64,000 nucleotides of DNA from Acinetobacter corruptisaponis (GTDB lineage Bacteria; Pseudomonadota; Gammaproteobacteria; Pseudomonadales; Moraxellaceae), in the NCBI RefSeq assembly GCF_030053775.1, contig NZ_CP125669.1, positions 1,979,962-2,043,961 on the forward strand. Reading direction: 5' to 3'. The translations under genes were made by a program, and so were the position numbers. The notes beneath the pieces were generated by a model. It worked only from the letters and a program-made list of their open reading frames with translations, had not been told where the DNA came from and did not search any database. This document shows positions 1 to 64,000 of the stretch, piece after piece. Within the stretch, counting starts at the first letter, position 1, and every line of letters begins with the position of its first letter.

Positions 1-23
1 GGCGTACTTCTAAATTCTAGTAT

Positions 24-389
24 TTAGTACTTGCCTTTTTTCTCACCATACGCTGCGCCAGCACTACCGCCCAGTGCGCCACCTACCGCAGCACCAGCCT
101 CTCCCCCCAGAACCGCGCCACCCAGAGCCGCACCCACACCAGCACCAATCGCACTGTTTCTGGTGTTTTTACTATTCGCACCTTTTGCATTGGCAGCAAC
201 ACCCGCACCAATCGCCGCACCCAGTCCAGCGCCAATATTACCGCCTAGACCTTTTCCGACAGCACCACCTGCACCACCACCAATGGCAGCCGAACCAATA
301 CGCTTATTTTCTGGACTTACATTTTGGCAACCCACAAACAATGTGGTTGACATTAGACCAACACCCGCAATCATCATCACTTTTTTCAT
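24..389 (-). CDS. Glycine-zipper outer-membrane lipoprotein
   Basis: Small predicted lipoprotein of 121 aa. The start at 389 is chosen because a clear GGAGAAG ribosome site sits just upstream and because it gives a proper type II signal peptide: MKK, a hydrophobic core, then the lipobox LFVGC with Cys21 as lipidation site. An upstream in-frame ATG at 422 would bury the signal. The rest is almost entirely Gly/Ala-rich with repeated GxxxG-type spacing (glycine zipper), typical of SlyB/YmgG-like envelope lipoproteins. Exact role unknown. It lies downstream of rpoC, separated by a terminator, so it is probably transcribed on its own. Confidence 0.8.
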   Translation of the reverse strand: MKKVMMIAGVGLMSTTLFVGCQNVSPENKRIGSAAIGGGAGGAVGKGLGGNIGAGLGAAIGAGVAANAKGANSKNTRNSAIGAGVGAALGGAVLGGEAGAAVGGALGGSAGAAYGEKKGKY

Positions 390-510
390 TAGAACTTCTC
401 CTCTCTCAATTGAACGTAGCATAGACTGCTTTCATGAAGCATTTACCCTGATTAAGTAATCAAGTGCTGATGCTGTAATGTGTTTTTGTAACATTTGCTT
501 GTTTTTTCGA

Positions 511-535
511 CAAAAAAGGCACCGCAAGGTGCCTT
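511..535 (-). terminator. Intrinsic terminator after rpoC
   Basis: An 8-bp stem (AAGGCACC / GGTGCCTT) with a 4-nt loop is followed on the minus strand by a run of T. It lies 18 nt past the rpoC stop and closes the ribosomal protein-RNA polymerase transcript. Confidence 0.85.
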
Positions 536-552
536 CTTTGATTTGCTGGAAC

Positions 553-4746
<4,194 letters not shown>

Positions 4747-4817
4747 TTTTTTTCTCCGTGTGTCGGGGAGCCAGGCCCACCCGACTGGGTCACAAATATT
4801 GTTTTTTAACTGAAAAA

Positions 4818-4874
4818 TCCTCCTTTATAAAAGGAGGGCTTTTCCCCTCTCCGTGAAGAGGGGTTAAGGGAGAG
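4818..4874. repeat. Tandem palindromic intergenic repeat between rpoB and rpoC
   Basis: Two adjacent palindromes, CCTCCTTT-ATAA-AAGGAGG and CCCCTCT-CCGTGA-AGAGGGG, are followed by TTAAGGGAGAG. The arrangement closely resembles the hairpin array at 36367-36460 (CCCCCTTT..AAAGGGGG, then CCCTCTCC..GGAGAGGG then TTAGGGTGAG). This is seen directly; interpretation as a dispersed REP-like family is inference. It sits inside an essential operon transcript, so it will form RNA hairpins between the two cistrons. Confidence 0.6.
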
Positions 4875-4876
4875 TC

Positions 4877-7800
4877 TTAGTCACCATTTTTCAGTTCAAT
4901 GTTGATACCTAAAGAACGGATCTCTTTGGTCAATACGTTGAACGATTCAGGCATACCTGGGTCCATATAATGGTTGCCATCTACAATGTTCTTATAGATG
5001 CGGGTACGGCCTTCAACGTCATCCGACTTAACAGTAAGCATCTCCTGAAGGGTATATGCTGCACCGTATGCTTCCAGTGCCCATACTTCCATCTCACCGA
5101 AACGCTGACCACCGAACTGTGCCTTACCACCCAGCGGCTGTTGAGTCACAAGTGAGTAAGAGCCCGTTGAACGCGCATGCATCTTGTCATCAACCAAGTG
5201 GTTCAATTTGAGCATGTACATGTAACCCACAGTGACAGGACGGTCAAACTGTTCACCTGTACGCCCGTCAAACAATACCGTTTGACCAGAACGTGGCAAT
5301 TCAGCAAGTTCAAGTAATTCCTTGATCTGACTTTCTTCTGCACCATCAAATACTGGTGTTGCCAAAGGCACACCTGCACGCAGGTTGCCCGCAAGTTTCA
5401 AGACTTCTTCATCAGTCAGGCTATCAAGCTCTTCCTGCTCACCACCCACCTTGTTGTAAATCTTGTCAAGGAACACACGCAATTCTGCAACCGCACGTTG
5501 CTGTTGCAGCATCTTGTCGATTTGCTCACCCAAACCTTTGGCTGCCATACCCAAGTGAGTCTCAAGAATCTGACCCACGTTCATACGAGATGGTACACCC
5601 AATGGATTCAGTACGATGTCAACAGGTACACCATTGATATCATGCGGCATGTCTTCAACAGGCAGGATGTTTGATACAACACCCTTGTTACCATGACGAC
5701 CCGCCATCTTGTCACCAGGCTGGATACGACGTTTAACTGCAAGGTAAACCTTAACAACTTTCAATACGCCAGTTGTTAACTCATCACCAGTCGAAAGTTT
5801 GCGTTTCTTCTCAGCAAACTTCTCATCAATCTCGTAGCTCTTCTCTTTCAGGAATACCTGAATCTGAGTTAAACGTTCAGCAATTGCTTCGTCATTTGGC
5901 TGGATTTCAAGTAGATCAACCAGCTCTAAACCAGACAATAGGTCTTCAGAAAGCTTGTCACCACGTTTGGTTGTACCACCACCGTTAGATTCCTGACCTT
6001 TCAACAAGCGAACAATACGTTCACGTGCTGCTTCTTCGAAGATTTTGTATTCTTCTTTCAAGTCTTTACGGTATGCATCAAGCTGAGCTTTTTCAATTGC
6101 CTGTGCACGTTCATCTTTTTCCAAACCATCACGTGTGAAGACTTGAACATCAATCACTGTACCTTTAGTACCAGACGGAACACGTAAAGATGAATCTTTT
6201 ACGTCAGCCGCTTTTTCACCAAAGATTGCGCGAAGCAGTTTTTCTTCAGGTGTTAACTGAGTTTCACCTTTAGGCGTTACCTTACCAACAAGGATGTCAC
6301 CCGCAGTTACTTCAGCACCGATATAAACAATACCTGACTCATCCAGTTTAGACAGTGCAGCCTCACCAACGTTAGGAATATCGGCAGTGATTTCTTCTGC
6401 GCCTAACTTGGTATCACGTGCGACACATGACAATTCCTGAATGTGAATCGACGTTAAACGATCTTCTTGAAGTACACGCTCAGAAAGCAGGATCGAGTCT
6501 TCATAGTTATAACCGTTCCATGTCATGAACGCGACGCGCATGTTTTGACCAAGCGCAAGTTCCCCCATGTCAGTCGATGGACCATCAGCCAAGATATCAC
6601 CACGAGCAACTTTGTCGCCCAAATTAACGATGACATTTTGGTTAATACAGGTATTCTGGTTAGAACGGGTATATTTGATCAGGTTGTAGATATCTACACC
6701 CGCTTCACCCGCAATCATTTCATCTTCGTTGACACGAATCACGATACGAGATGCATCAACATATTCAATCGCACCACCGCGGTTAGCAATTACACACACA
6801 CCTGAGTCACGTGCTACGTTTGCTTCCATACCTGTACCAACAAGCGGCTTGTCAGCACGCAATGTAGGAACAGCCTGACGTTGCATGTTCGAACCCATCA
6901 AGGCACGGTTCGCGTCATCGTGTTCAAGGAATGGAATCAATGATGCGGCAACTGAAACAACCTGCTGTGCAGAAACGTCCATATGGGTGACGCGCTCAGG
7001 CGACATACGTACGAATTCACCTTGATGACGGACAGAAACCATTTCTTCAGTCAGGTTGCCATCTTTATCAACAGCGGAGTCAGCCTGTGCAATGACAGTA
7101 CCCACTTCTTCAATTGCAGATAGATATTCAACATCATCCGTTACACGGCCATCTACAACTTTACGGTATGGTGTTTCCAGGAAACCAAAGTCGTTTGCTT
7201 TCGCATAAACAGAAAGCGAGTTGATCAAACCAATGTTTGGACCTTCAGGCGTTTCAATTGGACAAACACGACCGTAGTGAGTTTGATGTACGTCACGTAC
7301 TTCAAAGCCCGCACGTTCACGAGTCAAACCACCAGGACCAAGCGCAGATACACGACGTTTGTGTGTAATCTCAGACAATGGGTTGTTTTGGTCCATGAAC
7401 TGAGACAACTGGCTTGAACCAAAGAATTCCTTGATTGCAGCAGCAACTGGTTTCGCGTTGATTAAGTCTTGTGGAGACAGGTTATCTGTTTCTGCCTGGC
7501 TTAAACGCTCTTTAACAGCACGTTCAACACGAACCAGACCCACACGGAACTGGTTCTCTGTCATTTCACCCACAGAACGCACACGACGGTTACCCAAGTG
7601 GTCGATATCATCGACTTCACCTTTACCGTTACGGATTTCAACCAATGTACGCAGTACATCAATGATATCTTCGTGCGATAAAATACCTTCAACTTCACGC
7701 GACTTCTGATCAGTACCGACTTCGTAAGGACGGCCCAAACGACGGTTGAACTTCATACGACCAACTGGAGAAAGGTCATAACGCTCAGAAGAGAAGAACA

Positions 7801-8965
7801 GGTTGTTGAATAAGTTTTCAGCGGCTTCTTTCGTTGGTGGCTCGCCTGGACGCATGACTTTATAGATTTCAACCAGCGCTTCTTCACGGCCTGTTGTGGT
7901 ATCCGCACGCAATGTATCTGCAACAAAAGGACCACGGTCGATGTCGTTGGTGAACAGGATGTTAAACTGCTTCACACCACCTTCAGCAATCTTCACCATG
8001 ATGTCATGGCTAAGTACAGTATTGGCAGGAATCACATCACCGCTTTTCAGTGTAATGTCTTCAGCAGTAATACGCTCATATAAATATTCATCAGGTACAG
8101 AAAGCTTCGCCAGGTTAGCTGCTTCCATTTGACGTACGTGACGTGCATTAATACGTTTACCTTGTTCAACGATTGCTTTGCCATCATTGTCCAAGATATC
8201 AAATTGCGCCATTTCACCACGCAGGCGATCTGGAACGAGGTCAATCTGGTAGCTACCCATATCAAGATATACAGGTACTTTTTCATAGAACAAATTCAGG
8301 ATTTGTTCATTGCTATAATTCAAGGCACGTAAGATCACAGTCGCCAATAATTTACGACGACGGTCAATACGTACGAATACCAAGTCTTTTGCATCAAATT
8401 CAAAGTCTAACCATGAACCACGGTAAGGAATGATACGTGCTGAATACAACACTTTACCGCTTGAGTGGGTTTTACCCTTGTCATGGTCAAAGAACACGCC
8501 TGGTGAACGGTGTAACTGAGATACGATCACACGCTCAGTACCGTTGATCACGAACGTACCGTTATCGGTCATGAGTGGCATTTCACCCATGTAAACTTCT
8601 TGTTCACGAACGTCTTTAATTGATTTCGTTTCACGATCCTTGATGATCAAACGAATCTTTACGCGCATTGGTGCCGCATAAGTTGAACCACGTAAAATAC
8701 ATTCACGTACGTCAAACTCTGGTTTACCAAGGCTATACTCAACAAATTCTAAAGCAGCATTGCCAGAATAACTTTCAATAGGAAAAACTGAACGAAATGC
8801 GGCTTGGAGACCGATATCTTCGCGATTTTTTGGAGTTTTGCCGCCTTGTAGGAATGTACGGTACGAATCGACCTGAATCGATAGTAAGTACGGTGCTTCC
8901 ATTACATGGGGCAATTTACCAAAATTCTTACGGATCCGTTTCTTTTCGGTATATGAGTATGCCAT
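4877..8965 (-). CDS. rpoB: DNA-directed RNA polymerase subunit beta
   Basis: Beta subunit of RNA polymerase, 1362 aa, full length. The rifampicin-binding segment reads [15 protein letters not shown] then [13 protein letters not shown], i.e. wild type at the classic resistance positions (D516, H526, S531 in E. coli numbering). The C-terminal region with [12 protein letters not shown] is intact. The start ATG at 8965 follows CGAGGAC. It lies downstream of rplL through a 311-bp spacer containing an attenuator-like hairpin, a possible promoter and a long hairpin (separate entries). Confidence 0.98.
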
Positions 8966-9081
8966 CTGGAGTCCTCGGAAAGTAAACCAATCCCGCCTGC
9001 AGAACGGGTTTGGAAAGAATTACGCAGGCCGATATGGCCACCACTGTTTACAAATGCTGCAATTTTTAGTGGTATTAAAAC

Positions 9082-9121
9082 GCTTAACAATATTTTTATA
9101 GGCAAAAAAATATTGGTAAGC
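9082..9121 (-). other. Long AU-rich hairpin in the rpoB leader (possible RNase III site)
   Basis: Arms 9082-9097 and 9106-9121 form a 16-bp stem with a single mismatch and an 8-nt loop, upstream of rpoB. In E. coli the rplL-rpoB spacer carries an RNase III processing site; position and shape here suggest the same role, but cleavage is inference. Confidence 0.5.
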
Positions 9122-9191
9122 ATTTGATATTTCATCGTTTATCTAAAAAATACGTTCAAAAACCGTAAAACTAACAAAAAACGAGCCGATT

Positions 9192-9220
9192 ATTGTAACG
9201 CAAAAAGGCTGATGACCCAA
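9192..9220 (-). promoter_or_regulatory. Possible internal promoter for rpoBC
   Basis: On the minus strand TTGGGT (9215-9220) and TACAAT (9192-9197) are separated by 17 bp. The -10 matches 5/6; the -35 keeps only TTG plus weak positions. It overlaps the attenuator hairpin, so either role may dominate. Confidence 0.35.
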
Positions 9221-9232
9221 GAGCCATCAGCC
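9202..9232 (-). terminator. Attenuator-type terminator between rplL and rpoB
   Basis: A perfect 8-bp stem (GGCTGATG at 9207-9214 with CATCAGCC at 9225-9232) is followed on the minus strand by five T residues. It lies 45 bp past rplL. As in other gammaproteobacteria it probably lets only part of the ribosomal-protein transcript continue into rpoBC. Confidence 0.7.
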
Positions 9233-9239
9233 ATTTTTT

Positions 9240-9268
9240 GGAGCCGATTATCAAAAATAATCGACTCC
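9240..9268 (-). other. Hairpin directly after rplL
   Basis: Arms 9240-9251 and 9257-9268 form a 12-bp stem (one G-U pair) with a 5-nt loop, just before the attenuator hairpin. There is no long T-run after it, so it is more likely a 3'-end stabilising or processing stem than a terminator. Confidence 0.5.
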
Positions 9269-9276
9269 CTACAGTA

Positions 9277-9645
9277 TTACTTAAGTGTAACTGTAGCACC
9301 AGCTTCTTCAAGCTTCTTCTTAAGCTCTTCGCCTTCTTCTTTAGAAACGCCTTCCTTAAGAACAGCAGGAGCGCCTTCAACAAGATCTTTCGCTTCTTTA
9401 AGACCAAGACCAGTTGCTTCACGAACTGCTTTAATTACAGCAACTTTGTTCGCGCCGAAAGAAGTCAACTCAACGTTGAATTCAGTTTGTTCTTCAACAG
9501 CAGCAGCAGCGCCTGGAGCAGCAGCAACAGCAACAGCAGCAGCAGATACGTTAAATTTCTCTTCGAAAGCAGAGATTAATTCAACAAGTTCAAGAACAGT
9601 TTTTTCAGCAACTGCGTTTAAGATTTCTTCGTTTGTTAAAGCCAT
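9277..9645 (-). CDS. rplL: 50S ribosomal protein L7/L12
   Basis: Stalk protein of the large ribosomal subunit, 122 aa, which binds L10 as dimers and recruits translation factors. The N-terminal dimerisation domain, an Ala-rich flexible hinge (about residues 34-50) and the C-terminal domain with the conserved [12 protein letters not shown] helix are all present. It follows rplJ by 42 bp and is cotranscribed with it. Confidence 0.98.
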
Positions 9646-9687
9646 GAGAATAACTCCAAATGGATATTGAATGGTGTGAAAATAGGA

Positions 9688-10194
9688 TTAAGCCGCTTCT
9701 GACTCGTTTTTCTCTTTGAGTGCCGTAATGAGGCGACCCAATTTCGAAATAGGAGCTTGAAGAACAGACGCGAGCATAGTAAGCGCTTTTTCTTGGTTCG
9801 GAAGGTTTGCAATTACGCTAACGTCAGCACCTTGATAAACCTTACCGTCAAATGCGGCAGCTTTAAGTTCAAATGCTTTGTTAGTTTTCGCAAATTCTTC
9901 GAACAAGCGTGCAGCTGCACCCATGTCATCTTCAGAAGTGGAGAAACCGAGAATGGTTGGGCCAACAAGGTTGTCATTTAAGATATCGAATTGAGTACCT
10001 TCTAATGCGCGCTTAGCCAAAGTGTTACGTACGATACGCGTTGTAACACCCAACTTACGAGCTTCAACACGAAGTTGTGTCAACTGCTCTACGCTTGAAC
10101 CTTGATAGTTAGCCACAACAACAGAAAACGCCTTAGAAGCAACTTCGCTTACTTCTGCAACGATCTGTTTTTTGCCTTCGATAAGAAGAGCCAT
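9688..10194 (-). CDS. rplJ: 50S ribosomal protein L10
   Basis: Stalk base protein, 168 aa, anchoring L7/L12 dimers. The start ATG at 10194 (MALLIEGKKQ) is chosen over a longer frame starting at 10287 because it has an AGGAGG ribosome site and matches the family N-terminus. The long spacer upstream can fold into a structure like the L10 leader that mediates autoregulation by the L10-L12 complex. Confidence 0.97.
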   Translation of the reverse strand: MALLIEGKKQIVAEVSEVASKAFSVVVANYQGSSVEQLTQLRVEARKLGVTTRIVRNTLAKRALEGTQFDILNDNLVGPTILGFSTSEDDMGAAARLFEEFAKTNKAFELKAAAFDGKVYQGADVSVIANLPNQEKALTMLASVLQAPISKLGRLITALKEKNESEAA

Positions 10195-10300
10195 TGTAAA
10201 ACCTCCTAACGGTGATTTATGCACCCATACAGGCACACTCCCAATTCGTAAGCCTTTCGACTTACACGTGGAGGAGGAACAAATCACACCACCACGTCTA

Positions 10301-10349
10301 CTCAGGCTGAATTTTTAAGAAAAGTATCCGAAAACACTTCTCGCCTGAG
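10301..10349 (-). promoter_or_regulatory. Candidate L10 autoregulatory leader structure
   Basis: In the rplA-rplJ spacer, CTCAGGC (10301-10307) pairs with GCCTGAG (10343-10349) and encloses an inner AGAAGT/ACTTTTCT stem with bulged bases. In E. coli the L10-(L12)4 complex binds a bulged stem in the rplJ leader and represses translation. The fold is visible; protein binding is inference. Confidence 0.45.
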
Positions 10350-10442
10350 GTCTTTGACGCTGATAAATATTCATTTACCAATTCAAAGTTTGCTCAGACC
10401 CTCTTTCAACAAAAGAGCCCGAGGCTTTAAAATTCTGTCTAA

Positions 10443-11138
10443 TTACTTAGAAACGTTGTTTACGTCAACAGTAAGACCTGGACCCATAGTCGAGCTTAAA
10501 GTGATCTTCTTAACGTATACACCTTTAGAAGTTGCAGGTTTTAAACGTTTCAAGTCTGCAATTAAAGTCTCAACGTTTTGACGTACAGCTTCTTCGCTAA
10601 AGCCAAGCTGACCAATCGCAGCGTGGATGATACCAGCTTTGTCTACACGGTAACGTGCCTGACCAGATTTGGCATTCTTAACCGCGTTCGCAACGTCAGG
10701 CGTTACCGTACCCACTTTAGGGTTTGGCATTAAGCCACGTGGACCAAGAATCGTACCTAGCTTACCTACAACGCGCATTGCATCTGGAGCAGCAATCACC
10801 ACGTCAAAGTCAAGGTTTCCACCTTGAATACTTTCAGCAAGGTCATCAAAACCAACGATGTCCGCACCAGCTTCTTTCGCAGCTTCAGCAGCAGCGCCCT
10901 GAGCAAACACTGCAACACGTACAGTTTTACCAGTACCCGCAGGCAAAGTTGTCGCACCACGAACAACCTGGTCAGATTTACGAGGGTCTACGCCAAGGTT
11001 TACAGAGATGTCCAAAGATTCCTTGAACTTCGCAGCTGGAAGGCTGTTAAGAACTTGTACCGCTTCTTCCAAAGTGTAAACTTTGTTTGCTTCAACAGCA
11101 GCAGCAATGGCTTTTTGACGTTTAGTTAACTTTGCCAT
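10443..11138 (-). CDS. rplA: 50S ribosomal protein L1
   Basis: L1 stalk protein of the large subunit, 231 aa, full length. It binds 23S rRNA and helps release deacylated tRNA. The conserved motif [10 protein letters not shown] is present near residue 130. It starts 3 bp after rplK, so the two are translationally coupled, as in the classic L11 operon, where L1 represses the operon at the rplK leader. Confidence 0.98.
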
Positions 11139-11141
11139 GTC

Positions 11142-11570
11142 TTATAGCTCCACTTCCAAGCCCATAGAACGTGCAGAACCAGCAATGGTACGCACACGAG
11201 CGTCTAAGTCAGCACCAGTTAAGTCTGGTTCTTTAGTAGTCGCGATTTCTTCTAACTGAGCACGGGTCAACTTACCAACCTTGGTTTTGTTCGGTACAGA
11301 AGAACCCTTTTGAATACCAGCAGCTTTCTTGAGAAGAATAGATGCAGGTGGAGTTTTCATGATGAAAGTGAACGACTTATCGTTGTACACAGTGATCACG
11401 ACAGGAATTGGCAAACCAACTTCAAGTTTTTGTGTAGCAGCATTGAATTCTTTACAGAATGCCATGATGTTTACACCACGTTGACCTAAAGCAGGACCAA
11501 TTGGTGGAGATGGATTCGCTTTACCAGCTGGAACTTGCAGCTTGATATAGCCGTCAATCTTCTTAGCCAT
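11142..11570 (-). CDS. rplK: 50S ribosomal protein L11
   Basis: GTPase-centre protein, 142 aa, binding the thiostrepton region of 23S rRNA. Family landmarks are visible: [20 protein letters not shown] near the N-terminus and the C-terminal [10 protein letters not shown]. The start ATG is preceded by AGAGGT. First gene of the L11-L1 pair, downstream of nusG. Confidence 0.98.
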
Positions 11571-11621
11571 TGAAAATTACCTCTGGGTACAGACGCCGCC
11601 AGGCTCCCCAAAAAATTAAAC

Positions 11622-11663
11622 AACACCGAAGTGTTAGAACAACAATGCCCGATCAGATCGGGC
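11622..11663 (-). promoter_or_regulatory. Hairpins in the nusG-rplK spacer (L11 operon leader)
   Basis: Two small stems lie here: AACAC-UUCG-GUGUU (11622-11635, a UUCG tetraloop on the transcript) and GCCCGA..TCGGGC (11647-11663). In related bacteria L1 binds a fold in this leader to control rplKA translation. The L1 site itself was not identified. Confidence 0.35.
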
Positions 11664-11682
11664 GCTTATCAACCTACACAGA

Positions 11683-12216
11683 TTAAATCGTTTTTTCGAC
11701 TTGGCGAAACTCGAGTTCAACCTGGGTTGGTCGATTAAATACATTAATTGTCAACGTTAAACGTGACTTCTCGTATTGTACTTCCTCCACGACCCCTTTA
11801 AAGTCAGTGAACGGACCATCAATAACAAGCAATTCTTCACCTGGTTCAAACATCGTCTTAGGACGTGGTGCCTCACCAGTGTTACGTACACGCGCAAGAA
11901 TCGCATCAGCTTCACGTTGTGAGATCGGTGCTGGCTTTTCTGGTGTACCACCGATAAAACCAAGAACCTTTGGACATTCTTTTACAATGTGCCAAGTATC
12001 ATCATTCATTTCCATTTCGACCAATACATAGCCTGGAAAGAACTTACGCTCAGACTTACGCTTCTTACCATCCTTCATTTCAACTACTTCTTCAGTAGGA
12101 ACAAGGACTTCACCAAAGCTATCAGCAACAGTGCTGCGCTGGATTCGGTCATTCAGTGAACGCATCACTTGCTTTTCAAAACCTGAATAGGCATGAATAA
12201 TATACCAACGTTTCAT
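11683..12216 (-). CDS. nusG: Transcription termination/antitermination factor NusG
   Basis: 177 aa, full length. It bridges RNA polymerase with Rho or with ribosomal S10. The NGN domain ([14 protein letters not shown].. to about residue 110) and the C-terminal KOW domain with FKGVVEEV are present. It starts 7 bp after secE, in the conserved secE-nusG pair. Confidence 0.98.
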
Positions 12217-12223
12217 CGCACTC

Positions 12224-12664
12224 TTACCCGATAATTAACTTAATAAACCAACCTAACCCGTAATCGAAACACCATAAAACCAATGATGCAACAATCACAA
12301 CCAAAAGCACTTGCCACGATGTCGTGATCGTCTCTTGTTTTGTTGGCCAGGTCACTCGACGCAGTTCAATTCGCGCATCCTGCAATAAACGCACAAAGCC
12401 TTTACCTTGATGGGTGGCGTATAATAAACCTAAAGCGACCACGACACAAGCCAAAATTACCCCAATACGCACCCAAATGTCATTTGCTGGTGCCCAGTAG
12501 GCAGGTAAATGCTGATTCACCAATGCTGAACCGATCAATAAGGCAATCGCAATCAACCACAGGACAGCATCCAGCGGAGAACCTGAACCAACAACTTCTA
12601 CAGCATTATTTCTTTGAGGGATTGGCGCGTCGCTTAATGCGTCACGCGATTTATCATTCGACAT
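12224..12664 (-). CDS. secE: Protein translocase subunit SecE
   Basis: Essential inner-membrane subunit of SecYEG. At 146 aa it is the longer gammaproteobacterial form with three predicted membrane segments (around residues 30-50, 60-82 and 115-142). The conserved amphipathic stretch [12 protein letters not shown] precedes the last helix and identifies the family. First gene of the secE-nusG unit, with its own candidate promoter just upstream. Confidence 0.96.
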
Positions 12665-12693
12665 TTTTTTACTCGTCGTAGAATTCGCGACTT

Positions 12694-12720
12694 ATTATAT
12701 GACAACTTAGCCAGAATCAA
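12694..12720 (-). promoter_or_regulatory. Candidate secE-nusG promoter
   Basis: A perfect TATAAT lies at 12694-12699 on the minus strand with TTGATT 15 bp upstream. The spacing is short, so the -35 is uncertain. It sits between tRNA-Trp and secE. Confidence 0.5.
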
Positions 12721-12740
12721 GCTTTTTTATTTAAAAAAAG

Positions 12741-12816
12741 TGGCAGGCCAGGAGGGACTCGAACCCCCAACATTCGGTTTTGGAGACCGACGCTCTACCA
12801 ATTGAACTACTGGCCT
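12741..12816 (-). tRNA. tRNA-Trp (CCA)
   Basis: A 76-nt cloverleaf with encoded CCA. The acceptor stem AGGCCAG/CTGGCCT is perfect, the anticodon loop is CTCCAAA (anticodon CCA), and TTCGAGT is in the T loop. It lies between tuf and secE, as in pseudomonads, unlike E. coli, where no tRNA lies there. Confidence 0.97.
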
Positions 12817-12823
12817 ATGATGC

Positions 12824-12849
12824 AAATCGAAAGCCGAAGCTTTCGATTT
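12824..12849 (-). other. UUCG-capped hairpin between tuf and tRNA-Trp
   Basis: A perfect 11-bp stem (AAATCGAAAGC / GCTTTCGATTT) is closed by a UUCG tetraloop, 8 nt before the tRNA-Trp 5' end. It has only three trailing T residues, so it is a weak terminator at best; a processing or 3'-protection stem for the tuf mRNA is as likely. Confidence 0.6.
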
Positions 12850-12870
12850 GAGTCTAACACAGTATGGAGC

Positions 12871-14061
12871 TTATGCAGTTACTTTCGCAACAACACCAGC
12901 ACCTACAGTACGGCCACCTTCACGGATCGCAAAACGTAGACCTGGGTCCATTGCGATTGGGTGGATTAACTCTACTGACATTTCTACGTTGTCACCAGGC
13001 ATAACCATTTCAACGCCATCCTGTAGTTTGATCGCGCCAGTTACGTCAGTTGTACGGAAGTAGAACTGTGGACGGTAACCGTTAAGGAATGGAGTGTGGC
13101 GACCACCTTCTTCTTTAGAAAGTACGTATACTTCCGCATCGAATTTAGTGTGTGGCTTGATTGTACCTGGCTTAGCAAGTACCTGACCACGTTGTACGTC
13201 TTCACGCTTGGTACCACGAAGAAGGATACCACAGTTCTCGCCCGCACGGCCTTCGTCAAGAAGTTTACGGAACATTTCAACGCCAGTTACAGTCGTTGCA
13301 ACTGTATCACGGATACCAACAATCTCAACAGTCTCACCAACTTTGATGATACCTGCTTCCACACGACCTGTTACCACTGTACCACGGCCAGAAATCGAGA
13401 ACACGTCTTCGATTGGCATTAGGAATGGCTTGTCAATCGCACGCTCTGGCTCTGGGATATAAGAGTCAAGTGCTTCTACAAGTGCAAGAACAGAAGACTC
13501 GCCATACTGACCATCGTTACCGTTTAACGCCTGAAGCGCTGAACCACGGATGATTGGCGTGTCATCACCTGGGAAGTCGTAGGTAGAAAGAAGTTCACGA
13601 ACTTCCATTTCAACCAACTCAAGCAATTCTTCATCATCAACAAGGTCACACTTGTTCAGGAACACGATGATGTAAGGTACACCTACCTGACGAGAAAGCA
13701 GGATGTGTTCACGAGTTTGTGGCATTGGACCATCAGTCGCAGCACACACAAGGATCGCGCCGTCCATCTGTGCAGCACCAGTGATCATGTTTTTAACATA
13801 GTCGGCGTGGCCTGGGCAGTCTACGTGAGCGTAGTGACGGATTGGAGAATCGTATTCCACGTGAGAAGTATTAATGGTAATACCACGTGCCTTTTCTTCA
13901 GGAGCCGAGTCGATTTGCGAGTAGTCTTTCGCTTCACCGCCGTAAGTTTTTGCACAGATTGTTGCAATCGCAGCAGTTAAAGTTGTTTTACCATGGTCAA
14001 CGTGACCAATTGTACCCACGTTTACGTGTGGTTTATTACGTTCAAACTTAGCCTTAGCCAT
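12871..14061 (-). CDS. tuf: Elongation factor Tu
   Basis: GTPase that delivers aminoacyl-tRNA to the ribosome, 396 aa. G1 (GHVDHGKTT), G3 (DCPGHADY) and G4 (NKCD) motifs are intact, followed by the two beta-barrel domains. It lies downstream of a Thr-Tyr-Gly-Thr tRNA cluster, the same order as E. coli thrU-tyrU-glyT-thrT-tufB, so this is the tufB-type copy. A second copy near fus, common in relatives, would be outside the window. Confidence 0.98.
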
Positions 14062-14225
14062 TTGATTTTCCTCGTTTACGTCGACACCAGTTTAGAGAAA
14101 AACAACCCTGAAAAACTTTCTTTATCGACATTCGCCTAAAAAACTAGACACCTAATACTTGAAAAGCAGACTATAATAGCCTGCTTCTTTAAATTTTGTA
14201 GATATTCTCTACTAAGCTGTATATC

Positions 14226-14300
<75 letters not shown>

Positions 14301-14311
14301 GATCTCTTCGA

Positions 14312-14387
14312 TGGAGCGGGAGACGAGGATCGAACTCGCGACATGCAGCTTGGAAGGCTGCCACTCTACCAACTGAGTTACTCCCGC
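14312..14387 (-). tRNA. tRNA-Gly (TCC)
   Basis: A 76-nt cloverleaf with encoded CCA. Acceptor GCGGGAG/CTCCCGC, anticodon TCC. It lies 11 nt upstream of tRNA-Thr(GGT), the glyT position. Confidence 0.96.
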
Positions 14388-14420
14388 ATGTTGGTACTGA
14401 CCACTTATATCGAAGTCGAA

Positions 14421-14504
14421 TGGTGGTGGGAGAAGGATTCGAACCTTCGAAACTTTCGTAGCAGAGTTACAGTCTGCCCCCTTTGGCCGCTCGGGAATCC
14501 CACC
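14421..14504 (-). tRNA. tRNA-Tyr (GTA)
   Basis: An 84-nt tRNA with a long variable arm and encoded CCA. Acceptor GGTGGGA/TCCCACC, anticodon GTA. The class II variable arm supports Tyr. tyrU position. Confidence 0.96.
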
Positions 14505-14556
14505 ATATCGCACTTACTTGCAGTGCCATCCTTTATTCAACCTATCAACTTTAAGA

Positions 14557-14632
<76 letters not shown>

Positions 14633-14647
14633 TTTATCTTAGCGTTT

Positions 14648-14662
14648 GATACGTTTCGTATC
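14648..14662 (-). other. Palindrome just upstream of the tRNA cluster
   Basis: GATACG-TTT-CGTATC is a perfect 6-bp inverted repeat between the candidate promoter and the first tRNA. It could be a 5'-leader hairpin or a protein site; function unknown. Confidence 0.4.
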
Positions 14663-14674
14663 GGAACGGTGTGC

Positions 14675-14702
14675 AGTTTAGCAAAACTCACACATGATGC
14701 AA
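14675..14702 (-). promoter_or_regulatory. Candidate promoter of the tRNA-tuf operon
   Basis: On the minus strand TTGCAT and TAAACT are 16 bp apart, followed by a GC-rich discriminator (GCACACC) of the kind found at stringently controlled stable-RNA promoters. It would start the tRNA cluster about 30 nt upstream of tRNA-Thr(TGT). Confidence 0.45.
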
Positions 14703-14724
14703 GCAGTTTTTTTAGAAAAACTGC
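14703..14724 (-). terminator. Possible trpE terminator
   Basis: GCAGTTTTT and AAAAACTGC form a 9-bp stem with a 4-nt loop, immediately after the trpE stop. The stem is AT-rich and no T-run follows, so termination is probably inefficient. Confidence 0.4.
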
Positions 14725-14731
14725 GAAAAAC

Positions 14732-16225
14732 TCATAAAATCAATCCGTTTGACGATAATTCAACCGCTTTGATCACTGCGCGAGCTTTTATCTGGGTTTC
14801 ATTCCACTCAGACTCAGGATTTGAGTCCGCCACCAGTCCCGCTCCCGCCTGTACATAGACCTTTTGATCGCGGATGACACAGGTACGGATTGCAATCGAC
14901 ATATCCATCTCCCCATGCCAGCCCAGATAACCGACTGCCCCACCAAATACGCCACGCTTTACAGGCTCAACTTCATCAATGATCTCCATTGCACGGATTT
15001 TTGGTGCGCCTGAAAGCGTGCCCGCAGGGAAAGTTGCCTTAAAGACATCCAACGCATCCACATCATCACGCACCTCTCCCTGCACATTGGAAACAATATG
15101 CATGACGTGCGAATAGCGTTCGATCACCATTTGATCAGTCACCTGCACCTTGCCAATCTTGGAGACACGCCCCACATCATTACGCCCAAGATCAATCAGC
15201 ATTAAATGCTCAGCAATCTCTTTTTCATCTGCCAGCAAGTCCTGCTCCAACGCTAGGTCTTCCTCCTTGGTCTTGCCCCTTGGTCGTGTACCCGCCAAAG
15301 GCCGTACAGTTGCAATGCCATTTTCCAGACGGGATAAAATCTCTGGCGAAGAACCCACAATATGAAAAGGTTTCTGGTCTGTCAGGGTTTGCCCTTGCAC
15401 CAAAAACAGGTAGGGTGATGGATTGAGATGACGCAATGCACGATAAACCTGCAAGGCTTCACCATCAAAATCAGACACCATCCGCTGTCCAGGCACCACC
15501 TGCATCACATCACCAGCGCGGATATATTCCTTGACCTTTTCAATAGTCTCAAGAAACCTCGCCTTACCTGTGATGGATTCAAAATGCGGTGGTGTATGTG
15601 GCTTGGCCTGTAGACTGACAGGGACTGCAAGCAGTTGCTCCAGCTGGTCCAGCTTAGTCTGTGCCTGCATATAGGCATCTGCCTGGTTTGCATCGGCATG
15701 ATGAATCAGGAACAGCGTATCTTTCAGGTTGTCAAACACAATCACGGTTTGGGACAGCATCAACCACAAGTCAGGCAAGGTGACAGGGTCAGCGGCTGGA
15801 ACATTTTTTAATTTTGGTTCGATATAACGAACAGCGTCATAGCCCAAATATCCAACCAGTCCACCTGTAAAGCTAGGTAGATCAGGCAATTCTTTTTGGG
15901 TGGGAACCTTAAACTGGCTTTGGAAGTCGCGAATATACTGGAATGGATCGTTACAGTCTTGCTGGGATACGGAACCATCCGCCTGCTGAACCGTAAGGAT
16001 GCCCGCATTGCATGAAAAGACAGTTGACTCGCCCAAGCCGATCATGGAATAACGCGCCCAGTTCTCCCCGCCTTCCACTGATTCAAATAAGTAGGCCTGC
16101 TTTTGCTCTTTAAAGCGTGCAAAAACTGAGAGTGGTGTTTCTGTATCTGCCAGTCGCTGACGGTATACGGGAATGGTGTTATAGCCAGCGGCCTTGAGTT
16201 GCTCAAATTGTACGAGGGTGGTCAT
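14732..16225 (-). CDS. trpE: Anthranilate synthase component I
   Basis: Converts chorismate plus glutamine-derived ammonia to anthranilate, the first step of tryptophan synthesis; needs the TrpG amidotransferase, not in this window. 497 aa, full length. The N-terminal regulatory half is followed by the chorismate-binding domain, with GTRPRGKT, DLGRNDVGRV and the C-terminal VYVQAGAGLVADS landmarks. It lies 81 bp after gph, the gph-trpE order of pseudomonads. A short ORF in that gap is listed separately. Confidence 0.96.
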   Translation of the reverse strand: MTTLVQFEQLKAAGYNTIPVYRQRLADTETPLSVFARFKEQKQAYLFESVEGGENWARYSMIGLGESTVFSCNAGILTVQQADGSVSQQDCNDPFQYIRDFQSQFKVPTQKELPDLPSFTGGLVGYLGYDAVRYIEPKLKNVPAADPVTLPDLWLMLSQTVIVFDNLKDTLFLIHHADANQADAYMQAQTKLDQLEQLLAVPVSLQAKPHTPPHFESITGKARFLETIEKVKEYIRAGDVMQVVPGQRMVSDFDGEALQVYRALRHLNPSPYLFLVQGQTLTDQKPFHIVGSSPEILSRLENGIATVRPLAGTRPRGKTKEEDLALEQDLLADEKEIAEHLMLIDLGRNDVGRVSKIGKVQVTDQMVIERYSHVMHIVSNVQGEVRDDVDALDVFKATFPAGTLSGAPKIRAMEIIDEVEPVKRGVFGGAVGYLGWHGEMDMSIAIRTCVIRDQKVYVQAGAGLVADSNPESEWNETQIKARAVIKAVELSSNGLIL

Positions 16226-16274
16226 GAATTTTCTCTATAGTTTCGATTTTTGTGCGTTTTCGTTTAATGCTGCT

Positions 16275-16310
16275 TCAAGCCCGCCATCGAAAAACCATAA
16301 CAGCTTTCAT
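16275..16310 (-). CDS. Possible 11-codon leader peptide between gph and trpE
   Basis: ATG overlaps the gph stop as ATGA and has an AGGAGAAAGG ribosome site. It encodes MKAVMVFRWRA, with a single Trp, then stops 49 bp before trpE. A TTTCGAT/ATCGAAA inverted repeat spans its end and the gap. Classical trp leaders carry tandem Trp codons, and no terminator follows, so an attenuation role is weakly supported. Confidence 0.25.
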   Translation of the reverse strand: MKAVMVFRWRA

Positions 16311-16999
16311 GCCTTTCTCCTCACCATATCTTCCTCAACCAACTCTTCCAGACTGTCCACCACCTGTTGTGGCTGGCAGTCATGGATATTTTCTCCATGA
16401 TTATAGCCATAGCTGACCACAATACAATCTATACCTGCACGTCTTGCAGCCTCTACATCATTACTTGAGTCCCCAATCATCAGGGTTTCCGCCGCGGATA
16501 CCTGACACAGCTGCATACAATGCAGTAATGGCAATGGATGGGGTTTGCGCTCAGGCAAGGTATCACCGCCAATGACCATGTTGAAATAGTGAGAAAGTGA
16601 CAGAATATCCAGAATACCTCGCGCCAAATGTTCAGGCTTATTGGTCACACATGCCATCGCAATGTTATGGCTCTGGCAATAATCCAGAAAAGGCAAGATA
16701 CCCGCGTAGACCTGAGTATTGACACACAACTCCTGAGCATAAATGTCCACAAACGTATCCAGCAATTGCTTTTGCCGCTCAGCATTCACCTGCCCAAATA
16801 TATGTTCAAGTACGGTCTCACATAGTTTTGCCGCGCCCTTACCCACCCATGCGCGCACCTGCTCTTCCGTCACCAAAGGAAATTGCAGTTTTTCCAGACT
16901 CAGGTTCATGGCACGATATAAATCGGCAGCGGAATCAACCAATGTTCCATCCAAATCAAATAAAATGAGACTACGGCTTTGTAACTGTGCAACTGACAT
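16307..16999 (-). CDS. gph: Phosphoglycolate phosphatase (HAD family)
   Basis: Hydrolyses 2-phosphoglycolate to glycolate, salvaging a by-product of DNA 3'-end repair. 230 aa from the start at 16999. The HAD motif I LFDLDGTLVDS has the nucleophile Asp15 and Asp17; motif II/III (TNKPEH) and motif IV (MIGDSSNDVEAA) follow. A start further upstream at 17047 would lie inside the preceding terminator and is rejected. Neighbouring trpE matches the pseudomonad gph-trpE pair. Confidence 0.9.
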   Translation of the reverse strand: MSVAQLQSRSLILFDLDGTLVDSAADLYRAMNLSLEKLQFPLVTEEQVRAWVGKGAAKLCETVLEHIFGQVNAERQKQLLDTFVDIYAQELCVNTQVYAGILPFLDYCQSHNIAMACVTNKPEHLARGILDILSLSHYFNMVIGGDTLPERKPHPLPLLHCMQLCQVSAAETLMIGDSSNDVEAARRAGIDCIVVSYGYNHGENIHDCQPQQVVDSLEELVEEDMVRRKA

Positions 17000-17014
17000 T
17001 GAATTTACCCAGAA

Positions 17015-17043
17015 ATAAAAAGGCATGCTTTCTAGCATGCCTT
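17015..17043 (-). terminator. Terminator after the FHA-domain gene
   Basis: AAGGCATGC and GCATGCCTT form a 9-bp stem with a 6-nt loop, followed on the minus strand by TTTATTT. It separates the FHA gene from gph. Confidence 0.8.
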
Positions 17044-17065
17044 TCATTGTAGAAGCTTAGACTGA

Positions 17066-17683
17066 TTATTTAAAGAACAGCCAGGCAATCACCGCCAAAA
17101 TCACTAAAATAATAATTGAAATCAGGCCAACCGAAGCATTTTTCTGCTGCTCCTTTTCCTGAGCCACACGGGAGACTGGCTCCTCCATAGGCACAGGCTT
17201 TGGTTCAGCAACCGCCTCAACTTGTACATTTTCTGGTATTGGTGCAGGTTTTGGGATGGAAACCTGTTGTGGCATACCATCACGCGTAATACCTGTTTCA
17301 GCGGCACGCTCGGCAATGCTTGGCATTCCCTGATCATGCGGCGCTACTGTTACAGGTTCAACCTCAATTTCAGGTAATTCATTGTTCTGGCTGGCTGGTA
17401 CAAGCACTGAAAATACAAAACTTGCAAATTGCAGCATATCCCCATCGTGCAGCTCTGTTTCCTGCTCAATTCTCAGGTCGTTGATAAACGTGCCATTTGA
17501 TGAATTGAGATCCTGCACCCAAAGTTGCTGGTCTTTAAGCAATAAAGCGGCATGACGGCGTGAAACATCAGCGGACTGCAACAAAATATCAGCGTCCTGA
17601 TGCCGCCCCACCAGCATGTCTCGCTCAACGTTAATTTCCTGCCCCGTAAATTCACCTGTAATGGCTTGCAGTTTCCAAGTCAT
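17066..17683 (-). CDS. FHA-domain protein with C-terminal membrane anchor
   Basis: 205 aa. Residues about 23-95 form a forkhead-associated domain with the phosphothreonine-binding signature: GR at 26-27, SRRH at 41-44 and NSSNGTFIND at 60-69. A Pro/Glu-rich linker follows, and a single membrane helix (about 186-204) ends the protein with the FHA domain on the cytoplasmic side. No kinase or phosphatase partner is in the window. It starts 64 bp after gspD on the same strand, so a link with type II secretion is possible but unproven. Confidence 0.85.
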   Translation of the reverse strand: MTWKLQAITGEFTGQEINVERDMLVGRHQDADILLQSADVSRRHAALLLKDQQLWVQDLNSSNGTFINDLRIEQETELHDGDMLQFASFVFSVLVPASQNNELPEIEVEPVTVAPHDQGMPSIAERAAETGITRDGMPQQVSIPKPAPIPENVQVEAVAEPKPVPMEEPVSRVAQEKEQQKNASVGLISIIILVILAVIAWLFFK

Positions 17684-17747
17684 AGATGCCTATCCTTATC
17701 ATATTTTCTTGCAATAATAACATTTTGACACAAGCGCTTCTGTGCAT

Positions 17748-20006
17748 CTACTGTGAATACGCAGGGCGGATGGTTGTTGTTGTCACCGTATTTTTGCTTC
17801 GTTCAGTCGCCTTGGCAGGAAGCTGTATGCTTTGCTTCTGTACAGGTGGTGCATCAATTGCAACAGGTGTTGTCACCACAACTGTCTTGCTTTGCGTTGC
17901 TGTCGGAACTTTTTGATAGGGTGAGTTATTCAGCGTAGGTTGTTGCTGGTAAATATCCCCAACATTTTCTGGCAGTTTTGCAAAGTTGCCATTGTTGTCC
18001 ATTGCAAGCTGTAGGCTGTAAAGCTGGTTATAGCGTTGCTGCGATAAACGGCGTACATCATCGGCATCGCCTACAATGGTTGGATGGATAAAGACCAGTA
18101 GGTTACGCTTTTCGTTGCTTCTACTGTCAGCTCGGAATAAACGCCCCAGATAAGGAATATCACTCAGCCCAGGAACACCTTGACGTGACAATGCAGTATT
18201 GTCCGCAATCAAACCACCCAGCACCACAGTTTGACCATGCTCAGCAAGCACAGCCGTTTTAATGGCACGTTTATTGGTGACAAGGTCGGTTGCCTGGCCC
18301 TTGTTGTTCTGAACATCCGAAACTTCCTGTTCAACCTCAAGGCGAACTGTACCGTTTTCGCCAATATGCGGAACCACTTTTAAGGTGACACCAACGTCCT
18401 TGCGCTCAACAGTGGTATAAGGGTTAACCGTACCCGACGTTCCTGTCGATACCGAACCTGTCACAAACGGAACGTTCTGACCCACAACAATATAGGCTTC
18501 TTCATTGTCCATCGTCACAATCGAAGGGGTAGACAAGAAATTAGATTTGGTATTGGTTTTCAAGGCTTGTATCAACGCACCATAAGCTTTGCGTGAATTC
18601 TCAAAATTACCTACCCCGAATGTGGCACCATTGCCTTTACTCGCATCTCCAGCAATGGCTGCGGCTGCGCCACTTGCCCCAGCACTGGCATAACCTGCGG
18701 CAATTGATGCCAAACTTGCCCCGACATTACTAAAGCTCATAAGGCCAACGCCACTGCTTAAATCGCCCAATGCCCATTGAATCCCCAATTGATCTGCATC
18801 ATTTCCTGATACCTCAATAATTGCGGCCTCAATCAATACTTGCTGACGACGAATATCCAGTTGTTGAATTGCCGCTTCAATTTCACGCATCAGTTGTGGG
18901 TCAGCTTTTACCACCAAGGCATTTTGAGTACCATCGGCAATAATACTGACACCATTGCCATTAAAACTGGTGATGCCAGCATTGTTCTGACTGTTATTAA
19001 AACCACTGTTCAGGTTAATGGATGAATTGACACCTGAGGAGGAATTACCAGTCTGACCTTGACTATTGGAAGTCAGGCTATTAATCGAACTGGATTTATT
19101 CGCATTATTTGAGGTGGATGATGAGGAAACCGACTGCCCCGTCACCAATCCTTGCAGAATTTCAGCCAGATTTTTGGCACTGGCGTATTTTAAGCGGAAT
19201 ACCTTTAAACCACCCAAACGGTTTGCTGATGGCACATCCAGCATTTCAATGGTATGGCGCAAACGTTTGCGTGAATCAGGATCACCCTTGATCAGGATTC
19301 GGTTGGTGCGATTATCAGCAATGATACGTACACGCGAACCAATAAAGTCCTTGGATGTTCCAGTGGCACTCATGGTTTCCAGCAAACCGATAATTTCTTC
19401 AGCCTGACTCGATTGCAGTGTAATGGCTTCAATATCATTCTGGCCTGTACCATCCAGATTGCGAATAATGCTTTCCAGTTGGTAAATATTGGTCGCGCGG
19501 TCTGAAACAATTAATGCATTGGTGCCAGCAACCGCCGCCAAATGTGCAAACTGTGGCATCAGTGGACGTAATGCAGGAATCAGGTCATTCGGATTGGTAT
19601 TTTCCAGCCAGATGACACGGGTGACAATCTGGTCGCCACCTGCACGGTTACGTGCATCATAAGGAATACCCGAGTTTTTCGCATTACTGTCGGGAACGAG
19701 TTTTACCGTATTTCCAGAGGGTAACGCCACCACGCCATTGACATTCAGCACACCCAAAAACAGGTCATACACCTCATCTTTATTGAGCGCCTTGTTGGAG
19801 ATAACCGTCACATTGCCACGCACACGTGGATCAACTGCAAAATTCTTGCCTGTAATGTCAGCAACTTCATTGATAAATGCGGTTAAGTCCGCATCACGTA
19901 GGTTGATCTTCCATGTTTGTGCTTGCACCTGGGTACTGATGGCCGCAACCAGCGGTGCGGCGGCAAGTAGTGCCCAAAGTGGACGTTGATGATTCAAGAA
20001 AGCCAT
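17748..20006 (-). CDS. gspD: Type II secretion system secretin GspD
   Basis: Outer-membrane secretin pore of the T2SS, 752 aa from the ATG at 20006 (MAFLNHQRPL). A signal peptide ending QVQA is followed by N0 and three N-type domains (DPRVRGNVTV; IIRNLDGTGQ) and the C-terminal secretin domain with VPFVTGS and GVPGLSDIPYLG. A Ser/Asn/Gly-rich insertion (about residues 300-345) interrupts the N3 region. It follows gspC in the gspN-C-D order used by Acinetobacter; other gsp genes are outside the window. Confidence 0.95.
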   Translation of the reverse strand: MAFLNHQRPLWALLAAAPLVAAISTQVQAQTWKINLRDADLTAFINEVADITGKNFAVDPRVRGNVTVISNKALNKDEVYDLFLGVLNVNGVVALPSGNTVKLVPDSNAKNSGIPYDARNRAGGDQIVTRVIWLENTNPNDLIPALRPLMPQFAHLAAVAGTNALIVSDRATNIYQLESIIRNLDGTGQNDIEAITLQSSQAEEIIGLLETMSATGTSKDFIGSRVRIIADNRTNRILIKGDPDSRKRLRHTIEMLDVPSANRLGGLKVFRLKYASAKNLAEILQGLVTGQSVSSSSTSNNANKSSSINSLTSNSQGQTGNSSSGVNSSINLNSGFNNSQNNAGITSFNGNGVSIIADGTQNALVVKADPQLMREIEAAIQQLDIRRQQVLIEAAIIEVSGNDADQLGIQWALGDLSSGVGLMSFSNVGASLASIAAGYASAGASGAAAAIAGDASKGNGATFGVGNFENSRKAYGALIQALKTNTKSNFLSTPSIVTMDNEEAYIVVGQNVPFVTGSVSTGTSGTVNPYTTVERKDVGVTLKVVPHIGENGTVRLEVEQEVSDVQNNKGQATDLVTNKRAIKTAVLAEHGQTVVLGGLIADNTALSRQGVPGLSDIPYLGRLFRADSRSNEKRNLLVFIHPTIVGDADDVRRLSQQRYNQLYSLQLAMDNNGNFAKLPENVGDIYQQQPTLNNSPYQKVPTATQSKTVVVTTPVAIDAPPVQKQSIQLPAKATERSKNTVTTTTIRPAYSQ

Positions 20007-20046
20007 AACTTGCACTTGTTCCTAACTTGTGGTGACGGTGTTATCA

Positions 20047-20886
20047 CTAAAAACTCTGTTGTATGGTCATCACTTGATCACCACGTTTTATTTCTATTTT
20101 GGCATGCCCCTCACGACGTACTTGCTCTAGTAATTGTACTTCGCTGAGTCCTGGTCCAATGGTCTGACCGTTGACCGATAGGATACGATCACCCGAACGT
20201 AAACCCAAGGTGTTTTTTAAGGCACTGGGAGTCCGATCCGATATTTCATAACCATCCGCTCCGCCAGCAACACCCATATTTTTCAGATATTGCTCACGGT
20301 TGTCCTGCATTTGCTGAATAGCCTGACCTAGAGCAGATTGGGCAGTATTCTGTGCTGGTGGTGTCTGAGGTGGCACACTGTTGCTGTTATTATTCGTTGA
20401 TACTGGTGCAATTGGCTGATAAAGCCCCTTATCCAGTCCCTTGAACTTGACTTCACGAGTTGCACCATTGCCCTGCCTTAAAATGACATGATCCCAATAT
20501 ACTTCCGCCAGTTGATATGAAGTCGAACCAATTGTTTCCCCCACACGATAACGCTCGGCGGTATCATTCAGCTTAATCACCGCGGAAGATAAATAACTTG
20601 GGTAGCCCAGCAGGACACCCTGTAGTTCCAAATTCACATTGTCCTGTGCCGTTGTTGCAGCAGGCTCATTAAACAGGGCAAATGAACTGATGTTTGGCAC
20701 CCTTGCCTGCTGTGAACCCAGCTCAACCCGATCAAACTGCATCGGCTGTGGCGGTGCAACCACCCACCAGAACAATGAGGCCAGCTTCCAGCATAACCAT
20801 AGGATCAGCAATGCCAGAACCAGTGCGCTAAGTTTATCCAGCTTTTGCCAGCGTAGTTGCTGCATTCTCTGCATCAATGCATTCAT
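20047..20886 (-). CDS. gspC: Type II secretion system protein GspC
   Basis: Inner-membrane T2SS component that connects the platform with the secretin. 279 aa: a short cytoplasmic N-terminus, one membrane helix (about 17-42), the HR domain (about 60-150; NLELQGVLLGYPS), a Gln/Asn/Pro-rich linker, and a C-terminal PDZ domain with LRSGDRILSVNGQTI. Its ATG overlaps the gspN stop as TAATG, so translation is coupled. Confidence 0.9.
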   Translation of the reverse strand: MNALMQRMQQLRWQKLDKLSALVLALLILWLCWKLASLFWWVVAPPQPMQFDRVELGSQQARVPNISSFALFNEPAATTAQDNVNLELQGVLLGYPSYLSSAVIKLNDTAERYRVGETIGSTSYQLAEVYWDHVILRQGNGATREVKFKGLDKGLYQPIAPVSTNNNSNSVPPQTPPAQNTAQSALGQAIQQMQDNREQYLKNMGVAGGADGYEISDRTPSALKNTLGLRSGDRILSVNGQTIGPGLSEVQLLEQVRREGHAKIEIKRGDQVMTIQQSF

Positions 20887-21629
20887 TAGAAACCACCCTG
20901 CAACAATGGCTGACGGGAACTGATTACATAGGTGTCCAGCCCAGCCTTGCCTTGATATGATGGAATATTCAACAGCATACGTTGTGTCAACTGTACATCC
21001 AACATGAAACTTGGATCTAAACTGAGATTTGCCATTTTCTGGCTGCGCTGGTCACGTACATCAATCTGTAGTTGCCCGTTTTCATCCTTTAATTCAGCGA
21101 TCAGGGATGGCATGTTCATACGGTCCTGACGCTGGCCAAAGGTATAGCTCAATTCACCGCCACCCCAATGCAACTGGCCTTTTGCCGAACCAAAACCTTT
21201 TTCTTTCTGATAGTTTAACTGTACATCCTTGAGCTGAATCGCATTTTGTGGCCATTGCCAATTTGCAAAATATTTTAGGGTCTCAGGTGAAATTGTTCCC
21301 TGCAAGTCCTTGACCATGATTTTTTGGCCAAAACCATATCCAAACACACCATTGAATTGGGTATTGCCACTATGAATATCGAGATTGGCACCCAAGCGCA
21401 TGAGCAACAGGTCTAAAGGACGTGTTTTCCAGTGTACGGAACCACGCAGCTGGCCTTGCTGCCAATCTGCCTGCCCCTGCCAGATATTGCCGCTGACATT
21501 ATGTAATATTTGATTATCTTTTGAAAATTTCGCAATTAACCATGTTGCTGGAATTTGTAAAATAATAAAAATTAAAAATGCAAATATGGTGAAAACCCAC
21601 CATTTCCATTGTTTGGTTTTTTTCTTCAT
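20886..21629 (-). CDS. gspN: Type II secretion system protein GspN
   Basis: Accessory inner-membrane protein of some T2SSs, 247 aa. One N-terminal membrane helix (about 8-30) is followed by a periplasmic beta-rich domain of the GspN type (ISPETLKYFANWQWP, ISSRQPLLQGGF). The ATG at 21629 is preferred to an upstream in-frame TTG because AAGGA precedes it. It heads the gspN-gspC-gspD unit. Confidence 0.85.
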   Translation of the reverse strand: MKKKTKQWKWWVFTIFAFLIFIILQIPATWLIAKFSKDNQILHNVSGNIWQGQADWQQGQLRGSVHWKTRPLDLLLMRLGANLDIHSGNTQFNGVFGYGFGQKIMVKDLQGTISPETLKYFANWQWPQNAIQLKDVQLNYQKEKGFGSAKGQLHWGGGELSYTFGQRQDRMNMPSLIAELKDENGQLQIDVRDQRSQKMANLSLDPSFMLDVQLTQRMLLNIPSYQGKAGLDTYVISSRQPLLQGGF

Positions 21630-21727
21630 TCCATCCTTACCAACATGCAACAGACCTTCCGTTTCGAGAAACTTGCTCCCCGAATGACATTATGCATACT
21701 TTTTCAACATCGCCAATTCTCTTATAT

Positions 21728-21753
21728 AAAAAAACCAAGCTTTTTCAGCCTGG
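21728..21753 (-). terminator. Terminator after hns
   Basis: CCAAGCT and AGCCTGG form a 7-bp stem with one wobble pair, followed on the minus strand by seven T residues. It lies 56 bp past hns and separates it from gspN. Confidence 0.75.
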
Positions 21754-21808
21754 CTCTTGAATCAGGATAAAGTCATCGTATGACAAAACAATGACTTTTA
21801 AAACTTGA

Positions 21809-22135
21809 TTAGATTAAGAAATCTTCAAGTTTTGCACCTTTTTCTAATTCAGCAACCAACCAGCGTGGTTGTTTACCACGACCTGTCCAGGTTTCTTCAG
21901 CATTATTTTTATTACGGTAACGCGGCTCTACTGCTTTACGCGTTGTTTTTTTACGTTTTTGCTCACCAAGCTCCAATAGTTCCTCAATACTGAATCCAAC
22001 ACTTTCAGCAATCGCAAGAATCTGGTCATAGGCATCTTCAATGGCCTGGTCTTTTTTACTTGCAATTAAAGCTTCTGCTTCCACCTGCAAACGTTTTAGG
22101 TCTTCAACAGATAAATCACTAATATCGGGTTTCAT
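21809..22135 (-). CDS. hns: H-NS family nucleoid-associated silencer
   Basis: DNA-bridging protein that silences AT-rich genes, 108 aa. The N-terminal coiled-coil oligomerisation region (about 6-60) is followed by a basic linker and the C-terminal DNA-binding loop TWTGRGKQPRWL, whose GRGKQP is the AT-hook-like signature of the family. The ATG at 22135 has GGAG 8 nt upstream; the GTG at 22144 overlaps that site and is rejected. A 380-bp very AT-rich region lies upstream, as expected for an autoregulated H-NS gene. Confidence 0.92.
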   Translation of the reverse strand: MKPDISDLSVEDLKRLQVEAEALIASKKDQAIEDAYDQILAIAESVGFSIEELLELGEQKRKKTTRKAVEPRYRNKNNAEETWTGRGKQPRWLVAELEKGAKLEDFLI

Positions 22136-22144
22136 TCGAACCAC

Positions 22145-22522
22145 TCCAAATCAAAAAAGGGAATATATCACTCAAAAATAAAAACGAATTTAAAAATTCA
22201 ATTCCATATTAATTTATAAGTGATTAAATAATCAATATCAGAATAGTCTACTTAATCGCATATATACAATAAAATCACTTTTTTATTTACAATTAAATAA
22301 AACATACAGGATTCCGATCAATTAAATGAACTTAAACTAAATGAATTGTGACTGAGGTTCGATAGCAATAATATTAAATTTTTCTTAATTTTTACTAAAA
22401 TATTTCTTATTCGATGATCTATAAAAGGGTTCTATTCGCTCAATGCATGATTAGAATTACAAAAGAACCCAATGATATAAATATCTATTTCAGGCACCTA
22501 AAAATAGACATAATTGTCTTTA
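22145..22522. other. AT-rich gene-free region upstream of hns
   Basis: A 378-bp spacer of strongly AT-rich sequence without a credible ORF. It holds the candidate hns promoter and, near its right end, an inverted repeat GGGTTCT (22427-22433) / AGAACCC (22465-22471) with a long loop. Probably an H-NS binding region; no other gene seen. Confidence 0.6.
22213..22241 (-). promoter_or_regulatory. Candidate hns promoter
   Basis: CTGATA (22236-22241) and TATAAA (22213-22218) lie 17 bp apart on the minus strand, placing the transcript start about 70 nt before the hns ATG. Confidence 0.4.
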
Positions 22523-22972
22523 TTAATCAGAGATAAGATTATGTCCTACACTGGCTTCAAGCTGAATAATTTTATCTCTAATCAACTCTGGAATATTCAC
22601 TTTCTGTGAGGTTTGCTTATCTACACACACCAACACAGCTTCACCCGTTGCAACAACATGGTTTTGTGCCTGGCTCCATAAAATATAATGCATACGAAAT
22701 GCACTGTTTCTCAGTTCTTCAATGCGTGCCCCAATATGCAATACATCGGGATAGAATACTGGTCTTAAATATTTACACTGACTGGAAGCCACCACAGTCA
22801 ATATATCATTTTCGAATATATTTAATGCCATTAAATACGCAATTCGCGCACTTTCAATATATCGGTAATACTGCACATTATTGACATGGCCAAAAGCATC
22901 CATATCTCCCCAAGCCACAGTTTGCTCGTGAACAACAGGATAGATAGACAGTTCTTGCATATTTCCACTCAT
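22523..22972 (-). CDS. Acyl-CoA thioesterase, 4-hydroxybenzoyl-CoA thioesterase fold
   Basis: A 149-aa hot-dog fold thioesterase of the YbgC/FadM type. The catalytic-loop signature WGDMDAFGHVNNVQYYRY near residue 21 holds the conserved Asp and the HVNN segment. Substrate is not predictable; a short or aromatic acyl-CoA is usual. Its ATG overlaps the hemY stop as ATGA, so it is the last cistron of the hem operon. A second ATG four codons in (22960) is an alternative start. Confidence 0.85.
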   Translation of the reverse strand: MSGNMQELSIYPVVHEQTVAWGDMDAFGHVNNVQYYRYIESARIAYLMALNIFENDILTVVASSQCKYLRPVFYPDVLHIGARIEELRNSAFRMHYILWSQAQNHVVATGEAVLVCVDKQTSQKVNIPELIRDKIIQLEASVGHNLISD

Positions 22973-24165
22973 ATCTTAAAGTTAAGAAAATTAACATCAT
23001 TTTCAAAGATTAAATTCAACTGTCTGATTAAATCAGGATTATCGCCAAGCACGGTTTTAATACGTAGGTAGCTCATTAAAATGTTATCTGGATATAGGCT
23101 TAAGAGCTGTTCCGCCTCTTGCTGGCGCTGTGTCGCCACATAAATATGCCACTTGGCGAACGTCAACATGGGTACACTGGTATAACGCTGCTCAAGCTGG
23201 ATTATACGCTGTTCCACATAGGCATAATCTGGAATCTGCTTTAATAACTGCTGCTGGAACCAAAGATAAAACACCTCTGGGTCAAAATGTTCCTGCAATA
23301 AATGTAAGGCTAAATCTTCGTGTTGCAGGCTCATTTCTGGCAGTCGTGCCATTAATTTCAGCCATAGGACTTTACTACTGTATGGTCGCGCCTGAATCTC
23401 GCTTTGCAGTGCCAAATAACGTTGCTGCAAGGCAATTAAATCATCGACTGAAGCCTGGTCAAACTGAATGAGTAACTGCTGCAACCATAAATCACGATGT
23501 TCAGCATCAAGTAAACCCTGCTGCGTGGTACGTAAAAATAACCACGGTTTTTGTAATGCCAACTTACCCCATAAAATCGTGATACGTTGCTGATATGCTG
23601 TTTCAATTTCACTTAACCAAGGAGAAAGCTGGTGCTGGGCAAGAAATTCCAAATGCGTCAGTCCCTTTTCAGTTTCCTGCTGTTCTAGAAAAATATCGAT
23701 ACGCTGTAACTCAGCCAGTTCAAAAGCCATAGGTGCCGATCTTTCCAGATGCTGCAACGCAGTTTCATAATCTCCATTTCGATAATCAAACTGCGCATCC
23801 ACAATATTATTCAGCAAGCCTGATTGTGTAAAAACACGTTCAATAAATACCTGCTGGTCTTTGGCGGCATCCAGTAACCAAACAATGCCGAGTTGTTCAT
23901 AGGGATGCAGGTCTCTAAAATGCAAAACTGTTTCTTTTTTTCGTTGCTCACGTGCTAAATAACGTCGGGCAAATATCCATAATAACTGTGCAAACAGACT
24001 CACCAAAATAAACAGCAGGATAAGACCCCAAACGCTGCTCTGGAATTGCCAATCGCGCCAGTAGATATAGACATAACCCGCGCCATAGCCATAGTTCAAT
24101 ACGGCAAGAAAGGCAAAGATCAATAGACTGACAAGTAGATAAATCAATACAAGCTGTTTCATCAT
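22969..24165 (-). CDS. hemY: HemY-type tetratricopeptide membrane protein
   Basis: 398 aa. Two N-terminal membrane helices (about 5-26 and 42-66) are followed by the HemY N-terminal domain (RDLHPYEQLGIVWLLDAAKD) and helical TPR-like repeats rich in Gln and Leu. The family sits in hemCDXY operons, and its exact role in haem synthesis is not settled; it is not the protoporphyrinogen oxidase that bears the same name in Gram-positives. The start follows the hemX stop by 3 bp. Confidence 0.85.
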   Translation of the reverse strand: MMKQLVLIYLLVSLLIFAFLAVLNYGYGAGYVYIYWRDWQFQSSVWGLILLFILVSLFAQLLWIFARRYLAREQRKKETVLHFRDLHPYEQLGIVWLLDAAKDQQVFIERVFTQSGLLNNIVDAQFDYRNGDYETALQHLERSAPMAFELAELQRIDIFLEQQETEKGLTHLEFLAQHQLSPWLSEIETAYQQRITILWGKLALQKPWLFLRTTQQGLLDAEHRDLWLQQLLIQFDQASVDDLIALQQRYLALQSEIQARPYSSKVLWLKLMARLPEMSLQHEDLALHLLQEHFDPEVFYLWFQQQLLKQIPDYAYVEQRIIQLEQRYTSVPMLTFAKWHIYVATQRQQEAEQLLSLYPDNILMSYLRIKTVLGDNPDLIRQLNLIFENDVNFLNFKI

Positions 24166-24168
24166 TCG

Positions 24169-24999
24169 CTACCCCAACAAACTAAGCGTTGTTAGTTTTG
24201 GTGTGGGCACAGGAGGTAAATTTAATACTTTTTCCAGTCGCGACCTGATCTGTTGGCTCTTTTGGTCAGGCAATTTCACCAGTAGCTGTATGACCTCCTG
24301 AACTGACTTTCGGTATTCAGAAGTTTGTCCCTGGTTTAAGGCCTGGGATGCCAGCAATAATCGTAACTGCGCCTCCTTGAGTACCACATGACGGTTCATT
24401 AAATCCGTAGCAGGCTGTTCAACCCTTTCCAGCTTGAACCATTGCCACCATGAACCACTTGCATTCTTTTGCAGCGTAATGCTGGGATTGGAGATTTCTT
24501 GCTGGATTTTTTGATCCAGTTGTTGCAGTAGATGATCCAGTTGCTGCTGTTGTTGTGTTTGTGCCAGTACAAACTGTTGAATGGCTAGCCGATCCTGCTC
24601 AATTGCCTTCATTAAACTTTGTTGCAATGCAGGAGCAACCGCATATTGAACGATCTGTTGCTGTAACTGATTTAAATGGTCAAGTGCATAGATAAACTGC
24701 TGCTGTTCCACTGCAAACTGAATCAACTGCAAGTGTTGCTTAATCAGAATAATAGGCGCGACACCTGTCACTGTCGCTGGCATCGTCACCATGTTTTCAG
24801 CAGGTTCCACAACACGGTTATTCTGGGCCTGACGCTGTACAGCAACAAACTGGTCATTCAGCAGTGCATAGCGCTGTTCTGTTTGATCAAGCTGCTGTTG
24901 AAGCTGGGAAATCGTTTGAAAATATTGTGCAACATCATAACTCAGCTTGGCCAACCACACCAAACCCAGTGCTAATATTAAATATACAATTTTTCTCAT
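24169..24999 (-). CDS. hemX: HemX-like membrane protein
   Basis: 276 aa. One N-terminal membrane helix (about 4-20), then a Gln-rich coiled-coil region (about 25-60 and 95-175) and a C-terminal helical part. This layout is typical of the gammaproteobacterial HemX (putative uroporphyrinogen-III methyltransferase-like) family, but no methyltransferase motif is visible. It is shorter than the E. coli protein. ATG overlaps the hemD stop as ATGA. Confidence 0.8.
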   Translation of the reverse strand: MRKIVYLILALGLVWLAKLSYDVAQYFQTISQLQQQLDQTEQRYALLNDQFVAVQRQAQNNRVVEPAENMVTMPATVTGVAPIILIKQHLQLIQFAVEQQQFIYALDHLNQLQQQIVQYAVAPALQQSLMKAIEQDRLAIQQFVLAQTQQQQQLDHLLQQLDQKIQQEISNPSITLQKNASGSWWQWFKLERVEQPATDLMNRHVVLKEAQLRLLLASQALNQGQTSEYRKSVQEVIQLLVKLPDQKSQQIRSRLEKVLNLPPVPTPKLTTLSLLG

Positions 25000-25772
25000 A
25001 GATTTCCTTGCCAGTCATGTATGCGTTGAATCATCCCTGATGCAGACAAATTTTCAAGCGGAATAATGTTAAATGCCCTGCCTGTTCGCTTTGCTGTATT
25101 TTCCAGTATCTTCACCAAACGCTCACCCAATACCAGATAAACCCATTGTGCTTGAATAAGGTTTTGGCCGCAAAGCTGTTGCCAGTAATTCCAGCTCGCC
25201 TCGCTGCTGATCAGCACCATCGTCGGTTGATTGGACTGAATTCTTGATAAGATATCGGGAAAACGCTTCAAGCTTATTTCAGGACACTGCCGATGATACA
25301 GCACAAAGTTAACAATGCTGATACCCTGCTGTTGCAGTTGCTGCATCATAAACTGTCGCCCACCTTGACCACGCCAAAACGCAATCCGACTTAAATGGGG
25401 ATGCTGCCTTAAAATCGGCAGTTGCAGCATGCCCTCAGAGTTTTCAATCTCAGGTGCATCACTTTTAATATTATACTTTGCCAATGCCTGTGCGGTGGTT
25501 TTTCCAACTGCAATCCACTGAATATGCACCAACCGTTCCAAAGTGATGCCTGCCTGTTGCAGATAACGCATCCCGATCTCAACAGCGGTTGGACTGACCA
25601 CAACAATCACCTGCACCCGCTCAAGTTGTTGGTAAAGTTGCTGCAAGACCTCAGAAAAAGGCTCCGCCACCAACTCCAGCAAGGGCAGGCTTTCAACCTG
25701 ATAGCCTGCCTCAGTCAATGCCTGGGTGAGGCTGGAGGCACGATCTGGAGGGCGAGTATTAATGAACAGCAT
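24996..25772 (-). CDS. hemD: Uroporphyrinogen-III synthase
   Basis: Cyclises hydroxymethylbilane with ring-D inversion to uroporphyrinogen III. 258 aa in a two-lobe fold; the N-terminal NTRPPDRASSLTQAL, the VVVSPTAVEIGMRYL loop and LISSEASWNYW in the second lobe fit the low-identity HemD family. The ATG at 25772 overlaps the hemC TGA (TGATG), so the preceding TTG is not needed as start. Placement directly after hemC makes the call firm. Confidence 0.92.
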   Translation of the reverse strand: MLFINTRPPDRASSLTQALTEAGYQVESLPLLELVAEPFSEVLQQLYQQLERVQVIVVVSPTAVEIGMRYLQQAGITLERLVHIQWIAVGKTTAQALAKYNIKSDAPEIENSEGMLQLPILRQHPHLSRIAFWRGQGGRQFMMQQLQQQGISIVNFVLYHRQCPEISLKRFPDILSRIQSNQPTMVLISSEASWNYWQQLCGQNLIQAQWVYLVLGERLVKILENTAKRTGRAFNIIPLENLSASGMIQRIHDWQGNL

Positions 25773-26689
25773 CAATATAACGCTTTCAACAATTCACCTG
25801 CACCCTGTTGCAATAAATCCTGTGCAAGTTGTTCACCCAATTGCTCGGCCTGATCCGCTGAACCAGACAACTGTTGTTTGAGCAAGGTTTTACCATCCAC
25901 ACTGCCAACACGACCCTCAATCTGCAACTGTTGGTTATTTAGGGTTGCATAACCTGCTATTGGAACCTGACAACCGCCTTGGAGATAAGCATTAAAGGCG
26001 CGCTCCGCACGGACACAAATCGAGGTTTCCTCATGTTGCAGAGGTCGAATGAGTTGTAATAATGCTTCATCGTCAGCACGGCATTCCAGACCCAGCGCAC
26101 CCTGCCCCACTGCGGGCAAACTTAGCACTGGTGTCAAACAATGACGGATACGATCGGACAAACCCAAACGCTTTAAACCTGCACTTGCCAGAATAATCGC
26201 ATCATACAAACCATCATCCAGCTTGGATAAACGCGTCCCTACATTTCCACGTAAATCGATAATCTCTAAATCAGGGCGTAGCTGTAAAATTTGACATTTA
26301 CGGCGCAAGCTTGAGGTTCCAACTTTTGCCCCTTGTGGCAACTCATCAAAATGTTGATATTGATTGGAAACAAACGCATCCAAAGGATCTTCACGCTCAC
26401 AAATCACCGCCAGGCTTAAACCCTCAGGCAGGTGCATCGGCACATCTTTCATCGAATGAACCGCCAAGTCAGCACGCCCATCCAGCAATGCGGCTTCCAG
26501 CTCCTTAACAAACAATCCCTTGCCACCAATTTTTGCCAAGGGCGTATCCAGAATCTTGTCCCCCTGGGTGACAAATTTCACCAGCTCAACCGTCAAGTCT
26601 GGATAAAGTTCATTTAAACGAGAACGAATATGCTCTGCCTGCCATAGGGCAAGGGGGCTTTGTCGAGTCGCAATTTTTAGGGTTTTCAT
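25772..26689 (-). CDS. hemC: Porphobilinogen deaminase (hydroxymethylbilane synthase)
   Basis: Polymerises four porphobilinogens to hydroxymethylbilane. 305 aa. Family motifs: [15 protein letters not shown] at the start, [22 protein letters not shown] and the dipyrromethane-cofactor Cys in [10 protein letters not shown]. First gene of hemCDXY plus thioesterase, 111 bp downstream of algR, the same order as Pseudomonas algZ-algR-hemC-hemD. Confidence 0.97.
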
Positions 26690-26705
26690 AGCGCTAAATG
26701 AGGAT

Positions 26706-26740
26706 TGATCAAGGCAATTGTTCCCAACTTAACTTGATCA
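26706..26740. other. Inverted repeat upstream of hemC
   Basis: TGATCAAG (26706-26713) and CTTGATCA (26733-26740) form a perfect 8-bp inverted repeat with a 19-bp spacer in the algR-hemC gap. It may be an operator for the hem operon or an mRNA stem; no T-run follows. Function unknown. Confidence 0.4.
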
Positions 26741-26799
26741 CCTAAAATTGCAAGTAAAAAATCATAAAGTGCGCAGCAATCATGCTGAAAATGCAGTCT

Positions 26800-27540
26800 T
26801 TAGAGCTGATGCATACATTCTCTCAGGCTCGGCAAATGACGGCGACTCACCGACAGGCGTTCATCCAGCTCACGCAACCGAACCTGATATTGTCCAGCAG
26901 CGATCAGCTCCAAGCCTTCCAGATAATCAAGCGAGACCAAGGCATTGCGATGGATACGGATAAAGCGGTCTGAAAACTCCTGCTCCAAATCCTTGAGGGT
27001 TTCATCAATCAGCACACTGCCATTTTTATGGCGTACAGTGACATATTTTTGATCGGCCAAAAAATAATAAATATTTTCCAGGGGAATCAGTTCCACACCG
27101 CGATAAGTCTTCGCAGCAATCTGATGGCGTTGGGTTTTAGTATCGTACATATCGTCTTGTTGTTGTAAACCAGTCATTTGTGCTTGTGTAAGTTGGGTTA
27201 AATGATTAAACACCTGTTGCAGGTCTTGTTGTGCAACAGGTTTAAGCAGGTATCCTTGTGCCTGAAACTTAAATGCTTCCAATGCATGCTGGTCATAGGC
27301 TGTACAGAAGATAATCGCGGGACGCGGGTTGAGCTGACTCAACTGCTCGGCACATTCCAGTCCATTCATTCCTGGCATCTGAATATCCAGTAGAACCACA
27401 TCAGGCGAATCATTTTCAATATGGTTCAACACATCCTGCCCATGCTGTGCCGTCGCAACAACCTCATGCCCCATCTGGGTCACTAAACGTGACAAACGCT
27501 CTACTGCGAGAGGTTCATCATCAGCAATCAGAACTTTCAT
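26800..27540 (-). CDS. algR: LytTR-family response regulator AlgR
   Basis: 246 aa. The receiver domain starts MKVLIADDEPLAV, with the phospho-acceptor Asp52 in LLDIQMPGMNG; the C-terminal LytTR DNA-binding domain follows (about 140-240; GVELIPLENIYYFLADQKYVTV, RIHRNALVSLDYL). The ATG at 27540 is chosen for its GGAGAGG site. It is transcribed after the cognate sensor algZ and before hemC. In Pseudomonas AlgR controls type IV pili and exopolysaccharide; here targets are inferred only. Confidence 0.9.
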   Translation of the reverse strand: MKVLIADDEPLAVERLSRLVTQMGHEVVATAQHGQDVLNHIENDSPDVVLLDIQMPGMNGLECAEQLSQLNPRPAIIFCTAYDQHALEAFKFQAQGYLLKPVAQQDLQQVFNHLTQLTQAQMTGLQQQDDMYDTKTQRHQIAAKTYRGVELIPLENIYYFLADQKYVTVRHKNGSVLIDETLKDLEQEFSDRFIRIHRNALVSLDYLEGLELIAAGQYQVRLRELDERLSVSRRHLPSLRECMHQL

Positions 27541-27597
27541 CCTCTCCTCCTTGTCACCGTTAACTTCATCCATCTTTTTTATGGTTAACTGGACTTA

Positions 27598-28665
27598 TTA
27601 TTTTACTCGATAGTGGTAGCTTACCACCGTCGTATAGAGCGATGCTCCCCCATAAACCTGAAACTTGACTGTTTGCCCATAATAGGCTTTCAGGCGCTGT
27701 TTCACATTTTCTATCGCAATTCCATTCCCTTTTCTCGATTTTATTGTATCGTGAGAATAAGGGTTAGTAATGACTATACTGACTTGATTTTGCAATATTT
27801 CAACCAATACACTGATGGTTGATGGCTGTAAAACCTTTTCCACCCCATGAAAAATACTATTCTCAAGCAAAGGTTGCAATGTTAATAGTGGAATCGTCAC
27901 CCGTTTTAACTCAATTGGCGTTGCCTGTATATTCCATTCTACATTTAAACGTTCTCCTAAACGCATTTTTTCTATACTTAAATACTGCTGGCACAAATCA
28001 ATCTCTTCCGCCAGACTGACCAGTTTAAGCTCCTGAAAGCTTGCCCTGAACAAGCGGGACAAACTGATCAGCATATTTTCAGCCCGATCAGGGTCTATCG
28101 CAATCAGGCTCACCACACTGTTTAAACTGTTAAATAAAAAGTGTGGATGAATACGTGCCTGCATTGCCTGAATGCGTGCATTCAGTTCACTGTATTGCTG
28201 TTTGAGCCATTGTTCACGCATATACAGGTAACGCATGCAAAACGCGCCCAGCAATATGCCGTAGCTTAAATGCAGGCCCACCCCCTGAAATAAAACCTGT
28301 TCTGAAAAGTCAGTCGAGCGGGAAGCCCAGAACTGGATTATATTTACCGCACAAGTGGTAAACAAAACAACCAGTTGAAGTAAAATAAAGCCTAAAATTA
28401 ATGCCATTTTCTGACTAAATTTGGCAAAAAACTCCTGAAAATAATCAACCAGTGCAGAAAAGGACAAAATCACCCAGTTAATAAAGCAGATATATTGCAA
28501 AACACGGGCGGTTTCCAGTGCCTGCCATGAACGTGCCTCTGCCAGCGCCAACACCATCGCCAGCACATTACTGGCAACAATAAGTTCCAATAAGTGTTGC
28601 CATTGCCCAATTTTCGTAAAAAAATAGGAAGCTGATGTCTGATCCTGTACATTGTCCTGACGCAT
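27598..28665 (-). CDS. algZ: LytS/YehU-type sensor histidine kinase AlgZ (FimS)
   Basis: 355 aa from the ATG at 28665. Several membrane helices (about 25-160) are followed by the histidine-kinase domain of the LytS class, whose phosphorylated His lies in QARIHPHFLFNSLNSV, and an ATPase segment (PLLENSIFHGVEK; KGNGIAIENVKQRL). The open frame extends upstream over the argH start, but that extension reads across the divergent promoter and is rejected. Pairs with algR 57 bp downstream. Confidence 0.88.
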   Translation of the reverse strand: MRQDNVQDQTSASYFFTKIGQWQHLLELIVASNVLAMVLALAEARSWQALETARVLQYICFINWVILSFSALVDYFQEFFAKFSQKMALILGFILLQLVVLFTTCAVNIIQFWASRSTDFSEQVLFQGVGLHLSYGILLGAFCMRYLYMREQWLKQQYSELNARIQAMQARIHPHFLFNSLNSVVSLIAIDPDRAENMLISLSRLFRASFQELKLVSLAEEIDLCQQYLSIEKMRLGERLNVEWNIQATPIELKRVTIPLLTLQPLLENSIFHGVEKVLQPSTISVLVEILQNQVSIVITNPYSHDTIKSRKGNGIAIENVKQRLKAYYGQTVKFQVYGGASLYTTVVSYHYRVK

Positions 28666-28690
28666 TTGCGATAACTTGTTGCGTCGAGTT

Positions 28691-28719
28691 TCGGCAACTG
28701 CGTTTGGATTTGCTATACT
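28691..28719 (+). promoter_or_regulatory. argH promoter
   Basis: TCGGCA and TATACT are separated by 17 bp, with the start codon about 17 nt past the likely transcript start. It lies in the 77-bp gap shared with divergent algZ. Confidence 0.6.
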
Positions 28720-28742
28720 CTTTTTTATTTTACTGAGCCGCC

Positions 28743-30176
28743 ATGACCACATCTTCTCAATCCTCTTCTTCAGCAAGCCCGAACCAAACCTCTGGAATGT
28801 GGGGCGGTCGCTTCTCTGAAGCAACAGATGCCTTTGTTGCAGAATTTACCGCATCTGTGCAGTTTGACCAACGTTTTTATAAACAGGATATTGCGGGTTC
28901 AATTGCACATGCCACCATGCTGGCCAAGGTTGGGGTACTCACTGAAGCAGAACGTGACGACATTATTCAGGGTTTAAGCACCATTCAGGCCGAAATTGAA
29001 GCGGGTCAGTTTGAATGGCGCATTGATCTGGAAGATGTGCATATGAACATTGAGTCACGCCTGACTCAACGAATCGGTATCACTGGAAAAAAACTGCATA
29101 CAGGCCGTAGCCGTAATGATCAGGTGGCAACGGACATCCGTTTATATTTGCGTGATGAAATCGATGACATCCTGACTATTTTACAGCGTTTACAAAATGG
29201 CATTCTGCAACTAGCAGGCAACAACACCAACACCATCATGCCAGGTTTCACCCACCTACAAACCGCACAGCCGGTGACTTTTGGTCATCATTTGTTGGCT
29301 TGGTTTGAAATGCTGGTGCGCGATACTGAACGTCTACAGGACTGCCGTAAACGCGTTAACCGTATGCCACTCGGTTCAGCAGCACTGGCAGGCACGACCT
29401 ATCCAATTGACCGTGCCTACACCGCAGAACTTCTAGGTTTTGAGGCAGTTTCCGAAAACTCGCTGGATGCCGTTTCTGACCGTGACTTCGCCATTGAATT
29501 TAACGCGGCTGCCTCACTGATCATGATGCATCTGTCACGTATGTCAGAAGAACTGATTTTATGGACTTCAGCACAGTTCAAGTTTGTGAATATTCCAGAC
29601 CGCTTCTGTACTGGTTCTTCGATTATGCCACAGAAGAAAAATCCAGATGTGCCTGAGTTGATTCGGGGCAAGTCAGGCCGTGTATTTGGTGACTTGATTA
29701 GCTTATTGACGTTAATGAAAGGTCAGCCATTGGCATACAACAAGGACAATCAGGAAGATAAAGAGCCTTTGTTTGATGCGATTGATACAGTTCGTGGTTC
29801 ATTGATGGCATTTGCCGACATGATTCCAGCACTTGTACCCAATATTGCAATTATGCGTGAAGCAGCATTACGTGGTTTCTCAACCGCAACCGACCTCGCA
29901 GACTACCTTGTGAAAAAAGGTACTGCTTTCCGTGATGCCCATGAAATTGTGGGTAAGGCTGTAGCCTTGGGTGTGGCAGAGGAAAAAGACTTGTCTGAGT
30001 TGACACTTGAACAGCTACAACAGTTCTCTGACCTGATCACAGCCGATGTATTTGATAAAGCCTTGACTTTAGAGGCCTCTGTCAATGCACGCGACCATAT
30101 TGGCGGTACAGCACCCAAGCAGGTGGAAGCCGCGATTGCCCGTGCACACACTCGACTAGAACAGTTATACGCTTAA
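28743..30176 (+). CDS. argH: Argininosuccinate lyase
   Basis: Last step of arginine synthesis: argininosuccinate to arginine plus fumarate. 477 aa. The fumarase/aspartase superfamily signature [12 protein letters not shown] holds the catalytic Ser, and the [13 protein letters not shown] and [12 protein letters not shown] segments are intact. Divergent from algZ, as in Pseudomonas. yggX follows within 10 bp and is likely cotranscribed. Confidence 0.97.
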
Positions 30177-30185
30177 GGATTGATG

Positions 30186-30461
30186 ATGACTAGACAAGTA
30201 TTTTGCCGTAAGTACAAACAGGAACTTGAGGGCTTGGACTTTGCACCATTTCCAGGCGCGAAAGGTCAGGAGTTTTTTGAAACTGTTTCAAAACAGGCCT
30301 GGCAGGAATGGTTAAAGCATCAAACCACGCTCATCAATGAAAAACGCTTGAATGTGTTTGAACCTGACGCGAAAAAATTTCTTGAAGAACAACGTGAGAA
30401 GTTCTTTGATAATGATGACAGCGTTGAAAAAGCTGAGGGGTGGAAGCCTGAAGAAAACTAA
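30186..30461 (+). CDS. yggX: Fe(2+)-trafficking / oxidative damage protection protein
   Basis: 91 aa. The N-terminus [18 protein letters not shown] with its conserved Cys and the [18 protein letters not shown] segment identify the YggX family, which protects iron-sulfur enzymes and is linked to iron handling. The start at 30186 is set by AAGGA six bases upstream. Usually paired with mutY; here it follows argH. Confidence 0.93.
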
Positions 30462-30480
30462 AGCAACGCTTTAGTTTTCT
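30452..30480 (+). terminator. Hairpin overlapping the yggX stop
   Basis: A perfect 13-bp stem (30452-30464 with 30468-30480) with a 3-nt loop includes the yggX stop codon; the T-rich 3' arm acts as the U tract. Confidence 0.7.
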
Positions 30481-30628
30481 GCAAGACAAGGACGAAGTCC
30501 GCGTAGGCTACAATTAAAAAAGAATCACTTATGCAAAACGAGAAGCTAGGCTTCGAGTTAAACAGGAAAGCAACAATTATCACTACGCAAGAACGCACCA
30601 AAGAGAGCTGATTTTCAGCTCTCTTTTT
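30481..30628 (+). ncRNA. Candidate structured RNA ending in an intrinsic terminator
   Basis: No ORF. Three short hairpins are visible: GGAC-GAA-GTCC (30490-30500), GAAGC-TAG-GCTTC (30542-30554), and a long-range GCGTAG (30501-30506) / CTACGC (30583-30588) pairing. The stretch ends in a strong terminator, AGAGAGCTG..CAGCTCTCT plus T5 (30601-30628). No good promoter was found, so it may be a processed 3' segment of the yggX mRNA rather than an independent RNA. Confidence 0.3.
30601..30628 (+). terminator. Strong intrinsic terminator
   Basis: A 10-bp stem (AAGAGAGCTG with CAGCTCTCTT) with a 5-nt loop, followed by a T run. It lies about 140 bp beyond yggX and ends whatever transcript covers 30481-30600. 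Confidence 0.85.
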
Positions 30629-30681
30629 ACGTTACATTTACACAAGTAATAAAGCCTTACACAGTATACACAGTTGTCTAC

Positions 30682-30710
30682 ATGACACTTGAGGGGAATA
30701 TACTTATAGT
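30682..30710 (+). promoter_or_regulatory. Promoter of a candidate small RNA
   Basis: ATGACA and TATAGT, each 5/6 to consensus, lie exactly 17 bp apart, with no ORF downstream before a terminator. Confidence 0.6.
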
Positions 30711-30716
30711 GAGTCT

Positions 30717-30802
30717 AAGAAAGATAAAGAGATACATTGATATCTCACATAACGCATGATATTTCTCTCCCAGACTTTTCCCCCGAAGTCTGGGATTTTT
30801 TT
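30717..30802 (+). ncRNA. Candidate small RNA of about 86 nt
   Basis: A near-consensus promoter 7 nt upstream, an internal GAGATA..TATCTC hairpin and a strong terminator (CCCAGACTT with AAGTCTGGG, then a T7 run) define a short transcript without a credible reading frame. It lies in the gap between yggX and the convergent phoU. The signals are seen directly; that it is expressed as an sRNA is inference, and I do not recognise its family. Confidence 0.5.
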
Positions 30803-30820
30803 ATCTGGGATTTTTCCAAT

Positions 30821-30847
30821 AAAAAAACCACTGATCATTCAGTGGTT
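30821..30847 (-). terminator. phoU terminator
   Basis: AACCACTGA and TCAGTGGTT form a 9-bp stem with a 4-nt loop, followed on the minus strand by T7. It lies 17 bp after phoU. Confidence 0.85.
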
Positions 30848-30864
30848 AATATTAATTCCTGAAA

Positions 30865-31587
30865 TTATTTTTGATTCACTTTCTGTTCAATTTCTTCAAT
30901 GCTGGTGTGGCGCACATCCATTCCCTTAGCCATATAAATCACCTGCTCGGAAATGTTGCGCGCGTGGTCACCAATCCGTTCCAATGAACGCAGCACCCAC
31001 ATCACATTAATGACACGGGAAATATGACGCGGGTCTTCAATCATATACGTCATCAGGGTACGCGTTGCCGACTGGTACTCACGGTCAATATCCACATCCG
31101 CCATGACCACCTTTAAGGCCTGATCCACATCCAGACGGGCAAATGCATCCAGTGCATCATGGATCATCACGCGAACCTGATTACCAATATGGCGTGTTTC
31201 CATGTAACCACGTGGAGACTCTCCCTCTTCACACAGGTTTTGGGCAATACGCGCAATTTTTGCCGCTTCATCACCAATACGCTCAAGGTCGGTGTTGGCC
31301 TTGCTCATCGCAATCACCATACGCAGGTCAATCGCTGCTGGGTGACGGCGTGCCAGAATCAGGGTTAAGCCCTCATCAATATCTCGTTCAAGCTGATTGA
31401 CGGTATTGTCCTTGAACTGAACATCAATCGCCAGATTTGCGTCGGTATCAAGCAGGGCATGAATTGCATTGGCAACCTGTTGCTCGACCAAACCGCCCAT
31501 GGTCATAAACTTGGTATGCACAGCTTGTAAGTCTTCATTAAATTGTGAAGAAATATGGTGACTTAACACAGGATTACTTGGACTCAC
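30865..31587 (-). CDS. phoU: Phosphate signalling regulator PhoU
   Basis: 240 aa, two PhoU three-helix-bundle repeats with the metal-binding E/DxxxD motifs (SKANTDLERIGDEAAKIA and RSLERIGDHARNISE). It links Pst transport to PhoR/PhoB signalling and keeps the regulon off in phosphate excess. GTG start with GGAGG 7 nt upstream. It stands alone here, away from pst genes, but has its own Pho box. Confidence 0.93.
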   Translation of the reverse strand: MSPSNPVLSHHISSQFNEDLQAVHTKFMTMGGLVEQQVANAIHALLDTDANLAIDVQFKDNTVNQLERDIDEGLTLILARRHPAAIDLRMVIAMSKANTDLERIGDEAAKIARIAQNLCEEGESPRGYMETRHIGNQVRVMIHDALDAFARLDVDQALKVVMADVDIDREYQSATRTLMTYMIEDPRHISRVINVMWVLRSLERIGDHARNISEQVIYMAKGMDVRHTSIEEIEQKVNQK

Positions 31588-31641
31588 AGTATGCCTCCAC
31601 TAGACACATGGAAAATGATGGGTGATTAAAACACAGCAATC

Positions 31642-31659
31642 ATGAAAGTTTTATGACAA
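31642..31659 (-). promoter_or_regulatory. PhoB-binding Pho box upstream of phoU
   Basis: The 18-mer TTGTCATAAAACTTTCAT on the minus strand matches the two-repeat Pho-box consensus (CTGTCATAAAACTGTCAT) at 16 of 18 positions. A TTTAAT -10 follows 11 nt later, the usual arrangement in which PhoB replaces -35 recognition. It predicts induction of phoU in phosphate starvation. Confidence 0.75.
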
Positions 31660-31728
31660 TAACATGCGCATTGTAGAATGGTGTGAATTGATACAACAAA
31701 AAGCTAAAAATCTGGTAGTCTAGGCCTA

Positions 31729-31848
31729 GCTTGACGGAGCGCAGTTAACAAACTGCTGAGATTGTCTTAACCCTATTTTTTTATCCCAAGGATTTAAAGA
31801 CAAGTACCGTTGAACCTGATCAGGTTAACACCTGCGTAGGAATCAAGC
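31729..31848 (+). promoter_or_regulatory. TPP (THI-box) riboswitch
   Basis: The conserved core is plain: CTGAGA near 31755 and GAACCTGATCAGGTTAACAC followed by CTGCGTAGGAA (31813-31842). P1 is closed by GCTTGA (31729) and TCAAGC (31843-31848), with an optional stem TTGTCTT/AAGACAA. The 3' P1 strand GAATCAAGC can instead pair perfectly over 9 bp with GCTTGATTC at 31913-31921, just before the thiC ribosome site, which suggests a translational switch in which TPP binding changes access to that region. Confidence 0.93.
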
Positions 31849-31918
31849 CCAGCAAAAACCCAGCCCAGTTTTATCCATTTTCCAGGATAAATCCGCCATC
31901 GTTTTTGGTCGTGCTTGA

Positions 31919-33844
<1,926 letters not shown>

Positions 33845-33884
33845 ATCGACTAAAAAAAGATTTTCCCGCGAATCATTCTCGGTT

Positions 33885-33911
33885 AGGATGAGATATGTAC
33901 AATCTCATCCT
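33885..33911. other. Perfect inverted repeat before the Nudix gene
   Basis: AGGATGAGAT (33885-33894) and ATCTCATCCT (33902-33911) pair over 10 bp with a 7-nt spacer. No T-run follows and the ATG comes 8 nt later, so it is either an operator or an mRNA hairpin next to the translation start. Confidence 0.5.
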
Positions 33912-33919
33912 GATTGAAG

Positions 33920-34531
33920 ATGAATATTCTTGACCACGCCAGCTATTCAGCATCAGACGTAACGATAGAATCCCGAGAGCCGATCTTTCGGGGATTCATT
34001 CAAGTTGAGAAAGTGAGCTTTCGGCACCGACTGTTTAATCAGCCAGACTACTCATCCGTGATTCAGCGTGAGCTGATCCATCGTCCAGAAGCCGCTGGTG
34101 TCTTGCTTTATAATGACCAACAACAACGCTTTGCACTGATTGAGCAGTTTCGGGTCGGTGCATTGAATGATACCGACTCGGCATGGCAGCTTGAAATCAT
34201 TGCAGGCGTGCTGGATGGAGATGAAGCACCAGAAGACTGTATCCGTCGGGAAAGCCTGGAAGAATCGGGTTGCGAGGTTCAACAGCTACAGCATTTATTT
34301 AGTTTTTACCCCTCTGCGGGGGCATGCTCTGAATTTTTTCACTTGTATGCGGCAGAAGTAGAATTACCAAAAATGGGGGGCATCTTTGGGATGCCAGATG
34401 AAGGGGAGAACATCCAGCTTCATTTATTTGACTATTCAGAACTAGGCACTTTACTTAAGAATGGGCGTTTGAGAAATGCACCTGTGATTATGGCATTGCA
34501 GTGGCTGGCTCAACACTTACAACAACGATAA
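33920..34531 (+). CDS. nudF: ADP-ribose pyrophosphatase (Nudix hydrolase)
   Basis: 203 aa. Cleaves ADP-ribose to AMP and ribose 5-phosphate. The Nudix box GX5EX7REUXEEXGU is complete, ending RESLEESGC, and is preceded by the LEIIAGVLD segment typical of the ADPRase subfamily. The ATG at 33920 lacks a strong ribosome site; a TTG at 33914 is in frame but less likely. Followed by cpdA, the nudF-cpdA arrangement known from E. coli. Confidence 0.88.
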   Translation: MNILDHASYSASDVTIESREPIFRGFIQVEKVSFRHRLFNQPDYSSVIQRELIHRPEAAGVLLYNDQQQRFALIEQFRVGALNDTDSAWQLEIIAGVLDGDEAPEDCIRRESLEESGCEVQQLQHLFSFYPSAGACSEFFHLYAAEVELPKMGGIFGMPDEGENIQLHLFDYSELGTLLKNGRLRNAPVIMALQWLAQHLQQR

Positions 34532-34552
34532 GAATCTGAGGGGCTACAGACG

Positions 34553-35368
34553 GTGACTTTCCAGGTCTCAGCGTTATCGCAAAATGATTTTGTGATGATA
34601 CAGATTACTGATACCCATTTACTGGAGTATCCGCATCTGGAGTTTGTCGGGATGCATCCCGAGCAAAGCTTTCATGCAGTAATCGACTTGATGCGCCAAC
34701 AGCACCCCCATATTGACCTGATTGTGCATACAGGTGATCTGGCCCAGAATCCGACACCAGTGACCTACAATCGCTATCTGCAACATATGCAGAGTCTGGG
34801 TATTCCTTTCTTCCACACCCCAGGCAATCATGATGATGTCGCTCATTTCCCTTTCCATGAAAGCGACCAGACACAGGCAACAGTGGTTGAGCTTGGCAAA
34901 TGGTGCATCATTTTATTGAACAGTGCACAGCCACAACGTATTGATGGAAAAATCGCGGATGGTCAGTTAGAGCAGTTGACCAAACTATTGGAACAGCTAA
35001 AAGACCGCTATGTGGTCATTGCCTGTCATCACCATCCCTTTGCAATGCAGTCGGCCTGGATTGACCAGCATAAATTAAAGAATTCTTCTGACCTGCTGGA
35101 CGCCATCCAGCCCTTTTCCAATGTAAAGGCGATTGTCTGCGGTCATGTGCATCAGGATTCCATTCATAGCTGGCAGGGTGTCGATTTTTTATCAACCCCG
35201 TCCACCTGTATTCAATTCAAGCCGAAAAGTGAAAAATTCGCGCTGGATGAGGAACACCCAGGTTACCGTTATATTTGCCTTAAGGCCAATGGAGAACTGG
35301 AGACACAGGTCTATCGCCTTCCGACTTCCCAGCGGATGAATAGCTCAGAAGTTTTGGGATATGATTAG
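34553..35368 (+). CDS. cpdA: 3',5'-cyclic AMP phosphodiesterase CpdA-like metallophosphoesterase
   Basis: 271 aa. The calcineurin-like metal-binding set is complete: D20 and H22 (ITDTHL), GD at 61-62, GNHD at 91-94, then HHHPF and GHVH. Likely hydrolyses cAMP. The start is GTG with GAGGGG upstream. Its TAG stop codon coincides with the left edge of the 268-bp repeat: TA belongs to the flank and the G is the first base of the inverted repeat. The C-terminus may therefore have been altered by insertion, though length is near normal. Confidence 0.85.
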   Translation: MTFQVSALSQNDFVMIQITDTHLLEYPHLEFVGMHPEQSFHAVIDLMRQQHPHIDLIVHTGDLAQNPTPVTYNRYLQHMQSLGIPFFHTPGNHDDVAHFPFHESDQTQATVVELGKWCIILLNSAQPQRIDGKIADGQLEQLTKLLEQLKDRYVVIACHHHPFAMQSAWIDQHKLKNSSDLLDAIQPFSNVKAIVCGHVHQDSIHSWQGVDFLSTPSTCIQFKPKSEKFALDEEHPGYRYICLKANGELETQVYRLPTSQRMNSSEVLGYD

Positions 35369-35634
35369 GGTCTGTTGACATTTCACAGATGCTTGCGACA
35401 GAGGACATTTTTTAGACGATACAAGGCATGTTTTGCGAAACTTAGTGACTCTAAGTAAGCAAGACATAACGCAGTAACGGCAAAAAATGTCCCTGTCCCG
35501 TAGGGTTATGGCTAAAACTGCCTCAAACTTCGTTATGAAACTTGACAAGGGAATCGCCATTGCCTACGTTTCATGCCTTGTTTATGTCGTTTTAGCCTAT
35601 AACGCAAGGCATGGTTGAAATATCAACAGACCCT
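35367..35634. repeat. 268-bp palindromic MITE-like repeat, copy 1
   Basis: Terminal inverted repeats of 18 bp (GGGTCTGTTGACATTTCA at the left; one mismatch) enclose further nested stems: GGACATTTTTT/AAAAAATGTCC, ACTTAG/CTAAGT and GTTAT-GGCTAAAAC/GTTTTAGC-C-TATAAC. There is no ORF for a transposase. A second copy lies at 50159-50425. TA borders both ends here. Probably a non-autonomous mobile element or a repeat encoding a structured RNA. Confidence 0.85.
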
Positions 35635-35766
35635 ATAACTTTGATTACACATCACATCCACGATTTCTCACGAAATCTAGACAGGAATGACTACCATCTT
35701 GTCTAAAAACTCTATATGATGACGGCCCCTGATGGAAAAAACCATCTTCGGTTTGTATAAAAACAC

Positions 35767-35796
35767 TTGCATATCACCATATTTTTTGCGTATAGA
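35767..35796 (+). promoter_or_regulatory. Candidate dksA promoter
   Basis: TTGCAT and TATAGA are 18 bp apart, about 30 bp before the dksA start and downstream of the repeat. Confidence 0.45.
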
Positions 35797-35825
35797 TAGT
35801 ACGTGTATGATGAGGAATGCCCTAT

Positions 35826-36359
35826 ATGGCGAATGACAACCAAAATCAAGTCCTGGACGAACAGACAGAAGTGATTGACGATCAAAAAGCGCCTGCAAAA
35901 CGTGTGCGTAAAACCAAGCCCAAGTCTACGGAAAGTGGAACCACTGCAAGCTTGTTTGGTATCGCACCTTATCAGCCAAAGAAAAACGAAGAATATATGT
36001 CTGAAGGACAGCTTGAGCATTTCCGTCAAATTTTAAATGCATGGAAAGCCGAGTTAATGTCTGAAGTTGACCGTACCCTGAACACCATGCAGGATGAATC
36101 AACCGCACTGCCTGATGTCAATGACCGAGCAACACAGGAAGAAGAGTTTGCGATTGAGTTGCGTACCCGTGACCGTGAGCGTAAATTGATTCGTAAAATC
36201 GAACAGTCGATTGAGGCGATCCAGAACGAAGACTATGGCTTCTGTGAAACCTGTGGTATCGAGATTGGCCTGCGTCGCCTGGAAGCACGTCCAACGGCAA
36301 CACTCTGTATCGATTGCAAAACTTTGGCAGAAATCAAAGAAAAGCAAAACAACGGATAA
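35826..36359 (+). CDS. dksA: RNA polymerase-binding transcription factor DksA
   Basis: 177 aa. Binds the RNA polymerase secondary channel and works with ppGpp in the stringent response. An N-terminal extension rich in Lys precedes the coiled coil with the tip Asp-rich LPDVNDRATQEEE, and the C-terminal zinc finger is CETC..CIDC (CX2C-X17-CX2C). The ATG at 35826 is preferred to the one at 35817, since GAGGA sits 9 nt upstream of the former and abuts the latter. dksA-gluQRS order as in E. coli. Confidence 0.96.
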   Translation: MANDNQNQVLDEQTEVIDDQKAPAKRVRKTKPKSTESGTTASLFGIAPYQPKKNEEYMSEGQLEHFRQILNAWKAELMSEVDRTLNTMQDESTALPDVNDRATQEEEFAIELRTRDRERKLIRKIEQSIEAIQNEDYGFCETCGIEIGLRRLEARPTATLCIDCKTLAEIKEKQNNG

Positions 36360-36366
36360 TCCCCCC

Positions 36367-36460
36367 AAGTCCCCCTTTGAAAAGGGGGACTTCCACGAAT
36401 CCAATCAACTTATATGATTCGTGGTGCTCCCTCTCCTTTTAGGAGAGGGTTAGGGTGAGG
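36367..36460. repeat. Array of three palindromes between dksA and gluQRS
   Basis: Three hairpins in a row: AAGTCCCCCTT/AAGGGGGACTT (36367-36392), CCACGAATC/GATTCGTGG (36393-36424) and CCCTCTCCT/AGGAGAGGG (36429-36449), then TTAGGGTGAGG. The first and third resemble the two palindromes between rpoB and rpoC. REP-like intergenic repeat; may also terminate dksA transcription. Confidence 0.65.
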
Positions 36461-36509
36461 TCAAGAATCTGACAGCTTCCTTTACATCCACCACAACATC
36501 ATTTCCCTC

Positions 36510-37373
36510 ATGTCTTACATCGGACGTTTTGCCCCCTCTCCCACAGGTCCACTGCACTTTGGGTCCCTGCTTACCGCAGTCGCAAGCTATTGTGATGCCA
36601 AGACCAATCATGGCAAATGGCTAGTTCGCATTGAAGATACCGACATTCCACGCATTTATCCCCATAGTGAAGCCCACATTCTATCCTGTATTGATGCATT
36701 TCAGTTTGAACCTGATGCCGAAATCATTTTTCAAAAAGATCGTTTAGACCTTTATGAACAGGTGCTTGAACAGCTTAAACAAATCCAGGCGGTTTATGCC
36801 TGCCAATGCACACGTAAAATGTTGGGTTCCAATCATATCTATGCAGGTACTTGTCGTGACCTGCATCTTGATTTCAACCAGCAGGCGATTCGTCTAAAGG
36901 TCGCTGATCAGCTCATTTGTTTTGATGACCGCTTACAGGGACAACAGTGCTCAAATCTACATCATGAACTTGGTGATTTTGTCCTAAAACGCCGAGATGG
37001 TATTATCAGCTACCAATTGGCTGTCGTAGTCGATGATTATTTACAGGGGATTACCCATGTGGTGCGTGGCGCAGACCTACTGGATAACACAGCACGACAA
37101 ATCTGGCTCGGTTCGTTGCTGAATTATCCGACTTTGAGTTATATGCACCTCCCGCTTGCCATGAATGATCAGGGACAAAAACTGTCAAAGCAGAATATGG
37201 CGCAGGCATTAGACACTTCTAAAGCTCCAGAACTGCTACAGCAGGCGATTTTAGCGCTAGGTCAGCCTAATATTGAACTTGACCAACCCCGAATCATGCT
37301 CAAACAGGCGGTGCAACAATGGAATATTGCTTTAATTCCAAAAGGCATTCATTTGGCTGGAATATATCTATAG
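36510..37373 (+). CDS. gluQRS: Glutamyl-Q tRNA(Asp) synthetase
   Basis: 287 aa. Truncated GluRS paralogue lacking the anticodon-binding domain; attaches glutamate to queuosine in tRNA(Asp). HIGH-type motif in FAPSPTGPLHFGSL, zinc-binding cysteines CQC...C around residues 98-117 and the KMSKS equivalent KLSKQN are present. Follows dksA as in E. coli. Confidence 0.93.
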   Translation: MSYIGRFAPSPTGPLHFGSLLTAVASYCDAKTNHGKWLVRIEDTDIPRIYPHSEAHILSCIDAFQFEPDAEIIFQKDRLDLYEQVLEQLKQIQAVYACQCTRKMLGSNHIYAGTCRDLHLDFNQQAIRLKVADQLICFDDRLQGQQCSNLHHELGDFVLKRRDGIISYQLAVVVDDYLQGITHVVRGADLLDNTARQIWLGSLLNYPTLSYMHLPLAMNDQGQKLSKQNMAQALDTSKAPELLQQAILALGQPNIELDQPRIMLKQAVQQWNIALIPKGIHLAGIYL

Positions 37374-37376
37374 GCA

Positions 37377-37407
37377 ATAAAAAAGCCCTATGCATGGCAA
37401 AGGGCTT
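37377..37407 (-). terminator. ftsW terminator
   Basis: AAGCCCT and AGGGCTT form a 7-bp stem with an 11-nt loop; six T residues follow on the minus strand. It lies between convergent gluQRS and ftsW. Confidence 0.7.
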
Positions 37408-37432
37408 CTGTAAAACTTTTAGGCTTGATTGA

Positions 37433-38626
37433 CTAGAAGTTTGATTCTTCTTTTACTGGGTTTAACTCTTGCGTTGATGCATCAATTTTCAGAATCAAAC
37501 TGATCATGGCTGCACACATCATCAATGACGTACCACCATAACTAATGAATGGTAGTGTTAAACCCTTGGTTGGCATCAGACCCATATTCATGCCCGCATT
37601 CACCAGAATCTGTAGCAGGAAAATAATGCTGATGCCATAGGCCAAATAGCCTGCACGCAGGTAGTTATGTTGCAATGCACGGTGGCCAATACGAATACAG
37701 CATGCCAGCATGGTAAATGACAGCACCATCACAATGGTCACGCCAACAAAACCAAACTCCTCACCCAGAACTGCCAACATAAAGTCGGTATGTGCTTCTG
37801 GAAGATAGGACAGCTTTTGGACACTGTGTCCCAATCCCGTGCCAAACCATTCACCACGTCCAAATGCCATCAACGCATTGGAAAGCTGGTAGCCAACGCC
37901 CAATGGATCAGCCCAGGGATTGGTAAATGAAATCAGGCGCTGAAAACGGAAAGGCTCAAACAGGATCAGGGCCGTCACACCCGCAACAATTGCCCCCAGC
38001 ATAATCAGGAACTGTGTTGCTGGCGCACCTGCCAGAAAAAATACACCCACCATCATCAAGACAATCACGACAGTGGCCCCCAAGTCAGGTTCAGCCACAA
38101 TGAAGCCAACAGTTAGCGCCATGACACCACTCAGGCGCAGCAAACCTTTCCAGTGCGTTCGCACCTCTTTGGCACGGCGAACCACATAGTCAGCGGTAAA
38201 AATTGCCATCACGATCTTGGCAATCTCTGTCGGCTGCAAGGTAAAGCCACCCACCTTAATCCAGCGGTGTGCCCCATTCACTTCAGAACCCACAACCAGT
38301 ACAGCGAGCAGCAATACAATGGTAATTAACCATAATGGGAACGCATTTTTAAACCACAGATTCAGGGAGACCCGATAGGTTAAAAATGCCACCACCGCCG
38401 CAACCACAATTGAGATGCCGTGACGGATGAGGAAGTAGAATGGATTCTCATGTATATATTCCGCATAGGGCATCGAGGCCGACGCCACCATCACTGAACC
38501 GAAACACAGCAAGGAAATCACACAGAAAATCAGGATATTGCGCGCCGTCATTTCAGCTGGAAACTTGGGCAAACGACTCAATAGCTGTGCAATTTTTTGT
38601 GTGGTATTTTGGGCTAAATCAGCCAT
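37433..38626 (-). CDS. ftsW: Septal peptidoglycan glycosyltransferase FtsW
   Basis: 397 aa SEDS-family membrane protein with about ten membrane helices; polymerises septal glycan with its partner PBP3. Landmarks: the long GAHRWIKVGGFTLQPTE loop, FVGVTIVMVL and the C-terminal GLTLPFISYGGTSL. The start at 38626 (MADLAQNTTQ) has AGGGA upstream; a longer frame would overlap the end of murD by 17 bp. Paired with murD as a detached piece of the division/cell-wall cluster. Confidence 0.95.
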   Translation of the reverse strand: MADLAQNTTQKIAQLLSRLPKFPAEMTARNILIFCVISLLCFGSVMVASASMPYAEYIHENPFYFLIRHGISIVVAAVVAFLTYRVSLNLWFKNAFPLWLITIVLLLAVLVVGSEVNGAHRWIKVGGFTLQPTEIAKIVMAIFTADYVVRRAKEVRTHWKGLLRLSGVMALTVGFIVAEPDLGATVVIVLMMVGVFFLAGAPATQFLIMLGAIVAGVTALILFEPFRFQRLISFTNPWADPLGVGYQLSNALMAFGRGEWFGTGLGHSVQKLSYLPEAHTDFMLAVLGEEFGFVGVTIVMVLSFTMLACCIRIGHRALQHNYLRAGYLAYGISIIFLLQILVNAGMNMGLMPTKGLTLPFISYGGTSLMMCAAMISLILKIDASTQELNPVKEESNF

Positions 38627-38636
38627 AACGCTATCC

Positions 38637-40034
<1,398 letters not shown>

Positions 40035-40125
40035 TTAGCACTTTACTGTTTTAAATGCTTTTTCAGTTTTGGTTTTATTCAGGCTTTTTTGTGTCAGTGC
40101 GTAAAAGCCAGACTGGATATACAGA

Positions 40126-40415
40126 TCAAAATGGAATAAAGACCGCAATAAACCATAACCCCAGTGCCAGATACATCAGCCAGTCAATTTTCCTGGGTTT
40201 GATTCCCTTTATTTTTAGCTCGATCACCTCAGGACGAAACCATAAATAGATAAAACATAAGATAGAACCGATCCAGTTTATTCCAGCCCGATAAGGTGTA
40301 CCCTCCCCCCCAGTCCCAATAGAAAGATAATGGTGACCAAGACCATAAATCCAGCCAGAATAATTTTATGCTTAAGGCTTAATGATGTTTCTTCAGTGGC
40401 TTCAATCTGGTTCAT
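40126..40415 (-). pseudogene. Small membrane protein gene frameshifted at a G7 tract
   Basis: The minus strand from ATG 40415 reads a hydrophobic segment (MNQIEATEETSLSLKH.. then a helix) up to LLGLGG, then a run of seven G (40305-40311) throws it into a frame that stops after 45 codons. If the run were eight G, the frame would continue GEGTPYRAGINWIGSIL and onward through a second and third hydrophobic stretch to TGA at 40126, giving a 96-aa protein with about three membrane helices. Function unknown. Either a phase-variable gene in the off state, a decayed gene, or a sequencing error. The rest of the 40020-40571 gap shows no other gene. Confidence 0.7.
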
Positions 40416-40571
40416 ATATTCTTTTATAATTCCCTATATTCTCTAAATGATTAAGCTTCAGCCCTACCCAAGAACAACATCATTTTTAAATATGATGCTC
40501 TTGCATTGAGAACATGATACAAATTTAGAGCCTTACCATAAATGACAATAAGACTCTATTCACATTCTATG

Positions 40572-41399
40572 TTATGGATTAAGTGGTTGCTGCACGACAA
40601 TATTTTGTGTCGGGGCAGGGGCAATAAATCCAGCCTTACCAAGAACATCCTGAATGACATAGTTGGTATCAAAATACACTTGCCAATAATGGTCATTATG
40701 GGTGTATGGGCGTACTGCAATAATTGTCCCAATTAAATTCAGCTCCAGCACTTCCACATCCACCGCAGGCTCAACCAGAACATTAGGAATTTTGGCAATG
40801 GCTTCTTTTAACAAAACGGCTGCCTGTTTGGGATCAGTACTTGCAGAAAGTTGTGCCTGCAACTCAACACGGCGATAGGCATTATGGGAGAAATTCTGGA
40901 TATTGTCCGATAAGATTTTATTATTGCCTACAATCGTCTGGATATTATCCATAGTATCTATAGTCGTAGCAAATAATCCAATTTCAGTGACAGTACCTAT
41001 TTCACCACCCGCCTGAATAAAATCCCCCACCTTAAATGGCCGCAAGATAATCAGAAATACGCCAGCAGCCAGATTTGCCAGAAGTCCAGACCATGCCAAA
41101 CCAATCGCCACGCCTGTAGCAGCAAACAGGGCTGCGAACGTTGTGGTTTGGATACCAAAATAACCCAGAATCCCAATAACCAGCAGAATATTCAGGGTAA
41201 TATTTAAGATGGATAAACCATAGCGGGTCAAGGTTGCATCCAGATTTCGATGCATAGACAGTTTACGCAGTTGGTTGATTGCAAAATTAATGAGCCATCG
41301 CCCAATGATCCAGAGTGCCAATGCACCCAGTACTTTCCAGATCAACGCGGTAATAAATGCCAGCAATGCGGCGCTATTAAAGTCAAATGGAACTTGCAT
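40572..41399 (-). CDS. mscS: Small-conductance mechanosensitive channel (MscS family)
   Basis: 275 aa, close to E. coli MscS. Three N-terminal membrane helices (about 12-35, 60-82, 86-110), the pore-lining Gly/Ala helix (ATGVAIGLAWSGLLANLAAG), then the cytoplasmic beta domain (RPFKVGDFIQAGGEIGTV; NNKILSDNIQNFS) and vestibule. It would relieve osmotic downshock. Stands alone, downstream of a 165-bp gap after the feo operon. Confidence 0.92.
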   Translation of the reverse strand: MQVPFDFNSAALLAFITALIWKVLGALALWIIGRWLINFAINQLRKLSMHRNLDATLTRYGLSILNITLNILLVIGILGYFGIQTTTFAALFAATGVAIGLAWSGLLANLAAGVFLIILRPFKVGDFIQAGGEIGTVTEIGLFATTIDTMDNIQTIVGNNKILSDNIQNFSHNAYRRVELQAQLSASTDPKQAAVLLKEAIAKIPNVLVEPAVDVEVLELNLIGTIIAVRPYTHNDHYWQVYFDTNYVIQDVLGKAGFIAPAPTQNIVVQQPLNP

Positions 41400-41564
41400 G
41401 ATTGTTATCCTTTTATATGCTGGATACTAAATTTTAGTTAAATTTATTTCACAAATGTGCAAAACAAACATTTTTATTCTTATATAGGTCTTTAAAAAAT
41501 ATAGCAATTGAGCCTGTTTACATTTCCAGAATATCAACAGGCTCAAACCAGTGAATGTATTAAC

Positions 41565-41822
41565 TTAACGCCATTTTACTACTGTCTGGATGGGTTCCTT
41601 ACTTTTAGCTGCGGCACTGTCATCGCTGGAGCAACCACAGCCACCAGCACAACCCATCACCATTTTAGGTTTTAACCACGTTGCCAAACGATGCCAGCCC
41701 AAACGCTGACACAGGTTGGATAAAGCCAGAAATGCTGCATTTGCTGTTTGAGGAAATACTTTCTTAAATACCACCACAGCACTCCACAGCACCAATACAG
41801 CAACAATCAAGTACTCAAACAT
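41565..41822 (-). CDS. FeoB-associated cysteine-rich small membrane protein
   Basis: 85 aa. One N-terminal membrane helix (about 3-20), an amphipathic middle, then a clustered Cys/Gly motif MGCAGGCGCSSDD near residue 56 that could bind a metal. It is the third gene after feoA and feoB, 20 bp downstream and surely cotranscribed. Similar small Cys-rich partners replace FeoC in several lineages; the function is inferred from position only. Confidence 0.7.
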   Translation of the reverse strand: MFEYLIVAVLVLWSAVVVFKKVFPQTANAAFLALSNLCQRLGWHRLATWLKPKMVMGCAGGCGCSSDDSAAAKSKEPIQTVVKWR

Positions 41823-41842
41823 AGCTCATACTCCCACTCTAC

Positions 41843-43696
41843 TTACCCCCAAATGCGTGATGCAATTTGGTAGGTAAAGAAAGACATTAAATAGGCCAAT
41901 CCAAACAGATAAGCGGTCATCACCGCCACATGCTTCCATGAACCTGTTTCACGGCGTACCGTTGCCAATGTTGCCAGACAATGCGGCGCATAGATAAACC
42001 ACACCAGCAAAGACAAACCTGTTGCCAGCGACCAACCTGTACCATCAGCACTGATCAAGTGTGCCAAGCCTTGTGCCACTGCATCATCATCCGCACCAGA
42101 CAGTGCATAGACGGTACCCAGTGCAGCCACCACCACTTCACGGGCCGCCATCGCTGGGATCAAGGCGATACAGATTTGCCAGTTAAAGCCAATCGGGGCA
42201 AAAATTGGCTGGATCACATGCCCCAGCATCCCCGCAAAACTGTAGTCAATTGCAGGTTGTGTTGCACCCTCTGGTGCCTGCGGAAAAGTGCACAGGAACC
42301 ACAACAAAATCGACAGGGCAAAGATAATACCACCGACACGTTTCATAAAGATTTTGCCGCGATCCAGCAGTCCAATCCCGACACTTTTCAGGTCTGGAAT
42401 ACGGTAACTTGGCAACTCAAGCAACAACGCATGTTGTGATTTGTCCTTTTGCAGGAATTTCATCACGATGGAAACACAAAGCGCGCTGACAATACCTGAC
42501 ATATACAGGCCAAACAACACCAGACCTTGCAGGTTGAAAATGCCCCACACGGTTTGCTCTGGAATAAAGGCCGCAATCAGCAAGGCATACACAGGTAACC
42601 GTGCTGAGCAGGTCATCAGTGGTGCCACCATAATCGTGGTAAAACGATCACGTGGATCACTGATACTACGTGTTGCCATAATTCCAGGCACGGCACAGGC
42701 AAAGCTTGAAAGCAATGGAATAAAGGCGCGCCCACTCAGACCAGCCTTGAACATCAACTTGTCTAACAGGAACGCTGCCCGTGGCAAGTAACCTGATTCT
42801 TCCAGTACCAGAATAAAGAAGAATAAGATCAGGATTTGTGGCAGGAACACCACCACACCACCAGCTCCTGCAATAATGCCATCCACGACCAGACTTTGCA
42901 GCAATGGCTGGGAAATGTGTTGTCCCAGGGTTTCTCCAAGCCAGCCAAACAGGCTTTCAATCCCATCCATAAATGGCGCAGCCCAGGCAAAGACCGCCTG
43001 AAAGACAATAAACATCATCACAGCCAAACTAATCAAGCCCAGCACTGGATGCAGGAAAATCTTATCAAGAAAATCTGTACGCTTATCTTCCTGATCAACG
43101 AAATTCACCACATCCCTGAAAATCGTTTCAATTTTTTGGTGGTGTCCACCTTTTAAACCACTGAGCTCTGTTTGTGGAACCGTGTATTTCTCCTGGTCAA
43201 GCGCATGTAGCAGGTTTTCAATGCCTGTGTTACGGACTGCAACAGTCTCGACCACGGGCACGCCCAAACGTTCTGACAGTTTCTGGGTATTGATCTGGAT
43301 GCCACGGCGACGCGCCTCATCCATCATGTTCAACACCACCAGTATTGGTCGGCCCAGTTCAATGATTTCCAGCACCAAGCCCAAATGCAACTTTAAGTTG
43401 GTTGCATCCACCACGCATAAAAAGGCATCCTGCTGCCCCTCTTCCGCGATCTTGCCCTGACAGACATCACGGGTGATTTCCTCATCTGGACTGGTGGCCT
43501 GTAAGCTATAGGTTCCTGGCAAATCCAGAACACGAACACTACGTCCTGACGGCAACTGGAAATGTCCGACCTTACGCTCAACCGTTACCCCTGCATAGTT
43601 GGCAACCTTTTGGCGGGTTCCTGTCAGGTGGTTGAATAAAGAGGTTTTACCACAGTTTGGATTCCCCACAAGGGCAACACGTAACGCATCACTCAT
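41843..43696 (-). CDS. feoB: Ferrous iron transporter FeoB
   Basis: 617 aa. N-terminal G domain with G1 GNPNCGKTSLFN, G3 DLPGTY and G4 NMMDE, then a helical domain and the polytopic transport domain with two Gate regions (AVPGIMATRSI; cysteine-containing SSFACAVPG). Shorter than E. coli FeoB (773 aa) but within the range of the compact form. It overlaps feoA as ATGA and is preceded by a Fur box. Confidence 0.95.
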   Translation of the reverse strand: MSDALRVALVGNPNCGKTSLFNHLTGTRQKVANYAGVTVERKVGHFQLPSGRSVRVLDLPGTYSLQATSPDEEITRDVCQGKIAEEGQQDAFLCVVDATNLKLHLGLVLEIIELGRPILVVLNMMDEARRRGIQINTQKLSERLGVPVVETVAVRNTGIENLLHALDQEKYTVPQTELSGLKGGHHQKIETIFRDVVNFVDQEDKRTDFLDKIFLHPVLGLISLAVMMFIVFQAVFAWAAPFMDGIESLFGWLGETLGQHISQPLLQSLVVDGIIAGAGGVVVFLPQILILFFFILVLEESGYLPRAAFLLDKLMFKAGLSGRAFIPLLSSFACAVPGIMATRSISDPRDRFTTIMVAPLMTCSARLPVYALLIAAFIPEQTVWGIFNLQGLVLFGLYMSGIVSALCVSIVMKFLQKDKSQHALLLELPSYRIPDLKSVGIGLLDRGKIFMKRVGGIIFALSILLWFLCTFPQAPEGATQPAIDYSFAGMLGHVIQPIFAPIGFNWQICIALIPAMAAREVVVAALGTVYALSGADDDAVAQGLAHLISADGTGWSLATGLSLLVWFIYAPHCLATLATVRRETGSWKHVAVMTAYLFGLAYLMSFFTYQIASRIWG

Positions 43697-43953
43697 GCAG
43701 GTGCTCCTTCAAGTTGAATTTCAATTTTCTCGGCTTCAAGCTTGCGTAATGCAAAACGGGTAAAACCAATCTGGATTAGAATCGGGTCGCCACCAAAAAC
43801 ACCTTTGGTAATCACCTGCACCTGAGTGCCTGGCACAAAACCCAAACTCTCTAAACGCACCGCTACAAGATCTGGTTGTCCAGTCTCATCGACCAGGCGA
43901 TTCACCTTGGTGATTACCGCCGTTTGCTTGACTTTTAATGCTGACAATCGCAC
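43693..43953 (-). CDS. feoA: Ferrous iron transport protein FeoA
   Basis: 86 aa SH3-like protein required for FeoB function. The family ends LRKLEAEKIEIQ and contains RLESLGFVPGTQVQV. The start is GTG (43953) with AAGGG upstream. First gene of the feoA-feoB-Cys-rich operon. Confidence 0.9.
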   Translation of the reverse strand: MRLSALKVKQTAVITKVNRLVDETGQPDLVAVRLESLGFVPGTQVQVITKGVFGGDPILIQIGFTRFALRKLEAEKIEIQLEGAPA

Positions 43954-43981
43954 CGCTTCTAACCCTTAACTCTTTTATTCT

Positions 43982-44011
43982 AGTATACAGATAAATGAGA
44001 ATAATTACCAA
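43982..44011 (-). promoter_or_regulatory. feoA promoter with embedded Fur box
   Basis: TTGGTA and TATACT are 18 bp apart on the minus strand. Between and overlapping them, AATGAGAATAATTACC (43994-44009) matches the Fur consensus AATGATAATAATTATC at 14 of 16 positions, so Fur-Fe(II) would block polymerase when iron is ample. Confidence 0.75.
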
Positions 44012-44101
44012 AAACAATATCAATGGCGTTTGGCTTTGTCACAGATCGACAACACAATATTTTTCTTTTACAGTGCAGATGAATCAAGGACACTGGCTGT
44101 T

Positions 44102-45022
44102 ATGTTAAATAAAAAACCTCGTATTCCCGCTGCGGTCACCATTCCAGAACACCTGAGTTTTTTACAGGGTTTCCGTGATTATCTGGTGGCGCAAACCGTA
44201 AGCCCCCATACCCGTAACGCCTATCTCTCTGACCTGATTCAGTGCAGCGAATTACACACATCGGTTTCATTACCACAATGGTCGAGTGATGACATTGCCG
44301 ATGTGCTGATTGCGCTGACCAAGGCAGGTAGAAGTCCCCGTTCAATTGCGCGTTGCCTATCGGCACTAAGACAGTTCTATAAGTTTTTAAGGGAACAGAA
44401 ACTGAGAGATGACAACCCTGTTGCCGTCCATCAATCCCCTAAAATTGGTCGGGCATTGCCAAAGGATTTATCAGAACAGGATGTTGAGGCGCTGATCAAT
44501 GCGCCTGACACTGACACCGCCCTAGGCCTACGTGACCGTGCCATGCTGGAAGTGCTGTATGCCTGCGGTTTACGTGTATCAGAGTTGCTTAATTTACGCA
44601 TGGAACTGATCAATTTAAAGCAGGGCTTTTTACGCATCACAGGCAAAGGCAATAAAGAGCGTCTTGTTCCACTCGGACAATATGCCTGTGACTGGATTGA
44701 GAAATATCTGGTTGAATCACGTCCGCAGCTCTACAAGAGCAGTACTGATTATCTGTTTCTCACCCAGCACGGTGGCATCATGAGCCGCCAGAACTTTTGG
44801 TACGCGATTAAACGCTATGCGCTACAGGCCAATATTCAGGCTGAGCTATCACCACATACCTTACGCCATGCCTTTGCCACTCATCTTCTCAATCACGGCG
44901 CGGATTTACGTGTGGTGCAAATGCTGCTTGGGCATAGTGACCTCTCCACCACCCAGATTTATACCCACGTTGCTCAACACCGTATGCAGGAACTGCATGG
45001 CAAATACCATCCACGGGGATAA
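44102..45022 (+). CDS. xerD: Site-specific tyrosine recombinase XerD
   Basis: 306 aa. Resolves chromosome dimers at dif with XerC and FtsK. Catalytic residues are all present: Arg in ACGLRVSELL, Lys in GKGNKERLVPLG, HxxR in SPHTLRHAFATHLL, His in LLGHSDLSTTQ and Tyr in QIYTHV. The segments PKDLSE and SRQNFWYAIKRYA, and the neighbouring dsbC-(..)-hom-thrC, point to XerD rather than XerC. The ATG at 44102 is taken; a longer frame begins with a TTG inside the feoA promoter region. Confidence 0.92.
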   Translation: MLNKKPRIPAAVTIPEHLSFLQGFRDYLVAQTVSPHTRNAYLSDLIQCSELHTSVSLPQWSSDDIADVLIALTKAGRSPRSIARCLSALRQFYKFLREQKLRDDNPVAVHQSPKIGRALPKDLSEQDVEALINAPDTDTALGLRDRAMLEVLYACGLRVSELLNLRMELINLKQGFLRITGKGNKERLVPLGQYACDWIEKYLVESRPQLYKSSTDYLFLTQHGGIMSRQNFWYAIKRYALQANIQAELSPHTLRHAFATHLLNHGADLRVVQMLLGHSDLSTTQIYTHVAQHRMQELHGKYHPRG

Positions 45023-45155
45023 AACCACCACTTGTCCAAGATTGGGATAAAATTTGATTTCGTTCACAATGCATCAGCAAGATTTAACGAAGTCATGGCA
45101 TTTTTTTGTTATGCTAAGCCCCTGAATATATGAATATGAACAAAAAAGGTTCTTT

Positions 45156-45971
45156 ATGTTGTTTACCCGTTCCAAGCTTGTACTTGCATGTACATTAGCA
45201 TCGACATTATTGGTAAGTGCTTGCTCAAAAGAAAACTCAGCACAAAAACAAGATGCCCTGACAGCGAGTGCACCTGCAACAGGTGAAGCATCGACCTTAA
45301 ATGAACGCAATGCCCAGCAGCGTCTAGCTTCAACCCTGGAAAAGCATTTTAAAACCGCCAATATCAATGCCAAAATTTTGGCGGTGAAAAAAACCGAAGT
45401 GCCCAATTTATACTGGGTGAGTCTGGAAGGTATGGGTTCGGTCTATGCCACAGTTGATGGTAAATATATCTTTCAAGGTGATGTAATTCGCTTAGGTGAG
45501 AAGCAACTGCACAATGTCAGTGAAGCATTTCAAGCGACCGAGAATAAAAAACATTTGGCTACACTAAAAACAGAAGACCTGATTGTTTATCCAGCACAGG
45601 GCGGTAAAGCCAAGCATGTGATTTATGTGTTTACCGATTCAAGCTGCCCATACTGCCACAAACTGCATGAACATCTTGCAGAGATTACGGCCAAAGGTAT
45701 TGAAGTGCGTTATATCGCATGGCCACGCGGCGAACAGTTTATGCCAACCATGACCGCGATCTGGTGTAGTGAAGACCGTAAGGCCGCCTTTAATCAAGCC
45801 GTTCAGGGTTTACCTGTCCTCGCTGGAGAATGTAAAAATCCAGTACGTGATCAATATCAACTGGGTCTCAACATGGGCGTAAATGGCACCCCAGCAATTT
45901 ACAATGTTGAGGGTGAATATCTGGGTGGTTATATGACCCCAGAGGAAATCATCAAACGTCTGGATAAATAA
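45156..45971 (+). CDS. dsbC: Disulfide isomerase DsbC, lipoprotein form
   Basis: 271 aa. The N-terminal signal ends with a lipobox LVSAC (Cys23), so the protein is predicted to be membrane-tethered, unlike soluble E. coli DsbC. An N-terminal dimerisation domain precedes the thioredoxin fold with active site CPYC and cis-Pro loop NGTPAI. Shuffles wrong disulfides in the periplasm. Follows xerD as in E. coli and pseudomonads. Confidence 0.92.
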   Translation: MLFTRSKLVLACTLASTLLVSACSKENSAQKQDALTASAPATGEASTLNERNAQQRLASTLEKHFKTANINAKILAVKKTEVPNLYWVSLEGMGSVYATVDGKYIFQGDVIRLGEKQLHNVSEAFQATENKKHLATLKTEDLIVYPAQGGKAKHVIYVFTDSSCPYCHKLHEHLAEITAKGIEVRYIAWPRGEQFMPTMTAIWCSEDRKAAFNQAVQGLPVLAGECKNPVRDQYQLGLNMGVNGTPAIYNVEGEYLGGYMTPEEIIKRLDK

Positions 45972-45978
45972 TAAATAA

Positions 45979-46008
45979 AAAAACACCATTCATTTGAATG
46001 GTGTTTTT
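45979..46008. terminator. Bidirectional terminator between dsbC and the NRPS
   Basis: A 14-bp stem (AAAAACACCATTCA with TGAATGGTGTTTTT) with a 2-nt centre has T-runs on both strands and serves convergent dsbC and the synthetase gene. Confidence 0.85.
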
Positions 46009-46020
46009 ACATCCAGCCTG

Positions 46021-49000
46021 TTAGTAATCATTCCACGGCACCGCAGGTGAACCAATCCATGCTGATTTTGCAGGAATATTCTCCCCTTTCATCACCAGCG
46101 TCAGTGGCCCCAGCACAGCATGATGATCCACATTGGCATTGTATAAAATAATGCCACGCGCATTGACCACTACATCATTTCCGACATTCACCTGACCAAT
46201 CTTCATGATACGGTCTTCAAATAAATGCGTCTGTGGTCCAGAGAAACTATTAAATTCAGCCCGATCACCAATTTTGACGCAATCAAACTCGGTAATATCT
46301 GCGGTATCCAGATACACATCCCGACCAATCTTCACACCCAACAGACGCAGGAAGAAAGGCAACATCGGTGTGCCACGCAAGTAATTGAGGAAGTTCGGAA
46401 TGGCAACCGATTCATATAAACTGGTAATACCCTCACTGAGCCAGACAAACATGGTCCACATTGGCGCAGACTTAGGTTGATAACGTCCAATCAGCATCCA
46501 TTTGAGTAAAGCCACAATAATAAAGCAGCCAACACCATATAGTAGTCCAGCAAGAGTCAGAGCCAGCAAGCCAACCGAAACATTATAGATGTTAATCACA
46601 TCAATAATTTCCAGCACGATCATATAGCCCACCCCAATCGCCAACGCAGCAGGCAGTACAATACGCAAACCCTCAATCAAACCACGCATCAAACGACGTC
46701 CAATACCTGGCTTAAAGGTGAGATGATCTGGATAGTGTTGCGCTGCCTCCCGTGCAGGCAATAACAAGGCAGGCGAACCAAACCATGTCTGTCCTGAATA
46801 CATTTCACGATTGTCAGGTGTTTTGGACTGCACACCGATCAAGACATTATCAGGCAATACCGTTCCATCAGCAATATAGGCGCTATTGCCCACAAAGCTA
46901 CGATGACCAATTTGAGTGGATTTTAAGCTCATCCAGCCGCCCTTGATTTCTTCATCGCCCAACATCACCGCATCGGCAATAAAGCTTTCATCACCCAACG
47001 TCAGCATTTCAGGAATCACGCCTGTTGCAGTTGAGATTTCGGTATTTTTACCAACTTTTGCACCCAGCATCCGAAACCATGTCGGTGCATAAATGGTGGC
47101 AAACAAACCATGCAGGGTCTGCAAACTGGTTTCCAGAATCTGGGCGGCAAACCATTTGCGATAATACACCCCACCATGCACAGGATAGGTTCCTGTTTTC
47201 AGGTTAGGCAAGGCAACTTTACGAACAATGGATGAAATCACCGCCGTCATCACCATCATCATGGCACTGGCTGGAATCGCCAACAGGAAGTAATACAGGG
47301 CGATTTGTAAATGGTTATTCGGATCAAGGTTAAACACGTTCACATCCAACCAATCCACCAGAATAAAGCTTGGAAAGATGGGAATAAAGAAAATACAGGC
47401 AATGATCAGCGCACTTACTGCATAATAGCCATATTCCAATATTTTACGGACAAATGACAACGCAGGACGGGCTGGCATTTTTGTCAGCTCATCGACATGG
47501 CCAATTTTACGGGCAGGCGTACCATCCCAGATTTCACCTGTAGGCACAGTGGTATTGTATTCAATGGCTGTCAGGGCATTGACATGGGCTTTGGCTTCCA
47601 GAACCGTGTTTTCTTCCAACACTGCATAGGAACCAACATAACTGTCTTGTTTAAGCGTAATCGAACCCAACACCAGATGCCCATGTTCCACTTTGGCATT
47701 TTCCAGATTGACGTTTGAGCCGATGCTCACCCCATCTTCAATGGTCAATAAAGACGGCATCCGAATATGCACCGAGCTAATATTGACATCATGGCCAATT
47801 TTCGCACCCAAAGCTTTCAAATATAGATTCAGTAAAGTTGAACCTGACAACAGGTACACAGGTGAAATACTGCCGATCCGATCTGCCAGCCACCAACGGA
47901 AATAGGTCATGCCCCAAAGTGGATAACGCCCTACTTTTACTCCCAGCATCAAAAGTCGTTTTATCCCAATCGATACGGCAAAACTGGCAATGATCACGCT
48001 GACATAAACCAACAGCGAAAGCAGGATTGCATAAGGAATACTATCCCGTGCCCCACCTGTAAAATAATGATAGGTAAAGAATGGCGCCAGCCACTGTAAA
48101 ATATTGATTGAGATCAGGGTTGGAATGGTGATCAATTGAGCCAAACCACACAGCCACTTATACGTCTGGTTACGCGGATTATCCTGTCCAAGCTGTTCAT
48201 TTTGTGCTTGCTTCGATGTATCCAGCATTAAGGTTGCAATTGCCCCGACTTTTCGGGCTTGATACAGGTTTTGTATAGTCAGATGACGATAATCTTCATG
48301 CTGACGTAAATTCGAAACCAACACGGCTGCCAATAAGGAATGTCCACCGAGATCATCAAAGAAATCGGCATCCAGCTTAATCGGTATATTCGGAAATAAG
48401 CGATTCAGAATTTCAAATAACACTTCTTCCGCCACATTTTGCGGTAGATCGGATTCACTACGATCCACCATACTGATCAATGGTCGTGCTTTTAATGCTT
48501 TACGGTCAATTTTCCCAGACAATAAGCGCGGTACATCTTCAATGATTTCAAAACGATTCGGCACCATATATGGTGGTAAACGCTGACTGAGTGCAGCACG
48601 AAGCTGTTTAATTTCAATCGGCTGTTTACTGTCAATTTCTGCCGCAATAAAGGCAATCAACTGATCAATGCCATCTTCGGCACGTAAAATCACCGCAGCC
48701 GTACCAATCCCATCCAGATCACACAGCGCAGCCTCAATTTCACCCAGCTCCACACGGAAGCCCCGAATCTTGATCTGGTCATCGGCACGTCCCAGACAAT
48801 GCACCTGCCCGAACTCATCAATCCGCGCCAAATCACCTGTTCGGTATAAACTTTCCTCATCAGGGTTTTCCGCCCACGGATTTTGAATAAATTTATCCGC
48901 AGTCAGGTCAGGTCGTCCCAAATAGCCCTGTGCCACACTGGGGCCAAAAATACATAACTCGCCTGTTTCGCCCTGTGGCAATAACTGTCGTTCTTCATTG

Positions 49001-50001
49001 ATCACCAGCATGCCATAGTTTGGCAATGGCTTGCCAATGGTCACAGGCTTGCCCCGTTGCAACAGTTCCAGACTGGCCGAAACAGTGGTTTCAGTTGGAC
49101 CATAGGTATTGAACATTTGATGATGCGGCAAGGCCCAGCGCTCCACCAGTGAGTCAGGACACATTTCCCCACCCAGATTAATAATCCGTAGGTTCGGCAC
49201 ATCTTCTGGAAACAAGGCCAACAAGGTTGGCACCGCATGTAAAACGCTAATATTTTCCTGCTGCAAGGTTTTACACAAACGCTCTGGATCACTGACCAAG
49301 GATTTAGGTGCAATCCACAAGCTTGCACCCACCAGATAGGACAGCCAGATTTCCTCAAAGGACATATCAAAGGCCACCGAGAAACCCTGATAAACCTTAT
49401 CCTGTTCTTGAATTCCCAAGATGCTGTTTTCACTACGCAAAAAATGGCAAATATTCTTTTGGGTAATCACAATGCCTTTCGGTTTACCTGTAGAACCAGA
49501 GGTATAAATAATATAGGCAGGCTGATCTGGCGATGCTTTCGGTAAAGTGACCTGCTGTTGCAGTGGTCGCTGCAACTCAGTTGCTGTCCACTTGGTCTGT
49601 GGCACCACCTCAAGATGCTCATACCATTCATCGCTGGTAATCATGCCAACGGCATTGGCATCCTCCAGACAAACCGCCATACGGTCTGCGGGTGTGTCCA
49701 TATCGAAAGGCAACCATGCCGCCCCGCTGAGGCAAATCGCCAATTGTGAGGTTAAAAGCTCGATTCCCCTTGGCAGCCATAAACCAACAATATCACCTGC
49801 TTTAACCCCATCCAGGATTAAATGTTGCGCCATATTGGATGCTTGGCGATATAGCTCGGCATAACTGATCTGTTGCGTTGCCTCAATTAGGGCGACCTTA
49901 TCTGGAATACGGTGCGCAGTTTCAGTAAAAATATCAGCAAGGACTTCTTGTTTTAAAAATTCTGGCTGGTTTGTGCCTCGGACAATGGCTGTTATTTGCA
50001 T
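46021..50001 (-). CDS. Pls/PosA-type non-ribosomal peptide synthetase (A-T-[TM-LbH]x3)
   Basis: 1326 aa. Residues 20-510 are an amino-acid adenylation domain: A3 YIIYTSGSTGKPKG (163-176), A5 FNTYGPTET (297-305), A7 YRTGDL (386-391), A8 GRADDQIKIRGFRVELGE (404-421), A10 GKIDRKAL (496-503). A carrier domain follows with LGGHSLL and the phosphopantetheine Ser555. The C-terminal 700 residues are three repeats of a two-helix membrane segment (about 620-680, 855-920, 1108-1170) plus a hexapeptide beta-helix domain (about 730-835, 975-1085, 1220-1326). There is no condensation or thioesterase domain. This is the layout of epsilon-poly-lysine synthetase. Substrate and product are unknown. Confidence 0.88.
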   Translation of the reverse strand: MQITAIVRGTNQPEFLKQEVLADIFTETAHRIPDKVALIEATQQISYAELYRQASNMAQHLILDGVKAGDIVGLWLPRGIELLTSQLAICLSGAAWLPFDMDTPADRMAVCLEDANAVGMITSDEWYEHLEVVPQTKWTATELQRPLQQQVTLPKASPDQPAYIIYTSGSTGKPKGIVITQKNICHFLRSENSILGIQEQDKVYQGFSVAFDMSFEEIWLSYLVGASLWIAPKSLVSDPERLCKTLQQENISVLHAVPTLLALFPEDVPNLRIINLGGEMCPDSLVERWALPHHQMFNTYGPTETTVSASLELLQRGKPVTIGKPLPNYGMLVINEERQLLPQGETGELCIFGPSVAQGYLGRPDLTADKFIQNPWAENPDEESLYRTGDLARIDEFGQVHCLGRADDQIKIRGFRVELGEIEAALCDLDGIGTAAVILRAEDGIDQLIAFIAAEIDSKQPIEIKQLRAALSQRLPPYMVPNRFEIIEDVPRLLSGKIDRKALKARPLISMVDRSESDLPQNVAEEVLFEILNRLFPNIPIKLDADFFDDLGGHSLLAAVLVSNLRQHEDYRHLTIQNLYQARKVGAIATLMLDTSKQAQNEQLGQDNPRNQTYKWLCGLAQLITIPTLISINILQWLAPFFTYHYFTGGARDSIPYAILLSLLVYVSVIIASFAVSIGIKRLLMLGVKVGRYPLWGMTYFRWWLADRIGSISPVYLLSGSTLLNLYLKALGAKIGHDVNISSVHIRMPSLLTIEDGVSIGSNVNLENAKVEHGHLVLGSITLKQDSYVGSYAVLEENTVLEAKAHVNALTAIEYNTTVPTGEIWDGTPARKIGHVDELTKMPARPALSFVRKILEYGYYAVSALIIACIFFIPIFPSFILVDWLDVNVFNLDPNNHLQIALYYFLLAIPASAMMMVMTAVISSIVRKVALPNLKTGTYPVHGGVYYRKWFAAQILETSLQTLHGLFATIYAPTWFRMLGAKVGKNTEISTATGVIPEMLTLGDESFIADAVMLGDEEIKGGWMSLKSTQIGHRSFVGNSAYIADGTVLPDNVLIGVQSKTPDNREMYSGQTWFGSPALLLPAREAAQHYPDHLTFKPGIGRRLMRGLIEGLRIVLPAALAIGVGYMIVLEIIDVINIYNVSVGLLALTLAGLLYGVGCFIIVALLKWMLIGRYQPKSAPMWTMFVWLSEGITSLYESVAIPNFLNYLRGTPMLPFFLRLLGVKIGRDVYLDTADITEFDCVKIGDRAEFNSFSGPQTHLFEDRIMKIGQVNVGNDVVVNARGIILYNANVDHHAVLGPLTLVMKGENIPAKSAWIGSPAVPWNDY

Positions 50002-50013
50002 ATTTTTTCAGCT

Positions 50014-50039
50014 ATTCAAATGACAAAAATAATTTGAAT
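50014..50039. other. Inverted repeat at the NRPS translation start
   Basis: ATTCAAAT (50014-50021) and ATTTGAAT (50032-50039), 8 bp with a 10-nt spacer, lie 13 bp upstream of the synthetase ATG. Possible operator or leader hairpin. No strong promoter was recognised in 50040-50158. Confidence 0.4.
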
Positions 50040-50158
50040 AATAAGGTGCCAATCCTTAAAACAGCGTTAAATCGCATGTGTATTATTCTAACAATTACAG
50101 TGGTGATTCTGTACGTTCCTATAACTGACATGAATTGCTTAAGGAAAGTTTAATAATG

Positions 50159-50425
50159 AGGGCCTGTTGCCACTTTATCCATGATTGCGACAGAGGACAT
50201 TTTTTAGACGATATAAGGCATGTTTTGCGAAATTTAGCATTCTAAATGAGCAGAACATAACGCAGTAGCGGCAAAAAATGTCCCTGTCCCAAAGGGTTGT
50301 AGCTAAAAATCCCTCATACTTTGTTATGAAACTTGGCAAGGGAATACCATCCCCTGCGTTTCATGCCTCGTCTGATGAATTTTTAGCTTACAACGCAATT
50401 CATTTATAAAGTGGCAACAGGCCCT
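50159..50425. repeat. 267-bp palindromic MITE-like repeat, copy 2
   Basis: Perfect 19-bp terminal inverted repeats (GGGCCTGTTGCCACTTTAT at 50160-50178, complement at 50406-50424). The interior aligns with copy 1 throughout, with the same nested stems, but paired positions differ in a compensatory way: ACTTAG/CTAAGT becomes ATTTAG/CTAAAT, and GTTAT-GGCTAAAAC/GTTTTAGCCTATAAC becomes GTTGT-AGCTAAAAAT/ATTTTTAGCTTACAAC. It lies between the divergent NRPS and hom genes. No transposase and no clear target duplication. Confidence 0.85.
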
Positions 50426-50492
50426 AGTGTCTACGCAGTTTTTTAGCTATGATCAAGCTTCATTAAAACGATTGAATAAAATGGAGTGTGAC

Positions 50493-51794
50493 GTGAAACC
50501 AGTTCGTCTGGCGATACTCGGTCTTGGTACTGTTGGTGGTGGAGCCCTTAAATTATTACAAGAAAATGCTGCTGAAATTAAACGCCGTACTGGTCGAGAA
50601 ATTCAAATTACCCATGTGGGTACACGCCGTCCACGTCCAGACTTAAATCTTGAGGGTATTCAACAAAGTGATGACCTGATGCACATCGTACGTCAGCCTG
50701 ATGTGGATGTTGTGGTTGAGGTCATGGGGGGCATTCATCCTGCCTATGAAGTCATCATGGAAGCCATTAAACATGGCAAGCAGGTGGTTACCGCAAACAA
50801 GGCCTTGCTTGCTGAACATGGCAATGAACTGTTTAAGGCGGCAGAAGACAATGCCGTACAGATCGCCTATGAAGCGGCGGTTGCTGGCGGTATTCCAATT
50901 ATCAAGGTGATCCGTGAAGGTCTTGCAGCAAACCATATTGAATGGCTGGCAGGGATCATCAATGGTACAGGCAACTTTATCCTGACAGAAATGCGTGAAA
51001 AAGGCCGTGCCTTTGAAGATGTGTTAAAGGAAGCACAAGAGCTGGGCTATGCCGAAGCTGACCCAACCTTTGATGTTGAAGGCATTGATGCGGCCCATAA
51101 ACTCACCATTTTAGCCTCTTGTGCTTTTGGTATTCCACTACAGTTTGACAAAGTCTACACCGAAGGCATCAGCAAGATTACCGCGCAAGATGTGAAATAT
51201 GCAGAAGATCTTGGTTTCCGCATCAAGCATCTGGGTATTGCACGCCGTGCAGCCAATGGAATTGAGTTACGCGTCCATCCAACATTGATCCCAGCTGAAC
51301 AACTGATTGCCAATGTCAATGGCGTTAAGAATGCCGTTCTTGTGCAGGCTCATGCAGTCGGCCCAACCTTATATTACGGTGCAGGTGCAGGTGCAGGCCC
51401 AACCGCTTCTGCTGTGGTCGCCGACGTGATTGATATCGTACGTGATATTTCCTATACCGAAGATGGTGCTGGGACCATTCCACAATTGGCATTTGAAGCA
51501 CTCACCAATGTGCCAATCCTCAGCCGAGAGGAAATGACCACTGGCTACTACATCCGCCTAAATGCCGAAGACCAGACGGGTGTATTAGCCGATGTCACCA
51601 CCATTCTCAGCCGTGCGGGGATCAGTATTGATGCCATCATGCAGCAATCACGCTTAAAGGATTTGATTCCAATTGTGATTTTGACTGATCCAGTGCTTGA
51701 GTCCAAGATGGATGAAGCGCTTGCACAAATTCAGGCATTACCTACAATTCATGGCGAAATCATCAGAATTCGTTTAGAATCGCTCGATAGTTAA
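50493..51794 (+). CDS. hom: Homoserine dehydrogenase
   Basis: 433 aa. Reduces aspartate semialdehyde to homoserine for Thr/Met synthesis. Nucleotide-binding loop GLGTVGGGAL, catalytic region AAVAGGIPIIK and NGTGNFILTEM, and a C-terminal ACT domain (about 350-425) for feedback by threonine. The start is the GTG at 50493, with GGAGTG 6 nt upstream; this gives the family N-terminus KPVRLAILGLG. An upstream open extension begins 2 bp after the repeat and is rejected. Confidence 0.96.
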   Translation: MKPVRLAILGLGTVGGGALKLLQENAAEIKRRTGREIQITHVGTRRPRPDLNLEGIQQSDDLMHIVRQPDVDVVVEVMGGIHPAYEVIMEAIKHGKQVVTANKALLAEHGNELFKAAEDNAVQIAYEAAVAGGIPIIKVIREGLAANHIEWLAGIINGTGNFILTEMREKGRAFEDVLKEAQELGYAEADPTFDVEGIDAAHKLTILASCAFGIPLQFDKVYTEGISKITAQDVKYAEDLGFRIKHLGIARRAANGIELRVHPTLIPAEQLIANVNGVKNAVLVQAHAVGPTLYYGAGAGAGPTASAVVADVIDIVRDISYTEDGAGTIPQLAFEALTNVPILSREEMTTGYYIRLNAEDQTGVLADVTTILSRAGISIDAIMQQSRLKDLIPIVILTDPVLESKMDEALAQIQALPTIHGEIIRIRLESLDS

Positions 51795-51852
51795 TCAGGT
51801 TGAGGGAAAATGACTTCCCTCTCCCCGCTCTACCTCATATTGGAACACCATC

Positions 51853-52992
51853 ATGTCGAATGCCAATCGTTATACTGGTCTTGTAGACCGTTATCGTGAC
51901 CGTTTACCTGTGTCTGCAACTACACGTGCAATCTCTTTGGGTGAAGGTAATACTCCACTGATCAAACTAGAGAACATTCCACGTATTATTGGCAAAAACG
52001 TCGAAATCTATGTCAAATACGAAGGTCTGAACCCGACGGGTTCATTTAAAGACCGTGGTATGACCATGGCGGTGACCAAGGCAGTTGAGGAAGGTTCCAA
52101 AGCAATTATCTGTGCATCTACAGGCAACACCTCTGCTGCTGCGGCAGCTTATGCGGCCCGTGCAGGCATCAAGGCATTTGTCCTCATTCCAGAAGGCAAG
52201 ATTGCCATGGGTAAAATGGCACAGGCGATGATGTACGGCGCGATCACCATGCAAATTCGCGGTAACTTCGATGACGGTATGCGTCTGGTCAAAGAAGTGG
52301 CTGACCAAGCCCCTGTAACGATTGTAAACTCAATCAACCCGTACCGTTTGCAAGGTCAAAAAACCATTGCCTATGAAATCGTGGAAGCATTGGGTCGTGC
52401 ACCTGACTATCACTGCCTGCCAGTCGGTAATGCAGGGAATATCACGGCACACTGGATGGGTTATACAGAAGCAGTTGCAAACCAGCCTGCTGACCAGTTT
52501 GAACAAGTGATCTATGATGCGGCTACAGATCAATTCACAGGACCTAAACCAGAAGGTTTACCAACCATGGTCGGTTATCAAGCTGCTGGTGCTGCGCCAT
52601 TCTTACGTGGCGCGCCTGTAGAGAATCCAGAAACTGTTGCAACAGCGATTCGTATTGGTAATCCACAAAGCTGGAACCATGCCAAAGCGGTGGTACGTGA
52701 TTCTAAAGGCTGGTTTGATGAGTTACAGGATGCTGAAATTCTTGAAGCGCAACGCCTACTTTCAATGTATGAAGGTGTGTTTGTGGAACCTGCTTCTGCT
52801 GCCTCTATCGGTGGCGCAATCCGTGACATCAAGGCGGGTAAAATTGCTGAGGGTTCTGTGATTGTATGTACCGTAACAGGTAATGGTCTTAAAGATCCTG
52901 ATACTGCTATCAAGCAATGTGCGGACGCGGTGATGTTGTCAATCGATGCCACCATGGCTCAAGTGAAAGATTCTATTCTTTCAAATATGTAA
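51853..52992 (+). CDS. thrC: Threonine synthase
   Basis: 379 aa PLP enzyme converting O-phosphohomoserine to threonine. The PLP lysine is in NPTGSFKDRGM, and the phosphate-binding loop is PVGNAGNIT. Short form, as in pseudomonads. It follows hom by 58 bp, a gap that holds a GAGGGAA/TTCCCTC hairpin, and is ended by a strong terminator. Confidence 0.97.
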   Translation: MSNANRYTGLVDRYRDRLPVSATTRAISLGEGNTPLIKLENIPRIIGKNVEIYVKYEGLNPTGSFKDRGMTMAVTKAVEEGSKAIICASTGNTSAAAAAYAARAGIKAFVLIPEGKIAMGKMAQAMMYGAITMQIRGNFDDGMRLVKEVADQAPVTIVNSINPYRLQGQKTIAYEIVEALGRAPDYHCLPVGNAGNITAHWMGYTEAVANQPADQFEQVIYDAATDQFTGPKPEGLPTMVGYQAAGAAPFLRGAPVENPETVATAIRIGNPQSWNHAKAVVRDSKGWFDELQDAEILEAQRLLSMYEGVFVEPASAASIGGAIRDIKAGKIAEGSVIVCTVTGNGLKDPDTAIKQCADAVMLSIDATMAQVKDSILSNM

Positions 52993-53007
52993 GCTATATC
53001 ATTGATA

Positions 53008-53043
53008 GATCAAAAAAACCTGCTACGGCAGGTTTTTTTGATC
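53008..53043. terminator. Bidirectional terminator after thrC
   Basis: A 16-bp perfect palindromic stem around the loop TACG, centred on AACCTGC/GCAGGTT with A/T runs on both sides. Serves thrC and the convergent acidic-protein gene. Confidence 0.9.
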
Positions 53044-53051
53044 TTCAGGCG

Positions 53052-53954
53052 TTAAGATTCTTTTTTCATTTCCTCAAACAGTTCAGCCCGCTGTTCATCG
53101 CTTAAGTCCAATTCTTCTGCCAACTCCTGAATTAGTTCTTCAACAATGGCTTCGGCATCAAAGTCTTCACCCTCTTCTTCTCCCCAGCCATCTTCATCAT
53201 AGCTATACTGCTTGACCAATTCTTTTTCAATCGTTTGAATTTCCTCTAAACCAATTTCCTTGATCTCAAATAAAGGCTGTTTGAGCAAAGGATTAACAGC
53301 ATATAAACCCTCTTCCTCCCAACCTTGCAGAATGATTAACGTTTGACTTTTATCATTATATTTTAACGCTTTATTATTTTTTATTAAGGCTTGTAATAAT
53401 ACAGGTTGTTCAGATAAATCTTCAAATGAACCTTTCAGCTCAATATCACCATAATCATAATCTGCAAAAATGGTTCTAACATGACTCTTTAATTGTTCAG
53501 GTTGATCTGCATAAGCTAAACTTGCAAAAAATTCATCATGCTCTTCCACCCATTGCTGTTTTTTGACTGACCACAGTGCATAAAATCGAGCTTCCTGTTC
53601 AAACTGAACCAGTTGAAATTTCTGCATATCTGCAAGTTGAATAAATGCAAAAGTATCCTCATCACTTAAGCTTTCAGGCAGCGTATCACGAGAGACTTCG
53701 CCCTGCTGATAAATATGTTCGCCACAACGTGAAAAGACAAAATCATCCAGTTTTTTTAATAATCCCTCATCTGCATCAAACAATGATTCAACCTCATAGA
53801 GTGCGAAATCACGCGCCCCATTGATTTCCAGTTGCTTATAGGCCGTTTCAGCTTGCTCCTTATCCTCAAAAACATTGTGAATACGGTTACCTGATGCATA
53901 AAAAACCTCATCATTATAACCAAAGTATTTCTCACGAATCACATAGGTGCCCAT
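53052..53954 (-). CDS. Acidic protein of unknown function
   Basis: 300 aa. I do not recognise a family. It has no signal peptide or membrane segment and is strongly acidic, most of all in the C-terminal 50 residues (EDGWGEEEGEDFDAEA and a Glu-rich helix). Aromatic residues are frequent in the N-terminal half (MGTYVIREKYFGYNDEVFYA). AGGGGAA precedes the ATG. It lies alone between two bidirectional terminators (53008 and 54116), so it is a single-gene unit. Confidence 0.75.
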   Translation of the reverse strand: MGTYVIREKYFGYNDEVFYASGNRIHNVFEDKEQAETAYKQLEINGARDFALYEVESLFDADEGLLKKLDDFVFSRCGEHIYQQGEVSRDTLPESLSDEDTFAFIQLADMQKFQLVQFEQEARFYALWSVKKQQWVEEHDEFFASLAYADQPEQLKSHVRTIFADYDYGDIELKGSFEDLSEQPVLLQALIKNNKALKYNDKSQTLIILQGWEEEGLYAVNPLLKQPLFEIKEIGLEEIQTIEKELVKQYSYDEDGWGEEEGEDFDAEAIVEELIQELAEELDLSDEQRAELFEEMKKES

Positions 53955-54115
53955 GTTGTTCCCCTAATTTATTTATCACTCAATTGTTTGTTTTTTCTGA
54001 TGTAAAACTTAAGCACTGTAAAGCCAGTGTTGTGAATCAACATTAATCGATTTTTAGTTTAAAAACCAATATCATGGGTTGATACAAGACAAATTATGTC
54101 GCTTCATTTTGGCAT

Positions 54116-54142
54116 AAAAAAACTCTTCTTGATGAAGAGTTT
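54116..54142. terminator. Terminator after pbpG
   Basis: AAAAACTCTTC and GAAGAGTTTTT form an 11-bp stem with a 5-nt loop, T-runs on both strands; ends pbpG transcription upstream of the acidic-protein gene. Confidence 0.8.
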
Positions 54143-54169
54143 TTATTTTAAAAACGGATCTACGCAGTA

Positions 54170-55246
54170 TTAAATACGTTTTGGCAGTGTTGCAACCCAA
54201 TTCAGTAGATTGGTTGCATCATTGGTACGTGCCTGTGAACTGGATGCACCAAGCAATACAACAACCGCTGGACGGGAATTGACTGTGGTGTGCATCACCA
54301 CACAACGTCCCGCCTCATTGATATAACCTGTTTTTGACAGATTAATGTTCCAGCCACCATTACGCACCAAGGCATTGGTATTGTTTGACTTCAACACACG
54401 ATAGCCTAGATTGAAGTCATAGGTTGGTGTGGTTGAGAACTGTCGAATCAAGCCATATTGTGAAGCTGCACTAACTAGAATGCCTAGATCACGTGCTGAT
54501 GAAACATTATGAGGATCCAGACCCGTTGATTCAGCATAACGAGTAGAACTCATACCCAATTGCTTTGCCTTAGCATTCATGGCTGCAATAAAGGCAGGAC
54601 GGCCACCTGGATAGGTACGAGCCAAAGCGGCTGCCGCAGGATTTTCAGACTTCATCAAGGCAAACAACAATGCTTCTGCACGGTTCATTGTGTCGCCAAC
54701 ACGCAGGGTTGAACTGGAGTTCTTACCACCCGCACCCGCAAAATCAATGGATTCCAGTGTAATTTCTTCAGACATATTTAAACGCGCGTCAGCAGTCACC
54801 ACAGCTGTCATCAGTTTAGTGATTGAAGCGATTGGCACAGACATATTGCTGTTTTTACTGTACAGCACTTCACCCGTTTGCGCATCCATCACTAGCGCAG
54901 CGCGGGCATTGACTGAAGGCTGGCTACTATAATTGCTGCTGTTGCTAAAAGTGTCGCGAATTTGTACAGTATTTTTAGGGCTACTCGACGATGTAATGGT
55001 TGCAGAACCACCACTGCGTAAAGTTGTCGTCACAGAGGTCGAGCCTTGCGGACTAATCTCTAAAGGTTCATCTTCCTCCATTAACTGGCTGGCATCATTC
55101 GCAGACCAGTTTAATGACGCGGAACCATTTGTACCCGAAGCAACTGGACTGTTATTGACCACCAGCTCGGCAAAGCTTGTTGAACTCCACGCCAACAAGA
55201 TAGACATGCCCAACACATGCATGACAGATTTTTTAGAATTTTTCAC
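54170..55246 (-). CDS. pbpG: D-alanyl-D-alanine endopeptidase (PBP7)
   Basis: 358 aa periplasmic serine peptidase of the S11 family that cuts peptidoglycan cross-links. Signal peptide (MKNSKK.., cleavage after SFA at about 26). A low-complexity Ser/Thr-rich stretch (about 30-110) precedes the catalytic domain with SxxK in SITK, SxN in SEN and KTG in LSKTGYI. The start appears to be GTG at 55246, without a strong ribosome site; an ATG eight codons in would lose the basic signal N-terminus. Confidence 0.9.
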   Translation of the reverse strand: MKNSKKSVMHVLGMSILLAWSSTSFAELVVNNSPVASGTNGSASLNWSANDASQLMEEDEPLEISPQGSTSVTTTLRSGGSATITSSSSPKNTVQIRDTFSNSSNYSSQPSVNARAALVMDAQTGEVLYSKNSNMSVPIASITKLMTAVVTADARLNMSEEITLESIDFAGAGGKNSSSTLRVGDTMNRAEALLFALMKSENPAAAALARTYPGGRPAFIAAMNAKAKQLGMSSTRYAESTGLDPHNVSSARDLGILVSAASQYGLIRQFSTTPTYDFNLGYRVLKSNNTNALVRNGGWNINLSKTGYINEAGRCVVMHTTVNSRPAVVVLLGASSSQARTNDATNLLNWVATLPKRI

Positions 55247-55457
55247 GACACAATACTCAACTCAGGACGCTGCACATTTGCGCTTACTATCATTATGCCT
55301 TACATTTGAACAAATCGGGTAAAGCTTTTATAGACACAATTGTGTACAACTATTCGCTAGAAACGGAGAATAGGATTGCTAATTTTGTCGTTTCAATGCA
55401 AGCTAATTTTGCTTTATGTAACAAAAAACCAGTTTTTCTGAAAAAAAGGAGGTCTTC

Positions 55458-56093
55458 TTGATCACTGTTCTTGTTGTTGATGATCATGAGCTCGTACGCA
55501 CAGGCATTTGCCGTATGCTGGAAGACCATCCAGATGTTGATGTTGTTGGGCAGGCTGAGTCAGGAGAGGAAGCGATTGCGCTAGTTCGGCAAAAACACCC
55601 TCAGGTGGTGCTGTTGGATGTAAACATGCCTGGCATTGGTGGGGTTGAAACCACGCGTCGGCTATTGCAGACCGCACCTGACACCAAGGTGATCGCGGTG
55701 AGTGGCCTTGCAGAAGAACCTTATCCATCCCTGTTACTTAAGGCTGGGGCAAAGGGTTATATCACCAAAGGTGCGCCGATTGCAGAAATGGTGCGTGCCA
55801 TTAACAAGGTGATGCAGGGCGGTAAATATTTCAGTGCCGACATAGCCGAACAACTCGCCAGTTCCTATCTTTCCGACACCCAGCAATCTCCATTTGATGC
55901 TCTTTCTGAACGGGAAATGCAGGTGGCCATGATGGTAGTCAACTGTATCAGTGCCCAGGAAATTGCAGATAAATTATTCGTCAGTGTAAAAACCGTAAAC
56001 ACCTATCGTTATCGTATTTTTGAAAAACTGGGAATTGATAGCGATGTCAAACTCACCCATCTTGCGATTCGATATGGACTCATTAAACCTTAA
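55458..56093 (+). CDS. gacA: Response regulator GacA (UvrY)
   Basis: 211 aa NarL/FixJ-type regulator. The receiver domain has Asp54 in LLDVNMPGIGG; the C-terminal LuxR helix-turn-helix (about 147-205) contains LSEREMQVAMMV and SVKTVNTYRYRIF. Sequence and length fit GacA, normally driven by GacS (not in window) and acting through Csr/Rsm RNAs. The start is TTG, but a full AGGAGG ribosome site lies 5 nt upstream. pilS follows after 16 bp. Confidence 0.9.
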   Translation: MITVLVVDDHELVRTGICRMLEDHPDVDVVGQAESGEEAIALVRQKHPQVVLLDVNMPGIGGVETTRRLLQTAPDTKVIAVSGLAEEPYPSLLLKAGAKGYITKGAPIAEMVRAINKVMQGGKYFSADIAEQLASSYLSDTQQSPFDALSEREMQVAMMVVNCISAQEIADKLFVSVKTVNTYRYRIFEKLGIDSDVKLTHLAIRYGLIKP

Positions 56094-56109
56094 TCATTAG
56101 TCATCGCCT

Positions 56110-57675
56110 ATGTTGGGACAAATTGCCTCCTCTATATCACAAACCATCTATCGACTAGGGATCTGGTATAGTGGTTATCGCCTGATTATTTCAGTCAGCC
56201 TGATCCTGATTTATGTACTTACCGCAGAACAACTAGGCAACAACTATCAATACCCCTTTCTCTATTTTTATACACTGCTGTGTTATATCTGCATCAATAT
56301 TTTCCAGCTCTTTTTACTGAAACTACTTCCACTGCAAATCACCAAGCAACTGATCTTTGTCTTTATTGTTGATGTAATTTGCCTGAGCATGATTACATTT
56401 TCAGCAGGTGGGCCAAACCTCCAGCTTAGCCTGCTCTATGTTATTATTATTTTTTCATCCGCCATTTTGCTTAATGCCCAGTTGTCTTTGATCGTGACGC
56501 TGTTCGCAGTAATTATGGTGGTTTACCAGCGTTTTCTGGGTAATTTTTTTGACTACAATAATTTAAATCATCTCGGCAATAGTGCTCTCCTTGCCTTTCT
56601 ATTTTTTGTGGTGCATGCGATTGGCCGTATTGCGGTGCAACGCTTTAAAATTCTGGAAACCTTAACTTTCCACCAATCTATCGAGATCCATCAACTCCAG
56701 AACATTAACCGCTATATTCTCGAACAGATCGAGGATGGTTATCTGGTGCTGGATGAAAGCAGCCATATTGTACTCAGCAATCCCGCCGCCAATACCCTGC
56801 TGGGTGTTCATTTTCCCATTTCGGCGGAAAAAACACCACTGATCAAATGGCAGCCCGACCTGTTCGAACTGATCAGGCTCAGTGACCTGAAAGATGGTGA
56901 GGAATTTAGTTTTGAATCGCAGCAAAGCCCTTATACCGTCAATGTAAAGGTTAAACACCTCATCGTTCCTGAACAGTCTCTCATTTTATTGATTTTAAAA
57001 GATGCACAGAAACTTAACCAGCAAGTCCAGCAATTGAAACTGGCGGCTTTAGGACAGCTCTCAGCCAGTATCGCTCACGAAATTCGCAACCCTCTGGCTG
57101 CAATTGTACAGGCCAATGAACTGCTCAAGGAAAGTGATGCCCATCAGCAGGACATGCTTTCACGCATGATTGGCAAACAGGCCAAGCGGATTGACAGCAT
57201 CATTCAGGATACGCTGGAAATGGCACGCAACAAGCCGACAGAGGCGCAGGTCATTCACCTGACTGATTTTTTTGGTAGCCTACTCAATGAAGATTTGGCT
57301 GATGCAAAACAACAGATTCAGCTCAATCTTCCCGAACGAGCCAGTATCCTGTTTGATGAAAAACAGTTAAGGCAGGTCATGATCAACCTGATTCGCAATG
57401 CATTGAGACATAATGCCGCAGATGCCGAATATATTGAGGTGCAGGTGCATTTAAAAGAGGGACGAACCTGTATTGATGTCATTGATTTTGGTACAGGCGT
57501 GGCAAAACGTGATATTTCTCAGCTATTCAAGCCATTTTTTAGTACCGAAATTAAAGGAACTGGTTTAGGATTGTACCTGTCTCATAGCTTTTGTGAGGCA
57601 AATCATGCAAAGCTCACCTATGTAGAGCGACAACAAGGAGCATGTTTCAGGATTGAATGCTCAAAAATTCATTGA
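56110..57675 (+). CDS. pilS: Sensor histidine kinase PilS
   Basis: 521 aa. Six predicted N-terminal membrane helices (about 20-180), a PAS domain (about 195-300), the HisKA box with phospho-His in SIAHEIRNPL, and the ATPase domain with N box NLIRNALRHN and G boxes DFGTGV and GTGLGLYLS. Partner of PilR for sigma-54-dependent pilin expression. pilR follows 22 bp downstream. Confidence 0.92.
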   Translation: MLGQIASSISQTIYRLGIWYSGYRLIISVSLILIYVLTAEQLGNNYQYPFLYFYTLLCYICINIFQLFLLKLLPLQITKQLIFVFIVDVICLSMITFSAGGPNLQLSLLYVIIIFSSAILLNAQLSLIVTLFAVIMVVYQRFLGNFFDYNNLNHLGNSALLAFLFFVVHAIGRIAVQRFKILETLTFHQSIEIHQLQNINRYILEQIEDGYLVLDESSHIVLSNPAANTLLGVHFPISAEKTPLIKWQPDLFELIRLSDLKDGEEFSFESQQSPYTVNVKVKHLIVPEQSLILLILKDAQKLNQQVQQLKLAALGQLSASIAHEIRNPLAAIVQANELLKESDAHQQDMLSRMIGKQAKRIDSIIQDTLEMARNKPTEAQVIHLTDFFGSLLNEDLADAKQQIQLNLPERASILFDEKQLRQVMINLIRNALRHNAADAEYIEVQVHLKEGRTCIDVIDFGTGVAKRDISQLFKPFFSTEIKGTGLGLYLSHSFCEANHAKLTYVERQQGACFRIECSKIH

Positions 57676-57697
57676 TTTAGATTAGGTTTTCGGGGAA

Positions 57698-59131
57698 ATG
57701 GCAACTAAACAACCACTCGTCTTGCTGGTAGACGATGAAGAAGACTTATGTCTCCTCATGCAAATGACGCTTGCACGAATGGGGATTAAAACCCATCTTG
57801 CCTATCGCGTAGAGCAAGCAAAAAAGTTCTTTACTGAATTTCAGTATGATGCCTGTTTAACAGACCTAAACCTTCCAGATGGCAATGGTCTCGATTTAGT
57901 CAAACACGTAACGCAGAACTATCCCAATACACCGATTGCGGTACTAACCGCCTATGGCAATATGGATATTGCCATTGCGGCATTGAAAGCGGGTGCATTT
58001 GATTTTGTCAGTAAGCCTGTCAATCAAACACATTTAGACCAGTTGATTCAAAAGGCGTTAAATCGCCCGCAACCTGAACAGGAAGCGGCTGAAACAGCTT
58101 TAGAAAATAAATTACTGATTGGCCGTTCGGCACCGATTCAACAATTACGGATCGCACTCAAGAAAATTGCCCGTTCTCAGGCACCTGTATTTATCACGGG
58201 CGAGTCTGGAACAGGTAAGGAAGTCGTTGCCAATCTGGTTCATCGTCTAAGTAACCGTAGTGAAGGGCCTTTTATTGCGATTAACTGCGGTGCCATTCCA
58301 ACTGAATTGATGGAAAGTGAACTGTTCGGACATAAGAAAGGCAGTTTTACAGGTGCGGCACAGGACAAACAGGGCTTAATTCTGTCAGCACACGGTGGCA
58401 GCCTGTTTCTGGACGAGATCGCAGAACTACCACTCAATATGCAGGTCAAATTATTGCGTGCCGTACAGGAGAAGAAAATCCGTCCTGTCGGCTCAGATCA
58501 GGAAATTGATGTTGATTTCCGTGTGATCAGTGCCAGCCATCAGGACCTTGAACTTCTGGTTCAGCAGGGCCGTTTCCGTCAGGACTTATTTTTCCGTATT
58601 CACGTCATGGATATCGTGCTGCCACCTTTGCGTGAGCGTGGCCAGGACATTCTTTTGTTGGCCAATCACTTTATCCAGAAAATTAGCCAGGAATGGGAAC
58701 TTCCTGCAAAAACCCTGTCTTCCCGTGCAGAACAGTTCCTGTTACAGCAATATTTCCCAGGCAATGTGCGTGAGTTACGCAACATCATTGAACGCGCCAT
58801 CACCCTCAGTGATGATGAAAACATCGATCTTGCACATTTGCAAACAGCCCCATTACGCGGCTCAATTGCGACTCCTGTCACCATGCCATTCGCAACACAG
58901 GAAGAGCATGAACAGACTCATCAAAGTGCCAGCCCTGCAATAAGTTCTAAAAAGCTTCCACCTGAGGGGCTGGAACGTTATCTAGAGAATATTGAGAAAG
59001 AAATCCTGCTCAATGCACTCAATCTCACCCACTGGAACCGTACCTTGGCCGCCAAGAAACTGGGCATGACGTTCCGCTCTTTACGCTATCGTTTGAAAAA
59101 ATTTGGACTCGATACTGAAGATGATGAGTAA
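57698..59131 (+). CDS. pilR: Sigma-54-dependent response regulator PilR
   Basis: 477 aa. Receiver domain with Asp56; AAA+ domain with Walker A GESGTGKE, the sigma-54 contact loop GSFTGA, Walker B GGSLFLDEIAEL and the Arg-finger segment; C-terminal Fis-type HTH (NRTLAAKKLGMTFRSLRYRL). Activates pilA and other sigma-54 promoters. Last gene of gacA-pilS-pilR, followed by a terminator. Confidence 0.95.
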   Translation: MATKQPLVLLVDDEEDLCLLMQMTLARMGIKTHLAYRVEQAKKFFTEFQYDACLTDLNLPDGNGLDLVKHVTQNYPNTPIAVLTAYGNMDIAIAALKAGAFDFVSKPVNQTHLDQLIQKALNRPQPEQEAAETALENKLLIGRSAPIQQLRIALKKIARSQAPVFITGESGTGKEVVANLVHRLSNRSEGPFIAINCGAIPTELMESELFGHKKGSFTGAAQDKQGLILSAHGGSLFLDEIAELPLNMQVKLLRAVQEKKIRPVGSDQEIDVDFRVISASHQDLELLVQQGRFRQDLFFRIHVMDIVLPPLRERGQDILLLANHFIQKISQEWELPAKTLSSRAEQFLLQQYFPGNVRELRNIIERAITLSDDENIDLAHLQTAPLRGSIATPVTMPFATQEEHEQTHQSASPAISSKKLPPEGLERYLENIEKEILLNALNLTHWNRTLAAKKLGMTFRSLRYRLKKFGLDTEDDE

Positions 59132-59146
59132 TACGCTGATCTAAAA

Positions 59147-59174
59147 ATAAAGCCCCTTTAAAAGGGGCTTTATT
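59147..59174. terminator. Bidirectional terminator between pilR and the S41 protease
   Basis: ATAAAGCCCCTTTT and AAAAGGGGCTTTAT pair over 14 bp across the centre, with A/T flanks on both sides; serves convergent genes. Confidence 0.85.
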
Positions 59175-59177
59175 ATG

Positions 59178-60356
59178 TTAAAGCTTACTTTTCAGCACCA
59201 GTTCAGTGACATGCTCTAAATAACTGTCCTCTTTCATTTCTGGTAGCAAAGGATAGGCTTGGTTTGGCTGAATCCCCTGTCCCTCAATCATGTTGCCATT
59301 TGGAGTGTAATAATGCGATACCGTCATTTGTAAAGCTGCACCACTTGGAAGTGGGAAAAGCTTTTGCACCACGCCTTTACCATAACTGTTCTCCCCAATC
59401 ACCCATGCCCGTTTATGTTCTTTCAAGGCTGCGGTAAACACTTCAGCCGCCGATGCGGAACGGCGGTTGATCAGAATCCCCAGTTTAATATTTTGAAAAT
59501 CATTGGAGGGCAATGCCTGAAACTGCTGATCGCCCTCAGAACGGCTTTTTGTGGTGACAATGAGTCCCTGATTCAGAAATAAGTCTGCGGATTCAACCGC
59601 AGCGGAAAGCAGTCCACCTGGATTATTGCGTAAATCCAGCACGACTGCCTTTAACTTGGTTGAACTGTATTCCTCAATCAGACGTTTGATTTCATTGGCT
59701 GTATCTTGCTGAAATACCCGAATTTTGAGTACCAATACCTGATTATGCAATAAAACAGGTTCAATATCGGTTTCGACTTTTTTATTCCGAACCAGAATTA
59801 CGGTGCTATTGCTGTTTTCAGGCTGTATTTGCAGGGTGCTGCCAATCGTTCCATAAAGCAGACCCTGCACCTGATCCTGATTCAGGCTCTTTAATTCCTG
59901 ATTGTCAATTTTCAGGATGGTTTGCCCATTACGCAATCCCAGCTTATTGGAGTCCGACCCTGTTTTTAGGTCATGAATCTGCCATAAGCGGGCAAAGCTG
60001 TCGTAATTTAAATTAAAATCAACAGAAGCCAGATCACCCTCAGTATATTGAATCAGCTGGCGATATTCCTCAGCAGACAGATAACGGGAATAGCGATCCA
60101 GACCACTGACCAATCCCTTGATGGCCTGCTGGAACAGGGCATCATCAGATTTCTTGTCAACATAGTTGTCCCGTACAATGCCATAGATCTGTACAAACTG
60201 TTGAATTGACTCAATTGGCACTTCGGCGGTGCTATGCGGTGCAGTCTCATCCACCCAGCCCGACGGATGTGGACTTGGTGCTGCATATAGGATATGCCCC
60301 CAACACATCAACAAACCTGCATATAAAGCCCTGTAAATGTTGTTGTGCTGGGTCAT
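59178..60356 (-). CDS. Carboxyl-terminal processing protease (S41 family)
   Basis: 392 aa. Signal peptide ending ILYA (about 25), a PDZ domain (about 130-200; KLGLRNGQTILKIDN) and the S41 catalytic domain with the VLDLRNNPGGLLSAAV strand, nucleophile Ser in RRSASAAEVF and catalytic Lys in SYGKGVVQ. CtpA-type, shorter than Tsp/Prc. Likely trims periplasmic proteins. Located 71 bp downstream of gpmI on the same strand, as in pseudomonads. Confidence 0.92.
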   Translation of the reverse strand: MTQHNNIYRALYAGLLMCWGHILYAAPSPHPSGWVDETAPHSTAEVPIESIQQFVQIYGIVRDNYVDKKSDDALFQQAIKGLVSGLDRYSRYLSAEEYRQLIQYTEGDLASVDFNLNYDSFARLWQIHDLKTGSDSNKLGLRNGQTILKIDNQELKSLNQDQVQGLLYGTIGSTLQIQPENSNSTVILVRNKKVETDIEPVLLHNQVLVLKIRVFQQDTANEIKRLIEEYSSTKLKAVVLDLRNNPGGLLSAAVESADLFLNQGLIVTTKSRSEGDQQFQALPSNDFQNIKLGILINRRSASAAEVFTAALKEHKRAWVIGENSYGKGVVQKLFPLPSGAALQMTVSHYYTPNGNMIEGQGIQPNQAYPLLPEMKEDSYLEHVTELVLKSKL

Positions 60357-60427
60357 TCGTTCACCTTATGAAGAACTCTCTCTTTCACCTTGCAAAGCTT
60401 TAAACGCTTCTCAGGATTAGGGGAGAT

Positions 60428-61972
60428 TTATTTTAGAGTAATTAAATTTTTACCCTGCATTTCTGGCGGTACAGGAATCTGCATCAAATGAAGCAATGTT
60501 GGCGCAACATCTGCCAAAACCCCACCCTCGGCAATGGTTGCCTGCGTTGGTCCAACATAGATAAATGGAACCAGTTCAGTGGTGTGCTGGGTATGAACCT
60601 GTCCACTGTCGTAGTCCTGCATTTGCTCTACATTACCATGATCGGCGGTAATTAACATATGCCCTTTGTTTGCCATGACAGCCTCATAGACACGTCCCAA
60701 ACAGGTGTCCACTGTCTCAACCGCTTTTACCGCAGCGTCAAACACGCCCGTATGCCCAACCATGTCGCCATTGGCATAGTTCACCACCAACAGGTCAAAC
60801 TCACCTGAATTAATGGCATTCACCAGTTCATCAGTGACTTCTATGGCACTCATTTCAGGTTTCAGGTCATAGGTTGCCACGTTTGGTGATGGAATCAGGA
60901 TACGCTTCTCACCTGCATATTCATCTTCACGGCCACCACTAAAGAAGAACGTGACGTGTGCATATTTTTCAGTTTCAGCAATACGCAACTGGGTTTTGCC
61001 TAAACCAGACAGGTATTCACCAATGGAATTTTTAAGTTCTTCAGGCATATAGGCAACAGGTGCATCAATGCTGGCCTGATAACGGGTCAGCATCACAAAC
61101 TTTGACAAATGCGGAACAACTTTACGTTCAAAGCCTGCAAAATCCTTTTCAACAAAGGCACGGGTGATTTCACGGGCACGGTCAGCACGGAAATTCATAA
61201 ATACAATGCTGTCGCCATCCTGTACCTTGACGGTTTCACCAATACGGGTCGCCCGAACAAATTCATCGTTTTCATCCGCCGCATAGGCCTGTTGCAAGCC
61301 ATCAACCGCAGAATAGGCAACACGGATTGCCTCTCCCTCTGTTATCAGGCGGTAGGCTTCCTCAACACGGTTCCAGCGATTGTCACGGTCCATGGCAAAA
61401 TAGCGGCCAATCATTGAAACAATACGCCCCTGATTTGGGTATTGGGCAAACATGGCATCCAGTTTTTCCAGTGATGGCTTGGCACTGCGTGGTGGTGTAT
61501 CACGACCATCAAGGAATGCATGCAGGTACACTGTTGCGCCACGTTTTAGCGCAAGCTCACACATGGCAACGATATGGTCTTCATGCGAGTGTACACCGCC
61601 CTCTGACAGCAACCCCATCACATGCACCGCGCCATGGGCTGCCTTGGCTTTTTCCACCGCATCCACCAGCACTTCATGCTCAAAGAAATCACCTGTACGA
61701 ATGTCTTTGGTAATACGGGTAAAATCCTGATACAGCACACGACCTGCACCCAGATTCATATGTCCAACTTCTGAGTTGCCCATCTGTCCATCAGGCAAGC
61801 CCACATCCTCACCTGAACCAGAAATTAAACTATTGGGATGCTTGGCTTTCATGGCGCTGAGGTTTGGCGTTTTTGCCGCCAGATAAGCATTGTCCTCAAC
61901 CGCTTCACGATGTCCCACGCCATCCATAATGACCAGAACGTGAGGAATTTTGCCAGCATTTGCATCCGTCAT
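60428..61972 (-). CDS. gpmI: 2,3-bisphosphoglycerate-independent phosphoglycerate mutase
   Basis: 514 aa, Mn-dependent glycolytic mutase interconverting 3- and 2-phosphoglycerate. The nucleophile Ser is in [17 protein letters not shown], the metal-binding motifs in [20 protein letters not shown] and [11 protein letters not shown]. Full length. The 120-bp gap upstream contains a strong Fur-like box, listed separately. Followed by the S41 protease gene. Confidence 0.97.
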
Positions 61973-62058
61973 AATGGACTCTCTGTTTGTCTATCATTTG
62001 ATCGGCATAGTTTACCGAAATTTGACAAATTTCTCCATGATCTTGCAGATGCTTTAAT

Positions 62059-62073
62059 CAATAATGATTATCA
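62059..62073 (-). promoter_or_regulatory. Fur-like box upstream of gpmI
   Basis: On the minus strand TGATAATCATTATTG matches the 15-bp Fur core TGATAATNATTATCA at 13 of the 14 defined positions. A TATAGT hexamer sits a few bases upstream (62082-62087), so the box would overlap the transcript start. No paired -35 is clear. Iron control of gpmI is an inference. Confidence 0.5.
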
Positions 62074-62092
62074 ATTCAAACTATACAGACCT

Positions 62093-63163
62093 CTAGCGTG
62101 CACGATAGAGCAAATAGCTCCCTGCCGCAAACATCAACAGGATTGGCAGCAAGACAAACCACGCAGGCGATGGTGCATAGACCAGACTCGCATAGCCCAA
62201 AAAGTCCTGTAAATAGAAAAAGCCCAGTCCTGTGAACAGTGCAATCACCAGACGGAAACCCATCGACTGCTGACGCAATGGGCCAAAAATAAAGGAACAG
62301 GCGATCAATACCAGCGTAATCAGGGCAAAGGGTGAAGCAACTTTTTGCCAGAATGCCAATTCATAGGTTTTTGGCACCTGACTATATTCTTTCAGGTAGC
62401 GCATAAAACTGATCAGTTGACTTGGCGACAAATCCTCTGGGTCCAGCGTAACCATATGTACATATTTAGGCTGTAATGCCAGACCCAATGGCTGTTGCTC
62501 ATGATCAGTCTTGATCGCATTGCCCTGCGCTAGTAAATCGACCTGATGCGACTCTTTTAAAGTCCACTGTCCATCTTTGACAAACTGCCCTTGTTCAGCA
62601 CTGACAAAAGACTGCAAACGGTAGTTTTGATCGAAATCAATGACATTAATATTACGAAGTTGCCCCTGAGCATTGGCATAGTCAATATAGATAAAGCGCT
62701 GCCCCTCACGTGACCAATAGCCTTTTACCTCACCCAAAGATGCGACACTGCGCTGTTTTTTAATGCTCTGCGCTTTTTCATTGGTATATGGGATCACCCA
62801 TTCACTCAAGGCAAACGACAGGATGATCAGCAATAAAGCGGAACGCATCACCCAACCCACAATGCGCCATAGGCTGATGCCCACTGAACGCATCACAATC
62901 AGCTCACTATTGGATGCCAATGCCCCCAGTCCTAAAACTGAACCAATCAATGCCGCAACAGGCAGGATTTCATAGAGATAACGCGGCGCACCCCACATTA
63001 CAAACAGGAACGCCTGCCATGCGTTATAATCAGGCTTAAGTGAACCCAGCTCACCCAGATAGGTAAACAGCACCTGTAGAAAAGACAGTACCAGCGTGGT
63101 TCCCAACATGGCGAGAACCGTGGTTTTGGTGACATGTCTGGCGACTATTCGACGTGCTAACAT
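62093..63163 (-). CDS. lptG: LPS export permease LptG
   Basis: 356 aa inner-membrane subunit of LptB2FG, which extracts LPS from the inner membrane. Three N-terminal helices, a periplasmic jellyroll domain (about 135-260) and three C-terminal helices; the N-terminal RRIVARHVTKTTVLAML and LRQQSMGFRLVIALFTGLG segments fit. The ATG at 63163 overlaps the lptF TGA as TGATG; a GTG one codon earlier is an alternative. Confidence 0.95.
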   Translation of the reverse strand: MLARRIVARHVTKTTVLAMLGTTLVLSFLQVLFTYLGELGSLKPDYNAWQAFLFVMWGAPRYLYEILPVAALIGSVLGLGALASNSELIVMRSVGISLWRIVGWVMRSALLLIILSFALSEWVIPYTNEKAQSIKKQRSVASLGEVKGYWSREGQRFIYIDYANAQGQLRNINVIDFDQNYRLQSFVSAEQGQFVKDGQWTLKESHQVDLLAQGNAIKTDHEQQPLGLALQPKYVHMVTLDPEDLSPSQLISFMRYLKEYSQVPKTYELAFWQKVASPFALITLVLIACSFIFGPLRQQSMGFRLVIALFTGLGFFYLQDFLGYASLVYAPSPAWFVLLPILLMFAAGSYLLYRAR

Positions 63164-64000
63164 CACAACCCCACTCGCTGCATACTTTTCTTGATTTTTG
63201 GTGCCAGCTTCTGTTTACGGGCAAAAATTGCCGCAGCACCCGCATACACCAGCAACACCACTGGATAGGCCCAGATATCCAGTTGTTCCTTACTAATCCG
63301 CGTTTTAATCGCGATCATCAACACAATCAGGCTGGCAAAAATGAAAATGGCGGGAATCAGACGGTAATAACGTCCCTGCCGTGGACTAACTTCAGACAAG
63401 GCCACGGTCAGCATCAGGGCAATCACCATGACCAATGGACCAAAAATCCGCCAGCCCAGCTCACTCCGCACCACGGAATCATCGCGCTTTTGCCATAGCT
63501 TGCTCATCGGCAAGGCTTCCACATCATCACTTTCAAATTTGACATCCTTATCATTTTCCAGACGTAAACGATAGGACTGAAACTCGGCCTGGGTATATCG
63601 AGGCTGGTTTGGATAGATTTCGTAGCGACGCCCCTGAACCAGATCAACCACATTGGCAGTATCATTTGCCATTTCCACACGGGTAGCCTCTTTCGCCAGA
63701 ATCATCACATCAGGTTTATCTTCCCGATCCGCCTTTTGGTAATAAAAGATATCCTTTAAATTCTTGCGGTCTTCCGAAAGCGAACCTGCATAAATGGTAT
63801 ACGGCCCAGAGGAAATAAACTCCTTTGGTCTAACCAGATCAAAGCCCGCACGCACAGCCTGGGTCTGCATCAGGCTTTCATAGGCGCGTATTCCTGAAGA
63901 TGCTCCCCAAAACATCAAGATAGACTGAACAATCAAAAACACCAGGGTCATTGGCAATAACAGCCGTGCCAACTGGTTGCGGCTCACCCCACTGCCATTC
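63163..64000 (-). CDS. lptF: LPS export permease LptF (partial, 5' end outside window)
   Basis: C-terminal 278 codons only; the frame stays open through the right edge (reads NGSGVSRNQLARLLLPMT), so an apparent GTG start at 63987 is internal. Membrane helix at the visible N-terminus, periplasmic jellyroll, then C-terminal helices (MVIALMLTVALSEVSPRQGRY; LDIWAYPVVLLVYAG). About 90 residues are missing compared with typical LptF. Confidence 0.93.
   Translation of the reverse strand, partial: NGSGVSRNQLARLLLPMTLVFLIVQSILMFWGASSGIRAYESLMQTQAVRAGFDLVRPKEFISSGPYTIYAGSLSEDRKNLKDIFYYQKADREDKPDVMILAKEATRVEMANDTANVVDLVQGRRYEIYPNQPRYTQAEFQSYRLRLENDKDVKFESDDVEALPMSKLWQKRDDSVVRSELGWRIFGPLVMVIALMLTVALSEVSPRQGRYYRLIPAIFIFASLIVLMIAIKTRISKEQLDIWAYPVVLLVYAGAAAIFARKQKLAPKIKKSMQRVGL

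Follow-up and report, generated by a model that had tools for sequence, protein, structure and literature searches.

The DNA analysed here, referred to as the window, is a 64,000 bp stretch of the Acinetobacter corruptisaponis genome (contig NZ_CP125669.1, 1,979,962 bp to 2,043,961 bp). An open reading frame with an ATG start, 1326 codons for amino acids and 0 internal stops extended exactly from 46021 to 50001 on the reverse strand. Its neighbours were genes which we take to be dsbC, hom and thrC homologs. The features of the locus, with the evidence for each, are as follows.

45156-45971 (+), dsbC-like gene, left neighbour of posA (ORF call; neighbourhood comparison)
45979-46008 (no strand), hairpin, likely terminator common to the convergent dsbC and posA (sequence)
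46021-50001 (-), posA ortholog, predicted delta-poly-L-ornithine synthetase, 1326 aa (ORF call; TIGR02353; identity to the L137 protein)
46042-48141 (-), Pls/PosA terminal (polymerising) domain, residues 621-1320 (TIGR02353; model)
46054-46278 (-), predicted left-handed beta-helix 3, residues about 1242-1316 (model)
46201-46239 (-), GPQTHLFEDRIMK, residues 1255-1267, proposed condensation-site motif (every residue from P1256 through R1264 constant across 60 rows)
46489-46704 (-), predicted membrane helix pair 3, residues 1100-1171 (model and hydropathy)
46759-47004 (-), left-handed beta-helix 2, residues about 1000-1081, with invariant D1010 and N1039 (model; alignment)
47212-47454 (-), predicted membrane helix pair 2, residues 850-930 (model and hydropathy)
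47497-47772 (-), predicted left-handed beta-helix 1, residues about 744-835 (model)
47950-48168 (-), predicted membrane helix pair 1, residues 612-684 (model and hydropathy)
48235-48408 (-), carrier (PCP) domain, residues 532-589, phosphopantetheine Ser555 (PF00550; alignment)
48487-49929 (-), adenylation domain, core and C-terminal subdomain, residues 25-505 (profile and PDB sequence matches)
49351-49371 (-), FDMSFEE, residues 211-217; D212, M213 and E216 correspond to D217, M218 and E221 in the PosA paper (alignment; PMC10522769)
50038-50071 (-), proposed posA promoter: PmrA-box-like TTTAAC-N5-TTTAAG (50071-50055), N11, TATTAT (relaxed pattern)
50138-50154 (-), second PmrA-box match, ATTAAA-N5-CTTAAG, which fits the consensus and has no TAnnnT at the usual spacing (pattern search)
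50159-50426 (+), repeat element of 268 bases whose 26-base ends are inverted, separating posA from hom (sequence comparison)
50427-51794 (+), hom (homoserine dehydrogenase)-like gene, right neighbour of posA (ORF call; neighbourhood comparison)

Pfam analysis of the translated ORF revealed AMP-binding (residues 25-361), AMP-binding_C (421-497) and carrier (532-589) domains, and no condensation or thioesterase family at E<=0.001. Ser555 of the carrier domain, within DDLGGHSLL, was invariant across the alignment, and residues 621-1320 matched the NCBIfam 'Pls/PosA family' model TIGR02353, scoring 719.3 bits where the curated cut-off is 423.1. The protein shared 86.9% identity (residues 6-1323, end to end) and the same domains with the Acinetobacter baumannii protein encoded at L137, the adenylation domain of which was identical across 412 residues to the crystallised PosA adenylation domain (PDB 8g95). 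The best PDB matches of the window protein were likewise the PosA adenylation domain structures, 8g95-8g98 (phmmer; 8g95, 794 bits, residues 6-407). The window gene is therefore very probably orthologous to posA, which by itself encodes an iterative NRPS-like enzyme making delta-poly-L-ornithine. The enzyme itself is already known, having been described in 2023 (PMC10522769), and is ordinary as an enzyme.

The terminal domain (residues 598-1326, 60 rows) was modelled with AlphaFold2, giving a pLDDT of 88.3 and a pTM of 0.88. The model predicts three pairs of long helices, each followed by beta-helix strands, and the hydrophobic regions found by hydropathy (616-690, 853-932 and 1104-1175) coincided with the modelled helix pairs. 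Six predicted membrane helices in three pairs and three beta-helix segments, the make-up that marks the Pls/PosA family, were thus found by model and hydropathy. The three units showed 20-27% mutual identity in a rough alignment. Together with the Pfam and TIGR02353 results, this bears out the layout proposed in the sequence-only reading, in which adenylation and carrier domains precede three helix-pair/beta-helix repeats and condensation and thioesterase domains are lacking.

Within repeat 3, the run P-Q-T-H-L-F-E-D-R was invariant in 60 rows, and its histidine was absent from the matching columns of repeats 1 and 2. Q1257, H1259 and E1307, and in repeat 2 D1010 and N1039, were also invariant in 18 hand-picked distant homologs. 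From the invariant residues, repeat 3 (GPQTHLFEDR) is a likely place for condensation, and we infer a single active site near this repeat, perhaps at the interface with repeat 2. A PDB sequence search with the terminal domain returned hexapeptide/beta-helix proteins, matching single segments only. Foldseek agreed, with single beta-helix arms matching CysE, maltose O-acetyltransferase and, weakly, LpxD; no solved structure matched the whole terminal domain (TM by query <=0.17 among the best 50 of 509 matches), and no newer structural paper on the C-terminal domain was recognised in a literature search. The window protein differs from these left-handed beta-helix acyltransferases in that a single chain carries three such arms on its membrane bundle.

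The ten-residue code of the window adenylation domain was DMEHNGTVSK, the same at 10/10 positions as in A. baumannii PosA and as printed in PMC10522769. Window residue numbers are those of the PosA paper minus 5, so that D212 and E216 of the window protein, equivalent to code positions 235 and 239, are the residues that the sequence-only reading had picked out in FDMSFEE as a hint of a cationic substrate; the PosA mutants D217A and E221A were inactive (PMC10522769). Among 136 aligned rows, a tally that takes in near-duplicates and the window's own locus, 84 had DMEHNGTVSK, 22 had Thr instead of Ser308 and 30 had other codes. Rows without Met at the second code residue were <=44% identical over the aligned stretch. 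In the posA trees, the window sequence fell into one Acinetobacter clade with L137 (support 100/100 against the guerrae-type posA), which places it with characterised PosA, one of the comparisons that the earlier reading had proposed; these trees were built from posA sequences, without characterised Pls, PDAP or PDAB.

Purified A. baumannii PosA (A1S_2651 / ATY43264.1; PDB 8G95-8G98) is a delta-poly-L-ornithine synthetase that yielded 7-12-mers in vitro by LC/MS, the delta linkage being established by dansylation (PMC10522769). Given the identical code and the 87% identity, the substrate should be ornithine and the product one already described: delta-poly-L-ornithine, not poly-lysine, is predicted for the window enzyme. 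Prediction from the full code thus upheld the cationic amino acid; the accompanying claim that a Gram-negative product was undescribed was mistaken, since the nearest characterised protein makes a described one. The chemistry, the product and the substrate residues were established in A. baumannii and are carried over to the window enzyme by identity. On this basis, the adenylation domain would activate L-ornithine with ATP, D212 holding the alpha-amine and E216, T299 and S308 the delta-amine, while M213 would limit chain length. The aminoacyl group would then be loaded onto Ser555, activation and thioester loading being proposed because the adenylation and carrier motifs are conserved. The membrane-anchored terminal domain, with its three beta-helix/helix-pair units in one chain, would couple the carboxylate with a delta-amine, either that of ornithine or that of the growing oligomer. 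By analogy with the use of acyl-ACP by LpxD, the aminoacyl-carrier may be the donor at the condensation site; the donor of LpxD also comes from a carrier protein.

Of 175 genomes of the genus, 31 had the terminal domain above the cut-off, among them that of the window, and the posA frame was interrupted in three of these 31 (G094, G036 and G169). A looser tally at E<=0.001 took in all 175 genomes, mostly through short frames matching at about 30 bits, which are probably ordinary hexapeptide proteins. With the window's genome counted in, the domain was present in 4/293 genomes of an order sample and in 24/299 of a phylum sample. The chromosomal site of the window gene was not shared: dsbC and hom were adjacent with no posA between them (gap <= about 335 bases) in 20/20 other Acinetobacter genomes, chosen by us from 173 with a hom match. 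Eleven of these 20 had posA elsewhere, one (G085) had a disrupted remnant and eight had none above the cut-off, although one of the eight (G152) is only 64% complete. The 268-base repeat element was probably at the site before posA arrived. The A. baumannii gene at L137, in contrast, lies near ttcA, greB and an SgcJ/EcaC gene on a record labelled plasmid, and its upstream sequence differs from that of the window gene.

A core-gene tree from five neighbouring genes, all of one locus, placed the window with G098, which has no posA, next to G130, G140, G096, G024 and G095. In the posA tree the window sequence lay outside the posA of these relatives, and forcing them together was rejected (AU p 0.01; the group tested was drawn from the core-gene tree plus named relatives). 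A larger, quick posA tree differed from the careful one at weak inner forks, and in both the window lay outside. Additionally, the posA of G081, itself identical to that of A. rudis, was 84% identical to the window's although its dsbC was 66% identical. The conflict between the trees and the unshared site therefore indicate that posA has moved or been transferred; a within-genus transfer or relocation would explain this most simply.

The PmrA box is published as HTTAAD-N5-HTTAAD or TTTAAG-N5-TTTAAG (PMC12654582, PMC10927774). Such a box was present <=260 bases before posA in 23 of 27 non-identical Acinetobacter upstream regions, a first set that takes in broken posA copies, against a mean of 1.17 and a maximum of 5 in 500 shuffles. 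Other ORFs had it in 14/333 cases, three of which were interrupted posA copies (G094, G085 and G169). A box followed by exactly N10 and the -10-like TAnnnT was found in 22/27 posA regions of this set and in 0/329 other ORFs; the control is zero because the three matches in 332 ORFs were those same interrupted copies. Across all 31 posA genomes (32 loci), 28/32 had the box and 27/32 the box with N10 and TAnnnT, and as related species do not provide independent upstream regions, 28/32 may represent perhaps four or five lineages. The four loci without it were G021 (A. colistiniresistens type), G081 and G082 (A. rudis type) and one of the two G094 copies. The box was kept in both main posA clades, which are about 65-67% identical, at about 106-140 bases in one and 206-209 bases in the other before the base matching the window start codon.

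The window's own box (50071-50055) starts 70 bases before the ATG and has one departure (TTTAAC) from the published consensus. It turned up after the pattern was relaxed to one departure and N11, with the genus pattern already known, and no other site in the window's 64 kb fitted the relaxed pattern; the first window box was noticed by eye before the counts. The proposed PmrA-box promoter of the window is thus a weaker version of the genus pattern. Across the genome, box, spacing and TAnnnT in a form close to the relaxed pattern gave 14 sites and the reversed control 19; taken by itself, the motif therefore lacks specificity. The 12 sites besides pmrC and posA showed no clear theme by eye among ORFs <=350 bases downstream, and four of them had no ORF of >=60 aa within 350 bases. 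In the window's own genome, the gene which we take to be pmrC belongs to the EptA family and has a response regulator gene after it. It had the same box arrangement, and its box and flanks were identical to the published PmrA ligand over all 21 bases.

The sequence-only reading had modelled the protein on the epsilon-poly-L-lysine synthetase of Streptomyces. Architecture and family agree: both enzymes have an adenylation domain, a carrier, three pairs of membrane helices (six in all) and three soluble segments, Pls also makes an isopeptide homopolymer, the code is cationic with D and E, and an epsilon-poly-lysine synthase structure (PDB 7wew) was matched as well. Pls is not the nearest model, however, since 7wew scored 270 bits against 794 for PosA, and the two terminal domains are 20% identical (PMC10522769). 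The second code position of the window enzyme is Met213, as in PosA, where lysine enzymes carry Ala; PosA favoured ornithine >160-fold over lysine and made no lysine polymer, and its chains of 7-12 units are shorter than the 20-35 of Pls (PMC10522769). A Pls-like lysine enzyme is accordingly very improbable, poly-lysine as the product being rejected on the code and the identity to PosA. Less probable still, to the point of being negligible, is an iron-scavenging siderophore NRPS. This comes from PMC6330354, in which A1S_2651 was read as siderophore synthesis; the same locus tag is posA in PMC10522769, where the purified enzyme made poly-ornithine. As the window protein also has no condensation or thioesterase domain and lies between dsbC- and hom-like genes, this candidate was rejected.

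A PosA ortholog may nevertheless have arrived freshly at the window site and be silent or decaying. The site is not common to the 20 other genomes examined and the trees conflict (AU p 0.01); with another locus and another promoter region than in A. baumannii, expression is possibly different or absent. The interrupted frames in three of the 31 posA genomes and the remnant in G085, outside the 31, show that posA decay does occur. Against this, the window frame is full-length with every motif present, a PmrA-like promoter element precedes it and amino acid changes are strongly constrained (dN/dS 0.034-0.055 in four Acinetobacter comparisons at 83-88% identity, where computable, dS being saturated). 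We consider a freshly acquired, silent or decaying gene unlikely.

The posA promoters across Acinetobacter appear to bear the signature of PmrAB, which also switches on polymyxin defence, and this link looks new. In RNA-seq of two pairs of A. baumannii strains with colistin resistance and pmrB changes, A1S_2651 was one of seven over-expressed genes, together with pmrC, at 56 vs 15 and 559 vs 27 expression units (PMC6330354). From the conserved promoter elements and these data we infer PmrAB-controlled expression of posA in most Acinetobacter posA lineages. Literature searches, with subscription journals and preprints outside their range, found no paper containing PosA, PmrA and Acinetobacter together as whole words, and nothing on a PmrAB-posA link besides the part of the PMC6330354 transcriptome cited here; neither pmr nor colistin occurs in the main text of PMC10522769. 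The fuller reading, to which we give an even chance, is that posA belongs to the PmrAB polymyxin-response regulon and spreads between species with its PmrA-box promoter kept in most lineages, delta-poly-L-ornithine being a cationic envelope-stress product that masks or repels cationic peptides and not mainly an antifungal secretion. Of its two halves, control by PmrA in most lineages has the better support; the shielding role is speculation. The surface or periplasmic cationic oligomer guessed at in the sequence-only reading would likewise be a speculative product, to which the PmrA-box promoters lend indirect support. If true, PmrAB control would give the poly-ornithine polymer a testable role, and this is the part that deserves specialist attention. 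The available text of PMC10522769 describes no polymer isolated from cells, and reports that a posA knockout had a mild phenotype with slightly increased biofilm.

A partner or export gene beside the window posA was considered and dropped: none was recognised among the dsbC, hom and thrC homologs, which also neighbour each other where posA is missing in the 20 genomes compared, and A. baumannii posA likewise has no evident partner gene. Two matches to the phosphopantetheinyl-transferase family were found in the window genome. Elsewhere, a linked phosphopantetheinyl transferase gene was present in one Rhizobium and in one Sphingomonas plasmid locus.

Decay of posA, which encodes the delta-poly-L-ornithine synthetase, happens within Acinetobacter, as split or disrupted copies were found in genomes of the genus. 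Both copies in G094 (L173 and L174) were split between reading frames, the single copy in G169 (L181) was also split, and G085 contained a disrupted remnant (L175). A repeat element was located beside posA in the window:

50159–50426: repeat element of 268 bases with 26-base inverted ends

This element, which looks like a MITE, was present in approximately two dozen copies (76–100% identical) in the genome that holds the window, including a further copy at about 35367–35635 of the window. It also occupied the dsbC–hom interval of G096 and of G158, neither of which had posA at this position.

Among the 136 aligned rows, a group of 14 homologs (L123–L134, L138 and L139) shared the substrate-pocket code DLED(I/L)G(T/S)VVK; PMC10522769 gives a code resembling it as a unique signature. 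On a Rhizobium plasmid and a Sphingomonas plasmid (L139 and L147), the Pls/PosA homolog was directly followed by a phosphopantetheinyl transferase gene. Genes for a diaminobutyrate transaminase and an aspartate kinase came after the homolog on a Streptomyces plasmid (L141), which suggests that the product of this homolog is poly-diaminobutyrate.

The genome that holds the window also encoded an NRPS that is separate from posA:

contig C1, 303171 and 306324: open frame of 2401 aa with two AMP-binding domains

One of the two phosphopantetheinyl-transferase-family matches of this genome, at 299902, was near this frame.
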